Assembly (NCBI GenBank): GCA_022825825.1
Contig: JAJDWA010000062.1
Span: 124,001-188,000 of the forward strand
Source: Candidatus Poribacteria bacterium
GTDB taxonomy: Bacteria > Poribacteria > WGA-4E > WGA-3G
DNA length: 64,000 nucleotides
Direction: 5' to 3'
Positions within the stretch are counted from its first letter, which is position 1, and every line of letters starts with the position of its first letter. Below are positions 1 through 64,000 of the stretch, in pieces. The notes beneath the pieces were generated by a model, which had not been told where the DNA came from, did not search any database, and worked only from the letters and a program-made list of their open reading frames with translations. The translations under genes were made by a program, and so were the position numbers.

Positions 1-111
1 ATCGCTCCTTCTATTTTTTACAACGATTTTACTTGATATTATCTTATGTTTCTACTACAATTTTAACTTAATCTAATCTAATATTCCACTTAAATTTTGC
101 GGAGGGACTCA

Positions 112-396
112 ATGGCAAGGAAAAAACTTACTGATTCTGAAATTCAGAAGAACTTAGAGAAACTCGACGGTTGGACTGTCCAAAACGGTAAACTCCATAA
201 GGAATTTCAGTTCGATAACTTCGTTTCGGCGTTCGGTTTCATGACACAACTCGCTTTAATTGCAGAATCTATGAATCATCATCCTGAATGGTTCAACGTT
301 TACAACCGCGTGACAATTGACATGAGCACACACGATGCGGATGGCATCACTGAATTGGACTTTAAATTCGCAGAGCATGCCGATGTACTTGAGTAG
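112..396 (+). CDS. phhB: 4a-hydroxytetrahydrobiopterin dehydratase (pterin carbinolamine dehydratase, PCD/DCoH)
   Basis: The 94-residue protein matches the short PCD family along its whole length. The catalytic core is visible as NHHPEW followed by a Y-x-x-V strand and a THDADGIT-x-x-D segment. The enzyme dehydrates 4a-hydroxytetrahydropterin in the cytoplasm, recycling pterin for aromatic amino-acid hydroxylases. I place the start at ATG 112 because GGAGG lies at 101-105; an in-frame TTG at 97 would add five residues and has no ribosome site. It precedes the WD40 gene by 12 nt, so the two may be co-transcribed. No phenylalanine hydroxylase is nearby, so the physiological partner is unknown. 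Confidence 0.9.
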   Translation: MARKKLTDSEIQKNLEKLDGWTVQNGKLHKEFQFDNFVSAFGFMTQLALIAESMNHHPEWFNVYNRVTIDMSTHDADGITELDFKFAEHADVLE

Positions 397-408
397 CGGG
401 GTTGATTG

Positions 409-2403
409 ATGCACCAACAAGACTACACGCAATGGCATCTCGTTGAAGGTGCTATTGCACGCTTAGGAAAAGGCGAAGTCAACGACCTTAAATTTTCTCC
501 AGACGGTTCACTATTAGCAGCAGCAACTGCAATTGGGATTTGGCTGTACGATGTGCATACCGGCAAAGAAATCACAATGTTACCACATCCGAAAAAAGTT
601 AACGCATTGGTTTTTTCAAACGACGGTAAAACACTTGCAGCTGGAGAATCTGAATACCAGGGATATGATAGCACTGTCCTGCTATGGGATGTTGAAACAA
701 GTAAGGTTATCTCGTCTTTCACAGGAAATTGGCATCAGATTAAATCATTAGCCTACACAGCAGATGGTAAGGAACTTGTTATTGCTGGCGGCAGCAAAGG
801 CTGGACAGAAGAAATTTGGACCTGGAACCCCGCAGCCGGTACACATCAGGAGAACGTTATAGATTTGTCCCATCTGAAAGAGTATCCAGGAACAACACTG
901 GTTCTCTCACTGGATGGACGTTATCTTGCAAATGTCGTAAAATTAAATAATAATCATAGAAGAAAAATTGAAATTTGGGAAGTCAACACGGGCCATCAGA
1001 TATCTACACTAGATCCTCCACTTGGATCAGTTTCAACAATTGTATTTTCCCCAGACCAGAAAACATTTGTTAAATCAGGGTATGAACCCGATACTGATCA
1101 AATTCAGTTATGGGACATAGAAACCGGTAGATTGTATTCTAATTTTAACACATCAACATATCTTAATTCCTTCACATTTTCACCAAATGGTAACCACATT
1201 GCGACAGGAAGTAGAGATGGTATCGTTCGGGTGTGGAAAGTCCCTGTTCATGCTAAATCTTCAATCTTGCATCGTGCGTGGGGTCTTATATTCGGTCCAC
1301 AGCCAAAAACGTACTTGGGACATACAGAATCATTCAGATTCAATGCAATCACTATTTCACAAGACAGCAAAATGGTTGCAAGTGCAAATACTGATGGAAC
1401 TATCCGAGGGTGGGATATAGAAACTGGTACTGAGAAAATCTCATTAGCACAACATTCATGTGAGGTAAAGACTTTTGCGTTCTCCGAAAATAATAAGGCA
1501 CTCATAAGCATCGGCCTGGATATGGGCAAGAAGATTGCATCTGTATGGAATACTGAAAACGGTAGGGAACGCACAACTGAAATTATTGATGAGAGCACTC
1601 CTGGAATTGCGGCAGTCAGACTGTCAACAGATGCAAGACTATTTGCTACAGAGAGTGCTGACGAATCAGTTCGGTTGTGGGATGGTTCTACAAATCGCTT
1701 TATATCACTCCTGAAAGCGAAAAAAGTGGCCAACGGTCCAAGATATGCTTTTGAGCGAAAATTGGTATTTTCACCTGACAATAAAATATTAGCAAGAGGA
1801 CACAGCGACGGGACAATCCAACTATGGAATTTGGAAAACCGTCACGAATTGCCGACACTTGAAGGACACACTGGCAACTGCCGTAGGTTAGTCTTTGCAC
1901 CAAATAGCAAGACATTAGCAAGTACGAATTCTGACGCTACTACACGTTTATGGGATGTCACCACTAACACCGAAATCGCACAATTCGAGGGTGAAGAAAG
2001 CCGTACATTGGCGTTAGCATTTTCACCGGATGGAAAAACATTCGCAAATGGGGTAAATATTTTTCGACTTGGTGAAACAAACGATAGTTACGTCCACTTA
2101 TATCGACTACAGAACGTTAAATATAACATCGTAATGGGATTGACATTTTCGCCAGATACAAAATACCTAATTGCCAGCGGATTTGGAAAAATTGAGATTT
2201 GGGACGCAACAAATGGTGAATATCTCTCTACAATTAATGCCCACACTGGTTGGGTTGAGGAATTGATGTTTTCCTCAGATGGCGCAATACTGGCAAGTAG
2301 AAGTGAATACGATGGCACCATACTCCTCTGGGACTGGGATAAAATAAAACCTAACACCATTCAAAATGAAAATCCTAAAAACTATGGTGAATTAGACAAA
2401 TAA
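409..2403 (+). CDS. WD40-repeat beta-propeller protein
   Basis: The 664-residue protein is built almost entirely of WD40-type blades. The pattern 'FSPDGK-x-LA...I-x-LWD' recurs roughly every 42-60 residues across the chain, which suggests about twelve or more blades, i.e. two propellers. There is no signal peptide, transmembrane segment or attached enzymatic domain, so it is probably a cytoplasmic protein-interaction scaffold. The start is ATG 409; TTG at 406 is adjacent and weaker. Exact partners cannot be predicted. WD40 proteins of this kind are abundant in Poribacteria, which is one reason for the taxonomic guess. Confidence 0.85.
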   Translation: MHQQDYTQWHLVEGAIARLGKGEVNDLKFSPDGSLLAAATAIGIWLYDVHTGKEITMLPHPKKVNALVFSNDGKTLAAGESEYQGYDSTVLLWDVETSKVISSFTGNWHQIKSLAYTADGKELVIAGGSKGWTEEIWTWNPAAGTHQENVIDLSHLKEYPGTTLVLSLDGRYLANVVKLNNNHRRKIEIWEVNTGHQISTLDPPLGSVSTIVFSPDQKTFVKSGYEPDTDQIQLWDIETGRLYSNFNTSTYLNSFTFSPNGNHIATGSRDGIVRVWKVPVHAKSSILHRAWGLIFGPQPKTYLGHTESFRFNAITISQDSKMVASANTDGTIRGWDIETGTEKISLAQHSCEVKTFAFSENNKALISIGLDMGKKIASVWNTENGRERTTEIIDESTPGIAAVRLSTDARLFATESADESVRLWDGSTNRFISLLKAKKVANGPRYAFERKLVFSPDNKILARGHSDGTIQLWNLENRHELPTLEGHTGNCRRLVFAPNSKTLASTNSDATTRLWDVTTNTEIAQFEGEESRTLALAFSPDGKTFANGVNIFRLGETNDSYVHLYRLQNVKYNIVMGLTFSPDTKYLIASGFGKIEIWDATNGEYLSTINAHTGWVEELMFSSDGAILASRSEYDGTILLWDWDKIKPNTIQNENPKNYGELDK

Positions 2404-2421
2404 ATCTACATTTTACTCTAC

Positions 2422-2487
2422 GGTAGGCGCGGTTTCCTAACCTCGCCGTTTCAGAGTATCCAAATTAATTCCAAAATTTACCATAAC
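2422..2487. repeat. dispersed hairpin repeat copy 1 with AT-rich tail
   Basis: GGCGCGGTT-TCCT-AACCTCGCC forms an imperfect hairpin immediately after the WD40 stop. It is followed by an AT-rich tail (AATTAATTCCAAAATTTACC) that recurs after the copy at 29054 and alone at 56297. It belongs to a repeat family with about nine copies in this window. Confidence 0.75.
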
Positions 2488-2510
2488 ACATAAGGATTAT
2501 AACATACAAA

Positions 2511-3794
2511 ATGGCACATACAAGTTTCGTTTTAATCGCAGGACTTATCTTTCTGATTCGCTATGAACCGCCGGAAACAGCAGCAGAATTCAACAACGCG
2601 CAAGTTGCCCTTTGGATATGTATACTTACCACAGCCCCAGTATTTCTTGCATATCTTACAAAGCGGCTCTTCACCTTACGTCCGATGATCGTTTTTGAAA
2701 TCTTGAGTTTAGTAGGGTTCGTTTACATCCTGTACCAGATGAACTTGCCAGGATTCATCAATAAACATCTCGTCTTTTTGGAAAGGGTCCATCATTCACG
2801 TGAGATTTTTTCTTTAATTCCGCTTTTCGTCGGGTTGCTCGGTATTCGAGTCGTAATGCAGGAGATACCGCTAAGAAAAACCAAACTACGGTGGGAATTC
2901 CTTAGTTTCAATTTCAGATTGCTACTCCTCCCACTGATTCCACTATTAGCAATTAATGCGGTTCTTGATCTCACTCATTTGCTTCCTGAAACGGTTCAAC
3001 CTTTTGTAGGTCTTGGGCTTCTTCTTCCGTTACTCGTGCTTCCATTCATCATCGCACCTTTAATGATGCAATTCTTGTGGAAAACAGTACCGCTAACAAA
3101 TACAGTGCTGAAGCAGAAACTGCAGCTGTTAACGGAGCGGAGCGGGATAAAGTACCGAGATATCACAGTGTGTCAAACGCGGGGTTTAGCAATAGCAAAT
3201 GCTGCTGTCGCAGGCATAATTCCACGCAACCGTAAAATCTTTATTACAGATGCACTCTTACGCAATTTTACAGATGAACAGATTGAGACAATTGTAGCTC
3301 ATGAAATCGGACACATTCGTCATAGACATCTCCTTATTTCTGGCTGCCTTGTGTTCGGTTATTTGATAAGTTCAGTCCTGTTTTATCAATTAGTAGGGGA
3401 ACCGTTAAATTCACTTCTCACGGGATATCCGATTATCTTATCAATTGTTTCGGTACTCTTTTTTGTCCTCTATTTTAAGGTTTTCTTTAATTATCTGTCT
3501 CGACGTTTTGAACATCAAGCAGACTTGTACGCTATTGACCTTACCAACAATCCGGAAGCCTTTAAATCTGCATTAGAAAGCCTCGGATTTCTCAGGACAC
3601 TTCCTAAACCAATTCGTTTTATTCTCGAAATTTTCAATACACACCCATCTATAGATCGAAGAATCAAATTTTTAGATAGATCAACGGAGGAAAATTCCCA
3701 CATTCAACGTTATAGAAAGTGTCTACTTGAGGTAAAAGTATTGCTCGCTTTAATCCCGATATTCGGGATTCTCATTTTTCTGATAAATTGGTAG
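2511..3794 (+). CDS. M48-family zinc metalloprotease, multi-pass membrane protein
   Basis: This 427-residue protein has the M48 (HtpX/Ste24-like) signature. HEIGH at residues 264-268 supplies the two zinc-binding histidines and catalytic glutamate, and E334 in E-H-Q-A-D is the expected third ligand. Hydrophobic segments flank the catalytic part: several between residues 5 and 190, two around 275-325 and one at the C terminus, so the active site probably faces the cytoplasm at the inner membrane. A role in membrane-protein quality control is inferred from the family. Start ATG 2511 has AGGA at 2493-2496, somewhat far upstream. It is followed by an oxidoreductase gene in the same direction. Confidence 0.88.
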   Translation: MAHTSFVLIAGLIFLIRYEPPETAAEFNNAQVALWICILTTAPVFLAYLTKRLFTLRPMIVFEILSLVGFVYILYQMNLPGFINKHLVFLERVHHSREIFSLIPLFVGLLGIRVVMQEIPLRKTKLRWEFLSFNFRLLLLPLIPLLAINAVLDLTHLLPETVQPFVGLGLLLPLLVLPFIIAPLMMQFLWKTVPLTNTVLKQKLQLLTERSGIKYRDITVCQTRGLAIANAAVAGIIPRNRKIFITDALLRNFTDEQIETIVAHEIGHIRHRHLLISGCLVFGYLISSVLFYQLVGEPLNSLLTGYPIILSIVSVLFFVLYFKVFFNYLSRRFEHQADLYAIDLTNNPEAFKSALESLGFLRTLPKPIRFILEIFNTHPSIDRRIKFLDRSTEENSHIQRYRKCLLEVKVLLALIPIFGILIFLINW

Positions 3795-3831
3795 ACACAG
3801 TTTGTTATCCTATAAAAGAGGTGCTATTTTT

Positions 3832-4911
3832 ATGAGTCAAAAGACATATCGTGCGGCAGCAATTGGACGGACCGGTGCTGGAAACTTCGGACACGCATTG
3901 CATACTGCATACAAAAATATAGAAAATGTAGAATTTATCGCTATCTCTGACCCCGATGAAGCGGGTAGGGCAAAAGCAGCTGAGGAAACAGATGCTTTGC
4001 GTAGCTACGCTGATTATCGAGACATGTTGGAGAAAGAAACACTTGATATTGTGAGTGTCTGTCCGCGCTGGACATCAGAACATGTTGCTATGGTAACTGC
4101 CTGTCTTGATGCGGGATGCAGCGTCTATTGTGAGAAACCGATGACGAGTACACTCGCAGATGGCGATATAATTGTTGCGACAGCGAAAAAACATGGATTA
4201 AAGGTGGCTATAGCGCATCAGGCAGTCTACCTTCCTGCAACGCATGCCATCAAACAGATGCTTGACGATGGTAAGATCGGTACCGTCCAAGCTATTTATG
4301 CCAGTGGTAAGCAGGATCATCGCGGTGGCGGTGAGGATATGATTGTACTTGGTACACATACATTCAATATGATGCGTTTTTTCGTAGGTGATGTTGCATG
4401 GATGCAATCTCATGTTACCAAAGATGGAAAAGAGGTTGCCTATGGCGATGACCATGAACCGACTGAACCCGTTGGGCCGGTCGCAGGTGATTGCATCAAT
4501 AGTTACTTTGCTTTTGAGAGCGGCGTTTCCGGTTTTTTCCAATCCCGCAAGGATCAAGCAGGCTCAGGCAGGTATGGCATGGAGATTGTTGGAAGTGAAG
4601 GGACTTTCTCTTTACGTGGTGATGTTGCGAATCGACTTATGGTATACCCTTATCCTGTGTTAGTTCCTTCAAATCCTAAACAGGAATGGGAGGCGATTGA
4701 CCTTGACCAAACGCCTTTTTCCAGTGGTAACGAATTGGCAATTCTTGATCTGATTGATGCGATTGAGAATGACCGCAAACCGATTTCCGCTGCTGAAGAT
4801 GCTGTTGCTGCATTGGAGATGATTTTAGGTGCCTATGAATCCCAACTCACAGGTCAAAGAGTTCCGTTCCCAATTGAGAATCGCGAACACCCGTTGAGTC
4901 GTGGTGCTTAA
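3832..4911 (+). CDS. Gfo/Idh/MocA-family oxidoreductase (copy 1)
   Basis: The 359-residue protein has an N-terminal Rossmann fold (GRTGAGNFGH near residues 10-20) and the EKPMTS motif that carries the family's active-site lysine, followed by the alpha/beta substrate domain. Such enzymes oxidise or reduce sugars, inositols or sugar derivatives with NAD(P); the substrate cannot be told from sequence. ATG 3832 is chosen because AAGAGG lies about 10 nt upstream; an in-frame upstream TTG at 3802 lacks a ribosome site. It is one of three paralogues in the window (see 11788 and 31667), in keeping with expansion of the family in sponge-associated lineages. Confidence 0.88.
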   Translation: MSQKTYRAAAIGRTGAGNFGHALHTAYKNIENVEFIAISDPDEAGRAKAAEETDALRSYADYRDMLEKETLDIVSVCPRWTSEHVAMVTACLDAGCSVYCEKPMTSTLADGDIIVATAKKHGLKVAIAHQAVYLPATHAIKQMLDDGKIGTVQAIYASGKQDHRGGGEDMIVLGTHTFNMMRFFVGDVAWMQSHVTKDGKEVAYGDDHEPTEPVGPVAGDCINSYFAFESGVSGFFQSRKDQAGSGRYGMEIVGSEGTFSLRGDVANRLMVYPYPVLVPSNPKQEWEAIDLDQTPFSSGNELAILDLIDAIENDRKPISAAEDAVAALEMILGAYESQLTGQRVPFPIENREHPLSRGA

Positions 4912-4953
4912 GCAGCGCATTCCTAAATCTCAATTCAGCAGTCATCCCCTTGG

Positions 4954-4978
4954 TAGGTGCGGTTTCTAACCGCACCTA
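4954..4978. repeat. dispersed hairpin repeat copy 2
   Basis: TAGGTGCGGTT-TCT-AACCGCACCTA is a perfect 11-bp stem with a 3-nt loop, located between convergent genes. It could also act as a transcription terminator, but no T-run follows on the plus strand. Confidence 0.8.
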
Positions 4979-5038
4979 ATGACAAAAAAATAAGAAAAAT
5001 AGCGTTAATTTGGTATTATATATGCACAATGATTTCAC

Positions 5039-6238
5039 TTAGTCTTTTGAAACAAGACCTATATTTGACGAAATTGCCTTATCCCAGTCAGCAGTGAACA
5101 GCCACCAATTTGTCATGTCTTTGTTCTCATACTGAATGCCGTTTTTGTGTCCGGGCATATTCTGCATCCAGTAGATATACCACTGTGACTCTACACGTTG
5201 CACAATTTTTTCAGGATCGGCATCAGACCATGCATATTTCAATTTTCCGTAAGTATCAACGTTAACTAATTTCTTTGTTCCGCTATTATCTGGTGTCCAA
5301 TCCTCAATATCGCTTTCTACCAGCGTCATCGTTTCAGTATAGTCGTAGTGTTTTGTAGTATTTGGTGGCATGTGTGTCCAACCTGCACGTCCAGTGATAA
5401 AGTTACCGCTTTCGTCTTGGCCGACAAATTTTTTCCAAAAGAGGTCTGTATTACCGAACTGTAGATGATTGACATGGCTCAATATTGCTTCCAACTGATG
5501 TCCATGATTATGCACCGCTTCTGCATGGCTTCGTCTAAAATTCTGCCCGTATACTGTATATGTTGAGTTGTAGATAGGTAGGTCGGTGTTATCTCGGTTA
5601 CTGTTGGATATGTCCCCAGTCAGTGGGCTTGACATATTCGATTCCCACCAGTTTCTGAAATCTTCAGGTTTATGGATTTCCGGGTCATAACAAGGAAAAT
5701 CAGAGTTCACACCACCCATCCACATCCAAATCTCTTTGACGCCCAAATCATTAATATAATGTTCCATATTGAATCGTTCTAAAATTTTATGGTAATCGGG
5801 TGAATAGAGAGGACTACCATCCTTTAAATGACCAGTAACAGGACCTTGCGGTGTTTGCTCATAAACGGTAATGTATTCTACCACCCGATAACCTATTGAA
5901 GGCACAGCAGCAGCGTTTTTATACCCTCTAAACCGAGTTCCCTCTTCAAGCATAAACTTTACCCGTTTGTCAAAAAGATCGATCCTTGCTTTCAATTCCT
6001 CTAATGAAATTTCCCCTAATTCCCAAAAATCAGGGGCTTTGGAAATATCTAAATTTACACCGTCTGTGGTAGGTAAAAACCGCATAATGACAACTGGAAT
6101 TTCATAAAGGTGTCCTGGTGCTGGCGTGGTTAAAAAAGGATCGATTTTCTCAAATACAGGTGGAAGTTCCTTGGTATATCCCCGCATGGGTTGCATTAGC
6201 ATCATTATAAAAACTGTTCCTAATAATATATTCTTCAT
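5039..6238 (-). CDS. secreted protein of unknown function
   Basis: This 399-residue protein starts with a clear signal peptide (basic MKN, hydrophobic stretch, cleavage expected near residue 20), so it is exported. The mature part is rich in tryptophan, tyrosine, histidine and asparagine. It has a conserved-looking N-H-G-H-Q-L-E segment in the middle and no transmembrane helices. I do not recognise a named family; the H-x-H could be metal-binding, but that is speculation. It is transcribed towards the oxidoreductase (convergent) and away from a strong hairpin at 6270-6301. It is followed at its 3' side by a dispersed hairpin repeat. Confidence 0.7.
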   Translation of the reverse strand: MKNILLGTVFIMMLMQPMRGYTKELPPVFEKIDPFLTTPAPGHLYEIPVVIMRFLPTTDGVNLDISKAPDFWELGEISLEELKARIDLFDKRVKFMLEEGTRFRGYKNAAAVPSIGYRVVEYITVYEQTPQGPVTGHLKDGSPLYSPDYHKILERFNMEHYINDLGVKEIWMWMGGVNSDFPCYDPEIHKPEDFRNWWESNMSSPLTGDISNSNRDNTDLPIYNSTYTVYGQNFRRSHAEAVHNHGHQLEAILSHVNHLQFGNTDLFWKKFVGQDESGNFITGRAGWTHMPPNTTKHYDYTETMTLVESDIEDWTPDNSGTKKLVNVDTYGKLKYAWSDADPEKIVQRVESQWYIYWMQNMPGHKNGIQYENKDMTNWWLFTADWDKAISSNIGLVSKD

Positions 6239-6269
6239 TTTTGTGTTGAAATGGTGGGTTATGAAAAAG

Positions 6270-6304
6270 AAACCTCATGTGCTTTGTAGCGCATGAGGTT
6301 TTTA
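6270..6304. terminator. probable bidirectional rho-independent terminator
   Basis: A ten-base perfect stem AAACCTCATG / CATGAGGTTT is extended by three further pairs (one G-U) around a 6-nt loop. T-rich sequence follows on both strands. It lies just downstream of the first HMA selenoprotein gene (minus strand), and is best read as that gene's terminator. Confidence 0.7.
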
Positions 6305-6380
6305 CTATATCAACAAAGGGCTGAAAAAGAAAGTTTTTTCTAAATGGAAGTGTGAAAATACTTCCGTATTCAAACCCAAT

Positions 6381-6773
6381 TTATTCAATCACTTTTGCCT
6401 TAAAACGAGGATCTGCTTCAACAGCCTTTACCAGAGCATCGTTTGTAACTTTGCCCTTTTCTACTTTAACGACAGCTTTATTAGCGGATCTGTCAACACT
6501 AACAACCTCTTTAACACCTGAAACCTTAGCAAGTGCAGACTGCACTGCTGGTGGACACGCACTTCATGTCATGCCTGTAACAGTTAAACTGATTTCTTCA
6601 ATAGCAACCGCAGCTTCTTCAGCCTGTTCTGTTGTCTCAGTTTCTTGTGCTTGTTCTGTTGTCTCAGTTTGTTGAGTCTCTTCTGCTGGTTTCTCTTCAG
6701 TATCTTTTTGCTGGTTAGCACACCCAAAGACAAATGCCAGCATTACAATGCAGATAAGTGCTTTATTTAACAT
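6381..6773 (-). CDS. selenocysteine-containing HMA-domain lipoprotein (copy 1, UGA read through)
   Basis: Read through one in-frame TGA (complement at 6564-6566), this gene encodes 130 residues. It begins with a lipoprotein signal peptide (lipobox VFG-C18). A Glu/Thr/Gln-rich linker with an internal 27-nt direct repeat follows, then a 65-residue heavy-metal-associated (HMA) domain. The HMA motif normally reads GMTCxxC; here it is GMT-U70-SAC, the TGA replacing the first cysteine, and the rest of the domain continues intact for 60 residues to TAA. A stem-loop AGTGCA-GTC-TGCACT lies 23 nt after the TGA. A metal or redox role in the periplasm is inferred. AAGGGAG precedes ATG. A pseudogene is unlikely because the paralogue has the same arrangement. 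Confidence 0.88.
6532..6546 (-). promoter_or_regulatory. candidate bacterial SECIS hairpin of HMA copy 1
   Basis: On the coding strand AGTGCA and TGCACT pair around a GTC loop whose first base is G. Twenty-three nucleotides separate the TGA from the loop, within the 16-37 nt window given for bacterial SECIS elements. The stem is preserved in the paralogue while loop bases differ. Confidence 0.65.
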
Positions 6774-6893
6774 TTGAAATAACTCCCTTAGATAGATTCA
6801 CCACAATAATTAAGAATATTCTTACGTCTTGCAGTTTATCTTTCACTATCTCCAAAAGTATTGGATATTGGACAATTTGCCCAAAATAAGATG

Positions 6894-6915
6894 AAGGGCG
6901 AGTAAACTCGCCCTT
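6894..6915 (-). terminator. hairpin terminator after HMA copy 2
   Basis: AAGGGCGAGT-aa-ACTCGCCCTT is a perfect 10-bp inverted repeat just past the stop of the second HMA gene. The T-run beyond it on the minus strand is poor, so termination is plausible rather than certain. Confidence 0.5.
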
Positions 6916-6923
6916 ACAAGTTG

Positions 6924-7307
6924 TTAGTTAACAACACTTGCCGTAAAGCGCGGATCTGCTTCAACAGCTTTAATCAGAGCATCATTTGTAACTTTGCCCT
7001 TTTCTACTTTAACGACAGCCTTCTTGGTGGCTCTTGTAACACTGACAACCTCTTTAACACCCGTGACCTTACTAAGTGCATCCTGCACTGCGGCGGGACA
7101 CGAGCCTCATGTCATGCCCTCCACCTGAAGTGTCACTTCCTGATAGGCGGCTTTTTCTGGCGTTGGCACCGATAATTCTTCCATCGGGACCTCTTCCGCA
7201 GTCATTGTGGTTTCTACGGGCATTTCTGCTTGCTGCCCGACCATACCACAACCCATCAGGAATGCAAAGGTAACGAGAGTAATCAGCGTAAATCTCGCGA
7301 TATTCAT
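6924..7307 (-). CDS. selenocysteine-containing HMA-domain lipoprotein (copy 2, UGA read through)
   Basis: This 127-residue tandem paralogue has its own lipoprotein signal (LMG-C20), a short acidic linker and an HMA domain reading GMT-U67-GSC, with the TGA complement at 7107-7109. The 60 residues after U are about 75% identical to copy 1 and end at the same alignment position, so both genes are evidently under selection past the TGA. The stem AGTGCA/TGCACT recurs 23 nt after the TGA with loop GGA. AAGGAGG directly precedes the ATG, and a good promoter lies at 7339-7368. The U-x-x-C pair should bind a soft metal such as Hg or Cu, or act in redox chemistry; the family is known for that, the substrate here is inferred. 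Confidence 0.88.
7075..7089 (-). promoter_or_regulatory. candidate bacterial SECIS hairpin of HMA copy 2
   Basis: Coding-strand AGTGCA-GGA-TGCACT sits 23 nt after the TGA, at the same distance and with the same stem as in copy 1. G occupies the first loop position. Confidence 0.65.
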
Positions 7308-7338
7308 CGTTTTACCTCCTTTGTTATTTACATAAATG

Positions 7339-7368
7339 ATAATATCATATTTTTTTATTTTGTGTCAA
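7339..7368 (-). promoter_or_regulatory. sigma-70-type promoter for HMA copy 2
   Basis: Read on the minus strand: -35 TTGACA (7363-7368), 18-bp spacer, -10 TATTAT (7339-7344), about 30 nt ahead of the ribosome site and ATG. Confidence 0.55.
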
Positions 7369-7416
7369 GTCTTTTTTTCGCAAATATGAGGTTTGCCGAA
7401 AACCTACTTAAAATGA

Positions 7417-8181
7417 CTACCCGTAGGTGGATTTATTTTGGTTGTCTCTGTGGGCATCAAGGAATGGAAAAATCTTTTGTATTCGTTGAAGCTGCTGATG
7501 AATCGCAGCTGCCCGCTCAAATTGCAGCAGCGCGGACGCACTATTACGCCTTGATACGAGATTCGCCTGCACTTTTTCATATTCTCCATCAAGCAAATTA
7601 ATAATGTTCATTATTATTTCTCTGTAGAGTTCGCGAGTAATGAGTGCAGCGCAAGGCGCATAGCAACGTTTCATGTCGTATTGTAAGCATGCCCGATATC
7701 CTACCATAGGTGTTATCATTTCTTGGCACGTGCGAACCATAAAAATACGTTGTAAAACATCAATCGCTTCATCTGTCCATCGTCGACTTGATAGCGGTCC
7801 GAAATACCTTGCACTATCTGCTTGAGGTTCTGGAACTCTTTCAAGCCGCGGAAAATCTTCATCTATATTTATCCGAATATACCATGTTTGAGTGCCATAC
7901 TTCAGCGCAGAATTATAGGATGGTTGATGTTCTTTGATTAGGCGCGATTCCAAGAAGAGCGCTTCCTGTTCTGATTGGCAAACCTGATAATGGACAGACG
8001 TTGTCCATCTTATGAGTCGTTTGATTTTTGAACGGCGATTTTTGATGTTATGGATGTAGGAACGTACCCGCTTGCGCAAGCATTTTGCCTTACCAATGTA
8101 AAGGATTTTCCCAGAAGCACCATGAAAAAAATAGACACCTGGTTCAGACGGGATGTCCTGGACCATTTCTTTCGTTAGCAT
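7417..8181 (-). CDS. UvrC N-terminal / Cho-like GIY-YIG endonuclease
   Basis: The 254-residue protein carries a GIY-YIG domain at residues 10-95, with GVYFF and ILYIG as the paired Y motifs and the conserved R and N positions. A cysteine-containing segment like that of UvrC follows, then a UVR-type helical motif near residues 215-245. It stops at a TAG and lacks the RNase H-like and HhH domains of full UvrC, so it resembles Cho or a stand-alone UvrC N half. That part of UvrC makes the 3' incision during nucleotide excision repair. Whether it is a complete Cho-like enzyme or a truncated uvrC cannot be settled here; no remnant of the C half follows. Confidence 0.75.
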   Translation of the reverse strand: MLTKEMVQDIPSEPGVYFFHGASGKILYIGKAKCLRKRVRSYIHNIKNRRSKIKRLIRWTTSVHYQVCQSEQEALFLESRLIKEHQPSYNSALKYGTQTWYIRINIDEDFPRLERVPEPQADSARYFGPLSSRRWTDEAIDVLQRIFMVRTCQEMITPMVGYRACLQYDMKRCYAPCAALITRELYREIIMNIINLLDGEYEKVQANLVSRRNSASALLQFERAAAIHQQLQRIQKIFPFLDAHRDNQNKSTYG

Positions 8182-8287
8182 TTCATTTTCCGTATCTGTG
8201 TTTAGAAAACATTGAATAAATTGTCTACCGGATTGAGCAGGTGGAGTGGAAACATGCAGATGTCAATATTTAAAAAACGAATTGACA

Positions 8288-8328
8288 TTGTATTCAGTAT
8301 CTGCTAAATTGCTTTAGCAGGAATACAA
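8288..8328. repeat. compound inverted repeat (operator or hairpin)
   Basis: TTGTATTC - 5 nt - CTGCTAAA - TTGC - TTTAGCAG - GAATACAA: two nested perfect 8-bp arms with a 5-nt bulge on one side only. No T-run follows on the plus strand; on the minus strand a T-run begins about 10 nt further on. It could be an operator for the methyltransferase genes or a terminator. Confidence 0.5.
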
Positions 8329-8481
8329 AATGAATAAAGTAAATTTCTCTGTTGATGTAGATTTTTGTGTCGTCAATATAGAGAAATTTCGGACGATGCC
8401 TTTAGCAGCGTAGTTTCCTTCCTATTCATAAACCTTCTTATTAAAAGACTACGTTTAAAAATAGGAAGTGGTTACAAAATT

Positions 8482-8511
8482 TTTACATTTTTTGTAAAAA
8501 ATCTGTATAAT
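8482..8511 (+). promoter_or_regulatory. promoter for methyltransferase 1
   Basis: -35 TTTACA (8482-8487), 18-bp spacer, -10 TATAAT (8506-8511), 45 nt upstream of the chosen ATG. Confidence 0.5.
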
Positions 8512-8556
8512 TTGGACAATTTTCACCTAAAACAGAGATATGAAACGGGTGTATTT

Positions 8557-9336
8557 ATGAAAAAACCATCACTTACGGAAGAGAACCTTAGTCTTTTTTC
8601 TAATACGACTGATGGGGACAAAAACAGTGTTTTCTCCACTGAACGGACCGTGCAATCTCCGCATATAGATTTACCAGATATATTGAAACCTAATACGAGG
8701 TTGAAGATGGACGGTCTAAAGTTTCTATCTCTTCTTCCGTCTGATTCTATACCGATAGCATTCCTTGATCCACAGTATAGGGGTGTACTTGACAAAATGA
8801 ATTATGGGAATGAAGGGAAAAGCAGAGAGAAACGCAGAAGTTCACTGATGCAAATGTCTGAAGAACTGATTAGAGAATTCATTCGAAACATTGACGATGT
8901 GCTTATTCCCTCTGGACATCTCTTTCTGTGGATGGATAAGTTTCACCTTTGCCAAGGGTTCAAATCTTGGTTTGATGGCACACATTTAGACATCGTTGAT
9001 TTGATCGTCTGGAATAAAGACAGGTTTGGCATGGGGTACCGTTCCAGACGGGTGAGCGAATATTGTGTTGTTCTACAGAAGCATCCCAAAAGGGCTAAAG
9101 GGGTTTGGAAAGTCCACAACATTCGTGATGTCTGGCTTGAGCGTACAAAAACAAAGGAACACCCTCATCAAAAACCTATCGGTTTACAGGCTGAGCTCAT
9201 TACGGCTGTTAGTAATGAAGGCGATTATGTGATTGATCCTGCCGCGGGTTCCTTTTCTGTGATGGAAGCAGCGCTTTCAAAAGGACGCAATTTTATTGGG
9301 TGTGATTTGGTAGAACACAATGGCAACAACGTGTAA
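8557..9336 (+). CDS. DNA methyltransferase 1 (N6-adenine/N4-cytosine type)
   Basis: The 259-residue protein has the amino-methyltransferase motif IV as DPQY (variant of DPPY, near residue 70). In its C-terminal third, HPHQKP precedes an SAM-binding segment DPAAGSFS and a GCDL strand, the beta-class order (catalytic motif before FxGxG). It methylates an exocyclic amino group in DNA. I start at ATG 8557 because homology-like sequence begins there and the promoter ends at 8511. The next gene, 50 nt downstream, is a second methyltransferase. No restriction endonuclease is adjacent, so the pair may be solitary or the cognate nuclease is unrecognised. Confidence 0.8.
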
Positions 9337-9386
9337 ATCAGATTTTGATGCGGGAGTTATCTACAGATTAACGGAAAATCTGTAAA

Positions 9387-10640
9387 ATGTATATGGGAAA
9401 CTTGAGACGCAAAGATGAATCGTGGGATTACCGAACAGCAGATACAAAAGAGTATACTCACTGCTTCCACACTTACCCAGCGATGATGATTCCGCAGATT
9501 GCAAGGAGGCTGCTAAATCAGTACGGTGTTGAAGGAGAATGGCTTCTTGATCCGTATTGTGGCACTGGCACTTCCCTTGTTGAGGCATCTCTATTCGGCA
9601 TGCACAGTGTTGGGTGTGACATCAACCCACTTGTGCGTCTAATAGCCACGACTAAATTGACCCCAATTCCTTTGAAAACGTTGGACAGTGAACTAAACAA
9701 GTTAAACGATGCTCTCTTTCAAGTTGAATTCGGAGTTGATAAAATCCCTGACACGCCGATTCCGAAAATTCCGAATTTGGATTACTGGTTTTCTGAAGAG
9801 GTTATCATAAGTATCGTGTACCTATTAGATTGTATTAACAAGATAGAAGATGAAGCAGTTCGGAATTTCATAACGGTAGCATTTTCAGAGACGGTGCGCG
9901 AGGTGTCTTGGACAAGAACAAGCACATTTAAACTACATCGGATGCCAGCAGAAAAACTTGAAAACTTTAATCCTGATGTCTTTGGGACCTTTCGCAAAAA
10001 ACTGAATAGGAACAGAGAAGGTTTGGCAGCATATATGGAAAAACGCAAAAGTGTTGAAGCTTCAATTTGCGATGCCAATACAGTTGATGGTGAACTACCA
10101 ATGCCACGCCCGCTTGGAGGCTATAATCTTGTTATTACCTCTCCACCTTATGGGGATTCGCAGACTACGGTCGCGTATGGTCAATTTTCTCGGTTGTCTG
10201 CAGAATGGCTCGGTTTGCCAAACGCACGAAAAATTGACAGGATTGCTATGGGCGGTAGCCACGCCAGTGAAACACTTACAGATACTCCTGTTTCGTCTGC
10301 CATAGATAGAATACGTTCAATTGATGAAAAACGGGCGCGCGAGGTTGCTGCCTTTTATATTGACTTAGAACGTAGCATCAATTCAGTGGTACAGACGGTT
10401 TCACCGCGTTCCACAGTTTGCTATGTTGTTGGAAACCGTCGGGTTAAAGATGTTATGCTGCCAACAGATGAATTTGTTGTTTATGCTTTTGGCAAATACG
10501 GTTTTACACATAAAGAAACCATTATTAGAAACATTCCAAATAAACGGATGCCTATAAAGAATAGTCCCTCCAACGTTGCGGGACAAACCTCTATAACGAT
10601 GAACGAAGAAAATATCGTTATTTGCCAGAGAACGGATTGA
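9387..10640 (+). CDS. DNA methyltransferase 2 (SPPY type, probably N4-cytosine)
   Basis: In this 417-residue protein, motif I is DPYCGTGTS (near residue 55) and motif IV is TSPPYGDS (near residue 248). The order is SAM-binding before catalytic motif, and SPPY is the variant most often seen in N4-cytosine enzymes. A long helical insertion between them probably forms the target-recognition region. ATG 9387 is the only reasonable start; no strong ribosome site is present. It is tandem with methyltransferase 1 and 2 nt upstream of the ABC ATPase. Function as a solitary regulatory or protective methyltransferase is an inference. Confidence 0.82.
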   Translation: MYMGNLRRKDESWDYRTADTKEYTHCFHTYPAMMIPQIARRLLNQYGVEGEWLLDPYCGTGTSLVEASLFGMHSVGCDINPLVRLIATTKLTPIPLKTLDSELNKLNDALFQVEFGVDKIPDTPIPKIPNLDYWFSEEVIISIVYLLDCINKIEDEAVRNFITVAFSETVREVSWTRTSTFKLHRMPAEKLENFNPDVFGTFRKKLNRNREGLAAYMEKRKSVEASICDANTVDGELPMPRPLGGYNLVITSPPYGDSQTTVAYGQFSRLSAEWLGLPNARKIDRIAMGGSHASETLTDTPVSSAIDRIRSIDEKRAREVAAFYIDLERSINSVVQTVSPRSTVCYVVGNRRVKDVMLPTDEFVVYAFGKYGFTHKETIIRNIPNKRMPIKNSPSNVAGQTSITMNEENIVICQRTD

Positions 10641-10642
10641 AC

Positions 10643-11791
10643 ATGTCCGTAGGTCAAATTATCCTCTCATCTATAACAAAAAAGTTTGGAGACACAATTG
10701 CAGTAGATGATGTGTCGTTGCAGGTAGAGGGTGGTGAGTTTTTTTCCTTACTCGGACCGAGTGGGTGTGGAAAAACAACAACTTTGCGGATTATCGGTGG
10801 ATTTGTGTATCCTACCGCAGGTGAAGTTTATATCAACGGTGAACTGATGGCAGAAACACCTCCCTATCGCCGTCCCGTCAATACTGTCTTTCAGAATTAC
10901 GCCTTATTCCCACATAAAACTGTTGCACAGAACATTGCATTTGGATTACAGATGAAGAAATTTTCTAAAGCGGAAATTTCAGATGCGATTGAACGTTCAC
11001 TTGATTTGATACAGCTGCCGGGCTACGGTGATCGAAAGCCAAACGAACTCTCTGGTGGCGAGAGACAGCGCGTGGCGCTCGCACGTGCGTTAATCAATGA
11101 GCCAACTATCCTGCTATTAGATGAACCGCTATCCGCACTTGACCTGAAACTCCGCAAACAGATGCAGTTGGAATTGAAAGCGTTGCAACGCAAAGTCGGG
11201 ATTACGTTTGTATATGTTACCCATGACCAAGGCGAGGCGATGACCTTATCAGATCGAATTGCGGTGATGAACGAGGGTAAAATTCTTCAAGTAGGAACAC
11301 CCTCTGAAATCTACGACTCGCCACAGAATCGTTTTGTGGCAGATTTTATCGGCACTTCTAACTTTTTTGAAGGGACACTCATTAGTATTGATGATCAAAT
11401 TGCAGAGGTCGTATCAAATACTGAACCTTCCTTTAAATTCGTTTGTCCGCACAGCGAAGGTATACCGATAGACGCACTTGTAACAGTAGCGGTCCGTCCG
11501 GAGCGGATAGACATATCAACAGAACCGAATCCAGATTTACCAAATTGTTTACGCGGCGTGATTCAGGACGAAAGCTACCTCGGAACTATCCGGCAATACA
11601 CGGTCCAGACTGATTACCCAACGCCTGTGATTGTTAATCAACAGTGGCGAGGAAACCCAGAATCCTTGTCTTACAGTACAGAGGAATATAGTCCTAATAA
11701 GCGCGAAACACATCATTTTCAGCAAGGTGATACGGTTTATCTACAATGGGCTGCAGAGAACGCGATTGTTTTAAATGCGGATTTGGATTAA
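10643..11791 (+). CDS. potA: ABC transporter ATP-binding protein, PotA-like (spermidine/putrescine type)
   Basis: The 382-residue protein has a full ABC ATPase: Walker A GPSGCGKTT near residue 38, signature LSGGERQRVALARAL, Walker B ILLLDEP and the H-loop THDQ. A C-terminal TOBE-like domain (from about residue 240) follows, as in PotA/FbpC importers. It would power uptake of a polyamine or similar solute. ATG 10643 starts 2 nt after the methyltransferase stop with no ribosome site, suggesting translational coupling. The usual permease and binding-protein genes (potBCD) are absent here, which is odd. Its stop overlaps that of the convergent oxidoreductase within TTAA. Confidence 0.82.
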   Translation: MSVGQIILSSITKKFGDTIAVDDVSLQVEGGEFFSLLGPSGCGKTTTLRIIGGFVYPTAGEVYINGELMAETPPYRRPVNTVFQNYALFPHKTVAQNIAFGLQMKKFSKAEISDAIERSLDLIQLPGYGDRKPNELSGGERQRVALARALINEPTILLLDEPLSALDLKLRKQMQLELKALQRKVGITFVYVTHDQGEAMTLSDRIAVMNEGKILQVGTPSEIYDSPQNRFVADFIGTSNFFEGTLISIDDQIAEVVSNTEPSFKFVCPHSEGIPIDALVTVAVRPERIDISTEPNPDLPNCLRGVIQDESYLGTIRQYTVQTDYPTPVIVNQQWRGNPESLSYSTEEYSPNKRETHHFQQGDTVYLQWAAENAIVLNADLD

Positions 11792-12786
11792 CCCCGTGGC
11801 AACGGCAACTTTACCTTCCCGTTGTCCTGCTGTTGCGAAGTCAAGAAGCCGATGATAATCTGGACTACTTTATACCCTTCAGTTCCAGGAGAGACAGGTT
11901 CTCCACCTTCTGCAACAAGTTTCACTAACTCTTGAACGCCCGCAGGAATGCCAGTGATCTCCCACGATGGAGTTTCAATTGATTCGACAGAATCACCTTG
12001 ATGAATTGTGGCCCCTCTATCACTAATAAGGATATAACCGTTCGTGCCGACAATCTCTGCACGGAAACCTGATTGGGAAGTTTTTGGACCGCCCGCATAA
12101 TAACCACGCACACCATTCGCAAAATGGATATATCCGTGCGCTGATGGTTCTGTTGATGGATTGTGTCCGCCATCGCCCTTATATTCGCTATAGTCTTCGT
12201 AGCCATCTTCTAATTCTGCTGAAACCCACTCAGGATCAGAGTCAGCGAAATAGCAGATAGCATCAACACAGTGTGTTCCGTTTCGGAAAAGCATGGCGCG
12301 TCCGCCGCTCAACGTGCCGATGACATACACGACATCCCCAATTTGTCCACCGCCAACGATTTCGTCTCTGGTGCGCCGCCACAACGGTTGCCATCTCCGC
12401 GTGTGGTCAATAGATAGAATAGTACCGTTCTTATTCGTTGCTTCCAGCATTCTATCTGCATCTTCAACGTTGGTTGCCATCGGTTTTTCACAGAAAATGC
12501 CTTTAACGCCTGCGTTTGCAGCGTCAACCACAAGATCAGCATGCCGATGGTCAGATGTTGCAACCGTCACAATATCTAAATTCTCTGCAGCAAGCATCTC
12601 TTGATGATTTGTGTAAAGAGAGATGTTATCCCAATTGTCTTGGTATTTTGCTTTGAATGCATCCAGTGTGCTTTGCACAAAATCGCATCCCGCGGCTAAT
12701 TCAACGTTCTGCAATCCGACTAACCCGGATGCGTGCGTTGTCCCGATACCACTACACCCTATAACGCCTACACGTAGTTTTGCCAT
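11788..12786 (-). CDS. Gfo/Idh/MocA-family oxidoreductase (copy 2)
   Basis: The 332-residue protein starts with a Rossmann nucleotide-binding motif (GVIGCSGIGTTHA) and has the catalytic EKPMATN motif near residue 100, then the C-terminal substrate domain. It is an NAD(P)-dependent sugar or cyclitol dehydrogenase of unknown substrate. GGAGG lies 11 nt before the ATG at 12786. It is convergent with the PotA-like gene and shares a 4-bp stop overlap with it. It is about as different from copy 1 as unrelated family members, so this is not a recent duplication. Confidence 0.87.
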   Translation of the reverse strand: MAKLRVGVIGCSGIGTTHASGLVGLQNVELAAGCDFVQSTLDAFKAKYQDNWDNISLYTNHQEMLAAENLDIVTVATSDHRHADLVVDAANAGVKGIFCEKPMATNVEDADRMLEATNKNGTILSIDHTRRWQPLWRRTRDEIVGGGQIGDVVYVIGTLSGGRAMLFRNGTHCVDAICYFADSDPEWVSAELEDGYEDYSEYKGDGGHNPSTEPSAHGYIHFANGVRGYYAGGPKTSQSGFRAEIVGTNGYILISDRGATIHQGDSVESIETPSWEITGIPAGVQELVKLVAEGGEPVSPGTEGYKVVQIIIGFLTSQQQDNGKVKLPLPRG

Positions 12787-12972
12787 GTTTCTATCCTCCG
12801 CTATCCTAAAATTTTATCCGGTAAGATTAACGCATTATCTTTGGCAAGATTGTATGCTGCATCGGTTTAGATGTCAAGTTTTTTTAGAGAATAAAACGAT
12901 TTGATATAAACCGGAAACTTTGGTAAAATATTGATGTAAGGTTAATAAATTTGATAATGGAGGAAAATAATT

Positions 12973-13212
12973 ATGGTTAAAATAATTGCTAATCCGGGAA
13001 TCCTTGGAGGAAAACCGGTAATTGAAGGCACAAGAATAAGCGTGGAACAGGTCCTTGGACTGTTGGCAAACGGTATGACAAACGAAGAGATTATTGAATC
13101 TTATCCAATACTAACTGAAGAAAGTATTCGGGCGGTGCTTGGTTATGCAGCGCGTGCATTAGGGAATGACATCGTGATAGATATGCCTTTTCCGCGCGAG
13201 GGGGCATCTTAA
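12973..13212 (+). CDS. DUF433 antitoxin
   Basis: The 79-residue protein is a typical DUF433 protein: the segment 'I-x-x-NPGILGGKPVIEGTRISV' near the N terminus is followed by a helix-turn-helix-like region that ends 'AVLGYAARAL'. DUF433 proteins act as DNA-binding antitoxins of PIN-type toxins. GGAGG at 12959-12963 gives a strong ribosome site. The next gene starts 2 nt after its stop and encodes the partner. The pair is likely autoregulated, as in related type II systems. Confidence 0.88.
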   Translation: MVKIIANPGILGGKPVIEGTRISVEQVLGLLANGMTNEEIIESYPILTEESIRAVLGYAARALGNDIVIDMPFPREGAS

Positions 13213-13214
13213 CG

Positions 13215-13574
13215 ATGCTGCCTCCGCTTATTGCTGATATGAATATAACTACCCCGGTTGTTCAGTTTCTCCGTTCACAAGGAGTTGATGTGGTTTCTGC
13301 TTTTGAAGAAGGTTGGCATTTTTACGAAGACACGAAGATTCTCGCTAATGCACACCTGATGGATAGATTTGTCTTAACACATGATTCTGATTTTGGACAT
13401 CTTGCAGTCTATTTGAAACAACCTACTACCGGGATTATCCTTCTGAGGCCTGGTGGACGTACACCAGACGAAGTGATTTCCGACTTGCAAGATTTGCTTG
13501 AAATGGAAGTGGATTGGACACCTCCGTTGATTGCAGTGTACAGATTCGGACGTTTGCGGATCCGCCGACTTTAG
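13215..13574 (+). CDS. DUF5615 PIN-like toxin
   Basis: The 119-residue protein has the DUF5615 layout: ADMN in place of the usual D-E-N near residue 8, a central LTHDSDFGHLA containing the conserved acidic residues, and RPGGRTPDEV. The family has a PIN-like fold and probably cleaves RNA. It is coupled with the DUF433 antitoxin upstream (2-nt gap). The only departure is that the first acidic motif is D-x-N. Identification rests on motif pattern and pairing. Confidence 0.85.
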   Translation: MLPPLIADMNITTPVVQFLRSQGVDVVSAFEEGWHFYEDTKILANAHLMDRFVLTHDSDFGHLAVYLKQPTTGIILLRPGGRTPDEVISDLQDLLEMEVDWTPPLIAVYRFGRLRIRRL

Positions 13575-13800
13575 CGGATTGACAATTCAATTATGGACGA
13601 TGCGATCGTTGAATACCCACAAAACGTTAAGTTTCTATTTTCTTTCTCTCAAGGCGGGAATGTGTTTCGGATGCACACGCTTGTTGGATTCGCAAGTGAT
13701 TGAATTCTGGTTCATCGCGTTTTATGGCAGTAATTTTGCCCTTTAATTCTTTAGAATTTTGGCACCCAAGGGTTACACCTATTATAACGTGAGTTTGATA

Positions 13801-13854
13801 GTAATACAAAACGGACGCATTCCTCTTGTAATACAAAACGGACGCATTCCTCTT
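13801..13854. repeat. 27-nt exact tandem duplication
   Basis: The unit beginning GTAATACAAAACGGACGCAT occurs twice head to tail with no mismatch (13801-13827 and 13828-13854), directly after the ACGTGAGTTTGATA terminal-repeat-like sequence. Confidence 0.9.
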
Positions 13855-13952
13855 AAAGTCCCCTGATAAGGGATAAATCAGTGAAATAGCGACTTTTACC
13901 CTCCCTTATATGAAGATTAAGTTATTAATTAGGTAATTTTGAAGAATATCCA

Positions 13953-13977
13953 GTGCGGTTAGGAAACCGCTCCTACC
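13953..13977. repeat. dispersed hairpin repeat copy 3
   Basis: GTGCGGTT-AGGA-AACCGCTC followed by CTACCGG: the same family as the copies at 42852 and 53083, here with one arm changed to the GCTCC version. Confidence 0.75.
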
Positions 13978-14154
13978 GGATTTGGGAAAATTAGAATTAC
14001 CGAAACATTTTATTAAACTTCATTTTGCAAGGCCCGCCACACAATTCATGCAAAAACTTTACACACCCGTTAAATTCTAAACATCATCGCTTGTAAATTT
14101 TGGATAATTTTGATACTCTATTATTCATCATTACCATTAACTACGGAGAAATTA

Positions 14155-14991
14155 ATGTATACTATTCATTCCACTTTAACCGAAGAGGAAAAGTGGTATT
14201 TTGATTTACAAGGTTTCCTTGTCTTGCGAAATGTGATCCCTAAAGATGAGATTAAGGAGATGTTGAAAGTGCTTCAGCATTGGTTGACAATTGATGAGTC
14301 TGACATCCCTGCACCTTTACACCGTGGCAGACAAGAACCGTGCAAAACACATATAGGACATATCCAATATGGACATCGCTTGTTTCAAGACCTTGCGATG
14401 AACCCAGAGATTATGCGGGTTGTAGGGGGATTAATGATGAACGCTCCGCGTCTCTTTCATAACAACTTCACGATGATGACAAAGCATGACTACCCTCAAC
14501 ATTTTCATCGTGATGATAGTGGGTTTAAGTTTCCACCCGGATTCCGCAATCCGCATAACGATTATCAAGCTGCCGCTGGGCATATCTATTGTAACCATAT
14601 TGCGACATGGGTTGCATTGGTAGACGTGCCACCGGGAACAGGATTTTGCCTTGTCCCCGGTAGCCATAAATCCCTGTTTCAGACGCCAGAACATCTGCCT
14701 GTTCGGCACGATCCACCGACCTCAATTACGTTACCGATGCAAGCGGGTGATGTCGCTATCTTCTCAACGAACCTGCTCCACGATGCAAGCCCGTGGACAG
14801 AAGATTATCCCCGCATGAACATTTTTCAACGGTATCAGCTGAGCGTTTATTTCAATGAAAATGGAAAAGGAGGATATCCTTTTGATGAACACCGTGATAA
14901 AATTTCGGAAGAACAGTATGAACTGGAGTCGTTTTCAAAAGAGGTGAAGGCGGCTGTCCAACGTATTTTACCAAATGGAGGTGAAGAATGA
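14155..14991 (+). CDS. phytanoyl-CoA dioxygenase (PhyH) family Fe(II)/2-oxoglutarate oxygenase
   Basis: The 278-residue protein shows the PhyH pattern. An H-x-D iron-binding motif sits in HFHRDD near residue 120, VPGSHKS near residue 178 is typical of the family, and a distal histidine in NLLHDASP comes before R in NIFQRYQ, which would bind 2-oxoglutarate. It hydroxylates a small organic substrate that cannot be named. ATG 14155 has CGGAGA at 14144-14149; an upstream ATT/ATA-rich extension is not supported. The stop overlaps the SDR start by 4 nt (ATGA), so the two are translationally coupled and probably act in one pathway. Confidence 0.87.
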   Translation: MYTIHSTLTEEEKWYFDLQGFLVLRNVIPKDEIKEMLKVLQHWLTIDESDIPAPLHRGRQEPCKTHIGHIQYGHRLFQDLAMNPEIMRVVGGLMMNAPRLFHNNFTMMTKHDYPQHFHRDDSGFKFPPGFRNPHNDYQAAAGHIYCNHIATWVALVDVPPGTGFCLVPGSHKSLFQTPEHLPVRHDPPTSITLPMQAGDVAIFSTNLLHDASPWTEDYPRMNIFQRYQLSVYFNENGKGGYPFDEHRDKISEEQYELESFSKEVKAAVQRILPNGGEE

Positions 14992-15749
14992 AATTAAAAG
15001 ATCAAGTGTGTATCATTACAGGTGGTGGGAGTGGCATAGGTCGTGATGCCGCAATCAAAATGGCACAAGAAGGTGCCAACGTTGTGATTTTCGGTAGAAC
15101 ACGATCAAAGTTAATATCTGTCAGTTCAGAAATTGAGGCTGTGGGTGGTACCCCGATGGCTTGCATGCTGGATGTCGCTGATGATGAAGCCGTGCAACAT
15201 TTCGTTGGGCTTGTGCTTAACAAATATGGTCGAATTGATGTGCTGGTGAATAATGCTGGGCACAGTTCACACAATCGACGGCTTCTCAATACGACACCAG
15301 AGGAGACGCGCTCGGTAATTGATTCAAATCTGATCGGCACGTTTTTCTGTACGCAGGCGGTTGTGCCTGCAATGTTGAAAACGAAATCGGGAACGATTAT
15401 CAACATCTCATCGCTTGCAGCGGTTACGCCTGGTCCTTTCAGTGGATTTGCTTACGGCGCAGCAAAAGCAGGCGTAATCAATTTCACCGAGTTTCTCAAC
15501 AACGATTTGCGGAATACAGGTATCCGAGCAAGCGTCATAATTCCTGGTGAAGTAGCAACCCCGATTCTGGATAAACGTCCGATTCCACCCGATGCCGATG
15601 CACGCACAACAATGGTAGACGTTGCTGAAACCTCAGCAGCGATTCTCCTCATTGCGACTTTACCACAACGGAGTAACATACCGGAATTGGTTATTCGTCC
15701 GACAATGCATCGTGATATGGCGGGTGAAGTCGTCGAATTAGACGATTGA
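14988..15749 (+). CDS. short-chain dehydrogenase/reductase (SDR)
   Basis: The 253-residue protein has the classical SDR order: cofactor motif TGGGSGIG at residues 11-18, NNAG near 88, catalytic Ser in INISSLAA near 140 and YGAAK near 156. It oxidises or reduces a hydroxyl/keto group with NAD(P). The ATGA overlap with the PhyH gene suggests it handles the PhyH product or substrate. GGAGGTGAAG inside the end of the PhyH gene serves as ribosome site. Substrate unknown. Confidence 0.9.
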   Translation: MKLKDQVCIITGGGSGIGRDAAIKMAQEGANVVIFGRTRSKLISVSSEIEAVGGTPMACMLDVADDEAVQHFVGLVLNKYGRIDVLVNNAGHSSHNRRLLNTTPEETRSVIDSNLIGTFFCTQAVVPAMLKTKSGTIINISSLAAVTPGPFSGFAYGAAKAGVINFTEFLNNDLRNTGIRASVIIPGEVATPILDKRPIPPDADARTTMVDVAETSAAILLIATLPQRSNIPELVIRPTMHRDMAGEVVELDD

Positions 15750-15752
15750 CAG

Positions 15753-16877
15753 TTATGGCTTATAGATTGTTGTTTCGGGATAGTAGCGTGCCCAAGCGAA
15801 CCAGTAAATATTGACAGCGGTCAACCGTTCCAAACGCGTCCCTTTCTCTTTACCCGATATTGCCACACCTGTGACCAGATTCCAGCGTGTTCCGGTGTTG
15901 TCCTCTACAAAATGTCCATCTTGAGATCGAAAGGTTCGCACATCTTTTCCAATGTTTCGCTTAAAGACAGCCGTTGCGAATGACACTTTATCGTGAAAAA
16001 TCAGCAACGGCACTTCACCGACCATATCGTTAATCACGGCCGTTTTGGCAAAGTGTGTTAATGGATACGCGCGAAACTGTGTATTATAGGGATCGACAGA
16101 ACCGCTTCGTCCATCAGCACCGTCTTGCCCAGCAGTGCCGGGTTGTCCATCAGCTCCATCTCTACCATGGTCGCCATCTCTGCCCGGAGCACCATCTTTT
16201 GTCTGGACTTGGACTCCGATCACAAGGGACTTATTAGGCAGTCTCTTATCGGTGTATCTTGTCCCACTCACACCTGCGCGTTGGCTTTTATGATAGTCTG
16301 CGTAATTATCGCGCTTGAAGCTTTCGCGCGCACCTACAGACAACACTTTTGTCTGAGGGTAATTTGTTTGCCATGTTTTCCACGCTATCTGTGGCATGGA
16401 AGCGAGTGGTTTCAACTGCTTGCCTTTCAGTGGTCCCTGTATCGCTTCCCCAGTGATGTGAGACCAGAGAGAACGGGTTTGGTGGTCGTACATTAACAAC
16501 GCATCACGCCACAATTTACCGCTGACACCGAATGTATAGGTTTTACCGTCAAGTTCCCGGCTATACACGATAGCCGTTTTGCAGAGCGGTCACCATGTGG
16601 TAGCGATTTTGTTTCCGCCGACAACATCGTTCACAATCTCGTGTCCGTTCAGCAGATAGAGTGAGTAGGCATGACTTTCACCGTTGAAGGTTACACCAAT
16701 CACAGGGGCATCCGCGTCTAATTTTGCTTTGGCAGCAGGCACAAATTGCGGTTTTGTGATGGCGGGGATTGCATCAAAGGGTAGCAGGGTTCGGATTGGG
16801 TCTTTATCGTCCTCTGCTGCGGTTGCACTGAGGGAGGCGCCGAGTAATAGTGTGAGAATGAGGATATAGTTTTTCAT
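15753..16877 (-). CDS. DUF3179 selenoprotein with collagen-like insert (UGA read through)
   Basis: Reading through one TGA (complement at 16590-16592) gives 374 residues. There is a signal peptide (residues 1-20), then a first DUF3179 half whose usual T-W-C-P-L-C motif reads T-T-W-U96-P-L-C99. The downstream YSRELDG, FGVSG and SLWSHITGEA segments are all typical of the family. Residues 229-261 are eleven Gly-X-Y triplets inserted between VIGV and the RAYPL of a second DUF3179 half. A 7-bp stem CGGCTAT/ATAGCCG follows the TGA. AAGGA precedes the ATG. The protein is exported; its reaction is unknown, but U-x-x-C suggests redox or metal chemistry. Reading it as two broken genes is unlikely because frame and family continuity are perfect. 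Confidence 0.88.
16095..16193 (-). repeat. collagen-like Gly-X-Y coding segment
   Basis: Eleven uninterrupted triplets (GAP GRD GDH GRD GAD ...) with Asp/Arg-rich X and Y positions. It lies at a turn of the second DUF3179 half, so it may form a solvent-exposed trimerising loop. Confidence 0.85.
16558..16576 (-). promoter_or_regulatory. candidate bacterial SECIS hairpin of the DUF3179 gene
   Basis: Coding strand CGGCTAT-CGTGT-ATAGCCG: a perfect 7-bp stem and 5-nt loop with G in second position. Twenty nucleotides separate TGA from the loop. Confidence 0.7.
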
Positions 16878-16991
16878 GTTTTTCCTTGTTTTTTCTGCAT
16901 GGAATATGTTATAAAATTCTTGTCTAACTGAATAATATTTTACCGTAATATACGCAAGAAAACAACTCAAAATTATAGGAGTTAAAAAATA

Positions 16992-18485
16992 ATGGAACCA
17001 CCGAAAGTATTTGCCTCATATTCTCATGATTCAGATGAACACAAACAGTGGGTGCTAAAACTTTGTAATAAACTCGTTGAAAACGGTGTAGATGTGATGT
17101 TAGATCAGTGGGATGTACGCTTGGGCACAGATCAGACATTTTTCATGGAGAAACTTAGTACTGCTGATAGAGTTCTTATGATATGCACAGACGCTTATGT
17201 AAAAAAGGCAGATAATCGTGAGGGTGGCGTGGGATATGAAGGACTTATCATCACTGAGCAGATTGCTGAGGACGTGAAAACTGATAAATTTATACCAGTA
17301 ATTCGCCAATCCTCAAATGAAAGGAAAATGCCGATTTTTTTGGGAAAGAGGCAATATATCGAATTCACTGATGACGACAGATTTGATGAAAAGTTCAATG
17401 AATTGCTTCATGACATTCATGGTGTACCAATTATTTCAAGACCTCCGTTGGGGGAAAATCCACTTACTAAACAGTCATCTGAATTTGAAACCTCAGATCA
17501 TAACCTCCCCGAAATTCCTGACAAGATTGAATCGGTTTCCGATGCTTATGAGTCTGCATTTGAGTTTGCAAGAGCCGATGATACACTTGGTTGGCAAGAA
17601 CTTGTTGGAAAAATTCGATCTAATGTGCAAAATTCATTAGAGCAATTGAAACAAGAAAATTTAAATAGTGGAAACTTGGAAAACGCCGAACAACGCATTG
17701 GGGTAGTGGATAAAGCGATTAATATTATTTCACCTCTCATTTCTGTAGCATTGGCAGGGGTCAAATCGCAGAATCAACATTTTAACAATCAAACATTTAT
17801 ATTTGAAAGTTTACGTAGTATAGATGGATGGAACCGTAACTCTGGCGATGAGTACCGTATAGGTATTCCTAATTTCCTTGGATATGTTTACCAGAGTCTG
17901 CACGGGAGTATTAGTCTTAACACAAATCAATTATCATTAGCACTTGATTTAGCACGATTCAAGGTTCCTATAGTTAGAAGTCCACAATCACAACACGATA
18001 TGGTATGGAAAATCACTATGCTTATGGGGTGGTCTCAGGCACTCAACCAGAAATGTACAGAAAATTGGCAATATTTGGCAGACGCTTATGAGAGATGGAA
18101 GTGGTTACGTGACGTATTTGAAGATAATTCAACCTATCTTACATCCCTCGTTGCTTACTACATGGCACTAAAGATACATGAATGGGCGGTAAAAATTGCT
18201 TCCAAAAGCAAGGAAAGTCTAAATGCACAATACCTCAATGTGCCATTAGATTTTTTATTTGAGGAATCCGAAATAATAGAGCGTGCAACTTCGCTTCTCC
18301 TTCGCACCCTAAAAGTATCAGAACTTTGGGAATGTGTAGGTGTAAACATAGATCAGATGAGGGATTCATGGGAAATGTCAATTGAACAGTATAGCAGTCA
18401 ATTATTACATTTCTATGATTCAAGTCATCTGGAATTTCTTAGCAAGATCCCTCGTCAATATTTAACTTTTTTTGACGTTTTGTAA
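16992..18485 (+). CDS. SEFIR (TIR-like) domain protein, probable defence effector
   Basis: Residues 5-140 of this 497-residue protein form a SEFIR/TIR-like domain: VFASYSHDSDEHKQWV, then DVMLDQWDV, DRVLMICTDAYVKKA and GVGYEG, matching bacterial SEFIR proteins. These domains mediate signalling or NAD-directed activity in immune systems. The remaining 350 residues are mostly helical with no recognised motif and could sense infection. AGGAG at 16977-16981 supports ATG 16992. It converges on the type III restriction gene with 59 nt between stops, so it belongs to the same defence island. Whether it acts alone is unknown. Confidence 0.8.
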   Translation: MEPPKVFASYSHDSDEHKQWVLKLCNKLVENGVDVMLDQWDVRLGTDQTFFMEKLSTADRVLMICTDAYVKKADNREGGVGYEGLIITEQIAEDVKTDKFIPVIRQSSNERKMPIFLGKRQYIEFTDDDRFDEKFNELLHDIHGVPIISRPPLGENPLTKQSSEFETSDHNLPEIPDKIESVSDAYESAFEFARADDTLGWQELVGKIRSNVQNSLEQLKQENLNSGNLENAEQRIGVVDKAINIISPLISVALAGVKSQNQHFNNQTFIFESLRSIDGWNRNSGDEYRIGIPNFLGYVYQSLHGSISLNTNQLSLALDLARFKVPIVRSPQSQHDMVWKITMLMGWSQALNQKCTENWQYLADAYERWKWLRDVFEDNSTYLTSLVAYYMALKIHEWAVKIASKSKESLNAQYLNVPLDFLFEESEIIERATSLLLRTLKVSELWECVGVNIDQMRDSWEMSIEQYSSQLLHFYDSSHLEFLSKIPRQYLTFFDVL

Positions 18486-18544
18486 TTTATACAATTTAAT
18501 GCATTCCTCTGAAAATTGGAAAGCATGTCTGTAGAATACAATAT

Positions 18545-21193
18545 TTACACCTCCTCCGCAGAGGTAACAACCCCATAATTAACATTTAGCGCATCACAGA
18601 AATGCCGCCTACCACAGTCTATCTTCCATTCTTCATGGTGGCGGAGTTTTTCCGAATCCGTTGTACTTTTCGTTTCTATGACCAGATACAGTTTTTCTTT
18701 ACCTATGGGGTCGCCGTGTACATCAAGATCATCTTTGACTATCGCCCAATCTGGATTGTAGTTTCCTATCGGAGTTGGTACGGTGAAGAAAGCAGGAAGT
18801 TTCAAGTAAAGTATAATATCCTGTCGTTTCTCTAATCCCTCAACAAATTGCTTTTCAACTTCCGAATCCCAAATCACGTGATCATAAATGGAACGCGACG
18901 CGGGTTCCATGCAGTCCTTCCAACTTTCCAGTTCACAGTCGAATTGGCTCATTTCATACACTTCACCGATTTTTTCGTACTTTATGCCATCAATTAGTTG
19001 CGTTATAATTTTCTGTCTGATTTTCTCAACCACGATCTTAGCGAATTCAGGAGGGTTGTCTAAAGCAGCTTGCTGGTTTTGGGTACGCTTAAGAATTTCC
19101 AAGAGGGTTCGCCGTGTTAGTTTCATTGCTGGTGTTGTATGTGCCAAACGATGCTCAATTGACTTCAAGACGTTTGCCTTACCCGATAAACTGTATGTCA
19201 AGCTTCCATCCGCAATGAGCTCAACTTCAAAAGCGTTATCTTTATTAACTTTCAATTCCCCCCTCCTTATTGATATTTGCGGAAGTTCAATGTCGGTGTC
19301 ATCTAATATTTTTACAACATCTTCAATCAGTTTTTCTGTGTCAATTTGCACCTTGTATCGCGTTTTGTGTTTTATACGATCCCAGAGTGCCTCAAATTCC
19401 GGTTTAAGTGTCATTGCTTTTTTTAGTTTTATTGGACCACGTTCTCTTGCATTTTTCGGTTTGGGCATGCTATCACCAGTTCCAAACTCATCCTGAACTT
19501 CGGTTTGAAGTTCTCGAACATAATTGGTATAACTTTCGTTGGCAACGACAGTAAGCACGTTAAGTTTTTCGTCATGCACACGTTTTCCCTCTTGATTGAC
19601 AGCAAGGCGTACACCACGACCAATTTCCTGTCGTTTTTTCATATCAGAAACTGTCTGGTTCAACGTGCAAATCTGGAAGACGTTCGGACTATCCCACCCT
19701 TCACGGAGTGCAGAATGTGAAAAGATAAAACAGGTCGGTTCCTCAAAAGACAAAAGACGTTCCTTATCTTTCATAATCAATTGGTAAACCTCGCGATCCT
19801 TTTCTGCATCGCCTTTGGTATCTTCGTAAACAAGTTCTTCTTTTTCCGTTTGGCTTTTGGCTTTTGCGAAATAGGCGGCTTGTACATCTTCAGGTTGTTT
19901 TTCTCGCCATTCTGAGTACCTCTCTTCTTGTTTTAACTCATTAAAACATTCGTCAAAGAGTTTGCGAATGATTGGGTCTTTTCCTGCATAGTTGTCAACT
20001 CTATCAATAAAAAAGAGCGAGAGCACCTTAAGACCGGTATCTTTAAGCTTATTCTGTTTCCGAAAGTGTTCCTCAATTGTATAACGAATTTGTGCCTTAA
20101 AAATTGCTGTTTTATCAGCACCATGCGTGTCGCCAGTTTTTAAAACCTCGTTATTATCAAAATGCACCTCACCCCATCTAACGTTAATTTCTCTAATCCG
20201 ATAGCCTTGATACTGAGGCAGATTCGTCTTTGTCTCTAAATCATCGCCTTTTTTAAACGTAAGTGTCGTCTGCTTTGCCGTGTTATTTTTCATGAGTTTA
20301 TGCACTACAAGTTTTGCTGTCACTCGACTTTTTTGGCTTTGAACACTCTTAACATGAACAAAAGCAAGATTTGTATTTGCGCTCTCTTCAACACCTGCAA
20401 CCTCTATCCTTTTTACTAAACCCTCACGATAAGCGTCATAGGGCGTTAAGCAGTAGACTCGATTGTGAGGGGTCTTATGTGTCGCACTATATCTCAATGC
20501 AAACAGTGGGGAGAGACTGGAGAGAGCTTCCACACTGAGGTCACTTTCCATCCGCTGTGGTTCATCTAATATCAGAATCGGACGAGTCGCCCGGATAAAA
20601 TTCATCGGAATATCCCCTTGCAATCGATCAGTGCTTTTGTGAATCACGTTTTTTGAAGGTTGATTGAATGAGGCCATTGTTATAACCATAATTTCAACAC
20701 TATCGGATAACGCAAACTGGCGGACTTGTGACAACTTCTCGGAATCGTAAACATAATAACGATATGGGATGTTGTCATATAACTCTTTAAAATGTGATTC
20801 TGTCATTTCAAGCGTTTTTAGCACACCCTCTCTAATCGCAACGGAAGGCACTACGACAATAAACTTACGCATTCCGTAGTTTTGAAAAAGTTCCAGCACA
20901 GTACGCAAGTAGATATAGGTTTTGCCTGTGCCTGTTTCCATCTCAACAGAAAAGTTCGGAAATCCGTTTGTGGAAAACTCGCCCACCTCTATTCCGTTTG
21001 CCTCCTGAATTTCTTTTAGACGATCACTTATTTGTTCAGGATCTAAGTCAAGGCGGTTGGATATAGCAGAAAAGTTTGATTCCCCACTAAATTGTAGGGT
21101 TGTCCGGACAGGGATTTGTCCTTCAAACAATTGGACAACGGCATCAATAGCATCCCGTTGGTAGTCTTGGTTAGCGTCAAATTCAAATTTCAT
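18545..21193 (-). CDS. res: type III restriction enzyme Res subunit
   Basis: The 882-residue protein has a superfamily 2 helicase core: Walker A ETGTGKT near residue 90, DEPQ (DEAD-like motif II) near 215 and an Arg-finger segment QEIGRGVRLAVN in the second half. A C-terminal PD-(D/E)xK nuclease follows, seen as YNPDWAIV and LVIETKS near residues 820-855. This is the standard type III Res layout: ATP-driven translocation and cleavage near the Mod recognition site. ATG 21193 begins the homology; the upstream TTG at 21220 adds nine residues without a ribosome site. It lies 48 nt downstream of mod. Confidence 0.88.
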   Translation of the reverse strand: MKFEFDANQDYQRDAIDAVVQLFEGQIPVRTTLQFSGESNFSAISNRLDLDPEQISDRLKEIQEANGIEVGEFSTNGFPNFSVEMETGTGKTYIYLRTVLELFQNYGMRKFIVVVPSVAIREGVLKTLEMTESHFKELYDNIPYRYYVYDSEKLSQVRQFALSDSVEIMVITMASFNQPSKNVIHKSTDRLQGDIPMNFIRATRPILILDEPQRMESDLSVEALSSLSPLFALRYSATHKTPHNRVYCLTPYDAYREGLVKRIEVAGVEESANTNLAFVHVKSVQSQKSRVTAKLVVHKLMKNNTAKQTTLTFKKGDDLETKTNLPQYQGYRIREINVRWGEVHFDNNEVLKTGDTHGADKTAIFKAQIRYTIEEHFRKQNKLKDTGLKVLSLFFIDRVDNYAGKDPIIRKLFDECFNELKQEERYSEWREKQPEDVQAAYFAKAKSQTEKEELVYEDTKGDAEKDREVYQLIMKDKERLLSFEEPTCFIFSHSALREGWDSPNVFQICTLNQTVSDMKKRQEIGRGVRLAVNQEGKRVHDEKLNVLTVVANESYTNYVRELQTEVQDEFGTGDSMPKPKNARERGPIKLKKAMTLKPEFEALWDRIKHKTRYKVQIDTEKLIEDVVKILDDTDIELPQISIRRGELKVNKDNAFEVELIADGSLTYSLSGKANVLKSIEHRLAHTTPAMKLTRRTLLEILKRTQNQQAALDNPPEFAKIVVEKIRQKIITQLIDGIKYEKIGEVYEMSQFDCELESWKDCMEPASRSIYDHVIWDSEVEKQFVEGLEKRQDIILYLKLPAFFTVPTPIGNYNPDWAIVKDDLDVHGDPIGKEKLYLVIETKSTTDSEKLRHHEEWKIDCGRRHFCDALNVNYGVVTSAEEV

Positions 21194-21241
21194 TTTTCTC
21201 TTTTTTGGCGTAATTTGCAAGCGAAACTTGCTACAGAAAAG

Positions 21242-23097
21242 TCAGATTGTTTTGAGACGGCATTGCAAAGCAAGGTTTGCAGCGAGCGTATCATCTAACG
21301 CAATATCACGGCAGATAAACACAGAATCTTTTGATAAGTCCAAACTTTCTATATCTGTTTCTGTTAGTTGTTCATCTAAACAGATATGGAGTGATTGTGT
21401 CCCATTAGGTGTAGTAATGCAAAAAACGGTGTTTGTTGTGAGTTCTTTAACGGGTTGAATTGCACTGTCCAGCGGGTATCCTTCCTTGAGAATAATTTCA
21501 TAGAGAACGTCCTCTGCAAGCCATCCTTCTCGGAGTGGGTCAAGGGTCCCTTCTAACTCACTGAAAAGAGTCGGTTTTTCATCGGTTTCGGAATTGCTTT
21601 CAGTCTCATAATTTGATGGTGAGAGTTTAAAAACGCGAAATCCGGACGATTCGGAGAAATTCTGACAGACGCGCCGAATTCGTTCTTTGCCAATCTCATC
21701 GATAGTTTCAAAACCTGCTTTACGTCCTGCAGATTTTTCAGGTGTGGGTTCGGGGAGTTGAACCATGATGTATTGCCTATTACCGTTATCCTCTTGATTA
21801 AGTTCCAAAACAGCTTGTGCTGCTGTACAAGAACCTGCAAAAAAGTCTAAAACAATAGAATCAGAATTCGTGCTGAATTGGAGTAGATGTTTGATTAATC
21901 CAACAGGTTTAGGGTTACTGAAAATACCATCAGAATCGAAAATCTCTCTAAGTTGCCTTCTACCTTTGGGATTCTTTTCTACTTTAGTTAACAAACTTCG
22001 AGGTACCCTTTTAGATTCGTTCAAGTAAATTTTCTTTTCTACCTGCCATTCCCCATTCTGTTTTTTCCTGAAAACAATTCTGTCTTCGTCTTTTAATTTT
22101 AAGAAACCGGTTTCTTTTTGACCCCATTCCTTGTAAACCATTGTACCATCAGGACACTCAATTTCATATCGTAATCCCTCTGCAGGATTGTCTGGTCGCA
22201 TGGGTTCAAAAACACTAGTTTTATAAGGGCCACGCGTTTCATAGTAATCGTCTTTTTGTTTAAATGCAGTTTTTTCTGTTTCAGTAAGTGGGCGTCTTAG
22301 CCTATCAATCGCATGAAGGTTTTTCGCATAAGAAAGAATATATTCATGGTCAGTTGCAAAATATTTAGAATCATTACCACCACCCCCGTGTCGTTGCCAT
22401 ACTACCTGCTGAAGACAATTTTCTTCACCAAAAATCTCGTTCAGCATAAGCCGAAGGTTGTATACCTCCCGATCGTCAATGCTTACAAAGATAATGCCAT
22501 CATCGGTAAGCAGTTGACGTGCTAAAAAGAGGCGTGGATACATCATAGATAGCCAAGCGGAATGATAGCGACCACTCGTTTCTGGATTGGTAGTTTGCAA
22601 ATTGCCTTCTGAATCGACTTGTCCAGTCAATTGAAGGTAGGTGTCTAACGGCTTTTTATAGTTGTCGGGATAAATAAAGTCCCCGCCAGTATTGTAGGGT
22701 GGATCAATGTAGATAGCTTTGATACGGCCGAAATAGGGTTTATAGAGGAGCTTGAGTACCTCAAGATTGTCGCCTTCAATAAAGAGGTTTTGGGATGTCT
22801 CAAAATTTAGGGAGTCGTCATGGTCAGGTTTTAACGTCGCCTCGGTGGGGATGTTGAGTAGACGGATAGCGTTACGTTTGCCTGCCCACGTGAAGCGGTA
22901 AGTTTCGCTTTTTTCTATTTCGTTAACAGATTCTGTTAATACCCCCCCCCAATTTCACGAAGTAGTAAATTATTAAGTTTTTCAGGGTCAATCTCGCCTT
23001 CGGTAAGACATTCGGGGAAGAGCTGCTTAAGTTGTTTGAGTCTTTCCTCGTTGGGAGTCGTGGTGGTTTTTTGGACTTTATCAATAGTTTTTGTCAT
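21242..23097 (-). CDS. mod: type III DNA methyltransferase Mod, frameshifted in a G9 tract (phase-OFF)
   Basis: From ATG 23097 the frame runs 49 codons, enters nine G (22942-22950) and meets TAA at 22936-22938, leaving 53 residues. With one more G (or two fewer) the frame joins an intact 3' part, giving about 618 residues. Beta-class motifs are present: IEGDNLEVLK, catalytic DPPYN at about 132-136 and SAM-binding DFFAGSCTAAQAV near 380, with the target-recognition region between. A mononucleotide run near the 5' end of a type III mod gene is a classic phase-variation switch. A sequencing error in the run is the alternative. Without Mod, Res should also be inactive. Confidence 0.85.
22942..22950 (-). 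repeat. poly-G tract (nine G on the coding strand) within mod
   Basis: A run of nine identical bases about 150 nt into the mod gene; slippage by +1 or -2 would restore the reading frame. Confidence 0.85.
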
Positions 23098-23115
23098 CAA
23101 CGCTTTCCTTTTCCT

Positions 23116-23493
23116 TTATGAATGAACCCAGTTACCTCTGAAATTTCTTATCACGTTGTTTGAACTGAGTATATCCGACTCACTTACTCCGGGGAATGAA
23201 TTGGGACCTTGTCCCTTTTGGGTATCAATACTACCCAGTTCCAATTTTTCCGAAGTAAATTCTGTCTGTGTTTTGGGGCTCAAGAACGGCAGCATTCTAC
23301 CTAATAATGGTTCAATACGTGTAACTAACAAAATGTAGGCTATGATTGACAAACATACCGTAGCGATTGTCGCGATTTTTACAGAAAATCCGAGATGCAG
23401 CAGCATTGGATAACACACCAAAAGTGGAATGGTAATTAATATCAAACCGATTAATCTGAGAGTTTTCTCTTTAATGGTCTCTCTTATGTTCAT
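23116..23493 (-). CDS. small membrane protein upstream of mod
   Basis: The 125-residue protein has two hydrophobic segments near residues 12-35 and 37-58, followed by a polar Ser/Asn-rich tail of about 65 residues. I recognise no family. Its start overlaps the upstream small membrane gene by 23 nt and it ends 18 nt before mod, so it sits inside the restriction-modification operon. A membrane-anchored accessory role in defence is possible but unproven. Confidence 0.6.
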   Translation of the reverse strand: MNIRETIKEKTLRLIGLILITIPLLVCYPMLLHLGFSVKIATIATVCLSIIAYILLVTRIEPLLGRMLPFLSPKTQTEFTSEKLELGSIDTQKGQGPNSFPGVSESDILSSNNVIRNFRGNWVHS

Positions 23494-23746
23494 CTCTTAG
23501 TTCCTTTTTGATGTTCCGATAATTTTGAACTGCAGTTTTAATGATAAACTGTAATGCTCCAAGAGCACTAACAATAATTAAGGCACCATAAGTAATAGTA
23601 TCCGCTACATCTGTCCATTTTTCTCCAAGGGTATACTCGATTAGCAATGATATAAGATATGTCGCAAGAATAAAAAAAACAACCAGAATCGCTTCAAAAA
23701 TAAGATCAACTAACGAATTCAGAAATACGATAAACTTTTGTTTCAA
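23471..23746 (-). CDS. small two-helix membrane protein
   Basis: The 91-residue protein has hydrophobic helices near residues 12-37 and 50-70 and a strongly basic C-terminal tail (KKELRDEHKRDH). It starts with TTG; no strong ribosome site is visible. No family is recognised. It overlaps the next small membrane gene by 23 nt, which indicates coupled translation, and both precede mod. The MITE-like element at 23776-23907 lies directly upstream and could influence expression of the operon. Confidence 0.55.
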   Translation of the reverse strand: MKQKFIVFLNSLVDLIFEAILVVFFILATYLISLLIEYTLGEKWTDVADTITYGALIIVSALGALQFIIKTAVQNYRNIKKELRDEHKRDH

Positions 23747-23775
23747 ATTATATCTCGTTGTTGTAGATGTTTTAC

Positions 23776-23907
23776 TAGTGCTTAGTCAATCGCTAATTGA
23801 TGGACTTGAAAGGGGGCGGGAATCGGAGTTCCCTCCTACCATAAGCAGTCCATCGGTAGGAGCGATCTCCGAATCGCGACCTACAATAACATGTTGACAA
23901 AGCACTA
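23776..23907. mobile_element. 132-bp MITE-like element inside the defence operon
   Basis: Terminal inverted repeats TAGTGCTTAGTCAA and TTGACAAAGCACTA match at 13 of 14 positions and begin/end with TA, which suits insertion at TA by an IS630/Tc1-type transposase. The interior is nested palindrome: GATGGACT (23799) with AGTCCATC (23847), and CTCC/GGAG-rich arms at 23822-23840 and 23855-23873 that pair at about 16 of 18 bases. There is no coding capacity. The family of the parent transposon is not identifiable here. Confidence 0.7.
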
Positions 23908-23940
23908 TTATGCTTGATAAGTTAGGAAATTCCCAAGCAA

Positions 23941-24468
23941 TTAGGAGGTAGCTCCTTGTGTCTGTCCATCTTCTGTTGTGGAAGCAGCATCAGCATTAGC
24001 AGTTTCTTCTCTTTTAATTATGATTCCATCAGGCCCGGTTAAGTCTGGAATAGATAAAGTTTCGCCCTCTTTAAGTTTATGGGCGATGAATGCTATACTC
24101 TTAAAAATATGTTCATTGATAGCATCATTGTCTTTGTCAATATTTAGAGCTTTCGCCATTGGTAGCACAAATTCCTGAAGTATCTCATTGAAGATAGGGT
24201 GTTGACTGTGTGTCAATAGTTCTAATAGCAACATAGCTCTATCTATAAGCGTATCGGTATCATCAGCGGAAACGGATTTTTTATCTGCCATACCGCGTAA
24301 AATGACATATCCAACGCTCCACCACATCGGTGCCGTAAATTTAGATGAGTCTTTAGCAGTAACTTCTTTAAAGTAGGGTTGGCATTGTTCCGCGAGATAA
24401 CGTTCAAAATCGGCAATGTGTTTTTCTGCCCACTTGAGGTTAGCTTTGTGCTTTTTGTTTTGTGTCAT
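23941..24468 (-). CDS. hypothetical helical protein in the defence island
   Basis: The 175-residue protein appears mostly alpha-helical with no signal peptide or membrane segment. A Trp-rich MWWSVGY segment occurs near residue 48, and the tail of about 20 residues is low-complexity (Ala/Thr/Glu/Gln). I recognise no family. It lies between a DUF4926 gene and the MITE-like element, all in the direction of the restriction-modification genes. Its function is unknown. Confidence 0.6.
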   Translation of the reverse strand: MTQNKKHKANLKWAEKHIADFERYLAEQCQPYFKEVTAKDSSKFTAPMWWSVGYVILRGMADKKSVSADDTDTLIDRAMLLLELLTHSQHPIFNEILQEFVLPMAKALNIDKDNDAINEHIFKSIAFIAHKLKEGETLSIPDLTGPDGIIIKREETANADAASTTEDGQTQGATS

Positions 24469-24530
24469 TTGTTTACACTTTTAGGATAGTAGTGTTCTCG
24501 GAGTAATCTTAGAGTTTGTTGCGTGCTTAG

Positions 24531-24836
24531 TTATTCACTGGTAGATGTTGGAGGCTTCTGCATTGGTTTGTAGTGAAGGACCATAAGTTGAGAGGCACGA
24601 AATCCAAGGGATTCATAAGTCCGCCCATCTTTGTCACTAAATTCAACTTCAAAAGCGTCCCCGTTTGCAAGAATCTCAACGACTGTCCCGACTTGTCCTC
24701 GCCACAGATTATGTTCAGGCAAGTCGTGTATAAGTGCCACCATATCAAAAAGTTCAATTTTCTTTACATCTCTTTGTCCTGGATGGTAATCAGGCAAGTT
24801 CTCGAGATGTGCATTATTTGAAAAATTGGTTTTCAC
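24531..24836 (-). CDS. DUF4926 domain protein
   Basis: The 101-residue protein matches DUF4926 in its central 60 residues: 'FDMVALIHDLPEHNLWRGQVG' followed by TVVEI and 'VEFSDKDGRTY'. DUF4926 proteins are small, often sit beside DUF6883 or toxin-like genes, and have an SH3-like fold prediction; their role is not established. The start is GTG at 24836, with GGAGG about 10 nt upstream on the minus strand. No toxin-like partner adjoins it here. Confidence 0.75.
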   Translation of the reverse strand: MKTNFSNNAHLENLPDYHPGQRDVKKIELFDMVALIHDLPEHNLWRGQVGTVVEILANGDAFEVEFSDKDGRTYESLGFRASQLMVLHYKPMQKPPTSTSE

Positions 24837-25156
24837 AGTTTTCCTCCGAATTTACAACGGATAGGCAGTTATCAATCTTGGCATGTCAGAACCTTGTTCA
24901 ATAATCCATACGCTCAGAGTTTAGACAATAATCCCGCAGCTTGTGAATGTCCACAATAACTCGTCGGCATTTGGTATTTTCATGAAACTTGATTTACCGT
25001 ATGCACCAATTCGGAAACGGAGTAACTTTCTGGATAAACGTTGCCTTTGCCATATATAAGGCATTGGGTTTTCCAGATTGTATGATTTAAGGTATTATAC
25101 CAATTTACCAATCTATTTGTCAAATTTTTGATGGCAGTACAGTTTAGGTTCGGTAA
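24837..25156. other. 320-nt intergenic region without recognised features
   Basis: AT-rich sequence between two minus-strand genes. It carries the GGAGG ribosome site of the DUF4926 gene at its left edge. I see no repeat of the window's families and no RNA gene. Confidence 0.5.
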
Positions 25157-25441
25157 CTATTTTTTGTAACGTTTTCCTTTGATCTGAGCCAAAGCCATAA
25201 GAGCCTCAATCCGTTTCAAGTTGCAAGTTTCCAATTGGTGCGACAACATTTGATACTCGGTGAGTTCATCATCACTTATCGTTTCATTTTCACACTTGCG
25301 CCACAGCTGTTGATAACGTGTCTGATCTTTTTCGGGCAATCGTGAATTTTCTTGAATTATCGCCAACAAGGAGTCTTCCGTATCGGTGGATTGGATTGAT
25401 GTACAGGCGCTGTTGTGATTCTGTGTATTTGTATGTTTCAT
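25157..25441 (-). CDS. small hypothetical protein
   Basis: The 94-residue protein is soluble with a Ser/Thr/Asn-rich first 25 residues. A helical body includes 'RYQQLWRKCENETISDDELTE' and ends in a basic GKRYKK tail. GGAGG precedes the ATG. The helical part resembles short proteins found near toxin-antitoxin or defence genes in cyanobacteria, but I cannot name a family with confidence. It is the last gene at the right side of the defence island. Confidence 0.6.
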   Translation of the reverse strand: MKHTNTQNHNSACTSIQSTDTEDSLLAIIQENSRLPEKDQTRYQQLWRKCENETISDDELTEYQMLSHQLETCNLKRIEALMALAQIKGKRYKK

Positions 25442-25616
25442 TGCTCCATCCTCCGCTAACAGTACCGAGAGTAATTTAGAAGTAGATGTCTGTGTGAAGC
25501 ATCAACGTATATTTTGACATTTTTATGATTAAATTTAGTGTAACATTCTATTTGGTCAGTGTAAAATAAAAGAGTAGGTATTATTCGTATTTAGATCACT
25601 AAACGTAGATAGTACT

Positions 25617-25644
25617 ATTAGTGTTTACATGGATAAACATTAAT
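25617..25644. promoter_or_regulatory. operator-like palindrome
   Basis: ATTA-g-TGTTTA-catgga-TAAACA-t-TAAT is symmetric over 28 nt apart from the centre and one position per arm. It is a plausible dimeric regulator site; the regulator is unknown. Confidence 0.4.
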
Positions 25645-25808
25645 ACTGGATTTGAGGGCTTATCCTGACCAAACAATTGGATTTGACTCCGAAAATTTGG
25701 CTTATTTTAACGGACACAATAACAGTGGTTCAGAACGCGTATTCTGCTGATTCTAAAAGTTGGTTGGACCGAACTCACGTTAAGAAAAATGCCGCAGCTA
25801 TCTCTGTT

Positions 25809-25844
25809 CGTCAAGAAAATCAGACTTATTTTCTTGACGTTTTT
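25809..25844 (+). terminator. hairpin with T-run in the TonB receptor leader
   Basis: CGTCAAGAAAAT-7 nt-ATTTTCTTGACG followed by TTTTT: a 12-bp perfect stem with the form of a rho-independent terminator, 160 nt upstream of the receptor ATG. It may end upstream transcription or act as a leader attenuator. Confidence 0.6.
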
Positions 25845-26006
25845 GCCGACATCTGTTATCTTTTTAATAATTGAACGATTGTGGACAGCAGTGTTGTAGA
25901 CACTGTTATCCCATCATTAGTTAACCGAAAACCCTCGATTATTTTATTTTTCTTATGTGAATACTCTTGTGTAAGTTTTCAAATATTAGGAAAGAGGAGA
26001 ATCTCC

Positions 26007-29000
26007 ATGAAAAAAAATAATACCTTTGAAAAGGTAGTCCTATTCGTATTGAGTATAACATGTATAGCTATAATTAGCGCGCCTGATGCGGCGGCTGCCA
26101 CAATCGGTAAAATATCCGGTATCGTTACTGCCGAAGTGACAAAGCAACCGTTAGCGAACGCCAAAGTGACGATTGTCGGGACAAGTACTACTGCAACAAC
26201 AAACGATTCTGGTTATTATGTCATGACCAATATTGATCCAGGGGGATATGATATCCAAGTTGAACTTACTGGCTACCGTTCTAAGACCGTTCAAGCAACG
26301 ACGGTTTTCGCTGGACTCACCACGACCATAAACTTCGCCCTGGAGGCTTCTGAAGTTGTGGAACTTGAAGGCGTAACGGTAATTGCTACCAAACCGCTCA
26401 TTAAAAAGGATGTTACGCAAACAACACGGATAATTGAAGCGGACGAAATCGCCTCTATGCCACGCGATACCGTGAACGGCATTCTCCAAACACAAGCAGG
26501 TGTTGCAGTGCTAAACTCAACGGGATCCGTTCATATTCGTGGGGGTAGGTCAATGGAGATTAAATATCTTATTGACGGCATTCCAGTAAATGATCCGATT
26601 GGTAGAGGTTTAGGGCTGCAAATTAGCACAAACGCGCTTGAACAGATGGAAGTTATCACTGGCGGGTTCAATGCGGAACACGGTGATGCACAATCTGGCG
26701 TAATTAATCTCATTACAAAGGCTGGCACCCAAAAATTTACCGGCAGAATCAGATATCGCGTAGGTCAATGGGGACAGCACCATGGCGACCCGATATACGG
26801 ACCCTGGTTAGACCCGGACAACGGCTTCCGCCCCGTAGCACTTGAGCCTTTTAGAGGAATATTCATCGGAAAACCTTACGATTATCAAACACCTTATCGT
26901 GGGAATTCTGTTACAGTTGGGGAATTAGCAAATCGAGAAGGTGATGATCAGGTAACCTTCACGGAAATTGCGCCCGGTGTATATGCAGATAGAACAGAAA
27001 ATCCACTGCAACCCGTTATTGACCCAGAAACAGATGAACCCAAAGTGGATGCAGAAACAGGTGAAGTGATCATGGCACGCCAGCCCTATAGGGATGCGGA
27101 TGGCACTGTAATTGACTATGAAAAGAAACAGGTTACGCTATTCGATGGATACATTGTGGATTTGGAACAGTACAGCGGACTGTTCAACGGGACAAAAAAT
27201 TATAATCTTTCTCCGAGTCATATTGGTGAATTTGCCCTCAGCGGTCCGATATGGGGCAATCGGTTGACGTTCTCCTTCGCCAGCCAGTTCCGACGCGATG
27301 AAAGTTATCTGCCCAATAGCGGTAGCGGTGGGCATACGCTTCAAGGTAAACTCAAGTTTGAGGTGACTCCCGAACTCAAACTCACTGCAAGTGGACTCTA
27401 TGATGTGCGGGAATTCAACAACTATGGTGGGAGTCTACGTTTTGTACCCGGTGCGATTGAAGTTGACAATAGGGATGGACGAAGTCTTTCCGTTCAACTT
27501 TCACACAATATCAACTCAGGCACCTTCTATACCTTGACGTTCGGGCAATTCCACCGTTCTTTTGCCAGTCACCAACCCGGAAAAGTGTGGGATCCGTTGA
27601 ATAAAACGTTTGATGAAAACGCCTACGACAAAGATATATCCTTTGAGGAAAATCAGGAAGAGGGCAGAATTAGAAACCCAGCGCAGCAGGCGTATAACGA
27701 CACAACTTACGATGTCGCAGGAGATAACAACTTCTGGACAACCCGTAATTCTACAACTTCAATTTTCAAAGGCGTTTTTGCGAGCCAAGTTACGGAGAAT
27801 CATCAAATCCAAACCGGTATTGAATTCTCAACGAACAACCTCTATAATCTTGGGACAACAAATTATGGGAGTTCAAACCTCTATATGGAGTATTATGATG
27901 TAACGCCTACATCCATCAGTTTATATGCCCAAGATAAGATGGAATATGAAGGCATGATCGTCAACGCTGGTTTACGATATGATATGTATAATCCAGATGG
28001 TAGGACACCCAAAGACCTTTTGGATCCGCTTGAACTGAATGAGGATGGCACAATTAAACTGGACTATGAAACATATTCAGTTGGACAGCCAATCATCAAA
28101 AACCCGATTGAACCCGCTACGAAACACATGATCGCACCACGGCTCGGTATCTCGTTCCCAATTACTGATCGGGCAAAGCTACACTTTACCTACGGGCATT
28201 ACTACCAGATTCCACGCGGTGATGATCTTTATGAAAACCTTAGCTTTGATATGCGCGGTGCAATCCGAAGAAGAGGAAATCCTGACCTGGAACCGGAGAA
28301 AACCATCGCTTATGAAGTCGGCATTGCACAGCAATTCACAGATGATTTAACCGTTGACATTACTGGATTTACCAAGGATATTAACAACCTTGTGAGTAGT
28401 GTGCATGTTGACATTTCCAACGATTATAGCTATTTTATCAATGACATTTACGGTCGCGTGCAAGGATTTGAACTCGCAATCCGTAAGTGGCGCACAGGGA
28501 ATAGTCGGGTTTCCGGGTCGCTTAGTTATACCTATTCTGTTGCCAAAGGGAAAGGCTCCAGCCGAAATCTGGGATACCTCACCTATTACCGACAACAACC
28601 TGAAGTCACTGAAAGCCATCCGTTAGCGTGGGATCAACGTCATATCGTTTCCGCATTTTTAGACATTCAGTTGCCCTTCACTTCTGCTGTTAATTTTGTC
28701 GGTAGGTATGCCAGCGGTTTACCCTACACGCCAAATCCGAGAGCACCGATAAAACCCGCTATCAATTCAAAGCGTTATCCCGCAACTTACAATGTTGATG
28801 CACTTGTGAGCAAACGTAGCCGCATTGGTGGAATGACATATACCTTCTTTGCGGATATTCGGAACATCTTCAACACGAAGAACCTTGATAACTTGCTTGA
28901 TGAAGTGACGTATGACCGTTACGGTATTCCGTTGACTGCCCAGAAGCATTCCAGTCCAGCTTCATGGAGTTCTCCGCGTTTGGTTATGGTTGGTGTGAGT

Positions 29001-29012
29001 TTGGATTTTTAA
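26007..29012 (+). CDS. TonB-dependent receptor with carboxypeptidase-regulatory-like N-terminal domain
   Basis: The 1001-residue protein has a signal peptide (cleaved near residue 30, AAAA), then an Ig-like carboxypeptidase-regulatory domain at about 33-115 (ISGIVTAEVTKQPLANAKV). A TonB plug follows at about 130-240 (GVAVLNSTGSVHIRGGRS, then GVINLITKAG), and then a long outer-membrane beta-barrel ending in the aromatic residue F. It imports a bulky nutrient across the outer membrane using TonB energy; the ligand is not predictable. GAGGAGA at 25994-26000 supports ATG 26007 over the upstream TTG-type start. It precedes, with unrelated genes between, a VPNPY-type secreted protein and a PorV-like protein. 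Confidence 0.9.
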   Translation: MKKNNTFEKVVLFVLSITCIAIISAPDAAAATIGKISGIVTAEVTKQPLANAKVTIVGTSTTATTNDSGYYVMTNIDPGGYDIQVELTGYRSKTVQATTVFAGLTTTINFALEASEVVELEGVTVIATKPLIKKDVTQTTRIIEADEIASMPRDTVNGILQTQAGVAVLNSTGSVHIRGGRSMEIKYLIDGIPVNDPIGRGLGLQISTNALEQMEVITGGFNAEHGDAQSGVINLITKAGTQKFTGRIRYRVGQWGQHHGDPIYGPWLDPDNGFRPVALEPFRGIFIGKPYDYQTPYRGNSVTVGELANREGDDQVTFTEIAPGVYADRTENPLQPVIDPETDEPKVDAETGEVIMARQPYRDADGTVIDYEKKQVTLFDGYIVDLEQYSGLFNGTKNYNLSPSHIGEFALSGPIWGNRLTFSFASQFRRDESYLPNSGSGGHTLQGKLKFEVTPELKLTASGLYDVREFNNYGGSLRFVPGAIEVDNRDGRSLSVQLSHNINSGTFYTLTFGQFHRSFASHQPGKVWDPLNKTFDENAYDKDISFEENQEEGRIRNPAQQAYNDTTYDVAGDNNFWTTRNSTTSIFKGVFASQVTENHQIQTGIEFSTNNLYNLGTTNYGSSNLYMEYYDVTPTSISLYAQDKMEYEGMIVNAGLRYDMYNPDGRTPKDLLDPLELNEDGTIKLDYETYSVGQPIIKNPIEPATKHMIAPRLGISFPITDRAKLHFTYGHYYQIPRGDDLYENLSFDMRGAIRRRGNPDLEPEKTIAYEVGIAQQFTDDLTVDITGFTKDINNLVSSVHVDISNDYSYFINDIYGRVQGFELAIRKWRTGNSRVSGSLSYTYSVAKGKGSSRNLGYLTYYRQQPEVTESHPLAWDQRHIVSAFLDIQLPFTSAVNFVGRYASGLPYTPNPRAPIKPAINSKRYPATYNVDALVSKRSRIGGMTYTFFADIRNIFNTKNLDNLLDEVTYDRYGIPLTAQKHSSPASWSSPRLVMVGVSLDF

Positions 29013-29053
29013 CTTGTTCGTAGGCACGCAATTCATTGTGCCTCGGACATTCA

Positions 29054-29120
29054 CCGGTAGGCGAGGTTTCCTAACCTCGCTTGTTCACAGTGTATAATTA
29101 ATTCTAAATTTACTATAATC
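29054..29120. repeat. dispersed hairpin repeat copy 4 with AT-rich tail
   Basis: GCGAGGTT-TCCT-AACCTCGC (29061-29080) is a perfect 8-bp stem followed by the same AT-rich tail as copy 1 (AATTAATTCTAAATTTACTA), ending about 18 nt before the next gene's ATG. The tail contains TATAAT at 29114. Confidence 0.75.
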
Positions 29121-29137
29121 GTAAAGGTAAATTCTAA

Positions 29138-30001
29138 ATGAAGGAAATCCATATTGCAGAAGCGGATATCACTGCAGTAGCAAAAAAATTGGAACAAATT
29201 GCTCCGTTTTGTAGACCGATTGATCCCGATTTGAGATCTCCTGCTATTAAAGTGATTGACTGTGTCTTATCACTCCGTACAAGTTATGACAGAGTTGTGG
29301 TTCCTCGACTCAAGAATTTTAGGGTTAAACATCCTGACACACAACAGGTCACTGATTTAGCAAATTTGATGGCAAGTTATCCAACACCCTATAAATTCAT
29401 TCAACAAGAGCTTAACTACAATTCCGAGCGTAAAGCAAAAATGCTACAGCAAGTAGTAAAATACCTTTGCCAAATCGCTCAGAAAACACCAAGCATTCCT
29501 GAAGAAGAGAATCTGAAAGAATGGGCAATGCAAGCTAATCCTCAGGAGTGCTATACGCTAAATATTAAATATTTTGCGATGGCTGGTTTCCAGTATCTCC
29601 GAATACTCTTTGGGGCAGACACAACTAAACCTGATGTACACATCATCAGGTTTGTATATAAGACATTAAATCGAAACGTGTCAGATATTGAGTCACTTTT
29701 GCTCTTAGAAGCGGCCTCAAAACGTTTAGGATTATCCGTTAGAGCTGTTGACAGTTATATTTGGAAAGAAGGGGCACGACCAGCGGAAATGACTAACAAA
29801 ACCGACCTCAATGACGAATTACGTACTGAGTATGACGAAACTTTGCTGAAAAACGGTGTCCGTGGGAAATATGCGGAGCAGGCCGCTGCTGGTACAAACC
29901 TTGTCCGTCTTGATCCAGATGTTGCCGCCGCTTTTCCTACTGAAGAAGCCGTTAATGAAGCGTTACGATCTATTTTGAAAGAGAGAAATAAGGAGAAATA
30001 G
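29138..30001 (+). CDS. HhH-glycosylase-like protein fused to an antitoxin-like C-terminal domain
   Basis: The first 200 residues of this 287-residue protein look like the helix-hairpin-helix DNA-glycosylase superfamily, especially FQYLRILFGADTTKPDVHII, which resembles the HhH-GPD substrate loop with the conserved D. Residues 235-285 (NGVRGKYAEQAAAGTNLVRL and the FPTEEAVNEALR end) match short stand-alone antitoxin-type proteins usually encoded upstream of a toxin. Activity is unproven. An AF2212-like antitoxin follows after 2 nt. The fusion is unusual, and the identity of the N-terminal half is tentative. Confidence 0.6.
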   Translation: MKEIHIAEADITAVAKKLEQIAPFCRPIDPDLRSPAIKVIDCVLSLRTSYDRVVVPRLKNFRVKHPDTQQVTDLANLMASYPTPYKFIQQELNYNSERKAKMLQQVVKYLCQIAQKTPSIPEEENLKEWAMQANPQECYTLNIKYFAMAGFQYLRILFGADTTKPDVHIIRFVYKTLNRNVSDIESLLLLEAASKRLGLSVRAVDSYIWKEGARPAEMTNKTDLNDELRTEYDETLLKNGVRGKYAEQAAAGTNLVRLDPDVAAAFPTEEAVNEALRSILKERNKEK

Positions 30002-30003
30002 CC

Positions 30004-30264
30004 ATGTCTACAACTATTGAAGGCGTATATCACAACGGGAAAATTGAACTTTCGGAAACACCCAGTGATGTGTGTGAAGGTGCACGAGTCATTGTAACCT
30101 TTCTTCCACCGGGTTATATAGATTTGCGAGAACGTGGTATTGACGAAGCACAAGCGACAAATTTACGTGCTCGCTTTGCCACCTTTGCTGAAGATTGGGA
30201 AAGTCCTGAAATGAGTGTGTATGACAACTATGATGAGGAGAAAGCCAAGTTACAAACGCGGTAG
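30004..30264 (+). CDS. AF2212/DUF104-like antitoxin
   Basis: The 86-residue protein begins with TIEGVYHNGKIELSETP, the usual beta-hairpin start of DUF104/AF2212-like antitoxins, and ends in an acidic region. Such proteins normally neutralise a PIN-domain toxin encoded immediately downstream. Here the downstream reading frames hold no intact PIN gene; a short alternative frame (30230-30394) starting KPSYKRGSVW looks like the first residues of a PemK/MazF-type toxin but ends after 54 codons. AAGGAG precedes the ATG. Confidence 0.75.
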   Translation: MSTTIEGVYHNGKIELSETPSDVCEGARVIVTFLPPGYIDLRERGIDEAQATNLRARFATFAEDWESPEMSVYDNYDEEKAKLQTR

Positions 30265-30317
30265 TGTATGGAAAATCTCTTACAAAACAAATCTGGTTGT
30301 TATTACAGGAGAAGCAA

Positions 30318-31133
30318 ATGAACCTTCAAAAAACAATACGGCTATCAAAAATCTACACACGAGAAGAGGAATTTTCAGAAGATCTTGCAGATAATCTTGA
30401 GGCACTCAAAGTCGGCAAATTTGAAGACGCAGAAACAGAAGCAAGAGTTGGAACAAAAAAGGCGGATATTGTCGCAAGTGGAGAGGATGGGACAATTGTG
30501 GTTGAAAACCAATTTGGCAAAGCAGATTGGGACCACTGGGGGAGACTTGAGGCTTATGCGCGCCTAAAAGAAGCTGATGTAGCGGTATTGGTAGCTGAAA
30601 ATTTTGAGGAACTGATGATCGTAACCTGTAATCTACGTAACGAAGACAGCAAAACTGATTGGTATCTAATTCAAGTACTTGCAAATTCACACCAAGAGTT
30701 GTCCTTTCATTATGTCGCAAGACCTGCTATAGATATCCAAACTGAACAATCCAATATTGAATTCAGCGAATTCTGGACACCTATTCGCGAAGGTGACGGT
30801 CTTTTTAGTGGTAAACTTGTACCTGTTGGTAAAGATTATATTTCAAAGACTATTCGCGGAATACGAATGTGGTTATGGCTTACAAGACATGAATGTAATA
30901 TACGATTGTGGTTCCAGGGAAAGGACAGATTTGAACGTAGAGACAAGGTGATGGAACTTTTTCCAGAATCAGATTACCCTTACGAATATAAAGATGCAAC
31001 AAGAGCTTTAATCGTGATTTTTCGTGTCCTTGAAAAAGGGCTGGAAGACAAGGAAGATTGGGATGAAATCCAAGAGGAATTGGTAACTATGGGGACCGAC
31101 ATATACAATAAAATAAGCGAATCTGGTTTATAG
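30318..31133 (+). CDS. PD-(D/E)xK nuclease-like protein (DUF4268-type)
   Basis: In this 271-residue protein, the segment GTKKADIVASGEDGTIVVEN followed by QFGKADWDHWGR is the typical core of the stand-alone PD-(D/E)xK-like family: D in KADI, then E-N-Q where the usual ExK would be. A DUF4268-like C-terminal domain of about 130 residues follows. The core is predicted to bind or cut nucleic acid, but the lysine is replaced by glutamine, as in this family. AGGAG at 30307-30312 supports ATG 30318. Gene order after two antitoxins suggests an accessory or defence role; this is inference. Confidence 0.7.
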   Translation: MNLQKTIRLSKIYTREEEFSEDLADNLEALKVGKFEDAETEARVGTKKADIVASGEDGTIVVENQFGKADWDHWGRLEAYARLKEADVAVLVAENFEELMIVTCNLRNEDSKTDWYLIQVLANSHQELSFHYVARPAIDIQTEQSNIEFSEFWTPIREGDGLFSGKLVPVGKDYISKTIRGIRMWLWLTRHECNIRLWFQGKDRFERRDKVMELFPESDYPYEYKDATRALIVIFRVLEKGLEDKEDWDEIQEELVTMGTDIYNKISESGL

Positions 31134-31166
31134 AGCGGAATTAGCATTAGATTGAATAGGAAACCA

Positions 31167-31652
31167 ATGGACTACACCATCACAGAAGCCAAACTCAACG
31201 ATGTCCCATCCATCGTTGAGATAACGTTGCAAAGTTTTCAAGACGCATTCAATAAGCCATTTTACCTAACTCGTGAGGATGCTGTCCACAGATGGACTGC
31301 TTATATGCGTAAGGAACACCACCCACAAAAAGCGAAAGACCCGCGCATAGTATATCTTGCAATTGGAGATGGGAAAACAGTCGGTTTCGTAGCTGGACAT
31401 TTAACAGAACGTTTTGACCTTGAAGGTGAACTTCAATCTATCTATATTCTGCCAGAACATCAACGTCAGGGGCTTGGAACACAATTAGTCATCACGCTTG
31501 CAAAGTGGTTCAAAAAATGGGATGCCAAAGCGGTATGTGTTGACCACAAAGGCGGCAGCGAAGGTTTTTATATCAAATTAGGTGCGCAACCCAACGAACA
31601 CGGATGGTTGGTATGGGACAATTTCCTTGACCTGCTCAATCCGAAAGAATAA
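31167..31652 (+). CDS. GNAT-family N-acetyltransferase
   Basis: The 161-residue protein has the GNAT fold pattern: a central LQSIYILPEHQRQGLGTQLV gives the acetyl-CoA-binding R/Q-x-x-G-x-G/L loop, followed by GFYIKLGA near the C terminus. It transfers an acetyl group from acetyl-CoA to an amine of an unknown substrate. AGGA at 31158-31161 favours ATG 31167 over the earlier TTG. It lies 14 nt ahead of an oxidoreductase gene and probably shares its transcript. Confidence 0.88.
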   Translation: MDYTITEAKLNDVPSIVEITLQSFQDAFNKPFYLTREDAVHRWTAYMRKEHHPQKAKDPRIVYLAIGDGKTVGFVAGHLTERFDLEGELQSIYILPEHQRQGLGTQLVITLAKWFKKWDAKAVCVDHKGGSEGFYIKLGAQPNEHGWLVWDNFLDLLNPKE

Positions 31653-31666
31653 GAAAGGAATTGATA

Positions 31667-32668
31667 ATGGACAAAAACTATAAGGTAGCAATCATCGGTT
31701 GCGGTGGTATTTCTCACATGCACGCCGGTTGGTATGTGAATGAACCGCGGGCGACTATAACTGCAATTGCAGATATTGATGAAGAACGGCTTAAGGCGTA
31801 TGGTGAAAGATACGAGGTTGAAAAACAGTACACCGATTTCATCGAAATGCTTCAGACAGAGGATATTGATCTCGTTTCAGTCTGTACGCGCCCGAAACAC
31901 CATGCACCGTTGGTGATTGAAGCGGCGAAACACGGTGTCAAAGGTATTCTGTCTGAAAAACCGATGGCAGAAAATCTTGGACAAGCAAAAGCGATGCTTG
32001 AGTCCTGTTCACAGCACGGTGTGAAATTGGCAATTGATCATCAAGTACGATTTAGCTCACCCTACCAGCATGCACAAGAGATGATTGCCGATGGTGCTAT
32101 TGGTGACATCTTTCGCATTCACGGCATTTGTGGTGGCGGCGACCTGAAGGACAACGCTACGCATACTGTTGACCTTATGCTGTATCTCTACGGTGATCGT
32201 CCTGTGAGTTGGGTAATCGGGCAGATTGAACGTATCGGCACACCGACCAAATACGATCTGCACTCCGAGGATTTCGCGATCGGATACTTCAAGTTTGAAG
32301 ACAATGCGCGAGGCATCATTGAATCGGGGAATGATACTGCACCGGGTTATCACCATATCTACTGCTACGGCACAGAAGGCGAAATAGAACTCGCTGCCCC
32401 TGGCGGACCGGGCATCCGTTATCGCAATCAAGAGACGGGTGGCGAATGGGCTACCCCCGAACTCCCTTCAGAAATTACCCCTGTGCGAGACCTAATTAAC
32501 GCCATTGAAGAAGACCGAGAACATCGCTCAAGCGGTCATTGTGGATATGCTACCCTCGAACTGCTCATGGCAATTTATGAGTCATCACGGAAACGGCAAC
32601 GGGTTCGTTTACCTATGGAAGAGATGGAATCCCCATTAACACTGATGATTGAGGATGGGTGGGTATAA
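31667..32668 (+). CDS. Gfo/Idh/MocA-family oxidoreductase (copy 3)
   Basis: The 333-residue protein has a Rossmann motif IIGCGGISHMHAGWY at the N terminus and the catalytic EKPMAEN near residue 100, then the C-terminal beta-sheet domain. It is NAD(P)-dependent and acts on an unknown sugar or cyclitol. AAGAAAGGA precedes ATG 31667. It follows the acetyltransferase closely, so an amino-sugar substrate is conceivable, though not shown. Confidence 0.88.
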   Translation: MDKNYKVAIIGCGGISHMHAGWYVNEPRATITAIADIDEERLKAYGERYEVEKQYTDFIEMLQTEDIDLVSVCTRPKHHAPLVIEAAKHGVKGILSEKPMAENLGQAKAMLESCSQHGVKLAIDHQVRFSSPYQHAQEMIADGAIGDIFRIHGICGGGDLKDNATHTVDLMLYLYGDRPVSWVIGQIERIGTPTKYDLHSEDFAIGYFKFEDNARGIIESGNDTAPGYHHIYCYGTEGEIELAAPGGPGIRYRNQETGGEWATPELPSEITPVRDLINAIEEDREHRSSGHCGYATLELLMAIYESSRKRQRVRLPMEEMESPLTLMIEDGWV

Positions 32669-32710
32669 GCGATATAGAGGAACATTAACGTAACCCTTAG
32701 GAGGGAAGAG

Positions 32711-33334
32711 ATGGATTTAGATTTCTACATTACACTGTTTTCAATCGTGTTCCCAATTATATTCGGGGTGATAGCAGTTTTTTTCTTAATAATCGGGATG
32801 CGAGGCATTTTAACGCGGCGACCTTTCCTGCTCTCAAATAGATGGTTGCTGTCTATGATGTTTATTATTTTTGTGCCAAATATCATCCTACCTCTCATTT
32901 TGCCACCATCTACGCCGTTTCTTATTAAATGGCTAAACCCAGTCATGTTTACAGTTGTTCTTGTGATGATGTGTTTTGTATTGAAGGGATACGTCGCATT
33001 CGGTGTTACAGATACTTCATTTCGGGACGCATTACTTGATACTTTACAAAAACTTGAATTATCTTATGAAGAAAGTCTTTCTGCTATACGAATCACCTCT
33101 GTTGAGGTTGACCTTCAGGTATCTGTTCAGTCTTGGATAGGATCAGGCATGATTAAGATTAAGCAGCGCGGACACTTTTCGCTGCTTACAGAGATTGTCA
33201 CTGCAATGAATGAATATTTCCGGGTGTCAGCTACCCCCGCAAAACTTTTGACTTGCATTTTCTATATGATTATGGGAGTAATTATGGTTATTGCCGGAAT
33301 AGGAATGTCAATATTATTCCAAAACATCACTTGA
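32711..33334 (+). CDS. hypothetical inner-membrane protein
   Basis: The 207-residue protein has hydrophobic segments near residues 7-30, 44-62, 72-92 and 182-205. A soluble stretch of about 75 residues separates the third and fourth. I recognise no family. AGGAGGGAAG just upstream gives a strong ribosome site. It is followed by a glycosyltransferase, with 58 nt between, and could belong to the same transcript. Confidence 0.65.
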   Translation: MDLDFYITLFSIVFPIIFGVIAVFFLIIGMRGILTRRPFLLSNRWLLSMMFIIFVPNIILPLILPPSTPFLIKWLNPVMFTVVLVMMCFVLKGYVAFGVTDTSFRDALLDTLQKLELSYEESLSAIRITSVEVDLQVSVQSWIGSGMIKIKQRGHFSLLTEIVTAMNEYFRVSATPAKLLTCIFYMIMGVIMVIAGIGMSILFQNIT

Positions 33335-33392
33335 AATAATACTGAAGAGAGATAAAAAGGTATTAATATTCAGATTACTCAGGACATAACAG

Positions 33393-35234
33393 ATGATTTC
33401 TGAAAATTCAAACGCAAAGAGTGAATCTATATCAATAAATATTATCCTATGTTGCATATTGATTGCATCCTTTAGTTTGGTCCTGCGAAACCTCGGACAC
33501 AGCAAGATTCACTTTTGGGATGAAGGTTTTCATGCAATCGTCGCTCGAAATTTAACAAAACATCCGTTGAAATTCACCCTGTATGATCAACCGTGGCTGC
33601 AATATGATTACAAAAACTGGGGAGGAAACCATATATGGCTACATAAACCGCCTGTTGCCATGTGGAAAATCTGTGTCTCACATTTTATTTTTGGCATCAA
33701 CGCTTTCGCGCTACGTTTACCGTCTGCTATCAGTCTTGTGCTGTCAGCATGGTTGACATATAGAATAGCCTCTGATCTTTTTGATAAACGCGCAGGGCTT
33801 ATCGCAGCGTTTCTTCAGGCGTTTAATCCGTTTCTGTTTGCATCTGTTCACGGCTATCGCTTTTCGGATCACATTGACATAGCGCTGCTGCTCTGGGTTC
33901 AAGTTTCGTGTTGGTTTTTACTTCGTGCAGTCCGAACCGGGAAACGAAGGAATTATATCTTATCAGGTGTGGCGATGGGGATAGCCTATCTCTCAAAAAG
34001 TTATCTGGCACTTATCACTTTTGGGATTGCGTTTGTTGTCTGGTTTGTAGAATGGTACAAACATAGAATTCGAACGCTTAGGGAATCTTCTGATGATATG
34101 GAGACGGTTGATATGCAAGAGTCAGATGAAAAAGACACGCGAATTCGACTCAAAGATGTTGGGTTGCTTCTTCTTGTTGGTATTGGGACTGTCGCGCCTT
34201 GGGCAGTTTATTGCTTGATAAGATATCCGAAAGAATATATATGGGAACATAGACGTGTTCTTGAGCATCTTAACACAAACATTGAAGGGTGGAAGGCAAG
34301 TTGGGATAGACCTCTATTTGAATATATGCCGCTGTTTTATCCGTTTTTCTATGCCGCACTCTTTGCTATTGTGTTGTGTCTATTGGTAGTAATGTTCAAA
34401 CGTTGGCGATTACCGGAACTGTTTATATTAGCATGGGCTATCGGTGTCATTGTACCGCACACACTTGCCCAAACGAAAACACCATCTGCAACAATGATTG
34501 CTGTGCCATCGTTGCTCATCTGTCTGGCAGTAGTCATTAGCTGGGCATGGCAGCGAAAGAATTGGCTTTACACATCAATTTGGGGCGCATCAATGCTGTC
34601 GATTGTTATCATCACTACTTTAGCAAAAAGAACTAACGGGCGTGTCCAAATTCGCAATGTTCTTCCGATTGATTGGATCAAAAGTTTCGCACCGTTTATG
34701 CATAAACATTTCTGGATAACTGAACAGCTCATCGGATTTGGTATCTTACTCGGTTTATTTACTGGTGTGTATTTTCTAATACGTCAAAGAGATTGGCAAA
34801 GATGGGTATGGCTCGGTGTTCGTTATGTAGCACTTGTCCTTGCTATATTTTACACAGTGAGTTATGTTGAGGCAGCATATAAGGTTACACAACGTAATGC
34901 ACAAATTCCGTTGTATGTCGTAAGTGGTAAACGTATTCAACAGGAAATGCCAAAAAATGCTTGCTTCTTTCTTGACGATGAACGGACTGGTGCACATTTT
35001 GATCTGATGTATTACGCTGACAGGTCAACATATCAGATTAATAACGTGCACGCGAAGGCACCACGTAATGTTGCTCTACAAGCGAGAGAAGCGCGTGCAG
35101 CAGGCGCGATTCCCTATCTTTTTTCAGTCAAAGAAACTGAGTACAGTTATCCACTGCTGATTGAAGGTGAGGTAGATATCGGAGATGGTCAGAAACAAAA
35201 GTATCGCATTTATGAAATCACAGAAACGCAATGA
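33393..35234 (+). CDS. ArnT/PMT-like membrane glycosyltransferase (GT39/GT83 type)
   Basis: The 613-residue polytopic protein has about a dozen transmembrane helices. In the first periplasmic loop WDEG (D43-E44) holds the catalytic acidic pair of the GT-C fold, and HKPP around residue 90 is the usual second motif. Such enzymes move a sugar from a polyprenyl-phosphate donor to lipid A, protein or another envelope acceptor on the periplasmic side. The C-terminal 150 residues form a soluble domain. Donor and acceptor cannot be told. Confidence 0.85.
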   Translation: MISENSNAKSESISINIILCCILIASFSLVLRNLGHSKIHFWDEGFHAIVARNLTKHPLKFTLYDQPWLQYDYKNWGGNHIWLHKPPVAMWKICVSHFIFGINAFALRLPSAISLVLSAWLTYRIASDLFDKRAGLIAAFLQAFNPFLFASVHGYRFSDHIDIALLLWVQVSCWFLLRAVRTGKRRNYILSGVAMGIAYLSKSYLALITFGIAFVVWFVEWYKHRIRTLRESSDDMETVDMQESDEKDTRIRLKDVGLLLLVGIGTVAPWAVYCLIRYPKEYIWEHRRVLEHLNTNIEGWKASWDRPLFEYMPLFYPFFYAALFAIVLCLLVVMFKRWRLPELFILAWAIGVIVPHTLAQTKTPSATMIAVPSLLICLAVVISWAWQRKNWLYTSIWGASMLSIVIITTLAKRTNGRVQIRNVLPIDWIKSFAPFMHKHFWITEQLIGFGILLGLFTGVYFLIRQRDWQRWVWLGVRYVALVLAIFYTVSYVEAAYKVTQRNAQIPLYVVSGKRIQQEMPKNACFFLDDERTGAHFDLMYYADRSTYQINNVHAKAPRNVALQAREARAAGAIPYLFSVKETEYSYPLLIEGEVDIGDGQKQKYRIYEITETQ

Positions 35235-35265
35235 CTAAATTTACTGAAGGACAATACTGTTGTTA

Positions 35266-35274
35266 TGGTATAAT
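35266..35274 (+). promoter_or_regulatory. extended -10 promoter upstream of higA-like gene
   Basis: TGG-TATAAT (TGn plus TATAAT) lies 77 nt ahead of the antitoxin ATG; the -35 region is poor. A 28-codon leader frame (35275-35361) beginning MHKNYIMPYS overlaps the antitoxin start and may couple translation. Confidence 0.4.
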
Positions 35275-35350
35275 ATGCATAAGAATTATATCATGCCGTA
35301 TTCTGATGCAAAACGACAACTTGAAGCTGAATGTATCAAAACGAAAAACC

Positions 35351-35725
35351 ATGGAAATTAAACCAATCAAAACTGGAGCAGATTATAACGCTGCACTAAA
35401 AAATATAGAACAACTTTGGGACGCGAGTTACGGTTCACCAGAAGGTGATAAATTAGATGTCCTTGTGACACTTGTTGATGCTTATGAAAATGAACATTAT
35501 CCGATTCCACCACCAGATCCTATTGATGCAATTCTTCACTATATGGAGAGCCAAGGACTTACCGAACATGATCTTGAACTCTATATCGGTTCACGTTCCT
35601 GCGTATCAGAAATCTTGAATCGCCAACGCACTTTGTCTTTGGACATGATTCGGAAATTACACAAAGGTCTTGGAATTTCAGCGGATATTTTGATTCAATC
35701 GTATCCATTACGAGTCATGTCTTGA
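35351..35725 (+). CDS. HigA-like antitoxin (HTH, orphan)
   Basis: The 124-residue protein matches the HigA family. The N-terminal MEIKPIKTGADYNAALK segment, a PIPPPDPIDAI linker and a helix-turn-helix around YIGSRSCVSEILNRQRTLSL are all present. It should bind DNA and neutralise a HigB toxin. No intact toxin gene precedes it: only a short leader frame is found between 35234 and 35351, so it is an orphan or regulates another system. Start ATG 35351 begins family homology. Confidence 0.85.
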   Translation: MEIKPIKTGADYNAALKNIEQLWDASYGSPEGDKLDVLVTLVDAYENEHYPIPPPDPIDAILHYMESQGLTEHDLELYIGSRSCVSEILNRQRTLSLDMIRKLHKGLGISADILIQSYPLRVMS

Positions 35726-35788
35726 ATTCCAAACCGCATTCTCAGTGATAACGATTTGTCATCACATCCACAATATGGAGGTAAAAAT

Positions 35789-38767
35789 ATGAAATTAGTA
35801 AGATATAGTCTTTTATGGACGGTCTTAGCATTTACTGCACTATCAGTAAATGCAGGAGAAGATTGGAAAGCACTTGACGTCGGCAATCTGTCGTCTGCTA
35901 TTTTTAACACAGCAGTCGTCGGTTATCCCGAGAACCCTACCCAAAACCCCTCAGGATGGTGGCCCGCAGGAACAAACGATTCCTATATCTTTGAGGGAGA
36001 CATCTGGATCGGTGCTAACAAGAATGGTGAAGTCGGTGTTGCTGAGGCAGATGGAAGGCAAAGCGAGATTTGGCCAACTGATGACGTGCCTGAGGTTATT
36101 TCAAATAAACCCGGTGTAACGACTAAAGGAACACCAACAGGACAATCTATTCGGTTCAAATGTAATGACACTAATCCTAATGCAAATAAAGGGTTGATCC
36201 TCGGTTTAGAAATTGAAGTCAACGGATTCCAGTGGAGTTACGCACCGCTTTACGACTTCTTTATCCTTGAGTACAACGTCAAAAACGTTGGTAGTGACAC
36301 CCTTGAAGATGTGTTTATGGCGTTCCGTTACGACGTAGACGTTTCCAGTAACGAAACGGGCACAGCAAGCTACTCAGCGGATGATTTTGTAGCATTGGAT
36401 CAGACACCGGACGGTCTCAATCCTGATGATCACCCGAACCGTTATCTCTCTTATGGGTTCTCTAATGCATCTGCCCCAGGATACATCGGTCTACGTGTAT
36501 TGGATGCTTATATAGGGGATGACGCACAAGATGCAGCAGCAAAAATCCCTTTTATCGCACACAAACGGATTACGATAGACACGGACCCAACAACTGACGC
36601 AGAGAAGTACGCTTTAATCAGCACCCCAGGTGTTGAACCGCTCCCTGCAAACTATGACGATCAACGTTTTATTCAGTCCTACGGTCCAATTGAATCGCTT
36701 GCTCCAGGAGAAACATTCAACGTCATCATTGCAGTGGCTATCGGTGAAGGGCTTGCAGGTTTGCAATCATCTTCGGACTGGGCACAAAAGTTATATGATG
36801 ACGAATATGTTGCCCCTGCCCCACCACCTTCACCCATGGTAACAGCTTATCCCGGTGACGGACAAGTATCGCTTATCTGGGAAAGTGCTGGGAGATGGGT
36901 TGATAACGGAGTCAACAAAAGTATTGAGGAATATGTTGATGTAACCGACCCAGAGAAAATCTTTGAAGGCTACAGAGTTTATAGACGAGATACTGCCTAC
37001 GATGAAAACAGTGGCAATCCTGTTGAAGACTGGGAATTGTTGATGGAATTCGACAAACCGAGTACTACGGGTAATTTCTTCACGGTTGCGCACGTCGGTA
37101 AGCAGTCAGACGCTACCATTGAAAGCATGGGTGATGAGCCTTTCTTCGCTGCCTTCTTCAAAAGTGCAACCTACGCTATCAAATTCAATTCCAGCACAAG
37201 TTTTGAGGTGATAAACACAACATTGTGGGAAGTTATGGAATATAATGCTGAATTTCCAGCGAACGGTGGCGGGTATGTTGTCGTAAAGGATCCTGCTACA
37301 GGGGAACCGTATCCGGATGGAACATACCGTTCTGGTGAACAGATATATTTTGGTGGACTCTACGTGAAAATTACCGATGGACCCGCAGGACCGCCGGTAG
37401 CCGGAGATATTTTCCGTGTTGTTTCCACCCCGTCAATAGCGCTTGGTGAAGACGTGGGTATCAAAAATTTCTTTTCTGACACAGGATTAACAAACGGTCT
37501 CCAATATACCTACGCGGTTACCTCTTACGATACAGGTAATCCCAAGAAAGGGTTGCCAGCGATGGAAAGTAGTCAGATTGAAACAATGCTTCATGTTGTT
37601 CCGCGTGCACATCCCGCCGGATATAAAGAACCTGCTGTTGAGGTAGACACAACCGGAAAAGTGGCTGTTACCGTTGAACCAATGGTGTTAGCACCAGATA
37701 AAGTTACGGGGCATCAGTATAAGATTGTTTGGTACGGTGCTAAACAAACTGGGCCCGGTGCATATATCACAGGTCCCGGACACCAACCCCCTGCTTATGA
37801 AATCGTTGATACCACAACAAATCAAACCGTAGTAGAGAGGCAAACGTTCGACTGGTATGATGCTGGGCATCTTGCAGCGTTTGAGGCACTTTCTCCAATG
37901 TTTGATGGTATCATCTTGAAACTTACAGGCGTTGACGTGACTTACGGAAGTCCAGACGAAAACCCAATCAAAGATGTTAAACTGACAGCAGGCACAGTCA
38001 CAGATTGGTCAGTGAACATTGAATCCCCAGGAGTTAGCGAAAATACGTGGCCCAACATCTATTGGGCTACCTATTATCGACCTCATACCTACTCTATTAC
38101 GTTTACTGACGATACACACGTTAAGGTCGTAGACGAAGATACGGGCGAAGAAATCCAATTCAACCCTGAACGTGCCGATGGATATGCGATTTGGAACGGC
38201 GCGGCTTGGAGTGATGAATATAACCCGGAAGGAACACCAGGGTTCTTCAGAATTTTCATTCGTGGTGCTTACGTTTACATCAAAGACCCTAACGGTGAAA
38301 TTTCCGCAGGTGATGTATTCACTGTTGAAATGGGCGGTGTTGCTGCGCCACAAGACGGAGACGAACTGATGTTAACAACGCAAGGTGAATCCCTTGCTGC
38401 TGAGGACATCAAAGCCGATCTCGAAAAAATCCGTGTCGTGCCAAACCCATACTTTGTCACAAACAGAGCGGTAACCTCAGAAGGAACGGATAAGGTCTTT
38501 TTCACGCATCTTCCACCACGATGCACAATACGTATCTATACATTGGTAGGTGAATTGGTGCGTGAAATCAAACACGAAAGTAACACTCCCTTTAATCCGG
38601 ATGAGCGATTGGCACAGGGCGACAAGGGCGGTACAGCGGAATTTGATCTGCTCAACCGTTACAATCAGGCGCTGGCAAGTGGCGTTTATATCTTTCATGT
38701 TGAAGCGCAAGATGAAAACAGTGAAGTCATCGGATATAAGATCGGAAGGTTTGCAATCATTCGATAA
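35789..38767 (+). CDS. large secreted protein with C-terminal VPNPY / FlgD-like sorting domain
   Basis: The 992-residue protein has a signal peptide (cleavage after VNA, residue 24 or so). A long beta-rich exoprotein body includes fibronectin-like linkers (TAYPGDGQVSLIWESAG, with EGYRVYR). At the C terminus a segment beginning IRVVPNPY continues into an Ig-like fold (TIRIYTLVGELVREI, then ASGVYIFHVEA), the form of type IX-type sorting or FlgD-Ig-like domains. It is exported, probably to the surface. TGGAGGTA at 35775-35782 supports ATG 35789. The next gene encodes a PorV-like protein, consistent with a secretion partner. Confidence 0.82.
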   Translation: MKLVRYSLLWTVLAFTALSVNAGEDWKALDVGNLSSAIFNTAVVGYPENPTQNPSGWWPAGTNDSYIFEGDIWIGANKNGEVGVAEADGRQSEIWPTDDVPEVISNKPGVTTKGTPTGQSIRFKCNDTNPNANKGLILGLEIEVNGFQWSYAPLYDFFILEYNVKNVGSDTLEDVFMAFRYDVDVSSNETGTASYSADDFVALDQTPDGLNPDDHPNRYLSYGFSNASAPGYIGLRVLDAYIGDDAQDAAAKIPFIAHKRITIDTDPTTDAEKYALISTPGVEPLPANYDDQRFIQSYGPIESLAPGETFNVIIAVAIGEGLAGLQSSSDWAQKLYDDEYVAPAPPPSPMVTAYPGDGQVSLIWESAGRWVDNGVNKSIEEYVDVTDPEKIFEGYRVYRRDTAYDENSGNPVEDWELLMEFDKPSTTGNFFTVAHVGKQSDATIESMGDEPFFAAFFKSATYAIKFNSSTSFEVINTTLWEVMEYNAEFPANGGGYVVVKDPATGEPYPDGTYRSGEQIYFGGLYVKITDGPAGPPVAGDIFRVVSTPSIALGEDVGIKNFFSDTGLTNGLQYTYAVTSYDTGNPKKGLPAMESSQIETMLHVVPRAHPAGYKEPAVEVDTTGKVAVTVEPMVLAPDKVTGHQYKIVWYGAKQTGPGAYITGPGHQPPAYEIVDTTTNQTVVERQTFDWYDAGHLAAFEALSPMFDGIILKLTGVDVTYGSPDENPIKDVKLTAGTVTDWSVNIESPGVSENTWPNIYWATYYRPHTYSITFTDDTHVKVVDEDTGEEIQFNPERADGYAIWNGAAWSDEYNPEGTPGFFRIFIRGAYVYIKDPNGEISAGDVFTVEMGGVAAPQDGDELMLTTQGESLAAEDIKADLEKIRVVPNPYFVTNRAVTSEGTDKVFFTHLPPRCTIRIYTLVGELVREIKHESNTPFNPDERLAQGDKGGTAEFDLLNRYNQALASGVYIFHVEAQDENSEVIGYKIGRFAIIR

Positions 38768-38791
38768 GCGAACACGTTTTAGGAGAAACAC

Positions 38792-39937
38792 ATGCATAAT
38801 ACTAATTTTTCTCAGGATAGACAAGACTATAAGACAGCAAAAATAAGAAAGACGGACACATCGCGATGCCGTATTTCTCTCTTCTCAATTTCGGTTTTAG
38901 CGACTGTTTTGCTTTTGTCAACAATTCCCAGTTATGCGACCACGAATGTGGGAACTGCAGGGGCACAATTTCTCAAAATTGGACCAGGCGCACGAGTGGA
39001 CAGCTTAGGCGGTGCCTTCGGTGCAATCGCTAACGATGTCACTACCATCTATTGGAATCCCGCAGGATTGAGCCAACTTGAAAAGACCAGTTTTTCAGAC
39101 ACACACACGATATGGCTGGCGGATGTCCGATACAACTATCTCGCGTTTGCTACGCCGATAGAAAAGATTGGCACATTCGGTGCAAGCGTTACCTTCCTCA
39201 ACGTTCCCGACACAGAAATCACAACCCTTGCAAAGCCAGACGGCACGGGACTTTGGTACTCAGCATGGGATACTGCCGTGTCGTTAGCGTATTCAAGGGA
39301 ACTTTATCAAAAGGAGTCCGGTGCGAATCTCTCATTTGGCATCAATGCAAAGTATATCCATCAGCAAATTCATCGTGAAAGTGCAAGAGGTGTGGCAATA
39401 GACATCGGCACTTTATACTGGACGGGGTGGCGGAGTTTACGTATCGGTATGTCTTTCTCAAACTTTGGACCTGAGATGAGTTTTAGCGGACCTGATCTTG
39501 AGTCTGGCGCAGAAGTGGCTGGTGATGAACAAATTGCGGATTACTCACCCCACCCAGATACCACGAACCCAACGCGTAAAGCGGAATTGGAAACCATCGA
39601 ATATCCGCTGCCATCCAATTTTCGACTCGGTATTGCCTACGACCTAATTGATAATGACAGCAACCTTCTCACGATCGCGCTTGATGGTAACCATCCGAAC
39701 GATAACAGCGAACGGTTGAACCTCGGCTTAGAATATTGGTACAGAAAGATGGCGGCAATTCGTGCAGGTTATAAATTCCGTTTAGGTCCGGATCGCATTG
39801 ATGATGAAGAGGGACTTACACTCGGTTTGGGTGTCCACCTAAAATTCCGTGAAACAGTGCTTTCTCTCGATTATGCCTTTGCGAATTTTAGATACCTACA
39901 AGACGCACACCGGGTTAGTCTGGGACTAAAGTTTTAA
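38792..39937 (+). CDS. PorV/PorQ-family outer-membrane protein
   Basis: The 381-residue protein begins with a long basic N-region and a signal segment cleaved near residue 50 (SYA). Next come GTAGAQFLKIGPGARVDSLG and YWNPAGLSQL, the hallmark of the UPF0164/PorV family, then alternating beta strands and a terminal F. PorV-type proteins are outer-membrane barrels that help deliver type IX cargo. AGGAGAAA precedes ATG 38792. It is 24 nt after the secreted-protein stop, so the two are probably co-transcribed. Confidence 0.87.
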   Translation: MHNTNFSQDRQDYKTAKIRKTDTSRCRISLFSISVLATVLLLSTIPSYATTNVGTAGAQFLKIGPGARVDSLGGAFGAIANDVTTIYWNPAGLSQLEKTSFSDTHTIWLADVRYNYLAFATPIEKIGTFGASVTFLNVPDTEITTLAKPDGTGLWYSAWDTAVSLAYSRELYQKESGANLSFGINAKYIHQQIHRESARGVAIDIGTLYWTGWRSLRIGMSFSNFGPEMSFSGPDLESGAEVAGDEQIADYSPHPDTTNPTRKAELETIEYPLPSNFRLGIAYDLIDNDSNLLTIALDGNHPNDNSERLNLGLEYWYRKMAAIRAGYKFRLGPDRIDDEEGLTLGLGVHLKFRETVLSLDYAFANFRYLQDAHRVSLGLKF

Positions 39938-39984
39938 TTCTGCATAGACATCAATTTTAGAATATCACCATCTTTTGGAGGACT

Positions 39985-40032
39985 TTCCTAACCTCGATTA
40001 GACAGATTTTTCTCTCAAATCGAGGTTAGGAA
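39985..40032. repeat. dispersed hairpin repeat copy 5, long-loop form
   Basis: TTCCTAACCTCGATT (39985-39999) and AATCGAGGTTAGGAA (40018-40032) are perfect 15-bp arms around 18 nt. It looks like two facing copies of the GAGGTTTCCTAACCTC unit. Confidence 0.85.
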
Positions 40033-40073
40033 GCCTGTCACAAGTGATTGTAGCACTAAATTGACCCTTATGA

Positions 40074-40100
40074 CGCGGTTTCCTAACCGTACCTACCAGG
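40074..40100. repeat. dispersed hairpin repeat copy 6
   Basis: CGCGGTT-TCCT-AACCGTACC followed by TACCAGG; same family, slightly degenerate stem, 64 nt before the HEAT-repeat gene. Confidence 0.65.
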
Positions 40101-40163
40101 GATGAACATATTTTAGATTTGCTATTACACATTACCGAATGTTAAAAAACATTCCAGAAAACC

Positions 40164-42815
40164 ATGAAATATAGAATATGTCTAATTTTTTTATTCATAG
40201 TTGCAATGTGTAGAACAACACATGCTAATCCAGGTGTTCTTGAGAAACTAAGATCATCTGAAAATCATATTATTTGCCTGGACTCTGTCAGAGATCTATT
40301 CCTAATGGAAGATGATGCCATTCCATTCCTTATACAAACACTTTCAGATGAAAATGAAAATGCGCGACAAGGGGCAGCTTATCTATTAGAAAACTACTTC
40401 GGAGATCCCAGTGCTTTATCAGCACTCTCAGTAACTTTTCTGCACAACACAGACAATAAGATACGAAACACCGCAGCACGGGCGATTGCTAATATTGATG
40501 CTGAATACGCAAGGGATTTTATGGCAAAACATCTCGACGCAGATGTAGGGACACAAAAGATTGTCCTTGATGTGTTAGTAAACCTGAAAGACAGACGAGT
40601 CATACCAAAACTTGTTGAGAGACTGAAGGATACAGAGAGCCGAGAAGATGCAGCTTATGCATTAGCGGATTTCAAAGATAAAAGGGCTATACCCATTCTA
40701 ATTGACATACTCAATGATCCCGAAATTAAAACATGGACCTTAAAAAGAGTCGTGATGAAACTTGCACACATCGACGACGTGCAGACTATTCATATACTAT
40801 TGAAATTTCTTGACCCGAATACAGATATAGCGAAGGGAGTGAGACGTGGCACACGTTCCGAAAATTGGGTTATAGAAGCATTGTCACGATCAGGACCAGC
40901 AATTGTGCCACTATTACTGAAAATGTTAGAACAGTCTGAACCAGGGTATGTTCGGAATGAGATTTCGGGAATGTTTCGTGCACTGAGAAATCCGAAACTT
41001 GTCCCTGTTTTAGAAAAGGCATATCTCGAGATCTATGATTTTAGCCACCGTCGCGAGTTGATAAAGGTTTTGACTGCAGCATTGACAAATATGGGGACTG
41101 AAGGGTTTGAAGCACTATTGCGCTTAATGAAACAGAAACCGGATGCGGATGTGTTGCAAGCACTAACAACATATAATAGCGAGGCTGCCATTGAGGCAGT
41201 TGCAGCTTTTGCGTTGGGTAAGTTCAAGTTGTCATACGAAAATGAAGACCCTGAAAGTGGAATTGAGGTTTTTACACTTCATGGACTGTCCCCGCTTCGC
41301 CAGGTTGCTTTTCAGGGATTGTCAAGCTTTGGAGACTTAGGGAAAGCAGAAGTATCTAAGTATATTCCGCAATTACTCACTGATCCCGAACCTAAAGTGA
41401 AATTACTGACCCTTGACCTCATCAAACAAATGCAACTAATAGAGTTTGCTCCCGCCTTAAAACCTCTTACACAAGACATAGATGAAAATGTCCGCAACAC
41501 CGCACTAATTGTTTCAGATATACTTTCAGGGAAAACACAGTTGAAACTTGAGGTGGAACCTGACCAACAACAATACGATTATGGGCAACCTATAAAGTTG
41601 ACCTATCGTCTAAAAAATGTGAGTAACCGTCCTATTAAGATTGGAGGTCGTGCTTGGGGCCCTGTCGTACGTTATGAGCATTTGCATGTAGGTATCTTTA
41701 CGTTGGAAGAAATAAGAATAGAGATTCTAAACCCTGATGGCACCTCAGCAAGATTTAGCTATGATGATTTTGACTACATAAATGTAGAGCTCTGGGGTTT
41801 AGATACCGGCGACTACAAAACACTCAACCCTGGTGAAGAATTAAGTGATACAATTACCTTATCTGAAAGGACACACTGGCTCCATCAAATAGGAAGGTAT
41901 ACCACCCATCTACACATTATTCCTTTTGGTAATGATATTCCATATAGCACTGATATTGCATGGTCCAATCGGATTAGTTCCACCGTTCATTTTACTATTA
42001 ATCCACCTACAACTAAACAAGTTAAGACAATTCTCAAACGTATTGATGCAGGACGTATTCATATTCATAGTACTGAGAGTCGCAAAACCTATCATCAACT
42101 CTGGGAATTAGATAAGACGGGTTTATTTCCAGCACTAAAAATACGTGCATTGGTCCCATTAAATAAGATAGGTGGTCCAGGAACTGTGTTTTGGGCATGG
42201 CGTTTGGGATCAACGTTCTTGGAACTTTCAAATGAAGAATTAGTCCCAAAATGTATTGAAATGTTAACACAACCAACTATGAAAATTATCTTAGGAAATT
42301 CAGGGGACAGACGAGCAATAAAACCCTTGCGCAGTCTTGCTATTGAAGGATCGGCACGTGCTGCAGCTGCACTTCAAGAACTTGGTGATACTCTGACTGT
42401 TAAATGGTGTCAAGAACATGCACAACGAAAGCTTAGACATTGGAACAAAGAGAAACGTGCAGAAGGTGCTGAGATGCTTTCAACACTAAAGCAGAAGTTT
42501 GATATAAACCAAGGTTACACCCAGCAGTGGTTTTGGACTCATCGAAGTTTAAAAACTCGCGGATTTTACAATCGAAACGATTCACCAGCCCTTGCATCAA
42601 ATTGGGTAGAAATCGTTGAAAAAGCAGGAACTATGCAAGGACTTAAGGCGTTACTTGAACATCCAATTCCTGCAGTGAGACTCGGAGCAGCGTATGAACT
42701 TGCATATCTTGGAGATAAATCAGGAGTGCATCTGATCGAAGAAGATTTGCATGCAAATGAACTTGAAATTCGCAATCAGGCTCGAGACACGCTTCTCAAA
42801 TTGCATTCTGAATAG
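40164..42815 (+). CDS. secreted HEAT-repeat protein
   Basis: The 883-residue protein has a signal peptide (residues 1-21). HEAT/PBS-lyase-type repeats of about 30 residues fill residues 25-450 (for example AIPFLIQTLSDENENARQGA and later RAIPILIDILNDP). A beta-rich middle (residues 460-620) resembles an intracellular-protease-inhibitor-like Ig fold, and further HEAT repeats occur at the C terminus. It is likely a periplasmic or surface protein-binding scaffold. No enzyme motif is visible. The ATG has no strong ribosome site, only AGAAAACC. Confidence 0.82.
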   Translation: MKYRICLIFLFIVAMCRTTHANPGVLEKLRSSENHIICLDSVRDLFLMEDDAIPFLIQTLSDENENARQGAAYLLENYFGDPSALSALSVTFLHNTDNKIRNTAARAIANIDAEYARDFMAKHLDADVGTQKIVLDVLVNLKDRRVIPKLVERLKDTESREDAAYALADFKDKRAIPILIDILNDPEIKTWTLKRVVMKLAHIDDVQTIHILLKFLDPNTDIAKGVRRGTRSENWVIEALSRSGPAIVPLLLKMLEQSEPGYVRNEISGMFRALRNPKLVPVLEKAYLEIYDFSHRRELIKVLTAALTNMGTEGFEALLRLMKQKPDADVLQALTTYNSEAAIEAVAAFALGKFKLSYENEDPESGIEVFTLHGLSPLRQVAFQGLSSFGDLGKAEVSKYIPQLLTDPEPKVKLLTLDLIKQMQLIEFAPALKPLTQDIDENVRNTALIVSDILSGKTQLKLEVEPDQQQYDYGQPIKLTYRLKNVSNRPIKIGGRAWGPVVRYEHLHVGIFTLEEIRIEILNPDGTSARFSYDDFDYINVELWGLDTGDYKTLNPGEELSDTITLSERTHWLHQIGRYTTHLHIIPFGNDIPYSTDIAWSNRISSTVHFTINPPTTKQVKTILKRIDAGRIHIHSTESRKTYHQLWELDKTGLFPALKIRALVPLNKIGGPGTVFWAWRLGSTFLELSNEELVPKCIEMLTQPTMKIILGNSGDRRAIKPLRSLAIEGSARAAAALQELGDTLTVKWCQEHAQRKLRHWNKEKRAEGAEMLSTLKQKFDINQGYTQQWFWTHRSLKTRGFYNRNDSPALASNWVEIVEKAGTMQGLKALLEHPIPAVRLGAAYELAYLGDKSGVHLIEEDLHANELEIRNQARDTLLKLHSE

Positions 42816-42819
42816 AAAA

Positions 42820-42939
42820 ACGTGAGTTTGATAAACCAGATTTTTGAATCCGGTGCGGTTAAGAAACCGCACCTACCGGGTCTATGAGTGTAATATTTTA
42901 AAGAAAATGAAGTTCATATACCTATTATCAAACTAACGT
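42820..42939. mobile_element. 120-bp MITE-like element carrying a dispersed hairpin
   Basis: Terminal inverted repeats ACGTGAGTTTGATA (42820-42833) and TATCAAACTAACGT (42926-42939) match at 13 of 14 positions. Inside sits GGTGCGGTT-AAGA-AACCGCACC (42852-42873), a member of the dispersed hairpin family. The left terminal repeat recurs exactly at 13787-13800. There is no coding capacity; mobilisation in trans is inferred. Confidence 0.65.
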
Positions 42940-43007
42940 TAATTTAACAACATTGTTGGTGCGTAAGGCGTGAACTATGCATCCAACTACCTAAAAAGGA
43001 GAGAGAA

Positions 43008-43235
43008 ATGACAGACGAACGTCTGACGATTGAGGAAATGGAGCAAAAATATCCTGATGAATGGCTGCTTATTGTTGATTATGAACTCAGCGAAAATACC
43101 GAACTACTATCAGGAAGACTTGTTGCACATAGTAAATCACGTAAGGAGATACGGGATATTTCAATGAACTACACAGGACGAATCGCAGTGCATTCTACAC
43201 GCCAAACCCCAGAGGGCGTAGGGTACCTCTTATAA
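43008..43235 (+). CDS. small protein paired with a retropepsin-like protease
   Basis: The 75-residue protein begins LTIEEMEQKYPDEWLLIVDY and seems a compact alpha/beta fold without signal or membrane segments. I know this as the usual small upstream partner of aspartyl-protease-like genes, without an assigned function. AAGGAGAGAG gives a strong ribosome site. Its TAA overlaps the next ATG by one base (TAATG), so the two proteins are translationally coupled and probably interact. Confidence 0.75.
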   Translation: MTDERLTIEEMEQKYPDEWLLIVDYELSENTELLSGRLVAHSKSRKEIRDISMNYTGRIAVHSTRQTPEGVGYLL

Positions 43236-43633
43236 TGGCAAGTATATCATTTGATAGTACACGACATTTAATTGTCCATAGTCTTGAAGTTGGCGGCATA
43301 AATCCGAATACTGTCCAAACCATATCTGTTGGTTTAGATACGGGCGCTTCAATTACATCTATTCCAATACAAGTTGCTACTGATTTAGGATATGACCTCT
43401 CAAATCCAAAACAAGAGGTAAATATTCTAACAACAAATGGAATTATTACCGCAAAAATCATAACCGTACGCAATTTAACAGCAATTGGTGAAACTGTTGA
43501 CAATATTGATGTTTTATGTCATGACTTGCATGAAGACTCAATAGTTGAAGGTCTATTAGGATTGAATTTTCTACAACATTTTGATATTACTATCTTGTTT
43601 TCGTCAGAAACAATTGAACTTCACCCAATATAA
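43235..43633 (+). CDS. retropepsin-like aspartyl protease
   Basis: The 132-residue protein contains LDTGASIT near residue 33, the active-site D-T/S-G of single-domain aspartyl proteases, and near the C terminus EGLLGLNFLQHFD, the hydrophobic-glycine segment typical of the retropepsin fold. It should dimerise to form one active site. No signal peptide, so cytoplasmic. Coupled by a one-base overlap to the 75-aa gene. Substrate unknown; a toxin-antitoxin-like relation is sometimes suggested by pairing but not shown here. Confidence 0.83.
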   Translation: MASISFDSTRHLIVHSLEVGGINPNTVQTISVGLDTGASITSIPIQVATDLGYDLSNPKQEVNILTTNGIITAKIITVRNLTAIGETVDNIDVLCHDLHEDSIVEGLLGLNFLQHFDITILFSSETIELHPI

Positions 43634-43654
43634 TCTATTATTGAGATTACATAT

Positions 43655-45058
43655 ATGACAAACAAACCGAACATCGTTTATCTCCTTGCAGATCAAATCC
43701 GTGCCTGTTCATTGCCGGTATATGGCGAAAAACAGATTGAAACACCGCACATTGATAGACTCGCACAAGAAGGCACCGTTTTCTCCAACGCAATTGCCAC
43801 CGCGCCAGTATGCACACCCTACCGCTCCATGCTACTCACCGGACGACACCCACAGACAACTGGTCATCTTATCAATTTTGTCAGAACCAGACACGATGAA
43901 ATCGGACTTGGTGATGTTTTCAATCGAAACGGCTATAGAACAGCGTGGGTTGGCAAATGGCATCTCCACACAGGTTCATTCCCAGAAATCGGGGGACGCG
44001 ATTACGTCCCTGAAGGACGCGACCGACTCGGATTCCAACACTGGCGCGGTTACAACTTTCATACCGACTATTTCAACGGCACTGTAAACCTTGACGATTG
44101 GCGAAACGAAAGATGGGAAGGATATGAAACTGACGCGCTGAACCGATATGCCTTTCAGTTTATGGATGATGTAGACGACGGGACCCCATTTTGCTTGTTT
44201 ATCTCTCCGCATCAAGCGCACTCTACACCTTATGACTATGCACCGCAGAAATACTATGATCGACTTCCTGCTGAACTTCATCTACCTGAAAATGTCCCAG
44301 ATACGCAGCGAGAACAATCGCTAAAAATCTACCGTCACTACCTCGCTATGACGTTAGCAGTAGACGATATGCTTGGTGAACTGATGGTATACCTTGAAAA
44401 GACGGGACGTGTCGAAAATACCCTGCTCATTTTCGGATCAGATCATGGAACACAAGGCGGTGCACAGGGTATCAATTTCTGGGCAAAGAAAAAACCTTAC
44501 GAGGAATCCATCAAAGTGCCGCTTATCATGCGACTGCCCGGTGTGTTTGATGGCAACCGAACCTGCAACACGCTCACATCTCCCGTAGACCTGTTTCCCT
44601 CCCTCTGCGGTTTATGTGGAATTCAACCACCCCGGACGGTGGAAGGCTACGACCTGTCTGCCTCTTGGCGTGGCGAAACGGATGCCTTTGAACAGGATGC
44701 TGTCCTAACCATGAATTTCGGTGCAACCTACGATTACCTTGTTGGTGGCGATGAATGGCGCGGTGTTCGCACGAAAACGCATAGCTACGCACGTTGGCTT
44801 GACGGTAAACGAATGTTGTACGATATAGAAGCAGACCCACTGCAGATAAACAACCTGATTGACAATTCCGAAGCAAAACCTTTAGCAGACAAAATGGAGA
44901 ATACCCTCGCAAACCTGATGGATGCTCGAAACGACAAACTCCAACCTGCCACGAGTTATACGGATTGGTATGATGCACAACGCCGCATCGTCCGTAACGC
45001 ACACGGCCCCCTTGGTGCCCCCGAAGATGAACCGGATTGGTCATTATTGAAACGTTGA
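43655..45058 (+). CDS. arylsulfatase-type sulfatase (FGly-dependent)
   Basis: The 467-residue protein is a typical type I sulfatase. ADQIR near residue 13 replaces the metal-binding DD, and CTPYR at residues 53-57 is the C-x-P-x-R motif whose C53 is converted to formylglycine. GKWHLH (near 110), the SPHQAHS segment and GSDHG (near 260) supply further active-site residues. It hydrolyses a sulfate ester, probably on a carbohydrate, or acts as a phosphodiesterase. No signal peptide is seen, so it appears cytoplasmic, which is unusual for host-glycan sulfatases but common in this lineage. Confidence 0.9.
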   Translation: MTNKPNIVYLLADQIRACSLPVYGEKQIETPHIDRLAQEGTVFSNAIATAPVCTPYRSMLLTGRHPQTTGHLINFVRTRHDEIGLGDVFNRNGYRTAWVGKWHLHTGSFPEIGGRDYVPEGRDRLGFQHWRGYNFHTDYFNGTVNLDDWRNERWEGYETDALNRYAFQFMDDVDDGTPFCLFISPHQAHSTPYDYAPQKYYDRLPAELHLPENVPDTQREQSLKIYRHYLAMTLAVDDMLGELMVYLEKTGRVENTLLIFGSDHGTQGGAQGINFWAKKKPYEESIKVPLIMRLPGVFDGNRTCNTLTSPVDLFPSLCGLCGIQPPRTVEGYDLSASWRGETDAFEQDAVLTMNFGATYDYLVGGDEWRGVRTKTHSYARWLDGKRMLYDIEADPLQINNLIDNSEAKPLADKMENTLANLMDARNDKLQPATSYTDWYDAQRRIVRNAHGPLGAPEDEPDWSLLKR

Positions 45059-45113
45059 GCGGGAGAACAGAGCTGCGGCCAGCAAGTGCCATATATTTCT
45101 GATTTATATTACA

Positions 45114-47111
45114 ATGTCACGTATTTTCTTTTACTTCAAACCTCTGTTAATAATCCTACGTTTTAGAGTTGATACAGTCAGATCAAACAATTCTCCAAAA
45201 CCAATTAAGGAATATGCATTTTTATCAATAGTGATTGTACTGTGTTGCATACTTGGGGCAGGGTGTACCAAGGAGAAATCAGAATATGATGTAGGCGTAG
45301 CTGCATACAAACGTGGACACTACCAAGTAGCGATGTCTGATTTTGATAAGCGGGCAAATCAGCGTGATCCCATCGCGCAATTCTGTCTCGGTTTTATGTA
45401 CGATAACGGCAAAGGTGTGGCTAAAGACACAGAGAAAGCCAAGGAATGGTACAGAAATGCAATAACACAAAACTACGCCCCAGCATTAAACAACCGAGGT
45501 GTAATACATGTCCGTATGTATGAACGTTTTGTACGAACACAACCTGAATTGGCAAAAGAGCAGATTGCCAAGGCAGTGAAATTTATTCAAGAGGCAGCAA
45601 CACAAGGGAATCCCACAGCACAATATAACCTCGGCATACTGAGCAATCGGGGTCATGGAGAAGATAGTGACACTAAAACAGCTGTCGAATGGATAAAATT
45701 GGCTGCCTCCCAGGGGTATGTTCCGGCACAAAACAAACTTGCACATCTTTATCAGAACGGATTGTGGGGAGTAGGAAAACACCTCGGAAAAGCAGTGGAA
45801 TGGTATACAAAAGCAGCATCCTCGGATTGGCGAGGCGATAGTTATTCTCCTGCTCAATACAACCTTGCGATAATGTATTATTATGGAAAAGGGGTAACAC
45901 AGAACTTTGAAGCATCTAAAATCTGGTGTTTTGACGCGGCTTCTCAGTCCTTTCCGTCTGCGCAGTATTTCATCGGTTTCATGTACCATAATGGAGAAGG
46001 TCTCGCAAAAAATCTCAAAAGAGCCGTTGATTGGTATACGAAGGCATCAAAACGAGGTTACGCTCCCGCTCAATTTGCCCTTACTAAAATGTACGATAAA
46101 GGTGAGGGGGTACCGAGGAACGCTGAAAAAGCTATAAGATTTGCTTTTAAAGCAGCACAGCAAGGCTATGCTGCTGCCCAATACTATCTTGGTCGGACAT
46201 TTGAGAATGGGATGGATGAAGTGCCGCAAGATAATGTGGAAGCGTATTATTGGTATAGTTTGGCAGCCAAAAACACTAATGAATTGGATCGATCACGAGA
46301 AAATATCTGTGTTGAGGCGAAGTTATCGCTTGATAGAGTGAAACATAAACTTACAGAAAACCAGAAGAAAGAGATTGACGACTTGGTTATGGTGTGGATA
46401 CCGAAAACCTTAATTTCTCGCGGCACAGGTTTTTATATTGACGAAAATCACATTCTCGCAAACAGACACGTTGTGCGTGCCACATTTAATGAGGTACGTA
46501 TCCCTTTCCGACGCGTGAAAATAAGTGTAGTAGCAAGCGATAATGAAGCTGATTTAGCACTTCTGACAGATCCACGTAAAAATGAGATGATGGCAACATT
46601 TAGGCGTAATCCTGTTGATGTCGGAGAAGATATAATCCTATTTGGATACCCAAAGAGCAATCTCTTGTCTTACAAAGGAAACGGGACGTTAGGTATTGTC
46701 AGTGGCATCTCAGGCGTAATGACTGGCTTCCATCCTGCAAACCGATTTCAGCATACTGCACCAACCCAGAACGGGAACAGTGGTAGTCCTATCTTTGACT
46801 TTGCAGGTAATGTAGTTGGAATTAGTGTGACCCAATTAGTAGACTACCAAAGTTTAGAGGGGTTTCAAACTATTCAGATTAATCCACCTCAGAACGTAAA
46901 TTTTGCTATTAAATTTGATGTAATTGAAGCATTTCTTAAAGAGAATGGCATCACGGGTTATGCTACTACAAAAAGTTCTGGTAGAGTGATTGATTTAAGT
47001 GAAATTTATAAACAAGCACGAAAATTTACAGTGCCTGTGTTATGTTATAAGGATAAAGATGAGCAACCTCTTCCCATAGAGCAGGTTAGCATTGAGGAAC
47101 TTGTGCCTTGA
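45114..47111 (+). CDS. lipoprotein with Sel1 repeats and a trypsin-like protease domain
   Basis: The 665-residue protein has an unusually long basic N-region, then a lipoprotein signal ending LGAG-C51. Residues 55-390 are about eight to nine Sel1-type repeats (A-x-x-x-LG-x-MY-x-x-GKGV-x-x). Residues 425-625 form a chymotrypsin-like domain: H in ILANRHVV, D in NEADLALL, and catalytic Ser in NGNSGSPIFD. It would sit in the envelope and cleave proteins, with Sel1 repeats binding a partner. No ribosome site is obvious before ATG 45114, and the true start may be later. Confidence 0.85.
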   Translation: MSRIFFYFKPLLIILRFRVDTVRSNNSPKPIKEYAFLSIVIVLCCILGAGCTKEKSEYDVGVAAYKRGHYQVAMSDFDKRANQRDPIAQFCLGFMYDNGKGVAKDTEKAKEWYRNAITQNYAPALNNRGVIHVRMYERFVRTQPELAKEQIAKAVKFIQEAATQGNPTAQYNLGILSNRGHGEDSDTKTAVEWIKLAASQGYVPAQNKLAHLYQNGLWGVGKHLGKAVEWYTKAASSDWRGDSYSPAQYNLAIMYYYGKGVTQNFEASKIWCFDAASQSFPSAQYFIGFMYHNGEGLAKNLKRAVDWYTKASKRGYAPAQFALTKMYDKGEGVPRNAEKAIRFAFKAAQQGYAAAQYYLGRTFENGMDEVPQDNVEAYYWYSLAAKNTNELDRSRENICVEAKLSLDRVKHKLTENQKKEIDDLVMVWIPKTLISRGTGFYIDENHILANRHVVRATFNEVRIPFRRVKISVVASDNEADLALLTDPRKNEMMATFRRNPVDVGEDIILFGYPKSNLLSYKGNGTLGIVSGISGVMTGFHPANRFQHTAPTQNGNSGSPIFDFAGNVVGISVTQLVDYQSLEGFQTIQINPPQNVNFAIKFDVIEAFLKENGITGYATTKSSGRVIDLSEIYKQARKFTVPVLCYKDKDEQPLPIEQVSIEELVP

Positions 47112-47279
47112 GCACATTTTGCTGTTAATAACCCAAGTTGCTACGGACAAGATTTAGACCTGGAAATACCATCTTTAATCAAAAAATGCTATAATTAGCA
47201 CATATTTTGTAGAGCAAACTTTTAGTCTGCGCTTATTTGACATCAGAGAATAGTAAGCATTGTAACTTTTCTGTTTTAT

Positions 47280-47308
47280 TTCACAACTATTCAATTTTGT
47301 GTTATAAT
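47280..47308 (+). promoter_or_regulatory. promoter for the DUF4159 gene
   Basis: -35 TTCACA (47280-47285), 17-bp spacer, -10 TATAAT (47303-47308), about 100 nt upstream of the ATG. Confidence 0.5.
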
Positions 47309-47405
47309 AAGGGTAAGAACTTACAAATTTGATTCTATATCGTCAAAACGTAAAAAATGCCCTATAACAACCCAATACATTTGAAACAAATAGGTGGTAA
47401 GTTCC

Positions 47406-48134
47406 ATGAAATATAAAAAAGCTTACCTTGCGATTATCCTACTGATATTATTCGTCACCCCGCTTTCCATAGGAAAAGATATTGAATATGATTTCACATT
47501 TGTCCGTTTGAAATACAGTGGAAGTTTTCGGCATAAGAGTTTATGGCATATAGACTACCCTGCGGCAGAACGAAATTTACTCTTTCAACTCAACAAACAT
47601 ACAGATATTAAAGCGAGTCCTGAAGAAAAAGTCGTTGAAGTGGGTTCACCTGAACTTTTTGACTATCCGTTTGCATACATAGCGGAACTGAGTCGGCTAA
47701 ACCTTTCCAAAGCAGAAGCTGAAAATCTTCGAGAGTATTTGCTACGCGGCGGGTTTATCATGATGGATGATTTTCACGGCACAGAACAGTGGAAAAGATT
47801 TTACAAACAGTACAAAAAGATATTCCCTAAACGTGAGCCAAGAGATATTCCGATAACACATCCACTATTCCAATGCTTTTTTAAGATTGACAAACTGATG
47901 CAAATCCCCGCTCCCGCTGCCTATAGAAGTGGCAGAACACATGAAAAGGATGGGTATCAAGTGAAATGTATGGGAGTGTTTGATGATAAGGGTAGGCTTA
48001 TGATGATGATTAACTTCAATACAGATTTAGGCGATGCGTGGCAGAATGCTGCTGAGGACTTCTATCCACGTAAGTTTTCGGATATGGCATTCAAAATGGG
48101 GATTAACGCTATTGTCTATACGCTAACCCATTAA
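47406..48134 (+). CDS. DUF4159 domain secreted protein
   Basis: The 242-residue protein has a signal peptide (residues 1-23). A DUF4159 domain follows, recognisable by FTFVRLKYSG, the conserved W-x-x-DYPAAERN, NLREYLLRGGFIMMDDFHG and a final hydrophobic helix. DUF4159 proteins occur in gene sets with AAA ATPases, DUF58 and membrane proteins, but those partners are not adjacent here. AGGTGG gives the ribosome site for ATG 47406. The function is not established. Confidence 0.85.
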   Translation: MKYKKAYLAIILLILFVTPLSIGKDIEYDFTFVRLKYSGSFRHKSLWHIDYPAAERNLLFQLNKHTDIKASPEEKVVEVGSPELFDYPFAYIAELSRLNLSKAEAENLREYLLRGGFIMMDDFHGTEQWKRFYKQYKKIFPKREPRDIPITHPLFQCFFKIDKLMQIPAPAAYRSGRTHEKDGYQVKCMGVFDDKGRLMMMINFNTDLGDAWQNAAEDFYPRKFSDMAFKMGINAIVYTLTH

Positions 48135-48252
48135 AGTGATAACATCCGTTTTCATACCAATACATTTTCTCGCCCGCTAAATATCTTCAATTTCTTCCAT
48201 TTTTACACTCACCTTTCATTTCTTTTCAAGAAAAATTCATTTCTCCTCAAAA

Positions 48253-48281
48253 AATTGCATTTTTTCCGAGAAAGTGCAATT
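48253..48281. promoter_or_regulatory. inverted repeat ahead of the ECF-propeller gene
   Basis: AATTGCA (48253-48259) and TGCAATT (48275-48281) flank a partly complementary T-rich/A-rich centre. The symmetry and position, 57 nt before the ATG, suggest an operator. Confidence 0.35.
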
Positions 48282-48337
48282 ATTAACCTCAAAATTGTGT
48301 CTAATATTAAAAGACCAATTTGTTTTTGAGGTGTGCG

Positions 48338-51300
48338 ATGAAAGACAATGATGCTGACCTGATTCAACGAACCTTAGAGGGTGATCAACAAGCTTTTACA
48401 GCGCTTGTAGAAAAGTACCAAAAACAGATCCACGCGTTAGCGTGGCAGAAAATTGGTGATTTTCACATCGCGCAAGAAATAGCACAGGACACCTTTCTCA
48501 CGGCTTATCAAAAGCTTGAAACGCTGACACATCATAGCCGATTTGCAGGATGGCTCTATGTCATTACCAACAATAAATGCAAAAATTGGTCCCGAAAGAA
48601 ACAGTTAGCACTACAATCGTTGGAAGATACGGCCCCTGTTGAATTAGAGGAGGTGTCCTATTCAGAGTATATGACCCAACAACGCGAAGAAGCAGCAAAT
48701 CAGAAACGACGCGCAGTAGTTCAGAAGTTACTCAGTAAGCTGCAAGAGAGTGACCGCACGATCGTCCATCTATATTACATCGCAGAAATGACATGTGAGG
48801 ATATTGGCAAGTTTTTAGGTGTATCTCCTAATACGGTCCGTAGCCGGTTACACCGCGCACGGAACAAATTGAGAAAGGAAGAAGCAATGATTAGAGAAAA
48901 CTTGAGCAGTTTCCAACTGCCGACACAATTTACAGAAAACCTTATGAAGGAAATTTCACAGCTCAATCCAATAGCTTCGTCTGGGAACAAACCGTTGGTC
49001 CCGTTAGCAGTTTCCGCCGCTTCTGCCATTTTAGTCCTATTACTTATAGGAATTGGGTCGCAGAACTTTTTTCGTTTTCAGAAACCGTATAGCTTAAACG
49101 CACAATCAGAACCGACAATTGAGATAACAGACACACAACTCGTGATTGACACGCCAACAAAACCGGTTGTACGGACTCAGGTTGGGAAATCTAATGTAAC
49201 TGGTAATACCGAGGGGATAGGACAAAAACCGGACGCGCCACTGTTCGCTGCAGCACAAGTGGATGAAGATGAAATTTCAAAACCGAAACGACAATGGAGT
49301 GATCCCAAAGGACCAGAGGGTGGTCCAGTTGCTACCTTATTCACAACAAATCGTGGTGACGTGTATGCAACGTCAAAAAACGGTCTCTACAGACTCACGG
49401 ATGATGGACAGTCGTGGAAACTCATAAACACTATCAAATATTCCATCCGTGATGCACTAACAGCAAGGAATGTATTTCGGCACGTGGCAGAGTGGCAGAA
49501 TACACTCTACCGCGCTGTTGATAAAGAGATTTTTGCTTCTACAGATGGAGGTGAAACATGGAAAGAATTTTGCGAGTGTATTAAAGGTGAACTTGTTGGT
49601 ATGGTGATAACGGATAAAATACCAGGTGGACAAAGCGATATGACAATCTACCTTGCTTATGAAAAAGGAGTATTCCGATCAGATAATGCAGGTAAATCGT
49701 GGACACCGTTGCCCGAAGGTATAAAAGACAGGACGATTCGGGCATTCACTGCTGTTGGAAACACAGTCTTTGTCGGCACCTATAAAGGTCTCTATCGCCT
49801 CAATGGAGATATTTGGGAACAATTGTTTTACGATCAAACAAATCGAAGAAATAACACTTACCCTATACTTACTTTAGCAGCTTCAAAAAATAATCTCTAT
49901 GTCGCAAGACCTAATAGAAATATGAGCCAATCTAAACTCAAATTTGGAATTTTTTCGAAAATGAGATTCGATTCTTGGTTGGCAAGAAGAGCAACGGAAA
50001 CAGCATTCGGAGGATGGTCACTATTCTGTTCTACTGATCAAGGTGATTCATGGGATCCGATAACACCGACACAGGACAATATAGAGAAAAAAGCCATTTC
50101 CAAGAGTAAATTATTGAATACATTTACACGGCGCGAGAAAGATAGTGAATTGCCTTATAATCATAGAATTAGAATATTTCTCAATATTGCCGCATCCGGA
50201 AAACAGGTGTTGGTGGTAAGTGATAAGGAACACTTCTATTCAACGAACGCTGGTAAAACTTGGAAGACGTTGGGCAATACTAACGATATGGGGAGTGCTG
50301 TTGCTTTGGTATTGTTAAATGAGAATACTTTTTATAGATCTGGAAGATTCGGAATTTTCCGCACCACAGATGGCGGAAAAACGTGGCATCAATTCAATAC
50401 TGGATTCGTAAATACACATGTTAAGGAACTGATTGCTGTTAACGGTGTCCTCTACGCGCATACGTCAAGTGGACCTCTCAGTTCAACTGATGGCGGAGAA
50501 TCGTGGATACCTATTCCCGGCGATACAGGTTATCTAACGCGTATGACGGAATCTAACGGGGAACTCTATGTAAGAGATGATAAAATTGGGACACCTCGGT
50601 TTTACCGTTTTTCTACCAAAGACAATAGACTCATTGACGCTTCCAAAGTACCCGCCTTTAATGTATATGACCCAAACAAAGCAATGGAAGAATTGTATGA
50701 AATGAATACTACTTATAGCAGACCAATAATAACTATGGGAAGTTTTTATACTTCAATGCTTGGCAGTTTTGCTGTTAACGAGGAGACGTACTATGTGGAA
50801 TACATACACAAACTCTTTAAATGGAACCCTGGTCTTTCTGAATGGTTGGATACAGGCATATTTGATGAAGGTGATAGTCATGACACTACTTTCTTTACTC
50901 TCAACTGGTCTGAAACTATCGGTTTTAAACTTGCTGTATCAGGAAATACTGTTTACGTCGGAAAACAAGATGATCATCTCATGCAGTCTGTTGATGCAGG
51001 AAACACGTGGAACGATGTCACCGCAAATCTTCCATTTTCTGTAGACCGTTTTAGGGCAATAGTTTTCGCTGGAAACTTTGTCTATGTTGCAACCGATAAA
51101 GGTGTTGTTATGTCAGCTAATGGCACTGATTGGCATACACTCACCAATGCCAAAGAGAGACCTCTCGTTATGAATAGACTGGCAGTGGAGGACACAACGG
51201 TTTACGGTGAATCTAATCAAAAAATATACCAATTTAACAGGAACATTGGCACATGGCAGCAAGTCACGCCAAAAATCTCACATCATGTTACCTGTCTTGC

Positions 51301-51370
51301 TGTTGATGATAACACCCTCTATGTCGGGACAGATGGACAGGGTGTATTACGTTTTTCACTTGATAAGTAG
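48338..51370 (+). CDS. ECF sigma factor fused via a transmembrane helix to a beta-propeller sensor
   Basis: In this 1010-residue protein, residues 5-85 are sigma region 2 (RTLEGDQQAFTALVEKY, then AQDTFLTAYQ). Residues 130-185 are region 4 with a helix-turn-helix (DIGKFLGVSPNTVRSRLHRA). A hydrophobic segment at about 219-240 spans the membrane. Residues 310-1010 hold BNR/sortilin-type propeller repeats (STDGGETWK, STDQGDSWD, RTTDGGKTWH, SVDAGNTWN). The sigma part is cytoplasmic and the propeller is presumably periplasmic. A sensor-regulator in one chain is inferred; release by proteolysis would be needed. GAGGTG precedes ATG 48338. A separate anti-sigma gene is absent. Confidence 0.88.
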   Translation: MKDNDADLIQRTLEGDQQAFTALVEKYQKQIHALAWQKIGDFHIAQEIAQDTFLTAYQKLETLTHHSRFAGWLYVITNNKCKNWSRKKQLALQSLEDTAPVELEEVSYSEYMTQQREEAANQKRRAVVQKLLSKLQESDRTIVHLYYIAEMTCEDIGKFLGVSPNTVRSRLHRARNKLRKEEAMIRENLSSFQLPTQFTENLMKEISQLNPIASSGNKPLVPLAVSAASAILVLLLIGIGSQNFFRFQKPYSLNAQSEPTIEITDTQLVIDTPTKPVVRTQVGKSNVTGNTEGIGQKPDAPLFAAAQVDEDEISKPKRQWSDPKGPEGGPVATLFTTNRGDVYATSKNGLYRLTDDGQSWKLINTIKYSIRDALTARNVFRHVAEWQNTLYRAVDKEIFASTDGGETWKEFCECIKGELVGMVITDKIPGGQSDMTIYLAYEKGVFRSDNAGKSWTPLPEGIKDRTIRAFTAVGNTVFVGTYKGLYRLNGDIWEQLFYDQTNRRNNTYPILTLAASKNNLYVARPNRNMSQSKLKFGIFSKMRFDSWLARRATETAFGGWSLFCSTDQGDSWDPITPTQDNIEKKAISKSKLLNTFTRREKDSELPYNHRIRIFLNIAASGKQVLVVSDKEHFYSTNAGKTWKTLGNTNDMGSAVALVLLNENTFYRSGRFGIFRTTDGGKTWHQFNTGFVNTHVKELIAVNGVLYAHTSSGPLSSTDGGESWIPIPGDTGYLTRMTESNGELYVRDDKIGTPRFYRFSTKDNRLIDASKVPAFNVYDPNKAMEELYEMNTTYSRPIITMGSFYTSMLGSFAVNEETYYVEYIHKLFKWNPGLSEWLDTGIFDEGDSHDTTFFTLNWSETIGFKLAVSGNTVYVGKQDDHLMQSVDAGNTWNDVTANLPFSVDRFRAIVFAGNFVYVATDKGVVMSANGTDWHTLTNAKERPLVMNRLAVEDTTVYGESNQKIYQFNRNIGTWQQVTPKISHHVTCLAVDDNTLYVGTDGQGVLRFSLDK

Positions 51371-51561
51371 TTTTGATTTTTTTATAGACTCTATCTCGGA
51401 CGCTGAATGTTATTGATGCATTCGGAGTTGATTTTACGTAAACCCTGCACTTCACCTCTTTCCATTACACATTTCACTTTTTCATACATAATAAAACGAA
51501 TAATATATTGATACACTACGAGTCAACGCCTCATGCGCATGGCATTCGGACCGTTGATTCG

Positions 51562-51600
51562 GTGTCCTCTGTGTATTCCGTGATTCAGACAGAAAAGAGA
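51562..51600. repeat. dispersed 39-nt repeat, copy A
   Basis: The sequence beginning GTGTCCTCTGTGTATTCCGT aligns with 53171-53209 with roughly eight mismatches in 40 positions. Confidence 0.6.
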
Positions 51601-51650
51601 TCTGAAGCACTGCACGACAATTAATGACTATGACCTATCCTGATATTTCC

Positions 51651-51680
51651 TTGACATCATAAACAGGTTTATTGTAAAAT
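51651..51680 (+). promoter_or_regulatory. promoter for the TPR lipoprotein gene
   Basis: -35 TTGACA (51651-51656), 18-bp spacer, -10 TAAAAT (51675-51680), about 25 nt upstream of the chosen ATG. Confidence 0.55.
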
Positions 51681-51705
51681 TGAATGAATAGGGATGGATA
51701 ATAAC

Positions 51706-52104
51706 ATGAAACAAACATATAACAAAATCCATATAATTTCTTTTTTTCTAACTTTGACTTTGGTTGGGTGCGCGTCTCACGATGTGACCCGTGTAGAAGA
51801 TTATAATCAGTTCGCCATAAAAGCGGCACAGGCGGGGCTTTGGAATGAGGCAATTTTTCGATGGAAGCAAGCTGTAACCATTGATCCAGATAACGCTGCT
51901 GCACATAACAACCTTGGAGTCGGTTACGAAGCTTTGGGCAAGATAACTGAGGCAGTATCAGCATATCAACGCGCAACCGAACTTGACCCTGACAGTAAAT
52001 ATTACCGCATCAATTACCGTAGGTGCCGCCTACATATACGGCGAAGCGGAACCGACAGCGAGGAAATATTGTCTGAATCTTCAGAAGAACTTATGGGAAA
52101 TTAA
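51706..52104 (+). CDS. TPR-repeat lipoprotein
   Basis: The 132-residue protein has a lipoprotein signal (TLVG-C22) followed by two tetratricopeptide repeats: AAQAGLWNEAIFRWKQAVTI, then the NNLGVGYEALGKITEAVSAY unit. A short acidic tail ends it. TPR units bind protein partners. Two starts are possible, ATG 51694 and ATG 51706; I favour 51706 for spacing to GGGATGG. The following gene also encodes an envelope lipoprotein, so both may serve one assembly. Confidence 0.8.
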   Translation: MKQTYNKIHIISFFLTLTLVGCASHDVTRVEDYNQFAIKAAQAGLWNEAIFRWKQAVTIDPDNAAAHNNLGVGYEALGKITEAVSAYQRATELDPDSKYYRINYRRCRLHIRRSGTDSEEILSESSEELMGN

Positions 52105-52249
52105 CCTTACGCCAGCTTGATAATAAATGACATCAGTTCAATAATAGGTCTTTTCTCCGAAAGCCTATCTTGCGTTCTTGTCCCACAAACTTTCCAGTAT
52201 GTGTCGAATGGGCTTTTATCAAATTCACGTTAACCTTGGAATACTCCTG

Positions 52250-53026
52250 ATGCAGAAAAAAATAAAATCTCTCATTTCACAATCCTATATGCGATGGATT
52301 CAGTTTTTAAAACAACATCAGTTAACCTGCATGTTGGTTATAGGGCTCTTAACCTTTTGTGCTTGCGGTAATAAAGTAACGCGCGTCCCCATCCCAATTA
52401 AAGTACAGTCCGAAATTGATATTGATACCTATTCAAACTTTGCCGTGCTGCCTTTTGTCAGCGAAAAAAGTTCTACCAAGTTGGGTGAATTACCTGTTGA
52501 AATAGGCTCCGAAATTGCTGCAATCCTAAGAGGTCGTTTAGCACGGCAAAAACATTTTGAGGTCGTAAATAAACAAGAAACCGCACGAATAATGACCGGA
52601 GAAGTTGTGGAAGAAGGATGGCTGGCAAACACCGAACGCTTGAGCGAGTTAGGTCGGTACTTTGAAGTCAAAGGTATCATTGTTGGCAGCTACCGATTTT
52701 TCACAGATACCCGGCCAAGACGCTACTACGGTGAACGATACTCAGTCCGTCAACAACGGTATATCATGGACTATCAAGATTATATGGAAAAAACCTATCA
52801 ACTTTTACTCCGTGTAGTGATAATAGACGTTGATACTGAAAAAATTATATGGGATGAAGCATATCTTCAAAAGACTGCTGAAGCACACAGTATAGGTTCC
52901 TTTGTCTTTTCGCAGATGGCACCACAGGAAACCACACTGAGAGAACTTAGTAGACGTGCTGCCTCTGAATTTACACGCGACATCTCACCACACTATGAAC
53001 AAGAGGACCGATTCCTGATACGGTAA
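52250..53026 (+). CDS. CsgG-like lipoprotein
   Basis: The 258-residue protein has a membrane-targeting segment ending LTFCA-C. A CsgG/FlgO-like alpha/beta domain follows: FAVLPFVSEKS, ELPVEIGSEIAAILRGRLAR, VVNKQETARIM and VKGIIVGSYRF. These domains form or associate with outer-membrane assemblies. The start is uncertain; ATG 52250 is chosen since it leaves a usable signal, while upstream ATGs lack a ribosome site. The predicted signal is unusually long, so ATG 52289 remains possible. It follows the TPR lipoprotein gene in the same direction. Confidence 0.7.
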   Translation: MQKKIKSLISQSYMRWIQFLKQHQLTCMLVIGLLTFCACGNKVTRVPIPIKVQSEIDIDTYSNFAVLPFVSEKSSTKLGELPVEIGSEIAAILRGRLARQKHFEVVNKQETARIMTGEVVEEGWLANTERLSELGRYFEVKGIIVGSYRFFTDTRPRRYYGERYSVRQQRYIMDYQDYMEKTYQLLLRVVIIDVDTEKIIWDEAYLQKTAEAHSIGSFVFSQMAPQETTLRELSRRAASEFTRDISPHYEQEDRFLIR

Positions 53027-53082
53027 ATATTTCGGTAGCACAAACTGTCCGAAGTTTAAAATTAATTCCGTAACCATGCCTA

Positions 53083-53110
53083 GTGCGGTTAGGAAACCGC
53101 ACCTACCAGG
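53083..53110. repeat. dispersed hairpin repeat copy 8
   Basis: GTGCGGTT-AGGA-AACCGCAC plus CTACCAGG; perfect 8-bp stem. It is preceded by a TTAAAATTAATTCCG tail similar to that at 2422 but on the other side of the hairpin. Confidence 0.8.
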
Positions 53111-53128
53111 ATTGAGGAAAATAAATAT

Positions 53129-53154
53129 TACCGCATTAATAAATTAATGCGGTA
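53129..53154. terminator. 12-bp palindrome, possible terminator
   Basis: TACCGCATTAAT-aa-ATTAATGCGGTA followed by TTTCAGATTTCTTTC. Perfect symmetry with a 2-nt centre; either a weak terminator of the lipoprotein transcript or a repeat remnant. Confidence 0.45.
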
Positions 53155-53170
53155 TTTCAGATTTCTTTCT

Positions 53171-53209
53171 GTGTTCTCCGTGTTTTCCGCGATTCTGACA
53201 AAAAGAAAA
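53171..53209. repeat. dispersed 39-nt repeat, copy B
   Basis: The sequence beginning GTGTTCTCCGTGTTTTCCGC matches copy A at 51562. Confidence 0.6.
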
Positions 53210-53358
53210 TAAACTTAACAACAGAAATCGATCCTTTATAGAAAAGTACCGAAATATTTTTTATCTTCATAAAATTTGCACTACAAAGACTTGGACTGAG
53301 CTTACGTTAATCTTAAATCCAAAATTCTTGATGGGAACAATTACACAAAGGAAAACTG

Positions 53359-56271
53359 ATGAATACTATAAAAAAACGCACAATAAAAAATATATTCGCG
53401 GATATTAGAATCACGCGCTTTTTCCTCTGTTTTTGTCTAACGATGCTCATTTCATCAAACGTTTTGGCACAAGGCTTTGGAAAAAATAAGATCACTGCAC
53501 AACGTTTTGATTGGCATATCCATCGAACAGAACATTTTGACATCCACTACTACCCCAGCGAGGCAAAACTTGTACCGGTGATGGCTGCCATTGCAGAAGA
53601 TGCTTATGAAAAACATAGCGAAGACTTTGAACATGAACTTAAAAATAGAACCCCGCTCATCCTTTATAAATCACATAAAGATTTTCAAGAAACCAACATC
53701 ATTCTTCAGGAGTTACACGAAGGCATCGGAGGCTTTGCGGAACTCTTTAAACACCGCATTGTCATACCCTTTACAGGATCACTTGAGGCTTTTCGCGAGG
53801 TCATTTATCATGAACTCATTCACATCTTTCAATATGACATTCTCTACCAAAAACCACATGCAAGAATCTACAGCGGAGAGTTCCTCTACTCGCCACCAAT
53901 ATGGTTCATGGAGGGAATGGCAGATTATTTCGCTGAGGATAACGATGCTATCGGCGAGATGGTCCTAAGAGATGCAAGTATCAACAATAATATTGTGCCG
54001 CTAACAGAATTACAGAACTTTAATCGACTGAGTTCCCCTTACCTCGGATATAAGATGGGACAGTTAGCTGTTGATTATCTTGTACAGACTTATGGACGGG
54101 AAAAAATCGCTGAGATTCTGCGGGGCTTAAGGCAGAGTAGAACAAAAAACATAGATTCAGTTTTTAAAAACGTCTTGGACAAAAGTCTCGCTGATTTTGA
54201 TAAAGAATGGCGACAGATGGTGCGCAAACGTTACTGGCCATTAATTCAGGATATGGAACTTCCTAACATCAATGCTAAGGTCCTTACTGAAAAAGCAAAA
54301 TTCTCTCATAATATTAAACCTGTATGGTCTCCCAGTGGGGATATAATCGCTTATATTACGGGTAATGAAGGATTTTTGGAGATCGTCCTCATGTCCGCTA
54401 AAACCGGGGAACCATTGGACCGGATTACAAAACGCTTTTTCCGTAATAAATATGAGGAAATCCGAACTGATGTGAGCGGATATGATCAAAGCCTTACGTG
54501 GGCACCAGATGGTGACCATATTGCGTTTATCGGCAAACACCACAATGCAAATTACCTATTTGAAATCAATGTACTTACGCATCAATTGACACATTACGTT
54601 AAACTTGATTTCGATACTGTTACTTCACCTAATTATGATGGCGCTGGCAAACGTATTGTATTTTCCGCTTTAAAAGAGGGGCAAACAGATCTTTTTATTA
54701 TTGATTTAGAAACCGAAATGATCAACAGATTGACTCGTGACCCCTTTAACGATACGCATCCATCTTGGCATCCAACAAAAAATACGATCATTTACGCTTC
54801 AGAACGGGAACGTAAGAATAGACTCGTGCTAATTGATATTGACCAACGTACTCAACAGACGCTTACTGGTCCTTCCTCAAACGCTATCAGTCCTGTTTGG
54901 ATGCCTGATGGTGAATCTGTGTTGTTTTGTGCCGATGATACTGGCGTTTTTGACGCATACAAACTCCACGTTCCTAACATGGAAACAACACGTCTCACTA
55001 ATTTTATGACGGGTTGTTTTAATCCCAGTTTTTCGCCGAATGGGAAACAACTATTGTTCAGCGCATACCAAAATGGTAAATACGATATTTGTGTTATGGA
55101 ATCAGCAAAAATACTTAACGAGAAAATTGAGACGCCTCCATTAGAAACACAACCGATTTCTATCGTTTCAGATTCCGACACCTCTGAACCAAACTATAGA
55201 ATCGCCAAACGAAAGTATAGCACAAGGTCTTCTTTCCGTTTTGATGCCATTTTTCCACAATTTAGTTACGGCTCAGATGGACTACTCCGCAGCCAAATTC
55301 AAATGAGTGCAAGCGACATGTTAGGAAATCATCGTGTTGAAGTCAGTTTAATTAATCAGTCTGGTGGTTATCTTATTCCTGATTTTATTGCCCAGTATGG
55401 GTTTTTGACACATCGTGCTGATGTTGGCGCAGTAGTTTACAACTACCATCAATACCATCTTCTCGGTTCAATACGCAATCAGCGCGGAATTTTACAACGT
55501 GTTACTGGACTTGGTAGTTATCTAAGTTACCCATTTGACCGGTATAGACGGTTAGACCTTCGATTTTCAATGTATACAGCGCCGTTTTCTTACAATTTTC
55601 AGACGAGCGAACCTTTTAACTTTTATGAACGCGGGTTTCTCTCACTGGGTTCTATCGCTTTTGTTGGTGACAATACAATGTGGAGGGAATGGGCACCGTA
55701 TAGAGGCAAGCGTTACCGCTTTGAAATTGAACGTTCATTTCCAGCTATTGGAAGTCAGTTAGCGCTCACAAATGCTCTTTTCGATTTTCGAAATTATTTC
55801 GGTGTGGGAAGACGTTCCACAATTGCGACCCGTTTGCTGCTTGGCGGTAGTTTTGGCACTGACAAATCTCTATTTTATCTCGGAGGAATTGATACACTCC
55901 GCGGTTATAGTTATGAGGATTTTGTTGGTTCTCGTGTCGGTCTGTTCAGTGTTGAACTACGCATTCCATTCATAGATGTCCTCTACTTTGGATGGCCGAT
56001 TCGTTGGTCAATCGGTGGCATCGGTGGCATTCTTTTTGCAGATTTTGGCGGCACATGGTCAGATTGGCAGTACGGTCCCGATAACCCTTTCCAAGCACTT
56101 AGACGCGACGGCAACAGCATCCGTCTTGTAGATATAAAAGGATCCGTAGGTCTTGGACTTAGACTACGGCTCGGCATATTTTCAATAGATTTTGCCGCAG
56201 CGCGGCACACAGATTTAGCAAGTATCAAACCGGGATTCAAATATCAATTTGGTTTGGGACAAGCGTTTTAG
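53359..56271 (+). CDS. zinc metalloprotease - TolB propeller - Omp85-like barrel fusion
   Basis: The 970-residue protein has a signal peptide (residues 18-38). A gluzincin-type domain follows (HELIH at 151-155, third ligand E185 in FMEGMADYF, peptidase-MA-like). TolB/PD40 propeller repeats occur at about 300-590 (KPVWSPSGDIIAYITG, PSFSPNGKQLLFSA), and a C-terminal bacterial-surface-antigen barrel with IDTLRGYSYEDFVGSRVG resembles Omp85 and ends in F. It would be anchored in the outer membrane with the protease and propeller in the periplasm. A secretion or surface-processing role is inferred. GGAAAACTG is the only ribosome site. Confidence 0.85.
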   Translation: MNTIKKRTIKNIFADIRITRFFLCFCLTMLISSNVLAQGFGKNKITAQRFDWHIHRTEHFDIHYYPSEAKLVPVMAAIAEDAYEKHSEDFEHELKNRTPLILYKSHKDFQETNIILQELHEGIGGFAELFKHRIVIPFTGSLEAFREVIYHELIHIFQYDILYQKPHARIYSGEFLYSPPIWFMEGMADYFAEDNDAIGEMVLRDASINNNIVPLTELQNFNRLSSPYLGYKMGQLAVDYLVQTYGREKIAEILRGLRQSRTKNIDSVFKNVLDKSLADFDKEWRQMVRKRYWPLIQDMELPNINAKVLTEKAKFSHNIKPVWSPSGDIIAYITGNEGFLEIVLMSAKTGEPLDRITKRFFRNKYEEIRTDVSGYDQSLTWAPDGDHIAFIGKHHNANYLFEINVLTHQLTHYVKLDFDTVTSPNYDGAGKRIVFSALKEGQTDLFIIDLETEMINRLTRDPFNDTHPSWHPTKNTIIYASERERKNRLVLIDIDQRTQQTLTGPSSNAISPVWMPDGESVLFCADDTGVFDAYKLHVPNMETTRLTNFMTGCFNPSFSPNGKQLLFSAYQNGKYDICVMESAKILNEKIETPPLETQPISIVSDSDTSEPNYRIAKRKYSTRSSFRFDAIFPQFSYGSDGLLRSQIQMSASDMLGNHRVEVSLINQSGGYLIPDFIAQYGFLTHRADVGAVVYNYHQYHLLGSIRNQRGILQRVTGLGSYLSYPFDRYRRLDLRFSMYTAPFSYNFQTSEPFNFYERGFLSLGSIAFVGDNTMWREWAPYRGKRYRFEIERSFPAIGSQLALTNALFDFRNYFGVGRRSTIATRLLLGGSFGTDKSLFYLGGIDTLRGYSYEDFVGSRVGLFSVELRIPFIDVLYFGWPIRWSIGGIGGILFADFGGTWSDWQYGPDNPFQALRRDGNSIRLVDIKGSVGLGLRLRLGIFSIDFAAARHTDLASIKPGFKYQFGLGQAF

Positions 56272-56296
56272 TTAGCTTATCCCGTTCATAGCTGGT

Positions 56297-56331
56297 GCAG
56301 AGTGTCCAAATAATTCTAAAATCTACTATAA
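56297..56331. repeat. AT-rich tail repeat without hairpin
   Basis: The segment GTGTCCAAATAATTCTAAAA and the following CTACTATAAATG match the tails of copies 1 and 4. It lies 60 nt ahead of the UPF0182 gene. Confidence 0.55.
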
Positions 56332-56390
56332 ATGTAAATAGAACATAGGAGATACATTCTAAAAAGACATAATCTAAATAAGGAGAAAAA

Positions 56391-59300
56391 ATGGAATCAC
56401 GGACTAAACGTTTTTTTATTATTGTTGCGATTTTAGGGGGGCTCGGTGGGATTTTTGCCGCTTGGGTCAATATTTTCCCCGATTATTTATGGTTTGAGAT
56501 GGTAGAATACGACAATATTTACATCAAAATTCTTACAACAAAAATCTTCTTTGGTGTAATCGTTGGAATTGCCTACCTTGCTATCCTCTTGGTAAATCTC
56601 TACATAGTTTATCGGTTCACTCCGGCACATCTCAGTCCTGCTTTCATGGGAGGCACCGAATTTACTGGCGGAGAAACAGACACGCGAAAGATGATTTATG
56701 GAGGACTCCTGGTACTCACATTCCTCTTTAGCATTTTAATGGGATACTCAGCGGCCGACCGGTGGGAAACCTGGTTACGATATACTCACGCTGATGATCT
56801 GAATTTCCAGTCCGCAACGCCTATAGTTGTTACAGAGAACCTTGATTCAAACGAAATTCCTGTTTCAACATTAGAACTTGAGGCAAAGAATGTCCAGGTC
56901 GGAGATGAGGTTAACGTTTACGTTGATGGGAATGAACCAATTATTGCACAAGTTGAAGATGTGATTACAGAAGGCGGTAAACAGGTTGGGCTCCGCTTAA
57001 ATGAACCGATACAAGCAGAAAGCGGGCAAAAAGCGTATTTTACATCACTTGCACGTGACCCAATTTTCAGTAAGAATGTCGCCTATTATGTTTTCAAAAT
57101 GCCAATGGAACGATATATTATCGGTACACTGTTTGGTATTTTCATGTTGGTAACAATTTTTGCAGTAATTATCTACTTTTTCCATGGATTAATTACAGGT
57201 GAAACAAATCAACTTCGATTTCAACCTCCCGCCCGGGTGAAAGCACATCTGTTCATACTTATAGGGTTGACACTTTTATTCCGCGCTTGGAACTATCGTT
57301 TTGTCATGTTTGACCTGCTGTATACCTCAAACGATGTTGTACGAGGCGGCGGTGGATATGCTGCAATGAACGCACGTCTTCCTGTTCTATGGATTATGTT
57401 GGTTATAACTGGTTTATGTGCTGCTGTTTTCGTTATTAGCATTTTCTTACGGCGCAACACTTTTGCTTTTGCTGGATTCATAATCTTCATAATTGCTGGT
57501 TTTCTTGGACAATTGTACCCACGACTTATACAGACATGGCGTGTTGAACCTAACAAACAGGTATTAGAGCAGAAATATATTAACTATAACATCAAGGCAA
57601 CGCTCCATGCTTATGGCTTAGAGAATAACACTGTGACCGAAGAAGAATATCCGATTACAGAGAAACTTTCTTATGCTGATATAACAAGTCCCGAAAACGA
57701 ACCTGTTATCAATAGCATCCGCCTCTGGGATTGGCGCCCCTTACGCAGAACCTTCCGACAATTGCAAGAATTACGTTCACAGTACGATTTCTATGATGTA
57801 GACATTGATAGATACACTGTCAATGACAACATCCAGCAGGTGATGCTCTCCGCACGCGAGCTAAACATCAACGAACTCCCAGCTGCTGTCAAAAATGATT
57901 GGTATAAGCAGACCTATACCTATACGCATGGCTACGGTGCTGTTGTCAGTCCCGTAGACGAAATAGATGACGGAAGCCCTAACATGTATGTTAAAGGGTT
58001 ACCACCTATTGAATATGAATCGGAATGGCCGCATCGGTTTAACACGGAACCAGGCCCCCGTATTTACTACGGGGAACGCACCGATAGGTACGTCATCGTA
58101 CACCCAGAACGCACTGAATTAAAACTTGAGTTTGACTACCCGCAAGAAGGACAACAGTATGTAGACTATGCTTATCAAGGTAAAGGAGGGGTAGTACTCG
58201 CCTCTTTCTGGCGCAAACTTGTCTACATGCTCAAGTTTAATAATGAAATTAAGTTTGTTCTACCTGGTGAAATTACATCAACAAGTAAAGTGCTCTACGA
58301 GCGAAATATCAAAAAGCGGATTCATAAAATCGCACCTTTCTTGCGATATGACAGGGATCCGTACGCCGTTATACATGATGGAAAACTCGTGTGGATTATT
58401 GATGCGTACACACACACGCACCAGTATCCTTATTCCATTTCAATGAAGGGGATCATTCAGCGGGATTGGGGAAACTATATCCGGAATTCTGTTAAGGTCG
58501 TTGTTGATGCTTACGATGGCACAGTCAATTTTTACCTCATTGAACAGGTACAAGATCCGATTGTTGAATGCTATCGTAAAATTTTCCCGGACCTTTTCAA
58601 AACGTTTGACGAGATGCCTGCTGATTTAAAAGCGCACATACGGTATCCAACGACGATGTTCTCCATCCAATCCCGCGTCTATCAAGATTACCACATGAAA
58701 GACCCAATAACATTTTATGCTGGCGAAGACCAATGGGAAATTGGCACAGAATTGTACGACAATACGGACGCAGAAACCACGCAAGTTATCACGCCTCAGC
58801 AAACCGGGCCTCTTGCTCCGCAACGGATAGTTGAAAAAAGTTTACCGAGTAATGTACAACCGGTTGAGCCTTACTATGTTATTCTCAAACTCCCTGGTGA
58901 AGAGAAAACTGAATTCATGCTGATGCTGCCTTTCACGCCACGGAACAAACCGAATCTTATAGCTTGGCTCGGTGCTCGATGTGATTTGCCTCAATATGGA
59001 CAACTCCTCGTCTACCGATTTCCGAAGCAGGAATTGATTCCAGGTCCGATGCAGGTCGAAAACTACATTAGTCAAAAACCAGAAATATCCGAACAAATCA
59101 GTCTATGGAACCAACAAGGCACACGTGTGCTGCGTGGGAACCTATTAATTATGCCGATGAACAACTCGCTTCTCTATGTTGAACCTATTTTTATTCAGTC
59201 TGAACATGAGGAAACCGCAATTCCCGAGCTTCGACGTGTCGTTGTCGGCTACAGAGAGATTGGAAACGTCAATCCTCAGGTTGTCTGGGGTGAAACGCTT

Positions 59301-59555
59301 GATGAGGCACTCAGAGAAATGTTCCTTAAGAGGATAGGGGTGGAAAGCGATCCATCGGCTACAGTTGATGATACACTTGAAGCAATCGAACTCCCAGAAA
59401 CCGCAACATCATTGCGTGGATTAATTGAGCAAGCAAATACTTACTATAATAGCGCACAAAATGCACAACGCAACGGCAACTGGGCTGGATATGGACGGAA
59501 TATCAAACTCTTAGAGCAAACCTTGAAACAACTTCAGGAAAGCACACAAGAGTAA
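56391..59555 (+). CDS. UPF0182-family membrane protein
   Basis: The 1054-residue protein has seven or so transmembrane segments in its first 390 residues (the first at about 8-26). A very large soluble part follows with the UPF0182 features: WDWRPLRRTFRQLQ, YGERTDRYVIV, GGVVLASFWRKL, YPFSI-like Y-PYSI, and FMLMLPFTPRNKPNLIAWL. Its function is unknown; the soluble domain should face the outside. An insertion of about 90 residues around 130-220 is enriched in acidic residues. AAGGAG precedes ATG 56391. The following gene, 61 nt away, encodes a DUF5069 selenoprotein. Confidence 0.9.
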   Translation: MESRTKRFFIIVAILGGLGGIFAAWVNIFPDYLWFEMVEYDNIYIKILTTKIFFGVIVGIAYLAILLVNLYIVYRFTPAHLSPAFMGGTEFTGGETDTRKMIYGGLLVLTFLFSILMGYSAADRWETWLRYTHADDLNFQSATPIVVTENLDSNEIPVSTLELEAKNVQVGDEVNVYVDGNEPIIAQVEDVITEGGKQVGLRLNEPIQAESGQKAYFTSLARDPIFSKNVAYYVFKMPMERYIIGTLFGIFMLVTIFAVIIYFFHGLITGETNQLRFQPPARVKAHLFILIGLTLLFRAWNYRFVMFDLLYTSNDVVRGGGGYAAMNARLPVLWIMLVITGLCAAVFVISIFLRRNTFAFAGFIIFIIAGFLGQLYPRLIQTWRVEPNKQVLEQKYINYNIKATLHAYGLENNTVTEEEYPITEKLSYADITSPENEPVINSIRLWDWRPLRRTFRQLQELRSQYDFYDVDIDRYTVNDNIQQVMLSARELNINELPAAVKNDWYKQTYTYTHGYGAVVSPVDEIDDGSPNMYVKGLPPIEYESEWPHRFNTEPGPRIYYGERTDRYVIVHPERTELKLEFDYPQEGQQYVDYAYQGKGGVVLASFWRKLVYMLKFNNEIKFVLPGEITSTSKVLYERNIKKRIHKIAPFLRYDRDPYAVIHDGKLVWIIDAYTHTHQYPYSISMKGIIQRDWGNYIRNSVKVVVDAYDGTVNFYLIEQVQDPIVECYRKIFPDLFKTFDEMPADLKAHIRYPTTMFSIQSRVYQDYHMKDPITFYAGEDQWEIGTELYDNTDAETTQVITPQQTGPLAPQRIVEKSLPSNVQPVEPYYVILKLPGEEKTEFMLMLPFTPRNKPNLIAWLGARCDLPQYGQLLVYRFPKQELIPGPMQVENYISQKPEISEQISLWNQQGTRVLRGNLLIMPMNNSLLYVEPIFIQSEHEETAIPELRRVVVGYREIGNVNPQVVWGETLDEALREMFLKRIGVESDPSATVDDTLEAIELPETATSLRGLIEQANTYYNSAQNAQRNGNWAGYGRNIKLLEQTLKQLQESTQE

Positions 59556-59616
59556 TCAAGAAGTTTTATAACAAGACATGTAAAATCCTACGATTTTAGA
59601 CAAGGAGGTGAAACAG

Positions 59617-59862
59617 ATGTCTCTCGATTGGAAACCGCGTCACAGGGATATGATTATTGGCGGCATCCCCTGGCTTGCAAGAATTTCCGATAAAGCTAAC
59701 GCGAAATTGCAAGGCATTATCGGTGAATACATATATCCGTGACCGCAAGACAAAATGTTCCTGGAGGAACATAAAATATCTGCTGAAGAATTTGTTGAAA
59801 TGGTAAAAAACAATCCTTCAGATGATGAGATGATTGCTGCCATGAAAAAGTTGAACAGTTAA
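59617..59862 (+). CDS. DUF5069 selenoprotein (UGA read through)
   Basis: Reading through TGA at 59740-59742 gives 81 residues with full DUF5069 character: GGIPWLARISDKANAKLQGI, then GEYIYP-U42-PQD where the family normally has Y-x-CP-x-D, then FLEEHKISAEEFVEMV and a DDEMIAAMKK end. The stop at 59860-59862 fits the family's length class. A perfect 7-bp hairpin ATGTTCC/GGAACAT follows the TGA. AAGGAGGTG at 59602-59609 is one of the strongest ribosome sites in the window. The family's reaction is unknown; U replacing the sole conserved cysteine suggests that this residue is chemically active. Confidence 0.87.
59755..59772 (+). promoter_or_regulatory. candidate bacterial SECIS hairpin of the DUF5069 gene
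   Basis: ATGTTCC-TGGA-GGAACAT: perfect 7-bp stem, 4-nt loop with G in second position, loop 19 nt after the TGA. Confidence 0.72.
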
Positions 59863-59938
59863 CACCGTTTTGTGTGCAGCATTAGAACATTCAATAATAA
59901 TAACCGGTAGGCTACGTGTCTGTCGGGCAAACTAATTC

Positions 59939-59965
59939 GGAGCGGTTAGGAAACCGCTCCTACCG
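59939..59965. repeat. dispersed hairpin repeat copy 9
   Basis: GGAGCGGTT-AGGA-AACCGCTCC plus TACCG; perfect 9-bp stem, the GCTCC version of the family. Confidence 0.82.
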
Positions 59966-60072
59966 GACTTAGGGTTGAACGGTTATGTTTTTAGATTGAT
60001 GCCCACGGTGCAATTTTTTGTTAAATGCCGCAGGCGCATTTAGCGTTGATTTGTCGCGCCTACCGTGAGATG

Positions 60073-60101
60073 TTGACATGTTTCCGTTTATACTATAAAA
60101 T
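60073..60101 (+). promoter_or_regulatory. promoter for pheA
   Basis: -35 TTGACA (60073-60078), 17-bp spacer, -10 TAAAAT (60096-60101). Confidence 0.45.
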
Positions 60102-60185
60102 TTTACAGGCCAATATAGACAACCACAGACTCAATTCTGTCATAATATGCGACTCACTTTCAGCGTTTCATAGGAGATAATTTCT

Positions 60186-61253
60186 TTGAAACTAAAAGAA
60201 TTACGCGATAGAATCAATAGTATAGATGACCAGCTTTTAAAGCTGCTTCAAGAACGCGCAGAGATTTCCAAGAAAGTCGGATCCCTAAAAGCGGACACAG
60301 GTGCGGGAATCTATGTGCCGCAGCGTGAGTACGAAATCCTTAACCGTCTAAAAATGCAGAATCGCGGTATATACCCTGAAGATGCGATTGAAAAAATTTG
60401 GAATGTAATTTTTGCTGCTTCACGAGCCGTGCAAACTCCAAATAGGGTCGCTTTCCTCGGACCATCCGGTAGTTTCGGGCACACTGCAAGTTTGTCGTTT
60501 TTCGGTCCTTCCGCTGAAATGATTCCGATCACACCGCAAATTGATATCTTTACCGAAGTTGAAACGGAACGCGCTAACTTTGGCGTGGTAGCAATTGAAA
60601 ATTCTGTTTATGGGACTGTCCGAGACGTTTTAGAACGTTTTCAACATACCTCTCTTAATATATGTGCAGAAATTTACCAACCTATCAGACACCATCTCAT
60701 CTCAAAATCATCGCTCCCTGAGATTCAGCGTGTCTATTCACACAGCCAGTCTTTTGCCCAATGTAGATTGTGGTTAAATAGATATATGAAATCAGTGGAG
60801 CAGGTTGAAGTTGTCAGTACGTCTGACGCTGCACAACGCGCAGCAGATGAACCAAACACCGCAGCAATCGCAAGTAAGCTGGCAAGTGAAATCTACGAGG
60901 TGCCAGTAATAGCGGAATCCATCATGGATGAGCCAAATAACACGACCCGTTTTCTTGTTGTTGGTGACCAAATAGTTGGCAAAAGTGGTTATGATTGTAC
61001 TTCTTTCTTTTTTGCAATTAAAGACAAAGTCGGCGCATTGTATGAAATCTTGGGCGTGTTAAAAAATCATCAGTTAAGCTTTAGTTATTTAGAATCGCTT
61101 CCCTCGCGCACCAAACCGTGGGAATATATCTTTTTTGCCGATATTGATGATGGACATATTGATGATGATAACGTTCATTCTGCCCTTGAACAGCTTGAAG
61201 GTTTATGTCGCGATGTCAAAATCCTCGGTTCTTACCCACGCGGTACAAAATAA
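60186..61253 (+). CDS. pheA: bifunctional chorismate mutase / prephenate dehydratase (P-protein)
   Basis: In this 355-residue protein, residues 1-85 form an AroQ chorismate mutase (LKELRDRINSIDDQLLKLL, ERAEISKKVG). Residues 90-265 are prephenate dehydratase with AFLGPSGSFGHTA, VAIENSVYGTV and NNTTRFLVV. Residues 272-355 are an ACT domain with GALYEILGVLKNHQLSFSYL and LESLPSR, so feedback inhibition by phenylalanine is expected. It makes phenylpyruvate for phenylalanine synthesis. The start is TTG 60186, supported by AGGAGA at 60172-60177 and family N terminus. It is followed 74 nt later by queG. Confidence 0.93.
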   Translation: MKLKELRDRINSIDDQLLKLLQERAEISKKVGSLKADTGAGIYVPQREYEILNRLKMQNRGIYPEDAIEKIWNVIFAASRAVQTPNRVAFLGPSGSFGHTASLSFFGPSAEMIPITPQIDIFTEVETERANFGVVAIENSVYGTVRDVLERFQHTSLNICAEIYQPIRHHLISKSSLPEIQRVYSHSQSFAQCRLWLNRYMKSVEQVEVVSTSDAAQRAADEPNTAAIASKLASEIYEVPVIAESIMDEPNNTTRFLVVGDQIVGKSGYDCTSFFFAIKDKVGALYEILGVLKNHQLSFSYLESLPSRTKPWEYIFFADIDDGHIDDDNVHSALEQLEGLCRDVKILGSYPRGTK

Positions 61254-61327
61254 TATCTTCGCATGCTGTAAGTTATTTTTACGCTTTCTCTATTGAACAA
61301 TTCTTCTTCATTTCCGAATAGAGAGCA

Positions 61328-62479
61328 ATGGCAAACACATTGACCCAACAAATCCAGACTCGCGCACACGAACTCGGTTTTGAACTTGTTGGGATTACCC
61401 CTGCCGAACAGAGCCAAACCATTCAACGTTACCGGCAATGGATTGAAAGCGGATATGCCGGTAAAATGGGCTACCTTGAAAGACACCTACCCCTCAAGGA
61501 AGACACCCGAAGACTTCTTGAAGAAACAAAATCTATTATTAGTCTGGCGATGAACTATTATACGCTTGATACACCTAAAGCACTTGTAGAAGATCCGAGT
61601 CGTGGACAGATCTCTCGATATGCATGGGGTGATGATTATCACGATGTTATTCGTGAACGCTTACTACTACTTGTTGACTTTATTAAAAGCACTGCTGAAA
61701 CCGAACTCAAAAGTCGTGTTTTCGTGGACTCTGGCCCGATTCTGGAAAGGGAATATGCCCAAAAAGCCAACCTTGGTTGGATAGGGAAAAATACTAATTT
61801 AATCAACTGGCGTTCAGGGTCATGGTACTTCCTTGCAGAGGTTCTGGTGAGTATTGAATTGGCATCCGAAATGCAACCTTTACGAGGCAGTTGCGGCACC
61901 TGCACGAAATGTATTGAAGCATGTCCAACAGATGCGATTATTGAACCGAACTTACTTGATTCTCGGCTATGCATCTCCTATTTGACAATTGAATTAAAAG
62001 ATAGCATTCCGAAAGAACTTCGTCCCCAAATCGGAAACCTGATTTTTGGGTGTGACATCTGCCAAGAGGTTTGTCCATGGAACAGCAAAGCGGTCCCTAC
62101 AACTGAACCTGCATTTCTACCACGCGATGGAAACTTCGCTCCTGAGTTGCTAAGTCTCATCGGCATGACACAAACCGAATTTAGCAAAAAGTTCAAAGGA
62201 AGTCCCATTAAACGTGCCAAACGTAGAGGTTTCTTACGAAATGTTATTGTCGCGATCGGCAATTGGCGGTCGCGTGCTGCTGTGCCTGCTCTCCAAAAGG
62301 CGTTGACTGACGACGAACCCTTAATCCGTGGACATGCAGCATGGGCATTAGGACAAATCGGCGGGAAAAATGCTAAATTGGCATTGCAATCTCAATTGAC
62401 GTGTGAAAGCGATTCAGAAGTAATTTCCGAAATTCAGGATGCTCTCCAAGTCATTGCTAATGGAGGGGACAACCCATAG
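61328..62479 (+). CDS. queG: epoxyqueuosine reductase
   Basis: The 383-residue protein matches QueG: an N-terminal cobalamin-binding part (ARHELGFELVGIT-like start) and VDSGPILEREYAQKANLGWI near residue 140. Two 4Fe-4S clusters are seen in CGTCTKCIEACPT and CDICQEVCPWN. C-terminal HEAT-like repeats (AVPALQKALTDDEPLIRGHA, AWALGQIGG) complete it. It converts epoxyqueuosine to queuosine in tRNA using cobalamin. No strong ribosome site is seen before ATG 61328. Its stop lies 3 nt from the stop of a convergent truncated gene. Confidence 0.93.
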   Translation: MANTLTQQIQTRAHELGFELVGITPAEQSQTIQRYRQWIESGYAGKMGYLERHLPLKEDTRRLLEETKSIISLAMNYYTLDTPKALVEDPSRGQISRYAWGDDYHDVIRERLLLLVDFIKSTAETELKSRVFVDSGPILEREYAQKANLGWIGKNTNLINWRSGSWYFLAEVLVSIELASEMQPLRGSCGTCTKCIEACPTDAIIEPNLLDSRLCISYLTIELKDSIPKELRPQIGNLIFGCDICQEVCPWNSKAVPTTEPAFLPRDGNFAPELLSLIGMTQTEFSKKFKGSPIKRAKRRGFLRNVIVAIGNWRSRAAVPALQKALTDDEPLIRGHAAWALGQIGGKNAKLALQSQLTCESDSEVISEIQDALQVIANGGDNP

Positions 62480-62482
62480 ATG

Positions 62483-62647
62483 TCAATAAGGAAAGCACGA
62501 CATCACTAAATCAGTAAGAAAACTGAAAAGGATAAGCGGTATCATCACATGCCAAAATAGAGCAAAATATTTGCGATAAAAATTCAAGACACCGCTAAAA
62601 AGTTCAGGTATTCTCAAAGTACGTCTATTTTCTATTTGTCCTATCAT
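62483..62647 (-). pseudogene. truncated paralogue of the adjacent membrane protein
   Basis: The 54-codon frame begins RIPELFSGVLNFYRKYF after a short lead, resembling the N terminus of the 316-aa membrane protein (FGELLDTTFSLYRKNF), then one hydrophobic helix, then TGA. Its ATG lies one base after the upstream stop, so it is translationally coupled. It ends 3 nt from the queG stop. A full family member would need about 250 more residues, so this is probably a remnant cut by a rearrangement; a real small protein is the alternative. Confidence 0.5.
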
Positions 62648-62648
62648 T

Positions 62649-63599
62649 TTATCCGCCTTGGCGCTCTGCCACCATCTCAATATCAAATCCTTCTTTCCGA
62701 ATACGCTGATCGAAATAAAGAAGTATCGCCCCGATAACCCAAATCGGCATCGTGATAGTATCAACACTTAAGTTGATTGCGTACAATAAGATGTTCAAAA
62801 GATTCAATTCGTCTTGAATAATTGGGAATTGAATGAACATGAGTGAACCTAACTTTCTCTCAAACTCTGCCATATTAATTAGTCCTGTTAAAGCGAACAG
62901 CAAACTGAAAGAAAAACGTAGTATAAAACTAATAACTGAATACAGCAGAAAGATTGCCATCGTGGTCCCAACGATTTTGAACGACATTCGCCTGACTAAT
63001 TCACGTCTACGTCTTATTGCATCCTGTATAGATTTCCCCTCTACTAAAACTGCAGCGGCGAAGAAACACCAATAGGTACCAAAATAGGCTGCTATAAAAA
63101 TTGTTATCAAAAAGTAAAATAGTCCCAAAACAACATAAAAAATATAATTCATCGGCAAGGTTTCGGAAATTAGACCGAAAGGAAACACTATGAGAATTGC
63201 CGTGATTATCGCGAGTAATCCATACAAAAGTAGACCACCGAAACAAGCAAAAAATCGACGCACGCCCAAATCAAATACTTTTATTGTGGCAATATTTCCA
63301 ACAAGATAGGCTTGGGCAGTTGCGGACATGAGTGCATTGACAACGATAATAGCAATACAGAAGATGACAAACAACGTGGGCAACCAGATGGCTAACCATT
63401 CATGGCGAGGTATAGATCCGTTCAATAAACTGATTAAACTTGCAATGACCATTATAAAAAAATAAAATGAGCATATTCCAAGATATCTAAGGAAATTTTT
63501 TCGATACAGACTGAAGGTTGTATCAAGGAGTTCACCGAAACCCATCGGACGTAGTATAGGAGAGGCGTTTTCAATTGCTGTCCGTGATTCAATTTCCAT
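62649..63599 (-). CDS. multi-pass membrane protein, glycerophosphodiester-phosphodiesterase membrane-domain type
   Basis: The 316-residue protein starts PMGFGELLDTTFSLYRKNFL, the common opening of bacterial proteins related to the GDPD membrane domain. It has about six transmembrane helices, with long ones at about 38-60, 72-95, 120-145, 150-180, 208-235 and 272-295. It has no catalytic phosphodiesterase part. Such proteins often sit with RDD and SpoIIM-like genes; indeed an RDD gene lies directly upstream (8 nt). A role in membrane transport or organisation is only a guess. Confidence 0.75.
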   Translation of the reverse strand: MEIESRTAIENASPILRPMGFGELLDTTFSLYRKNFLRYLGICSFYFFIMVIASLISLLNGSIPRHEWLAIWLPTLFVIFCIAIIVVNALMSATAQAYLVGNIATIKVFDLGVRRFFACFGGLLLYGLLAIITAILIVFPFGLISETLPMNYIFYVVLGLFYFLITIFIAAYFGTYWCFFAAAVLVEGKSIQDAIRRRRELVRRMSFKIVGTTMAIFLLYSVISFILRFSFSLLFALTGLINMAEFERKLGSLMFIQFPIIQDELNLLNILLYAINLSVDTITMPIWVIGAILLYFDQRIRKEGFDIEMVAERQGG

Positions 63600-63607
63600 A
63601 ACCTACT

Positions 63608-64000
63608 CTACTCTGTAGGCTCAAGTTGCCTACCATCATTCTCCTGAACGGTTTTAGGATGCTCTGATGTTTTTAGCACGTAGATTTCCTCTAAAAATTT
63701 ATCGTAGCGAATATTACTACCACTTTCCATCTTTTCGGCAATCGGATAACCGATGGTTCGTGCGAGTTCCATACGGCGGATAGCGGAAAGTGTGGGACGG
63801 CGGGAAAGATATTCACGTATCATGCTCAATTCCGACTCTGTTACCAATTCCGGTTTTATCCAATCGGTATAAAGAAATTCTTGCGGTGAAATATTGACCG
63901 AAGGGGTAGAAATCTCTGAATTGACACCGGTCAATTTACGACTTTTTCGCGATGTTTTAACCACAAGCGTCCCTGCGGCTAAATCACCTAACCTTTGCCA
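63608..64000 (-). CDS. RDD-family protein, partial (N terminus beyond window)
   Basis: The open frame enters from the right edge with W-Q-R-L-G-D-L-A-A-G-T-L-V-V, the C-terminal end of an RDD domain. It continues into a soluble tail of about 110 residues (ISPQEFLYTDWIKPELVTES, then LSMIREYLSRRPTLS). RDD proteins are small three-helix membrane proteins of transport-like role. It is cut at position 64000; a GTG at 63964 would give a shorter frame but does not explain the RDD signature. It heads the membrane-protein operon. Confidence 0.78.
   Translation of the reverse strand, partial: WQRLGDLAAGTLVVKTSRKSRKLTGVNSEISTPSVNISPQEFLYTDWIKPELVTESELSMIREYLSRRPTLSAIRRMELARTIGYPIAEKMESGSNIRYDKFLEEIYVLKTSEHPKTVQENDGRQLEPTE

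Follow-up and report, generated by a model that had tools for sequence, protein, structure and literature searches.

Selenocysteine (Sec, U) is mostly known from redox enzymes, and selenoprotein P of animals, whose fold is unrelated to that of the HMA domain, carries several Sec residues in one secreted protein. HMA selenoproteins have already been catalogued, namely, the UxxU_metal_bind family NF041115, the MerT/CopZ fusion-like transport selenoprotein NF045683, and the MerP and ATPase selenoproteins of the GOS marine predictions. NF041115 is described as a metal-binding protein and putative mercuric reductase (PMC13188914). The GOS source lists 'MerP', a tiny family of 2 sequences with no motif given there, and 'cation-transporting ATPase E1-E2, UxxC' (PMC2398784). 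Metallochaperones of the MerP/CopZ/Atx1 type belong to the same domain family and have the same GMTCxxC loop as the proteins studied here, and the closest solved relatives of the latter are MerP, CopZ and the HMA domains of Cu-ATPases (1osd, 1afi).

Candidatus Poribacteria are best known as sponge symbionts. We analysed a stretch of 64,000 nt from a Candidatus Poribacteria bacterium (JAJDWA010000062.1, 124,001 to 188,000; hereafter the window), in which a sequence-only reading had noticed two adjacent paralogues, each with a single in-frame TGA at the first Cys of the GMTCxxC motif. Coordinates and translations confirm this arrangement (genes A and B, Table 1). Both products are predicted to begin with a hydrophobic signal peptide that has a lipobox, followed by an acidic linker of low complexity and the HMA domain, and, with U read as C, score 31.1 bits (gene A) and 40.6 bits (gene B) against PF00403, above the gathering cut-off of 24.8. 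The reading frames run for 60 residues past the TGA to a TAA in both genes, the shared stop position already noted, and the identity of about 75% claimed for this part was measured as 45 of 60 residues; over the full length, identity is 56%. In alignment A1, the N terminus is hydrophobic and Cys18 is nearly invariant. Both products are putatively exported and lipid-anchored. The terminator-like hairpin between the two genes suggests that they may be transcribed separately.

Table 1. Features of the window and of related poribacterial loci (L numbers); genes A and B were translated with TGA as U.
Sequence	Feature	Position	Strand	Details
Window	Gene A, Sec-HMA lipoprotein	6381..6773	-	Predicted secreted; 130 aa; U70; lipobox FVFGC; metal loop GMT-U70-SAC
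Window	Gene A Sec codon	6564..6566	-	In-frame UGA
Window	Gene A SECIS hairpin	6532..6546	-	AGTGCA-GTC-TGCACT
Window	Gene B, Sec-HMA lipoprotein	6924..7307	-	Predicted secreted; 127 aa; U67; lipobox FLMGC; metal loop GMT-U67-GSC
Window	Gene B Sec codon	7107..7109	-	In-frame UGA
Window	Gene B SECIS hairpin	7075..7089	-	AGTGCA-GGA-TGCACT; loop start 23 nt past UGA
Window	Gene B stop codon	6926-6924	-	TAA
Window	Promoter-like site 5' of gene B	7339..7368	-	TTGACA-18-TATTAT, 11/12, TG before second hexamer; pattern match only, not enriched relative to shuffles
Window	Terminator-like hairpin between genes B and A	6894..6915	-	9-bp stem; pattern match only
Window	Exported 399-aa protein	5039..6238	-	No Pfam match
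Window	DUF3179 gene	15753..16877	-	PF11376, 260 bits; TGA at 16592-16590 in TTW-U-PLC
L138	Second copy in G060, motif deleted	3999..4292	-	
L027	GMTRFTS lipoprotein	6393..6890		
L133	GMTRFTS lipoprotein	2756..3250		
L139	GMTRFTS lipoprotein	4506..5003		
L133	Poly-HMA gene	4356..5576	+	
L134	Poly-HMA gene	3350..4342		
L135	Poly-HMA gene	3610..4602		
L136	Poly-HMA gene	3167..4165		
L021	Cytochrome-c-like/WD40/HMA(U) fusion	88..1716	+	Example

Like genes A and B, NF041115 is of the HMA type with Sec at the metal motif, and it is the best or second-best NCBIfam match for both genes. However, its motif is UxxU with two Sec residues, whereas that of genes A and B is UxxC with one, and the two genes are set apart from it by their export signal and tandem arrangement. 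NF045683 shares the CopZ-like HMA domain, but genes A and B are without its MerT membrane part. Since genes A and B score below the cut-offs of NF041115 (47.9 and 55.1 bits; cut-off 95), NF045683 (32.3 and 42.5 bits; cut-off 375) and MerP TIGR02052 (39.9 and 52.9 bits; cut-off 92.55), we assigned them to none of these families. The GOS ATPase is listed with UxxC, as in our genes, but is a membrane pump, and lipid anchoring, a tandem pair and a poly-Sec array are not described for the GOS selenoproteins in the accessible part of that source (PMC2398784). In contrast to the MerP/CopZ/Atx1-type metallochaperones, genes A and B have Sec in place of the first Cys, encode predicted lipoproteins, and lie in no mer or cop operon. 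What is new here is the lipoprotein UxxC form and the conservation of its tandem pair, with a covarying SECIS, across the phylum, together with a cytochrome-c/WD40/HMA(U) fusion and poly-HMA proteins with three to four Sec residues; our literature search turned up no publication that treats poribacterial selenoproteins.

The nearest named relatives are all Candidatus Poribacteria, and the tandem pair has a TGA in both copies at all six relative loci that we fetched. A homologue was found in 80 of the 84 genomes searched in the phylum, and in 55 of the 55 good ones. The main HMA locus was fetched from 69 genomes; it contains two or more U-HMA sites in 56 of them and one, by pattern, in 11, and for the remaining two (G025 and G026) the genome search gives a homologue that has a single TGA. 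The two copies, or orthologues of them, recur across most of the phylum. We aligned 173 non-identical HMA domains from the fetched loci by HMM columns with no residue preset (a pattern-based census admitted only U or C), and found U at the site in 153, Cys in 19, a deletion in 1 and nothing else, in agreement with the sequence-only reading, which placed the TGA where the first Cys should be. The second ligand is Cys in every aligned domain except for one deletion. The 19 Cys domains belong to outgroup HMA proteins or lie inside poly-HMA proteins, and some of the outgroup domains sit in open frames of 700-870 aa, which, by their length, are probably P-type ATPases. The second copy in G060 has lost only TGMTUGACTS, and its remaining sequence is still an open frame. 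At three loci (Table 1), a third, diverged lipoprotein adjoins the pair; it reads GMTRFTS, which leaves it without metal ligands, and its C-terminal half differs.

In 141 Sec domains, positions 17-31 nt past the TGA are occupied by a hairpin with the sequence (A/G)GTGCA-GNN-TGCACT or a variation on it. The AGTGCA/TGCACT stem had been noticed in both genes of the window, with loops that differ, and this holds; however, it had been placed 23 nt after the TGA, which is where the apical loop starts, the stem starting 17 nt after the UGA. All four inner pairs are intact, and a G opens the loop, in 141 of the 141 Sec domains; as the sequences share descent, these are not counts of independent events. 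The same four pairs are found in only one of six Cys HMA domains within Poribacteria (sister domains) and in none of 24 Cys HMA homologues from other phyla. The contrast in codon choice is striking all the same: the Val codon in the stem is GTG in 140 of 141 domains, whereas seven codons further on Val is encoded by GTG in only 1 of 106. Random synonymous recoding at the codon usage of the window yields the 4-bp hairpin together with its loop G about 5% of the time, compared with 141/141 observed, which is well beyond chance. Judged from these patterns, codon choice downstream of the TGA is locked to the hairpin. As for covariation, a single GTG-to-GTA change in the stem is matched on the other arm by GCA-to-GTA, and a Gln-to-Arg replacement (CAG to CGG) is in most cases paired with a T-to-C change, although only a few sequences have double compensatory changes, 6 of them at one pair and 1 at another. 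RNAalifold independently gives precisely the AGTGCA/TGCACT-type stem.

The published bSECIS model has a loop of 3-9 nt, a stem of 4-16 bp, a G in the first two loop positions, a UGA-to-loop distance of 16-37 nt and an MFE of at most -7.5 (PMC13188914). The geometry of the poribacterial hairpin (a GNN loop 23 nt after the UGA, on a stem of 5-6 bp) lies within this model, and 91% of the hairpins reach the MFE threshold when 37 nt past the UGA are folded. Single-sequence folding z-scores are mostly near zero, and some sequences favour other folds over 52 nt; hence, the case for a SECIS rests on conservation and covariation. An Rfam scan of the 64-kb window gave no matches, a result that is uninformative here.

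The machinery that Sec insertion presupposes, the presence of which had been left to be checked, is found in the same genome (5.1 Mb, 84% complete): selA (611 bits), selB (352 bits) adjoined by a tRNA-Sec (78.7 bits) with the anticodon TCA (UCA), and selD (372 bits), which has an in-frame TGA of its own within a CAGU motif and, judged by eye, a short GC-rich hairpin downstream. Across the phylum, selA is above the cut-off in 71 of 84 genomes, and a few genomes without a full match, such as G034 and G060, probably have assembly gaps at this point; G060 is also the genome with the motif-deleted copy. A second kind of selenoprotein gene in the window encodes a DUF3179 protein (Table 1) with a collagen-like insert and has a hairpin, CGGCTAT-CGTGT-ATAGCCG, 3' of its TGA; DUF3179 is a listed family of selenoproteins (PMC13188914). 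We consider it nearly certain that Sec is inserted at the UGA of genes A and B, which supports the main interpretation of the earlier reading, that is, Sec at the Cys position of the metal loop. SelB and tRNA-Sec, guided by the short SECIS hairpin within the coding sequence, would insert Sec as the first ligand of the loop GMT-U-x-x-C.

It is probable, though well short of the confidence we place in the insertion itself, that this Sec serves as a metal ligand; the identity of the closest solved relatives and the retention of both ligands in every aligned domain but the one deletion speak for this role. In the mechanism we propose, the products would be lipid-anchored, exported HMA-fold proteins whose exposed selenol and thiol together bind ions of soft metals (Hg(II), Cu(I), Cd(II), possibly methylmercury), and metal capture at the cell surface would be tighter, or operate over a wider pH range, than with CxxC. 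Soft-metal capture appears to be the likeliest role. Membership of a mer system was rejected, as the TIGR02052 scores are below the cut-off, the neighbour survey found no mer genes beside the Sec-HMA genes, and MerT was found in 0 of the 55 good-quality genomes of the phylum; therefore, a scavenger or a periplasmic metallochaperone is likelier than an uptake partner. The conserved neighbours include neither a metal transporter nor a reductase or metal regulator. A GIY-YIG/UvrC-like gene is the conserved upstream neighbour in the family of the window, and many relatives have phytanoyl-CoA-dioxygenase-like, glycosyltransferase and ribose-phosphate pyrophosphokinase-like genes nearby (named by inspection). 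The exported 399-aa protein of the window adjoins the pair also at L026, L028 and L142.

A genomic context without metal genes leaves room for true selenoproteins that are redox-active, with the UxxC cycling through a selenenylsulfide as in thioredoxin-like proteins and the HMA fold as a mere scaffold, for example in a peroxide reductase or in envelope disulfide exchange. Among selenoproteins of known function, most are redox enzymes, and UxxC commonly serves as a redox motif (PMC9312934, PMC13188914), but the domain is HMA rather than Trx-fold, GMTCxxC with its flanking VxxAL is the metal-site signature of the HMA fold, and the Cys replacements retain the CxxC metal motif. We hold a redox role, the main rival reading, to be unlikely, at odds of roughly one in five.

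Secreted poly-HMA proteins occur in four genomes (G075, G046, G070 and G028) and consist of either four or three HMA-U domains plus one CxxC domain, with a hairpin for every U and a terminal CxxC domain without Sec; they pass the 95-bit cut-off of NF041115 only by summing 4-5 domains. The accessible part of PMC13188914 tabulates prokaryotic proteins with one to three Sec residues each. The same SECIS hairpin as in genes A and B is also found in a fusion of a cytochrome-c-like (CxxCH) part, WD40 and a C-terminal HMA(U) in 17 genomes, and all three HMA domains detected by Pfam in the incomplete genome G000 are Sec-containing. These genes with 3-4 UGA-plus-hairpin units, and the fact that every HMA domain found in G000 has Sec, could suggest that the proteins, above all the poly-HMA forms, mainly hold or deliver selenium, loosely like selenoprotein P; the likeness is an analogy only, as the poly-HMA genes repeat the hairpin in frame for each Sec site, whereas selenoprotein P uses 3'-UTR elements. 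However, the HMA metal motif and the second Cys are retained, every poly-HMA protein terminates in a CxxC domain without Sec, and storage would not need an HMA fold, so we consider such a role improbable.

Two further readings can be set aside on sequence grounds as having next to no chance. That the TGA is a real stop followed by a residual frame is what standard ORF calling gives for both genes, and the motif is lost in the G060 copy and replaced in the GMTRFTS lipoprotein, but the dN/dS past the UGA is 0.23-0.27 (genes A and B against their nearest orthologues), indicating purifying selection, which, together with phylum-wide retention and hairpin-locked codons, bears out the earlier argument against decay. 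A lineage-wide reassignment of TGA to Trp, Gly or Cys has nothing in its favour beyond the in-frame TGAs themselves. Of the 81 long ORFs counted across the window and six poribacterial loci, 22 (about a quarter) still end in TGA, the second-ligand Cys is encoded by TGT or TGC at all 141 Sec sites counted, and the Sec machinery is complete.

Taken as a whole, SECIS-directed Sec in an exported HMA lipoprotein, with soft-metal binding as its putative function, is our preferred explanation, at a probability of about 0.78. A bolder proposal, which we put forward tentatively and regard as somewhat less than an even bet, is that Poribacteria have moved their exported HMA metal sites largely to Sec, in the pair, the fusion and the poly-HMA proteins, and so built up a sponge for soft metals, based on selenols, at the cell surface; in capturing mercury it would be the functional counterpart, in bacteria, of selenoprotein P. 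SelA and SelB have been reported to be common in sponge symbiont bins and absent from most close reference genomes (PMC5649159), and the Sec-HMA genes offer a concrete product for this frequency. The repeated hairpin, together with sister Cys domains without it, is a natural experiment on what a SECIS requires, and the genes with three and four UGAs are a test of how a bacterium decodes several Sec residues per message. Phylum-wide and repeatedly duplicated use of Sec, probably to bind metal, would stand as a clear example of selenium chosen for its coordination chemistry.

Follow-up and report, generated by a model that had tools for sequence, protein, structure and literature searches.

Probable selenocysteine at a UGA codon of a DUF3179 gene in Candidatus Poribacteria

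The DUF3179 gene at positions 15753..16877 (minus strand) of the window, that is, the whole 64,000-nucleotide stretch of a Candidatus Poribacteria contig analyzed here, appears to encode a selenoprotein in which the UGA at codon 96 is read as selenocysteine (Sec). We put the probability of this reading at roughly 0.93: the conservation of the TGA, the restriction of the aligned position to Sec and Cys, the selection acting on the gene, a covarying SECIS and the presence of the dedicated machinery, taken together, make Sec insertion near certain. At the level of comparative sequence analysis, coding through the TGA, exchange of Sec for Cys, a bSECIS and the machinery are all well established. 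Mechanistically, SelB would bind the hairpin located 13 nt downstream of the UGA, and Sec-tRNA-Sec would thereby be delivered to codon 96; a full-length 374-residue protein with the sequence T-W-Sec-P-L-C would then be made and, presumably, exported.

Is this, then, a discovery? The initial annotation had supposed that no selenoprotein of this family had been published, and this supposition is incorrect. DUF3179 (PF11376/pfam11376, UxxC/T) appears among the prokaryotic selenoprotein families tabulated in reviews from 2022 and 2026 (PMC9312934, PMC13188914), whose entries for the family credit it to Zhang and Gladyshev (2007, Nucleic Acids Research), from an Olavius algarvensis symbiont. Because the family is already in print, the novelty is low, and the gene in the window is a well-supported addition to a known selenoprotein family, not a discovery. 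It shares with the published DUF3179 selenoproteins the Pfam family and the type of motif (Sec-x-x-Cys), and differs from them in belonging to a phylum-wide clade of Poribacteria (65/65 Sec), some members of which carry a collagen-like insert. The spread throughout Poribacteria, the covariation evidence, the lead toward a Rieske-like fold and the insert may be new. Our search of the literature found no paper on the biochemistry of DUF3179. The comparison of Sec and Cys forms presented here is independent and large, and it confirms that this little-studied family holds true selenoproteins.

The reading frame itself is simple. It runs on the minus strand from an ATG at 16877, immediately preceded by a Shine-Dalgarno-like AAGGA, to a stop codon ending at 15753, and its 374 codons are interrupted in frame by a single TGA (codon 96, 16590..16592, read as 16592-16590), which occupies the first position of the U/C-P-L-C motif in the context ATTW-U-PLCKTAIVY. 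With the TGA treated as a residue, the protein scores 260.3 bits against the PF11376 profile (Pfam; cut-off 27), the match consisting of two stretches that flank the collagen-like insert, and it contains the T-[WYF]-[CU]-P-L-C motif after HEIVND, as is the case in DUF3179. Translation and Pfam thus bear out the claim of the initial annotation that a DUF3179 frame is split by one TGA at the first Cys of CPLC; its coordinates were right as well, and the strand, which it left unstated, is minus. The two halves of the protein are repeats of one another, homologous according to hhalign (probability 99.9, E 1e-35). The first (16332..16715, minus; residues 55-182) contains HEIVND and U96-P-L-C99; the second (15756..16235, minus; residues 215-374, including the insert) has no CPLC motif. 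The N-terminus, MKNYILILTLLLGASLSATAA, is signal-peptide-like by inspection, with the putative signal peptide MKNYILILTLLLGASLSATAAED at 16809..16877 (minus), and some relatives possess a lipobox-like FGC, so that the selenoprotein is probably exported.

Could the TGA be a true nonsense mutation, or a sequencing error, in a pseudogene whose product would be a 95-residue fragment? Translation table 11 reads TGA as a stop, and two separate ORFs are called at this locus; annotation of this kind cuts such genes in two. Yet 69 of the 85 Candidatus Poribacteria genomes searched, a count that includes the genome of the window, have a DUF3179 match interrupted by precisely one TGA, and this same TGA is shared across several of the phylum's families and orders, so that the search for TGA at the same codon in homologues that had been proposed at the outset gave a clear positive result. 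The nearest named genomes that bear an orthologue are Candidatus Poribacteria metagenome assemblies. Among the 84 sequences extracted from the phylum, 65 have W-U-PLC, 3 have W-U-HLC, and the remainder have Cys; the Sec form is accordingly the rule in most of Candidatus Poribacteria. The sequence downstream of the TGA has not decayed in relatives, which would have spoken for a pseudogene; on the contrary, when the window gene is compared with its close relatives (Nei-Gojobori), dN/dS is about 0.04-0.12 in the part upstream of the TGA and about 0.04-0.20 in the part downstream, so both sides are under similar purifying selection. Given also the conserved hairpin with its compensating changes (see below), we consider the chance that the gene is a pseudogene to be negligible.

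The exchange between Sec and Cys extends well beyond the phylum. Sec forms are present in Chloroflexota, Candidatus Anammoxibacter (Planctomycetota), Nitrospinota, Marinimicrobia, Acidobacteria (Acidobacteriota) and one Bacillota assembly, and across 165 homologues, a count in which some genomes were entered twice because two collections contain them, the position aligned with the TGA is occupied by Sec in 96 and by Cys in 69, and by no other residue. When the Sec/Cys label is mapped on the homologue tree, 5 changes suffice, compared with approximately 51 for shuffled labels. Two Cys sequences, from Candidatus Scalindua (L107 and L108), fall within the Sec clade together with the Sec sequence of Anammoxibacter, a placement that suggests loss of Sec. 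The Cys-type DUF3179 proteins of haloarchaea, Nitrosopumilus, Chloroflexota and Actinomycetota belong to the same family and share the CPLC motif; they differ in having Cys in place of Sec, with Tyr or Phe, not Trp, as the usual residue before it, and in mostly lacking the SECIS hairpin. As a separate observation, Trp precedes Sec in every Sec homologue fetched (TWU), and the residue before Cys is Trp in only 7 of the 69 Cys homologues. Furthermore, a second, divergent Sec-type clade (L055, L056 and L057), characterized by W-U-H-L-C and a shortened pairing stem, occurs among the phylum's more distant members.

The putative bSECIS hairpin (16558..16576, minus) starts exactly 13 nt past the TGA and consists of a 7-bp stem, CGGCTAT with ATAGCCG (16576-16570 with 16564-16558), closed by the loop CGUGU (16569-16565), just as the initial annotation had described it. 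According to the published rules, a bSECIS has a loop of 3-9 nt, a stem of 4-16 bp, a G in the first two loop positions, a distance of 16-37 nt from the UGA and an MFE of at most -7.5 kcal/mol (PMC13188914), and the present hairpin conforms to all of these, with a 5-nt loop, a 7-bp stem, an invariant G at loop position 2, 20 nt from the UGA to the apical loop, and an MFE of -15.2 kcal/mol for a 48-nt stretch. The folding z-score is modest (-1.86); the case for the SECIS rests on covariation, not on energy. With the peptide fixed, draws of synonymous codons for the window sequence yield 7 of 7 pairs in 1.6% of cases. For the 73 distinct Sec sequences, the mean number of pairs is 6.85 out of 7, compared with 4.47 when synonymous codons are shuffled with all peptides unchanged (sd 0.12; maximum 4.90 of 2000), and therefore the stem is not explained by the protein sequence. 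All 7 pairs form in 65 of these 73 sequences, and in nearly all Sec sequences the stem with its 5-nt loop begins 13 nt past the TGA.

Moreover, the two arms of the stem change in step across lineages (CGGCTAT/ATAGCCG, CGGGAAT/ATTCCCG, CTGGAAT/ATTCCAG, CGGGTGT/ACACCCG), so that the proposed comparison of hairpin conservation yielded both conservation and compensatory change. In a covariation count over 27 diverse sequences, 95.8% of the cells are paired, against at most 47.6% in registers slid by 1-3 columns, with 35 double-change cells, compared with 11.5 in shuffles, and a covariation score of 0.49, compared with 0.16. Two further measures for the same 27 sequences, the number of pairs with a double change and the number of pair types, are no higher than in the shuffles, as coding sequence leaves few of the seven pairs free to vary. 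At the SECIS position, the Cys homologues mostly form 2 or 3 of the 7 pairs. The two Scalindua sequences (CPLA) still form 7/7 and 5/7, pairing like a relic left after the loss of Sec.

The frame could also be opened without the Sec machinery, if general recoding or suppression led to TGA being decoded as another amino acid (Trp or Cys). Any decoding of the TGA would indeed open the frame; nevertheless, where the aligned residue is not Sec it is always Cys and never Trp, the neighbouring genes are open under table 11, the SECIS hairpin is conserved, and the genome encodes SelA, SelB, SelD and tRNA-Sec, all of which makes this possibility very improbable. On the grounds of phylum-wide conservation, selection and hairpin covariation, we reject both a pseudogene and a general recoding of stops. 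The tRNA-Sec gene (78.7 bits) directly adjoins that of SelB on contig 66, SelA is on contig 75, and SelD, on contig 51, has an in-frame TGA of its own in CAG-U-ASKL, at a residue known to be selenocysteine in SelD selenoproteins, and therefore a second gene of this genome appears to use TGA as Sec. The wing domain of SelB was detected in 65 of the 69 TGA-bearing Poribacteria genomes. Outside the phylum, SelB turned up in 14 of 18 genomes with the Sec form and in 14 of 23 with the Cys form; this contrast is weak, and several of the assemblies may be incomplete.

What could the function of such a protein be? The initial annotation proposed a redox or metal-active U-x-x-C center, a pattern that does not hold throughout the family: the first position is invariant as Sec or Cys. 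The second Cys, on the other hand, is replaced by Ala in UPLA (L106, L132) and CPLA (L107, L108) homologues. Thus, the family keeps the first residue, not the pair, and a simple UxxC disulfide exchange cannot be universal. Since only the first residue of the motif is kept, a selenol/thiol redox center at residue 96 is favored, although the motif may have either a redox or a metal role. We favor, at about even odds, the view that the DUF3179 protein is an exported selenol/thiol redox protein, in which Sec96 would be the reactive residue, active outside the cytoplasm, C99 would be the resolving or supporting thiol in most members, and the second domain, which has no motif, would be structural or would bind a partner. 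Export and redox chemistry, and with them a substrate and an electron donor, are what we infer for it.

The main competing view of the function, which we regard as rather unlikely, holds that Sec96 is a metal ligand, with U/C96, C99 and the near-invariant His79 of a Rieske-like repeat 1 holding a metal or an unusual cluster. The AlphaFold model is confident (mean pLDDT 87.6 for the whole protein and 95.9 for repeat 1) and consists of two repeated beta-domains, in the first of which a beta-strand ends at Sec96. When this model was used as a whole-chain Foldseek query, Rieske domains were the only credible matches among solved structures (prob 1.00, E 0.011), and the isolated repeat 1 retrieved Rieske domains again (prob 0.94, E 0.18, TMt 0.59). 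In addition, H79, E80, N83 and D84 are highly conserved, and in the predicted hairpin (strands 81-86 and 89-96 with a two-residue turn), residue 79, usually His, would be located opposite residue 96, as judged from predicted secondary structure and not from a measured distance. Against a metal ligand, the E-values of the Rieske matches are only 0.01-0.2 (TMt about 0.5-0.6), C99 may be Ala, and H79 is Gln or Arg in some members. Neither Pfam nor profile comparison supports a relationship: none of 59 DUF3179 members matches the Pfam Rieske domain (PF00355), hhalign against the Rieske proteins of the same genome gives a probability below 1%, that is, no signal, and homology to Rieske domains by sequence is accordingly rejected. 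The likeness is thus confined to a weak resemblance of beta-domain folds in Foldseek and a C-P-x-[HC] turn; the Rieske cluster ligands C-x-H and C-x-x-H, including the second His ligand, are absent from DUF3179, where the motif is C-P-L-C, and DUF3179 is a tandem repeat.

A broader version of the structural argument, which we consider unlikely, sees in DUF3179 a Rieske-like fold in tandem whose Fe-S ligand loops have been replaced, the C-P-x-H loop having become U/C-P-L-C, with selenium serving as a metal ligand or else as a redox selenol. If true, a selenium site on a Rieske scaffold would be of a kind that is not described in the literature searched. The predicted two-repeat fold, with only Rieske-like neighbors, offers a concrete point from which to look for the reaction. 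A search by sequence for relatives of DUF3179 with a solved structure returned only collagen-like or chance matches, and none with the family profile. In the viral fold library, the best match to the DUF3179 model is BFVD A0A1V0SD44, an uncharacterized giant-virus protein of Indivirus (249 columns, E 1.6e-7), so the predicted fold may occur in viruses too.

The collagen-like Gly-X-Y insert (16092..16193, minus; residues 229-262) interrupts repeat 2 within its first hairpin turn and is disordered in the AlphaFold model. Such inserts vary in length; the 15 orthologues (out of 65) that have one fall into two separate clusters in the tree. The insert is the only convincing collagen match found in the genome; a second match was rejected as a probable antisense artefact, since it lies over a Pro/Glu-rich ORF.

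The gene has no conserved operon partner, and clustering of its neighbors yielded background synteny only. TlpA-like thioredoxins occur near a few Cys-type genes but were dismissed as partners, not being consistent. The flanking SDR and phytanoyl-CoA-dioxygenase-like genes are on the strand opposite to that of the DUF3179 gene. In the same part of the window, an ORF at 16992-18485 (plus strand, 497 aa) that starts with MEPPKVFASYSHDSDEHKQWVLKL looks, by eye, to be of the TIR/SEFIR type, and two ORFs at 18545-22630 (minus strand) resemble, again by eye, Res and Mod of a type III restriction-modification system.

Follow-up and report, generated by a model that had tools for sequence, protein, structure and literature searches.

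The window, by which we mean the whole 64-kb stretch of DNA that was analysed, carries a type III methyltransferase gene (mod) on its minus strand that is divided into two open frames by a run of nine G. The plus strand at 22942-22950 reads nine C, which gives nine G on the coding strand; this run is the putative switch, and no other run of G or C in the window reaches seven. The first part of mod, 49 codons (22951-23097, minus strand), begins with an ATG at 23097 and matches the start of the continuous genes L006, L006b and L010; the tract follows 147 nt after the start. Read on from the ATG, the frame continues as GGG GGG GGG TAT TAA and yields a product of 53 residues. The TAA stop of this present (OFF) frame (22936-22938, minus strand) lies one codon past the tract. 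The rest of mod (21242-22942, minus strand) is in a different frame; starting from the tract's last G, this frame runs uninterrupted through 566 codons and a stop down to 21242. The third frame at the tract meets a stop nine codons on. A sequence-only reading had placed the nine-G run at these coordinates, about 150 nt into mod, with Mod sequence on both flanks in frames differing by one base; the sequence and the translation of all three frames agree with it in coordinates, distance and frame arithmetic.

The downstream part of mod matches N6_N4_Mtase in Pfam (PF01555, 5.8e-34) and the PADLOC type III methyltransferase profile MTase_III (2.9e-168) over profile positions 52-609 of 621. Since the profile match begins at position 52, about 51 residues are expected before it, and the 49-codon start roughly supplies them. 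TypeIII_RM_meth (PF12564) was absent among the Pfam matches of both the downstream part and the N-terminal piece. The DPPY catalytic motif (22694-22705, minus strand) reads DPPYNTGGDF. The probable AdoMet-binding motif (21827-21841, minus strand), assigned from the sequence and the rows of relatives, reads FAGSC for the textbook FxGxG. FAGSC was considered as a sign of decay in the window copy and this was ruled out: F[AS]G[ST]C was matched in 10 of 12 Poribacterial mod rows (the pattern was unmatched in L007 and L009), so FAGSC is no private defect. A working Mod made from an internal start, without the first 49 codons, was likewise ruled out. In the downstream frame no ordinary start codon occurs before codon 105, and DPPY comes earlier, at codon 80; an internal start therefore cannot rescue the enzyme.

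Beginning 48 nt past the mod stop is res (18545-21193, minus strand), an intact gene of 882 codons for a type III restriction subunit, with matches to RE_endonuc, ResIII and PADLOC REase_III (3.5e-245). The motifs GTGKT and DEPQ and a C-terminal nuclease domain are present in Res. Type III systems methylate one strand of a short site and cut by means of Mod and Res together with ATP, and several features of this class were found at the locus, namely a Mod-family match, DPPY and an adjacent Res with ATPase motifs and a nuclease domain. The nearest named relatives of the window's mod belong to Candidatus Poribacteria. The earlier description is confirmed: in an uncultured lineage, a G tract divides a type III mod whose mod-res operon is otherwise intact. 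Convergent with res and outside the switch is a bSEFIR defence gene (16992-18485, plus strand; PADLOC bSEFIR, 9.7e-76), and a bSEFIR-like gene also adjoins res in L004, L010 and L012. Neighbours of the operon recur by mod in L004, L006, L008, L010, L012, L014 and L090, the set varying from locus to locus; those tested were not found beside mod in L005, L007, L009, L011 and L087 (L215). The protein encoded at 15753-16568 (minus strand) has, from its translation, a collagen-like GXX stretch.

A G9 tract by itself is not rare for a window of such composition. At least as many overlapping G8 matches were given by 13 of 100 shuffles of the window. What exceeds chance is the tract's place. With each gene counted once, 14 Poribacterial sequences were compared, namely the window and 13 relatives of about 62% identity or higher. 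In 11 of them an uninterrupted run of 7-12 G occupies the identical position in mod, whereas the whole genome, G000 (5.1 Mb), has four runs of at least nine. The run is G9 in the window, L005, L006b, L007, L008, L009, L014 and L087, G12 in L004, G10 in L011 and G7 in L012, these being lengths as assembled, and assemblies, especially those from long reads, can miscount homopolymers. Ten of these 11 tract mods are OFF and one (L006b, G9) is ON, lengths and states here being compared between species, not strains. L006 and L010 have a tract-less, continuous mod. In L090 the tract is interrupted and out of frame, about 240 residues are missing and no res was found, and L012 has an additional frame break in an assembly with coverage of about 4.5. 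At L006:3120-6686 a tandem pair of mod genes precedes one res, the first with an in-frame G9 and the second tract-less and continuous. Excluded from the 14 were the remnant L110, which covers residues 339-443 and contains a stop, a piece at a contig edge (G021:C4, residues 438-566), and relatives of lower identity, for the most part about 30-48% and in one case 56%.

Nine of the 23 distant Poribacterial loci (L091-L113, including L110) could be judged at the site and one of the nine has a tract. This is L105, which comes from the same genus and is a less closely related mod; it has G10 at the matching point and is OFF. No G run above six was present at the site in the 67 judgeable relatives among 70 from non-Poribacterial genome contigs, the longest being a run of six in one of them, and no run above G5 was present there in any of six viral-contig relatives of Mod. 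A search for at least seven G ahead of the conserved F-T/N-W motif, a pattern blind to variants such as L105, matched in 8 of 84 Poribacterial genomes; with one spurious match removed, it yielded 10 tract genes in 7 genomes. The pattern match in G042 and three in viral contigs showed no mod similarity and were dropped. The tract is present in three genera, and in the tree the Poribacterial mods group in a single, fully supported clade apart from four outgroup rows. This distribution suggests that the tract is old in the Poribacterial clade and was lost in some members.

If the assembly or consensus were in error, the true tract length would be in frame and mod constantly ON. Homopolymers are error-prone, and most mod tracts, like most tracts in the related genome G019, were called at exactly nine. 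Such an error would nevertheless leave unexplained that the tract is kept in 11 of 14 sequences from several assemblies, at lengths of 7, 9, 10 and 12, and that tracts are concentrated on methyltransferases (see below); even with a wrong length here, the tract would remain a likely switch. We consider this explanation very unlikely.

The dN/dS of the downstream part of mod was 0.10 for the window against L014 and 0.14 against L004, both OFF like the window. The remaining computable comparisons with the window gave 0.11, 0.13, 0.13 and 0.30, all of these values being rough, with synonymous change near saturation and 5 of 11 comparisons saturated and without a value. The values for the closest relatives (about 0.10-0.14) indicate that the downstream mod is under purifying selection though OFF and, because of this selection, that the gene is not decayed. 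This bears on whether the frameshift is permanent and mod a decaying pseudogene. The window copy is out of frame, as such an account would have it, and loss does occur, as in L090 (interrupted tract, the missing residues, no res) and in L012 with its second frame break. It is, however, difficult to reconcile with low dN/dS among OFF copies, with a tract that persists across three genera, and with 566 codons of mod and 882 codons of res in the window that contain no further break, and we regard a fixed pseudogene as very unlikely. A fixed frameshift with further decay, which the sequence-only reading had named as evidence that would count against it, was looked for in the window and was not seen. 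Its central proposal, a phase-variable mod that is now OFF, is well supported: the relatives keep the tract in place, its length differs among them and both frames occur.

A second methyltransferase family shows a similar arrangement. The homologues of L152 are N6_N4_Mtase genes with an Mrr-like nuclease domain, and 11 of them, in G019 and G021, have a tract at one place. Two are in frame (L152, G10; L266, G7), while seven with G9 and two with G11 are out of frame, one of the G11 copies (L213) adjoining masked bases. The 26 remaining rows, which have no run above five, are all in frame. The bases adjoining the tract on either side agree fully between L152 (G10, ON) and L154 (G9, OFF), which stand one G apart, and of the sequence evidence this pair speaks most strongly for tract length, and not decay, setting the state.

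Tracts are numerous in two of the genomes. G or C runs of at least nine, exactly eight and exactly seven numbered 58, 28 and 62 in G019, 31, 19 and 28 in G021, and 4, 11 and 31 in G000; N6_N4_Mtase matches in the whole genomes numbered 72, 52 and 48, respectively. Of the 55 tracts on the G019 main contig, 18 lay within 600 nt of 18 among 60 listed methyltransferase domains (72 in total), compared to 1.3 expected from random placement and at most 7 in 2000 sets. Similarly, 10 of 31 tracts in G021 lay near 9 among 46 listed domains (52 in total), with 0.65 expected. The window's mod was the only such case found in G000. When the longest ATG-led frame before the tract was compared with the longest frame after it, one of the 18 G019 methyltransferase tracts was in frame and 17 were out of frame; three mods and six second-family genes already counted above are among these 18. 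Split frames were also seen in two Eco57I-type methyltransferases, a weaker Eco57I match and a DUF1156 gene, and more tracts lie in or near a sulfatase, a DNA ligase and surface-type proteins. At L196:1456-4158, two adjoining methyltransferase frames each have a C9 after a similar 38-codon start, and both are out of frame.

The other G000 runs of at least nine (C7, C24, C64) were considered as gene switches and rejected, as no convincing gene was found there and they belong to recurring elements. An interspersed C8-C10 element has 17 members, of which L002:4112-4121, L218, L222, L224 and L227 are in G000, 7 in G019 and 5 in G021. L001:4047-4056 and L003:4062-4072, two regions of G000 that resemble each other, have runs of C10 and C11, the run in L001 lying shortly before a large open frame. 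Rfam gave no match in six loci with intergenic poly-C elements, including three loci of the 17-member element, L001 and L003.

The tract-bearing copies are skewed towards OFF, in 10 of 11 mods (P = 0.075) and 19 of 22 genes of both families (P = 0.035), with related copies treated as independent. Under-called homopolymers in long-read assemblies and the nine-G threshold may inflate this skew. Programmed slippage of RNA polymerase or of the ribosome at the G tract could produce some full-length Mod from an out-of-frame gene, and the OFF counts among the close mods (10 of 11) and the G019 tract methyltransferases (17 of 18) are above what one-third ON would predict. Slippage would not account for the tract copies that are in frame (L006b, L152, L266) or for the continuous, tract-less L006 and L010; different copies would require different corrections, and modH of Helicobacter pylori is also mostly OFF (14 of 57 strains ON; PMC3230613). 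The first ten tract copies were all OFF, and this had been considered as a sign of a programmed frameshift; it was discarded given the in-frame G9 of L006b and the mostly OFF state of H. pylori modH. Programmed slippage is also very unlikely, and leaky slippage may occur on top of phase variation.

Very probably, then, mod and res form a type III restriction-modification operon in which mod is switched by slipped-strand mispairing at the G tract. The tract, 147 nt into mod, would change length by such mispairing and thereby shift the frame. One length class (modulo 3) would give full-length Mod of about 618 residues, and in the other two translation would end within nine codons of the tract start; the window as assembled would represent the OFF state. 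Type III Res needs Mod for DNA recognition, so in the OFF state, with no Mod, Res would be idle, and modification and restriction would switch together. Within one population the tract would presumably vary in length, with methylation and restriction in ON cells, and other genes may be affected. Counted in support of the switch were the split frame with intact halves, the conserved tract site with its differing lengths, the ON and OFF relatives, purifying selection on downstream mod, the intact res, the second family, the concentration of tracts on methyltransferases and the precedent of H. pylori modH. Counted against it were the single ON copy among the 11 close mods, the fallibility of assembled homopolymer lengths, the ease with which a tract arises in such a composition, and the decay seen in L090 and L012.

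In a phasevarion, the switching of a methyltransferase alters the expression of a set of genes. The modA, modB and modD genes of Haemophilus and Neisseria are type III mods switched by a simple in-frame repeat of several bases, and the Poribacterial mod, with its G run, is unlike these. The closer parallel is modH of H. pylori, a type III mod with a poly-G tract that controls the ModH phasevarion (PMC3230613). Its tract lengths there range from 8 to 15 (Table 1), the frame class decides between ON and OFF, and the number of ON strains given above was counted from that table (PMC3230613). Like modH, the Poribacterial operon has mod followed by res, a G tract within the mod frame and mostly OFF copies (PMC3230613). 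It differs in phylum, in its lengths of 7-12 and in that species rather than strains are compared. The comparison with modH concerns gene order, the tract and its length, and the frame state. The mechanism proposed here is that of H. pylori modH and is already known.

Surface-structure genes dominate the Campylobacter phasome, and the 18 of 55 main-contig tracts at beta-class methyltransferases in G019 are unlike that emphasis. The likeness lies in the many loci per genome with repeats able to shift frame, which in Campylobacter are poly-G genes (PMC6321876).

Relatives of res adjoin mod in L004, L006, L008, L010, L012 and L014. No such relative turned up in L005, L007 and L011, where about 5 kb to each side was covered, or in about 3.5 kb downstream of L087; L009 ends at a contig edge. 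The mods of L005, L007, L011 and L087 may act without restriction, although they may also have a res at another place or of a different type. A tentative further reading, to which we give somewhat less than even credence, is that some Poribacteria hold a large, mostly silent bank of methyltransferases, each with its own G-tract switch, that would generate combinatorial methylation within a population, and that L005, L007, L011 and L087 would be methylation-only switches and dedicated phasevarion regulators. The basis for this is the 18 tract-bearing beta-class genes in G019, which come in addition to those of Eco57I type.

No report of a G-tract mod switch in Poribacteria was found among the matches listed in a literature search that took in a minority of subscription journals. 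As far as that search goes, the novelty lies in this Poribacterial member, in its phylum and in how many such tracts related genomes carry. Type III methyltransferases switched by repeats have been described chiefly in host-adapted pathogens. The conserved tract in several Poribacteria and the concentration of tracts on methyltransferases in two genomes point to the same device in an uncultured phylum. If the switching is true, Poribacterial populations would be mixtures of restriction and methylation states, and this would bear on phage resistance and gene flow in the sponge hosts with which Poribacteria are associated.

What the first reader, a model, noticed from the sequence alone, without database searches (positions are those of the whole stretch)
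59617..59862. DUF5069 selenoprotein: conserved cysteine encoded by TGA
A small gene missed by ordinary gene calling is intact if TGA 59740 is read as selenocysteine: the residue falls at the conserved Cys of Y-x-CP-x-D in DUF5069. A perfect 7-bp hairpin with loop TGGA follows 12 nt after the TGA. The strong ribosome site AAGGAGGTG supports expression. It assigns likely catalytic importance to a cysteine in a family without known function.
Basis: partly seen in the sequence, partly recalled or inferred. Interest (0 to 1): 0.85.

Follow-up and report, generated by a model that had tools for sequence, protein, structure and literature searches.

The report
New small selenocysteine protein, DUF5069 family
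A short bacterial gene that ordinary gene finders would cut in two is a real selenium protein: its internal UGA 'stop' is read as selenocysteine, the same UGA is kept in over 100 genomes of two phyla, and the only other thing ever found in its place is cysteine, which points to the working residue of a protein family of unknown function.

Summary
Confirmed and strengthened. Window 59617-59862 (+) encodes an 81-aa protein with in-frame TGA at 59740; it matches Pfam DUF5069 (E 4.5e-14). A 7-bp hairpin with loop TGGA starts 12 nt after the TGA and meets the published bacterial SECIS constraints. The genome (Candidatus Poribacteria by its relatives) has SelA, SelB, SelD (itself a UGA selenoprotein) and tRNA-Sec(UCA). 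By profile search the TGA form is in 72 of 85 Poribacteria and 36 of 64 Latescibacterota genomes. In 13 further genomes the frame is uninterrupted, and all 13 carry TGC or TGT at exactly that codon, never another residue. The SECIS codons (TTC CTG GAG GAA) show no synonymous change in 94 distinct Sec sequences but vary freely in Cys orthologs; stem pairs 5-7 covary. Codons after the TGA evolve under purifying selection. One Cys genome (G148) lacks SelA, SelB and SelD, and its gene keeps the stem but has lost the loop G: a relic SECIS. No DUF5069 selenoprotein was found in NCBIfam, in four catalogues/papers read, or in 5.4 million full texts. Best reading: a new selenoprotein family. Biochemical function is inferred: Sec42, the only Sec/Cys in the protein, at a predicted helix N-terminus, probably a one-selenol redox nucleophile.

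The parts
59602..59610 (+). Shine-Dalgarno site AAGGAGGTG, 6 nt before the ATG
   Evidence: Sequence; an AGGAGGTG-type site precedes the ATG in nearly all Poribacteria relatives with upstream sequence
59617..59862 (+). DUF5069 selenoprotein gene, 81 codons plus TAA, in-frame TGA at codon 42
   Evidence: Pfam DUF5069 53.2 bits against cut-off 27; orthologs in 121 of 149 genomes of two phyla
59740..59742 (+). TGA = selenocysteine 42 (motif Y-I-Y-P-U-P-Q-D)
   Evidence: TGA in 62 of 62 relatives; TGC or TGT in all 13 uninterrupted orthologs
59755..59772 (+). bacterial SECIS upper hairpin ATGTTCC-TGGA-GGAACAT, loop 19 nt after the TGA, G at loop position 2
   Evidence: Fold -9.9 kcal/mol over 47 nt; innermost five pairs kept in 91-92 of 92 distinct Sec sequences, pairs 5-7 covary; meets the model in PMC13188914
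59758..59769 (+). codons 48-51 TTC CTG GAG GAA (F-L-E-E): coding sequence and SECIS core at once
   Evidence: pS = 0.000 in 94 distinct Sec sequences against 0.72-0.87 in the other coding segments

Best explanation
The gene encodes a selenoprotein of a selenoprotein family not found in any catalogue searched (short DUF5069, motif YxYPU). Shown from sequence: UGA at codon 42 is a sense codon under selection, followed by a bacterial-type SECIS hairpin inside the coding region, in a genome with SelA, SelB, SelD and tRNA-Sec(UCA). Inferred from established knowledge: SelB bound to the hairpin delivers Sec-tRNA to the ribosome at this UGA. Inferred from anatomy: Sec42 is the only Sec/Cys in the protein and lies directly before a predicted helix (residues 43-51), where a helix dipole would stabilise a selenolate, so the protein most likely acts as a one-selenol redox enzyme (peroxide, disulfide or electrophile reduction) that relies on an outside thiol to be regenerated. 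The confidence given is for the selenoprotein reading; the redox role alone I put at about 0.6.
For: DUF5069 match. SelB 352 bits, tRNA-Sec 78.7 bits just downstream of selB with anticodon TCA, SelA 611 bits, SelD 372 bits that itself contains an in-frame TGA. TGA in 62 of 62 genome contigs relatives and, by profile, in 72 Poribacteria and 36 Latescibacterota genomes. All 13 uninterrupted orthologs have Cys at the position; ungapped Cys match in PDB 3omd. SECIS covariation and zero synonymous change at codons 48-51, both lost in Cys orthologs. Purifying selection after the TGA, pN/pS 0.25-0.38. At least two, most simply three, Sec/Cys switches on the tree. G148: Cys, relic hairpin with loop TACA, no SelA, SelB or SelD. 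Other likely selenoproteins in the same window. Model pLDDT 87.8, matches 3omd at Z 12.2, rmsd 1.8.
Against: No protein-level evidence of Sec insertion. The redox role is inference: no second Cys/Sec, no telling gene neighbourhood (neighbours differ between lineages) and no functionally characterised structural relative (only 3omd, of unknown function). The protein covers only positions 4-75 of the 133-position Pfam model. The Cys is not kept across all DUF5069.
Confidence: 0.96

Rival explanations
1. UGA is read as cysteine or tryptophan by a suppressor or altered tRNA, not as selenocysteine.
For: Cys replaces the residue in orthologs, so Cys insertion would also give a working protein.
Against: A complete Sec system is present with a tRNA-Sec of anticodon TCA; the hairpin is bacterial-SECIS type and is lost when the codon is Cys. 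Trp never occurs at the site.
Confidence: 0.02
2. The gene is truncated at the TGA or is a pseudogene; the downstream similarity is a remnant.
For: Standard ORF calling ends at the TGA.
Against: pN/pS 0.25-0.38 after the TGA, the same frame kept in 99 TGA sequences examined at codon level, strong ribosome site.
Confidence: 0.01
3. It is a selenoprotein, but the selenol binds a metal or acts as a non-redox nucleophile rather than doing redox chemistry.
For: A single Sec with no resolving Cys; likely metal-binding HMA-type selenoproteins are encoded elsewhere in the same window; invariant D25, K26, Y38, Y40 and D45 could form a polar site.
Against: Most characterised selenoproteins are redox enzymes (PMC9312934); no further Cys or His cluster near the site.
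Confidence: 0.3

Closest known systems
PDB 3omd (Leptospirillum rubarum, DUF5069, 145 aa)
   Same: Same fold over 79 residues (Z 12.2, rmsd 1.8, 34% identity), Cys at the Sec position in TYNCPLD
   Different: Cys instead of Sec, 145 aa against 81 aa; function unknown
Catalogued prokaryotic selenoproteins of unknown-function domains (DUF3179, DUF166, DUF1573, DUF1858, DUF523, DUF466; PMC13188914)
   Same: Sec/Cys pairing in a DUF, bacterial SECIS just after the UGA
   Different: Different Pfam families; DUF5069 is not in the passages read of that catalogue
Thioredoxin-like one- and two-centre selenoproteins (UxxC families)
   Same: Sec at the start of a helix (predicted here; for thioredoxin-like proteins from general knowledge)
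   Different: Here no UxxC or CxxU pair, and the fold search gave no thioredoxin-like match, only 3omd

Membership tests
Bacterial selenoprotein | In-frame UGA within a conserved coding frame | tested here: met
Bacterial selenoprotein | Cys homologs at the UGA position | tested here: met
   13 of 13 uninterrupted orthologs TGC/TGT; 3omd
Bacterial selenoprotein | bSECIS: 3-9 nt loop, 4-16 bp stem, G in first two loop positions, loop 16-37 nt after UGA, MFE -7.5 or lower | tested here: met
   4-nt loop TGGA, 7 bp, 19 nt, -9.9 kcal/mol (model quoted from PMC13188914)
Bacterial selenoprotein | SelA, SelB, SelD, tRNA-Sec in the genome | tested here: met
Bacterial selenoprotein | Selenocysteine present in the protein | not testable with these tools
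   Needs mass spectrometry or 75Se labelling
Pfam DUF5069 (PF16798) | Score above the gathering cut-off | tested here: met
   53.2 against 27 bits
Pfam DUF5069 (PF16798) | Full-length domain, about 133 positions | tested here: not met
   Only positions 4-75 are matched; the protein is an N-terminal short form. Filed as a short subfamily, not a full-length member
A named selenoprotein family in NCBIfam 20.0 | Match to a curated model | tested here: not met
   0 families at E up to 1

The most novel reading that the evidence does not exclude
DUF5069 is a small mostly helical, non-thioredoxin redox fold whose activity depends on one selenol or thiol, kept as Sec across most Poribacteria and many Latescibacterota: a new selenium-dependent enzyme class rather than only a new name in the catalogue.
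Probability: 0.4. Interest if true: 0.75.

Novelty: new member of a known kind. Interest (0 to 1): 0.62.

Why it matters
It adds a selenoprotein family, in two uncultured phyla, that none of the resources searched lists. It names the probable catalytic residue of a domain of unknown function that already has a crystal structure (3omd), so an assay can be aimed at one atom. It also gives a clean natural experiment: Sec and Cys versions, SECIS kept or lost accordingly, and one lineage with a relic SECIS after loss of the Sec machinery. A 2026 review (PMC13188914) calls one direction of Sec/Cys substitution rare, with cases mainly in FdhA and SelD; the passage seen appears to mean Sec-to-Cys, and if so this is a further case.

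Tried and rejected
Plasmid, phage and viral collections: no relatives. PHROGs: none. Rfam gathering search of the window: nothing, SECIS included. Gene neighbourhood as a hint to function: UPF0182-like gene upstream and pheA-like gene downstream in many Poribacteria (named by my reading of the ORFs), other genes elsewhere, so no functional link. Extended lower SECIS stem: seen in single sequences but not in the consensus fold, not claimed. Fold search: only 3omd; the absence of other matches does not exclude other relatives. Literature: 0 papers with DUF5069 or PF16798. GOS_A, a domain-less family in the 2008 GOS paper, is shown only in a figure and could not be compared. L169 (G117) was missed by the codon-level parser and is not in the codon counts.

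Full report
ATG 59617, TGA 59740-59742, stop TAA 59860-59862, ribosome site AAGGAGGTG 59602-59610, a 12-nt spacer and then ATGTTCC-TGGA-GGAACAT at 59755-59772. Read with TGA as Sec, the 81-aa product matches Pfam DUF5069 at E 4.5e-14, over profile positions 4-75 of 133, so it is a short form of the family.

The host genome can decode Sec. G000 has SelB (352 bits), a tRNA-Sec 34 nt downstream of selB with anticodon TCA, SelA (611 bits) and SelD (372 bits) that itself carries one in-frame TGA. A scan of the window's TGA triplets turned up further likely selenoproteins: a DUF3179 protein (E 5e-77; DUF3179 is a catalogued selenoprotein family) and two HMA-domain proteins with U-x-x-C. So UGA recoding looks like a normal part of this genome.

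Conservation. 62 of 62 relatives in genome contigs have TGA at codon 42. The search patterns flank the codon without including it, so they did not select for TGA. By profile, in Poribacteria 72 of 85 genomes have a TGA form, 6 an uninterrupted form, and 7 no short form; in the phylum of G086 (Latescibacterota by the title of L083) 36 of 64 have a TGA form and 7 an uninterrupted one (my tally; for genomes whose sequence I did not read, '1 TGA' is the tool's stop count). All 13 uninterrupted orthologs were read at codon level: 10 TGC, 3 TGT. No other residue occurs. A profile of the family aligns without gap to PDB 3omd, which has Cys there.

The SECIS. In 92 distinct Sec sequences the loop is always TGGA and pairs 1 to 5 hold in 91-92 of 92; pair 5 is GC in 76, CG in 15 and AT in 1, pair 6 is TA, AT, GT or GC in 82, pair 7 holds in 53 and varies among AT, CG and GC. 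RNAalifold on 88 ungapped sequences gives the hairpin at -6.98 kcal/mol against -0.04 (s.d. 0.18) for column shuffles; column shuffling breaks codon order too, so that z-score alone is generous. The sharper test is synonymous: codons 48-51 have pS 0.000 in 94 distinct Sec sequences, against 0.72-0.87 in other coding segments of the same genes, and 0.81 in the Cys orthologs; Phe59 is TTC 47, TTT 47, while Phe48 is TTC in all 94. The element meets the four published constraints for bacterial SECIS (PMC13188914).

Selection after the TGA: pN/pS 0.25 (codons 43-46) and 0.38 (codons 53-76) in Sec forms. A truncated or decayed tail would not show this.

Evolution. A protein tree with column 42 masked needs 3 Sec/Cys changes, at least 2 by starred branches; with only 80 columns many forks are unresolved. 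The most telling genome is G148: its ortholog has TGT, still folds the 7-bp stem, but the loop is TACA without G, and the genome has no SelA, SelB or SelD above cut-off. It reads as recent loss of Sec decoding with a relic SECIS. Its completeness is not told, but absence of all three genes by chance is unlikely. The other Cys genomes mostly keep SelA, so a Cys form does not require loss of the machinery.

Machinery in TGA genomes. All seven genomes tested first have SelB over cut-off. In Poribacteria 8 TGA genomes lack a SelA over cut-off; 5 of these have SelB over cut-off, G030 has SelD, G060 has SelA fragments, and only G033 (73% complete) shows none in these searches. In Latescibacterota every TGA genome has SelA over cut-off except G135, which has a SelA fragment and SelB. 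Genomes without the short form there have SelA in 4 of 21. This association is confounded by ancestry.

Structure and mechanism. AlphaFold2 gives pLDDT 87.8 with helices 20-31, 43-51, 56-65, 69-80; the only fold match is 3omd. Sec42 directly precedes helix 43-51. The window protein has no Cys at all besides the Sec. From this I infer a one-selenol redox enzyme needing an outside thiol; metal binding or other nucleophilic chemistry is the main rival. These steps are not shown.

Novelty. No DUF5069 selenoprotein appears in NCBIfam 20.0, in the passages read of the 2026 and 2022 reviews, deep-Sep and the GOS paper, or under DUF5069 or PF16798 in the full-text library. Subscription papers and preprints are not covered, and GOS_A could not be compared. 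The kind (bacterial selenoprotein) is known; the family appears new.

Noticed in passing
window 15753-17015 (-), TGA at 16592: DUF3179 selenoprotein: frame open through a TGA (TTW-U-PLC), E 5.2e-77 to DUF3179, 7-bp SECIS-like hairpin 20 nt after the TGA; DUF3179 is a catalogued selenoprotein family. The frame goes on into a collagen-like stretch.
   Followed up: partly
window 6924-7364 (-) and 6381-6797 (-), TGA at 7109 and 6566: Two neighbouring HMA (heavy-metal-associated) proteins with GMT-U-x-x-C, each with a 6-bp SECIS-like hairpin; below the cut-off of NF041115 and related curated models, so possibly an uncatalogued variant.
   Followed up: partly
G000:C51:57412-58338 (-), locus L175: The genome's SelD is itself a selenoprotein (KCAG-U-ASKL).
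   Followed up: partly
G000:C2:25597-26844, loci L007-L009: A protein of three tandem DUF5069 domains with no Cys at the Sec column (e.g. YGDISGQD); similar 428-447 aa frames in many Poribacteria.
   Followed up: no
L161 (G016): Ortholog with a one-codon insertion between the UGA and the SECIS and a compensated stem GTATTCC-TGGA-GGAATAC.
   Followed up: yes
G061:C60:27816-28639: An EF-Tu/SelB-like frame split in two pieces with one TGA; may be an assembly error or a broken copy.
   Followed up: no
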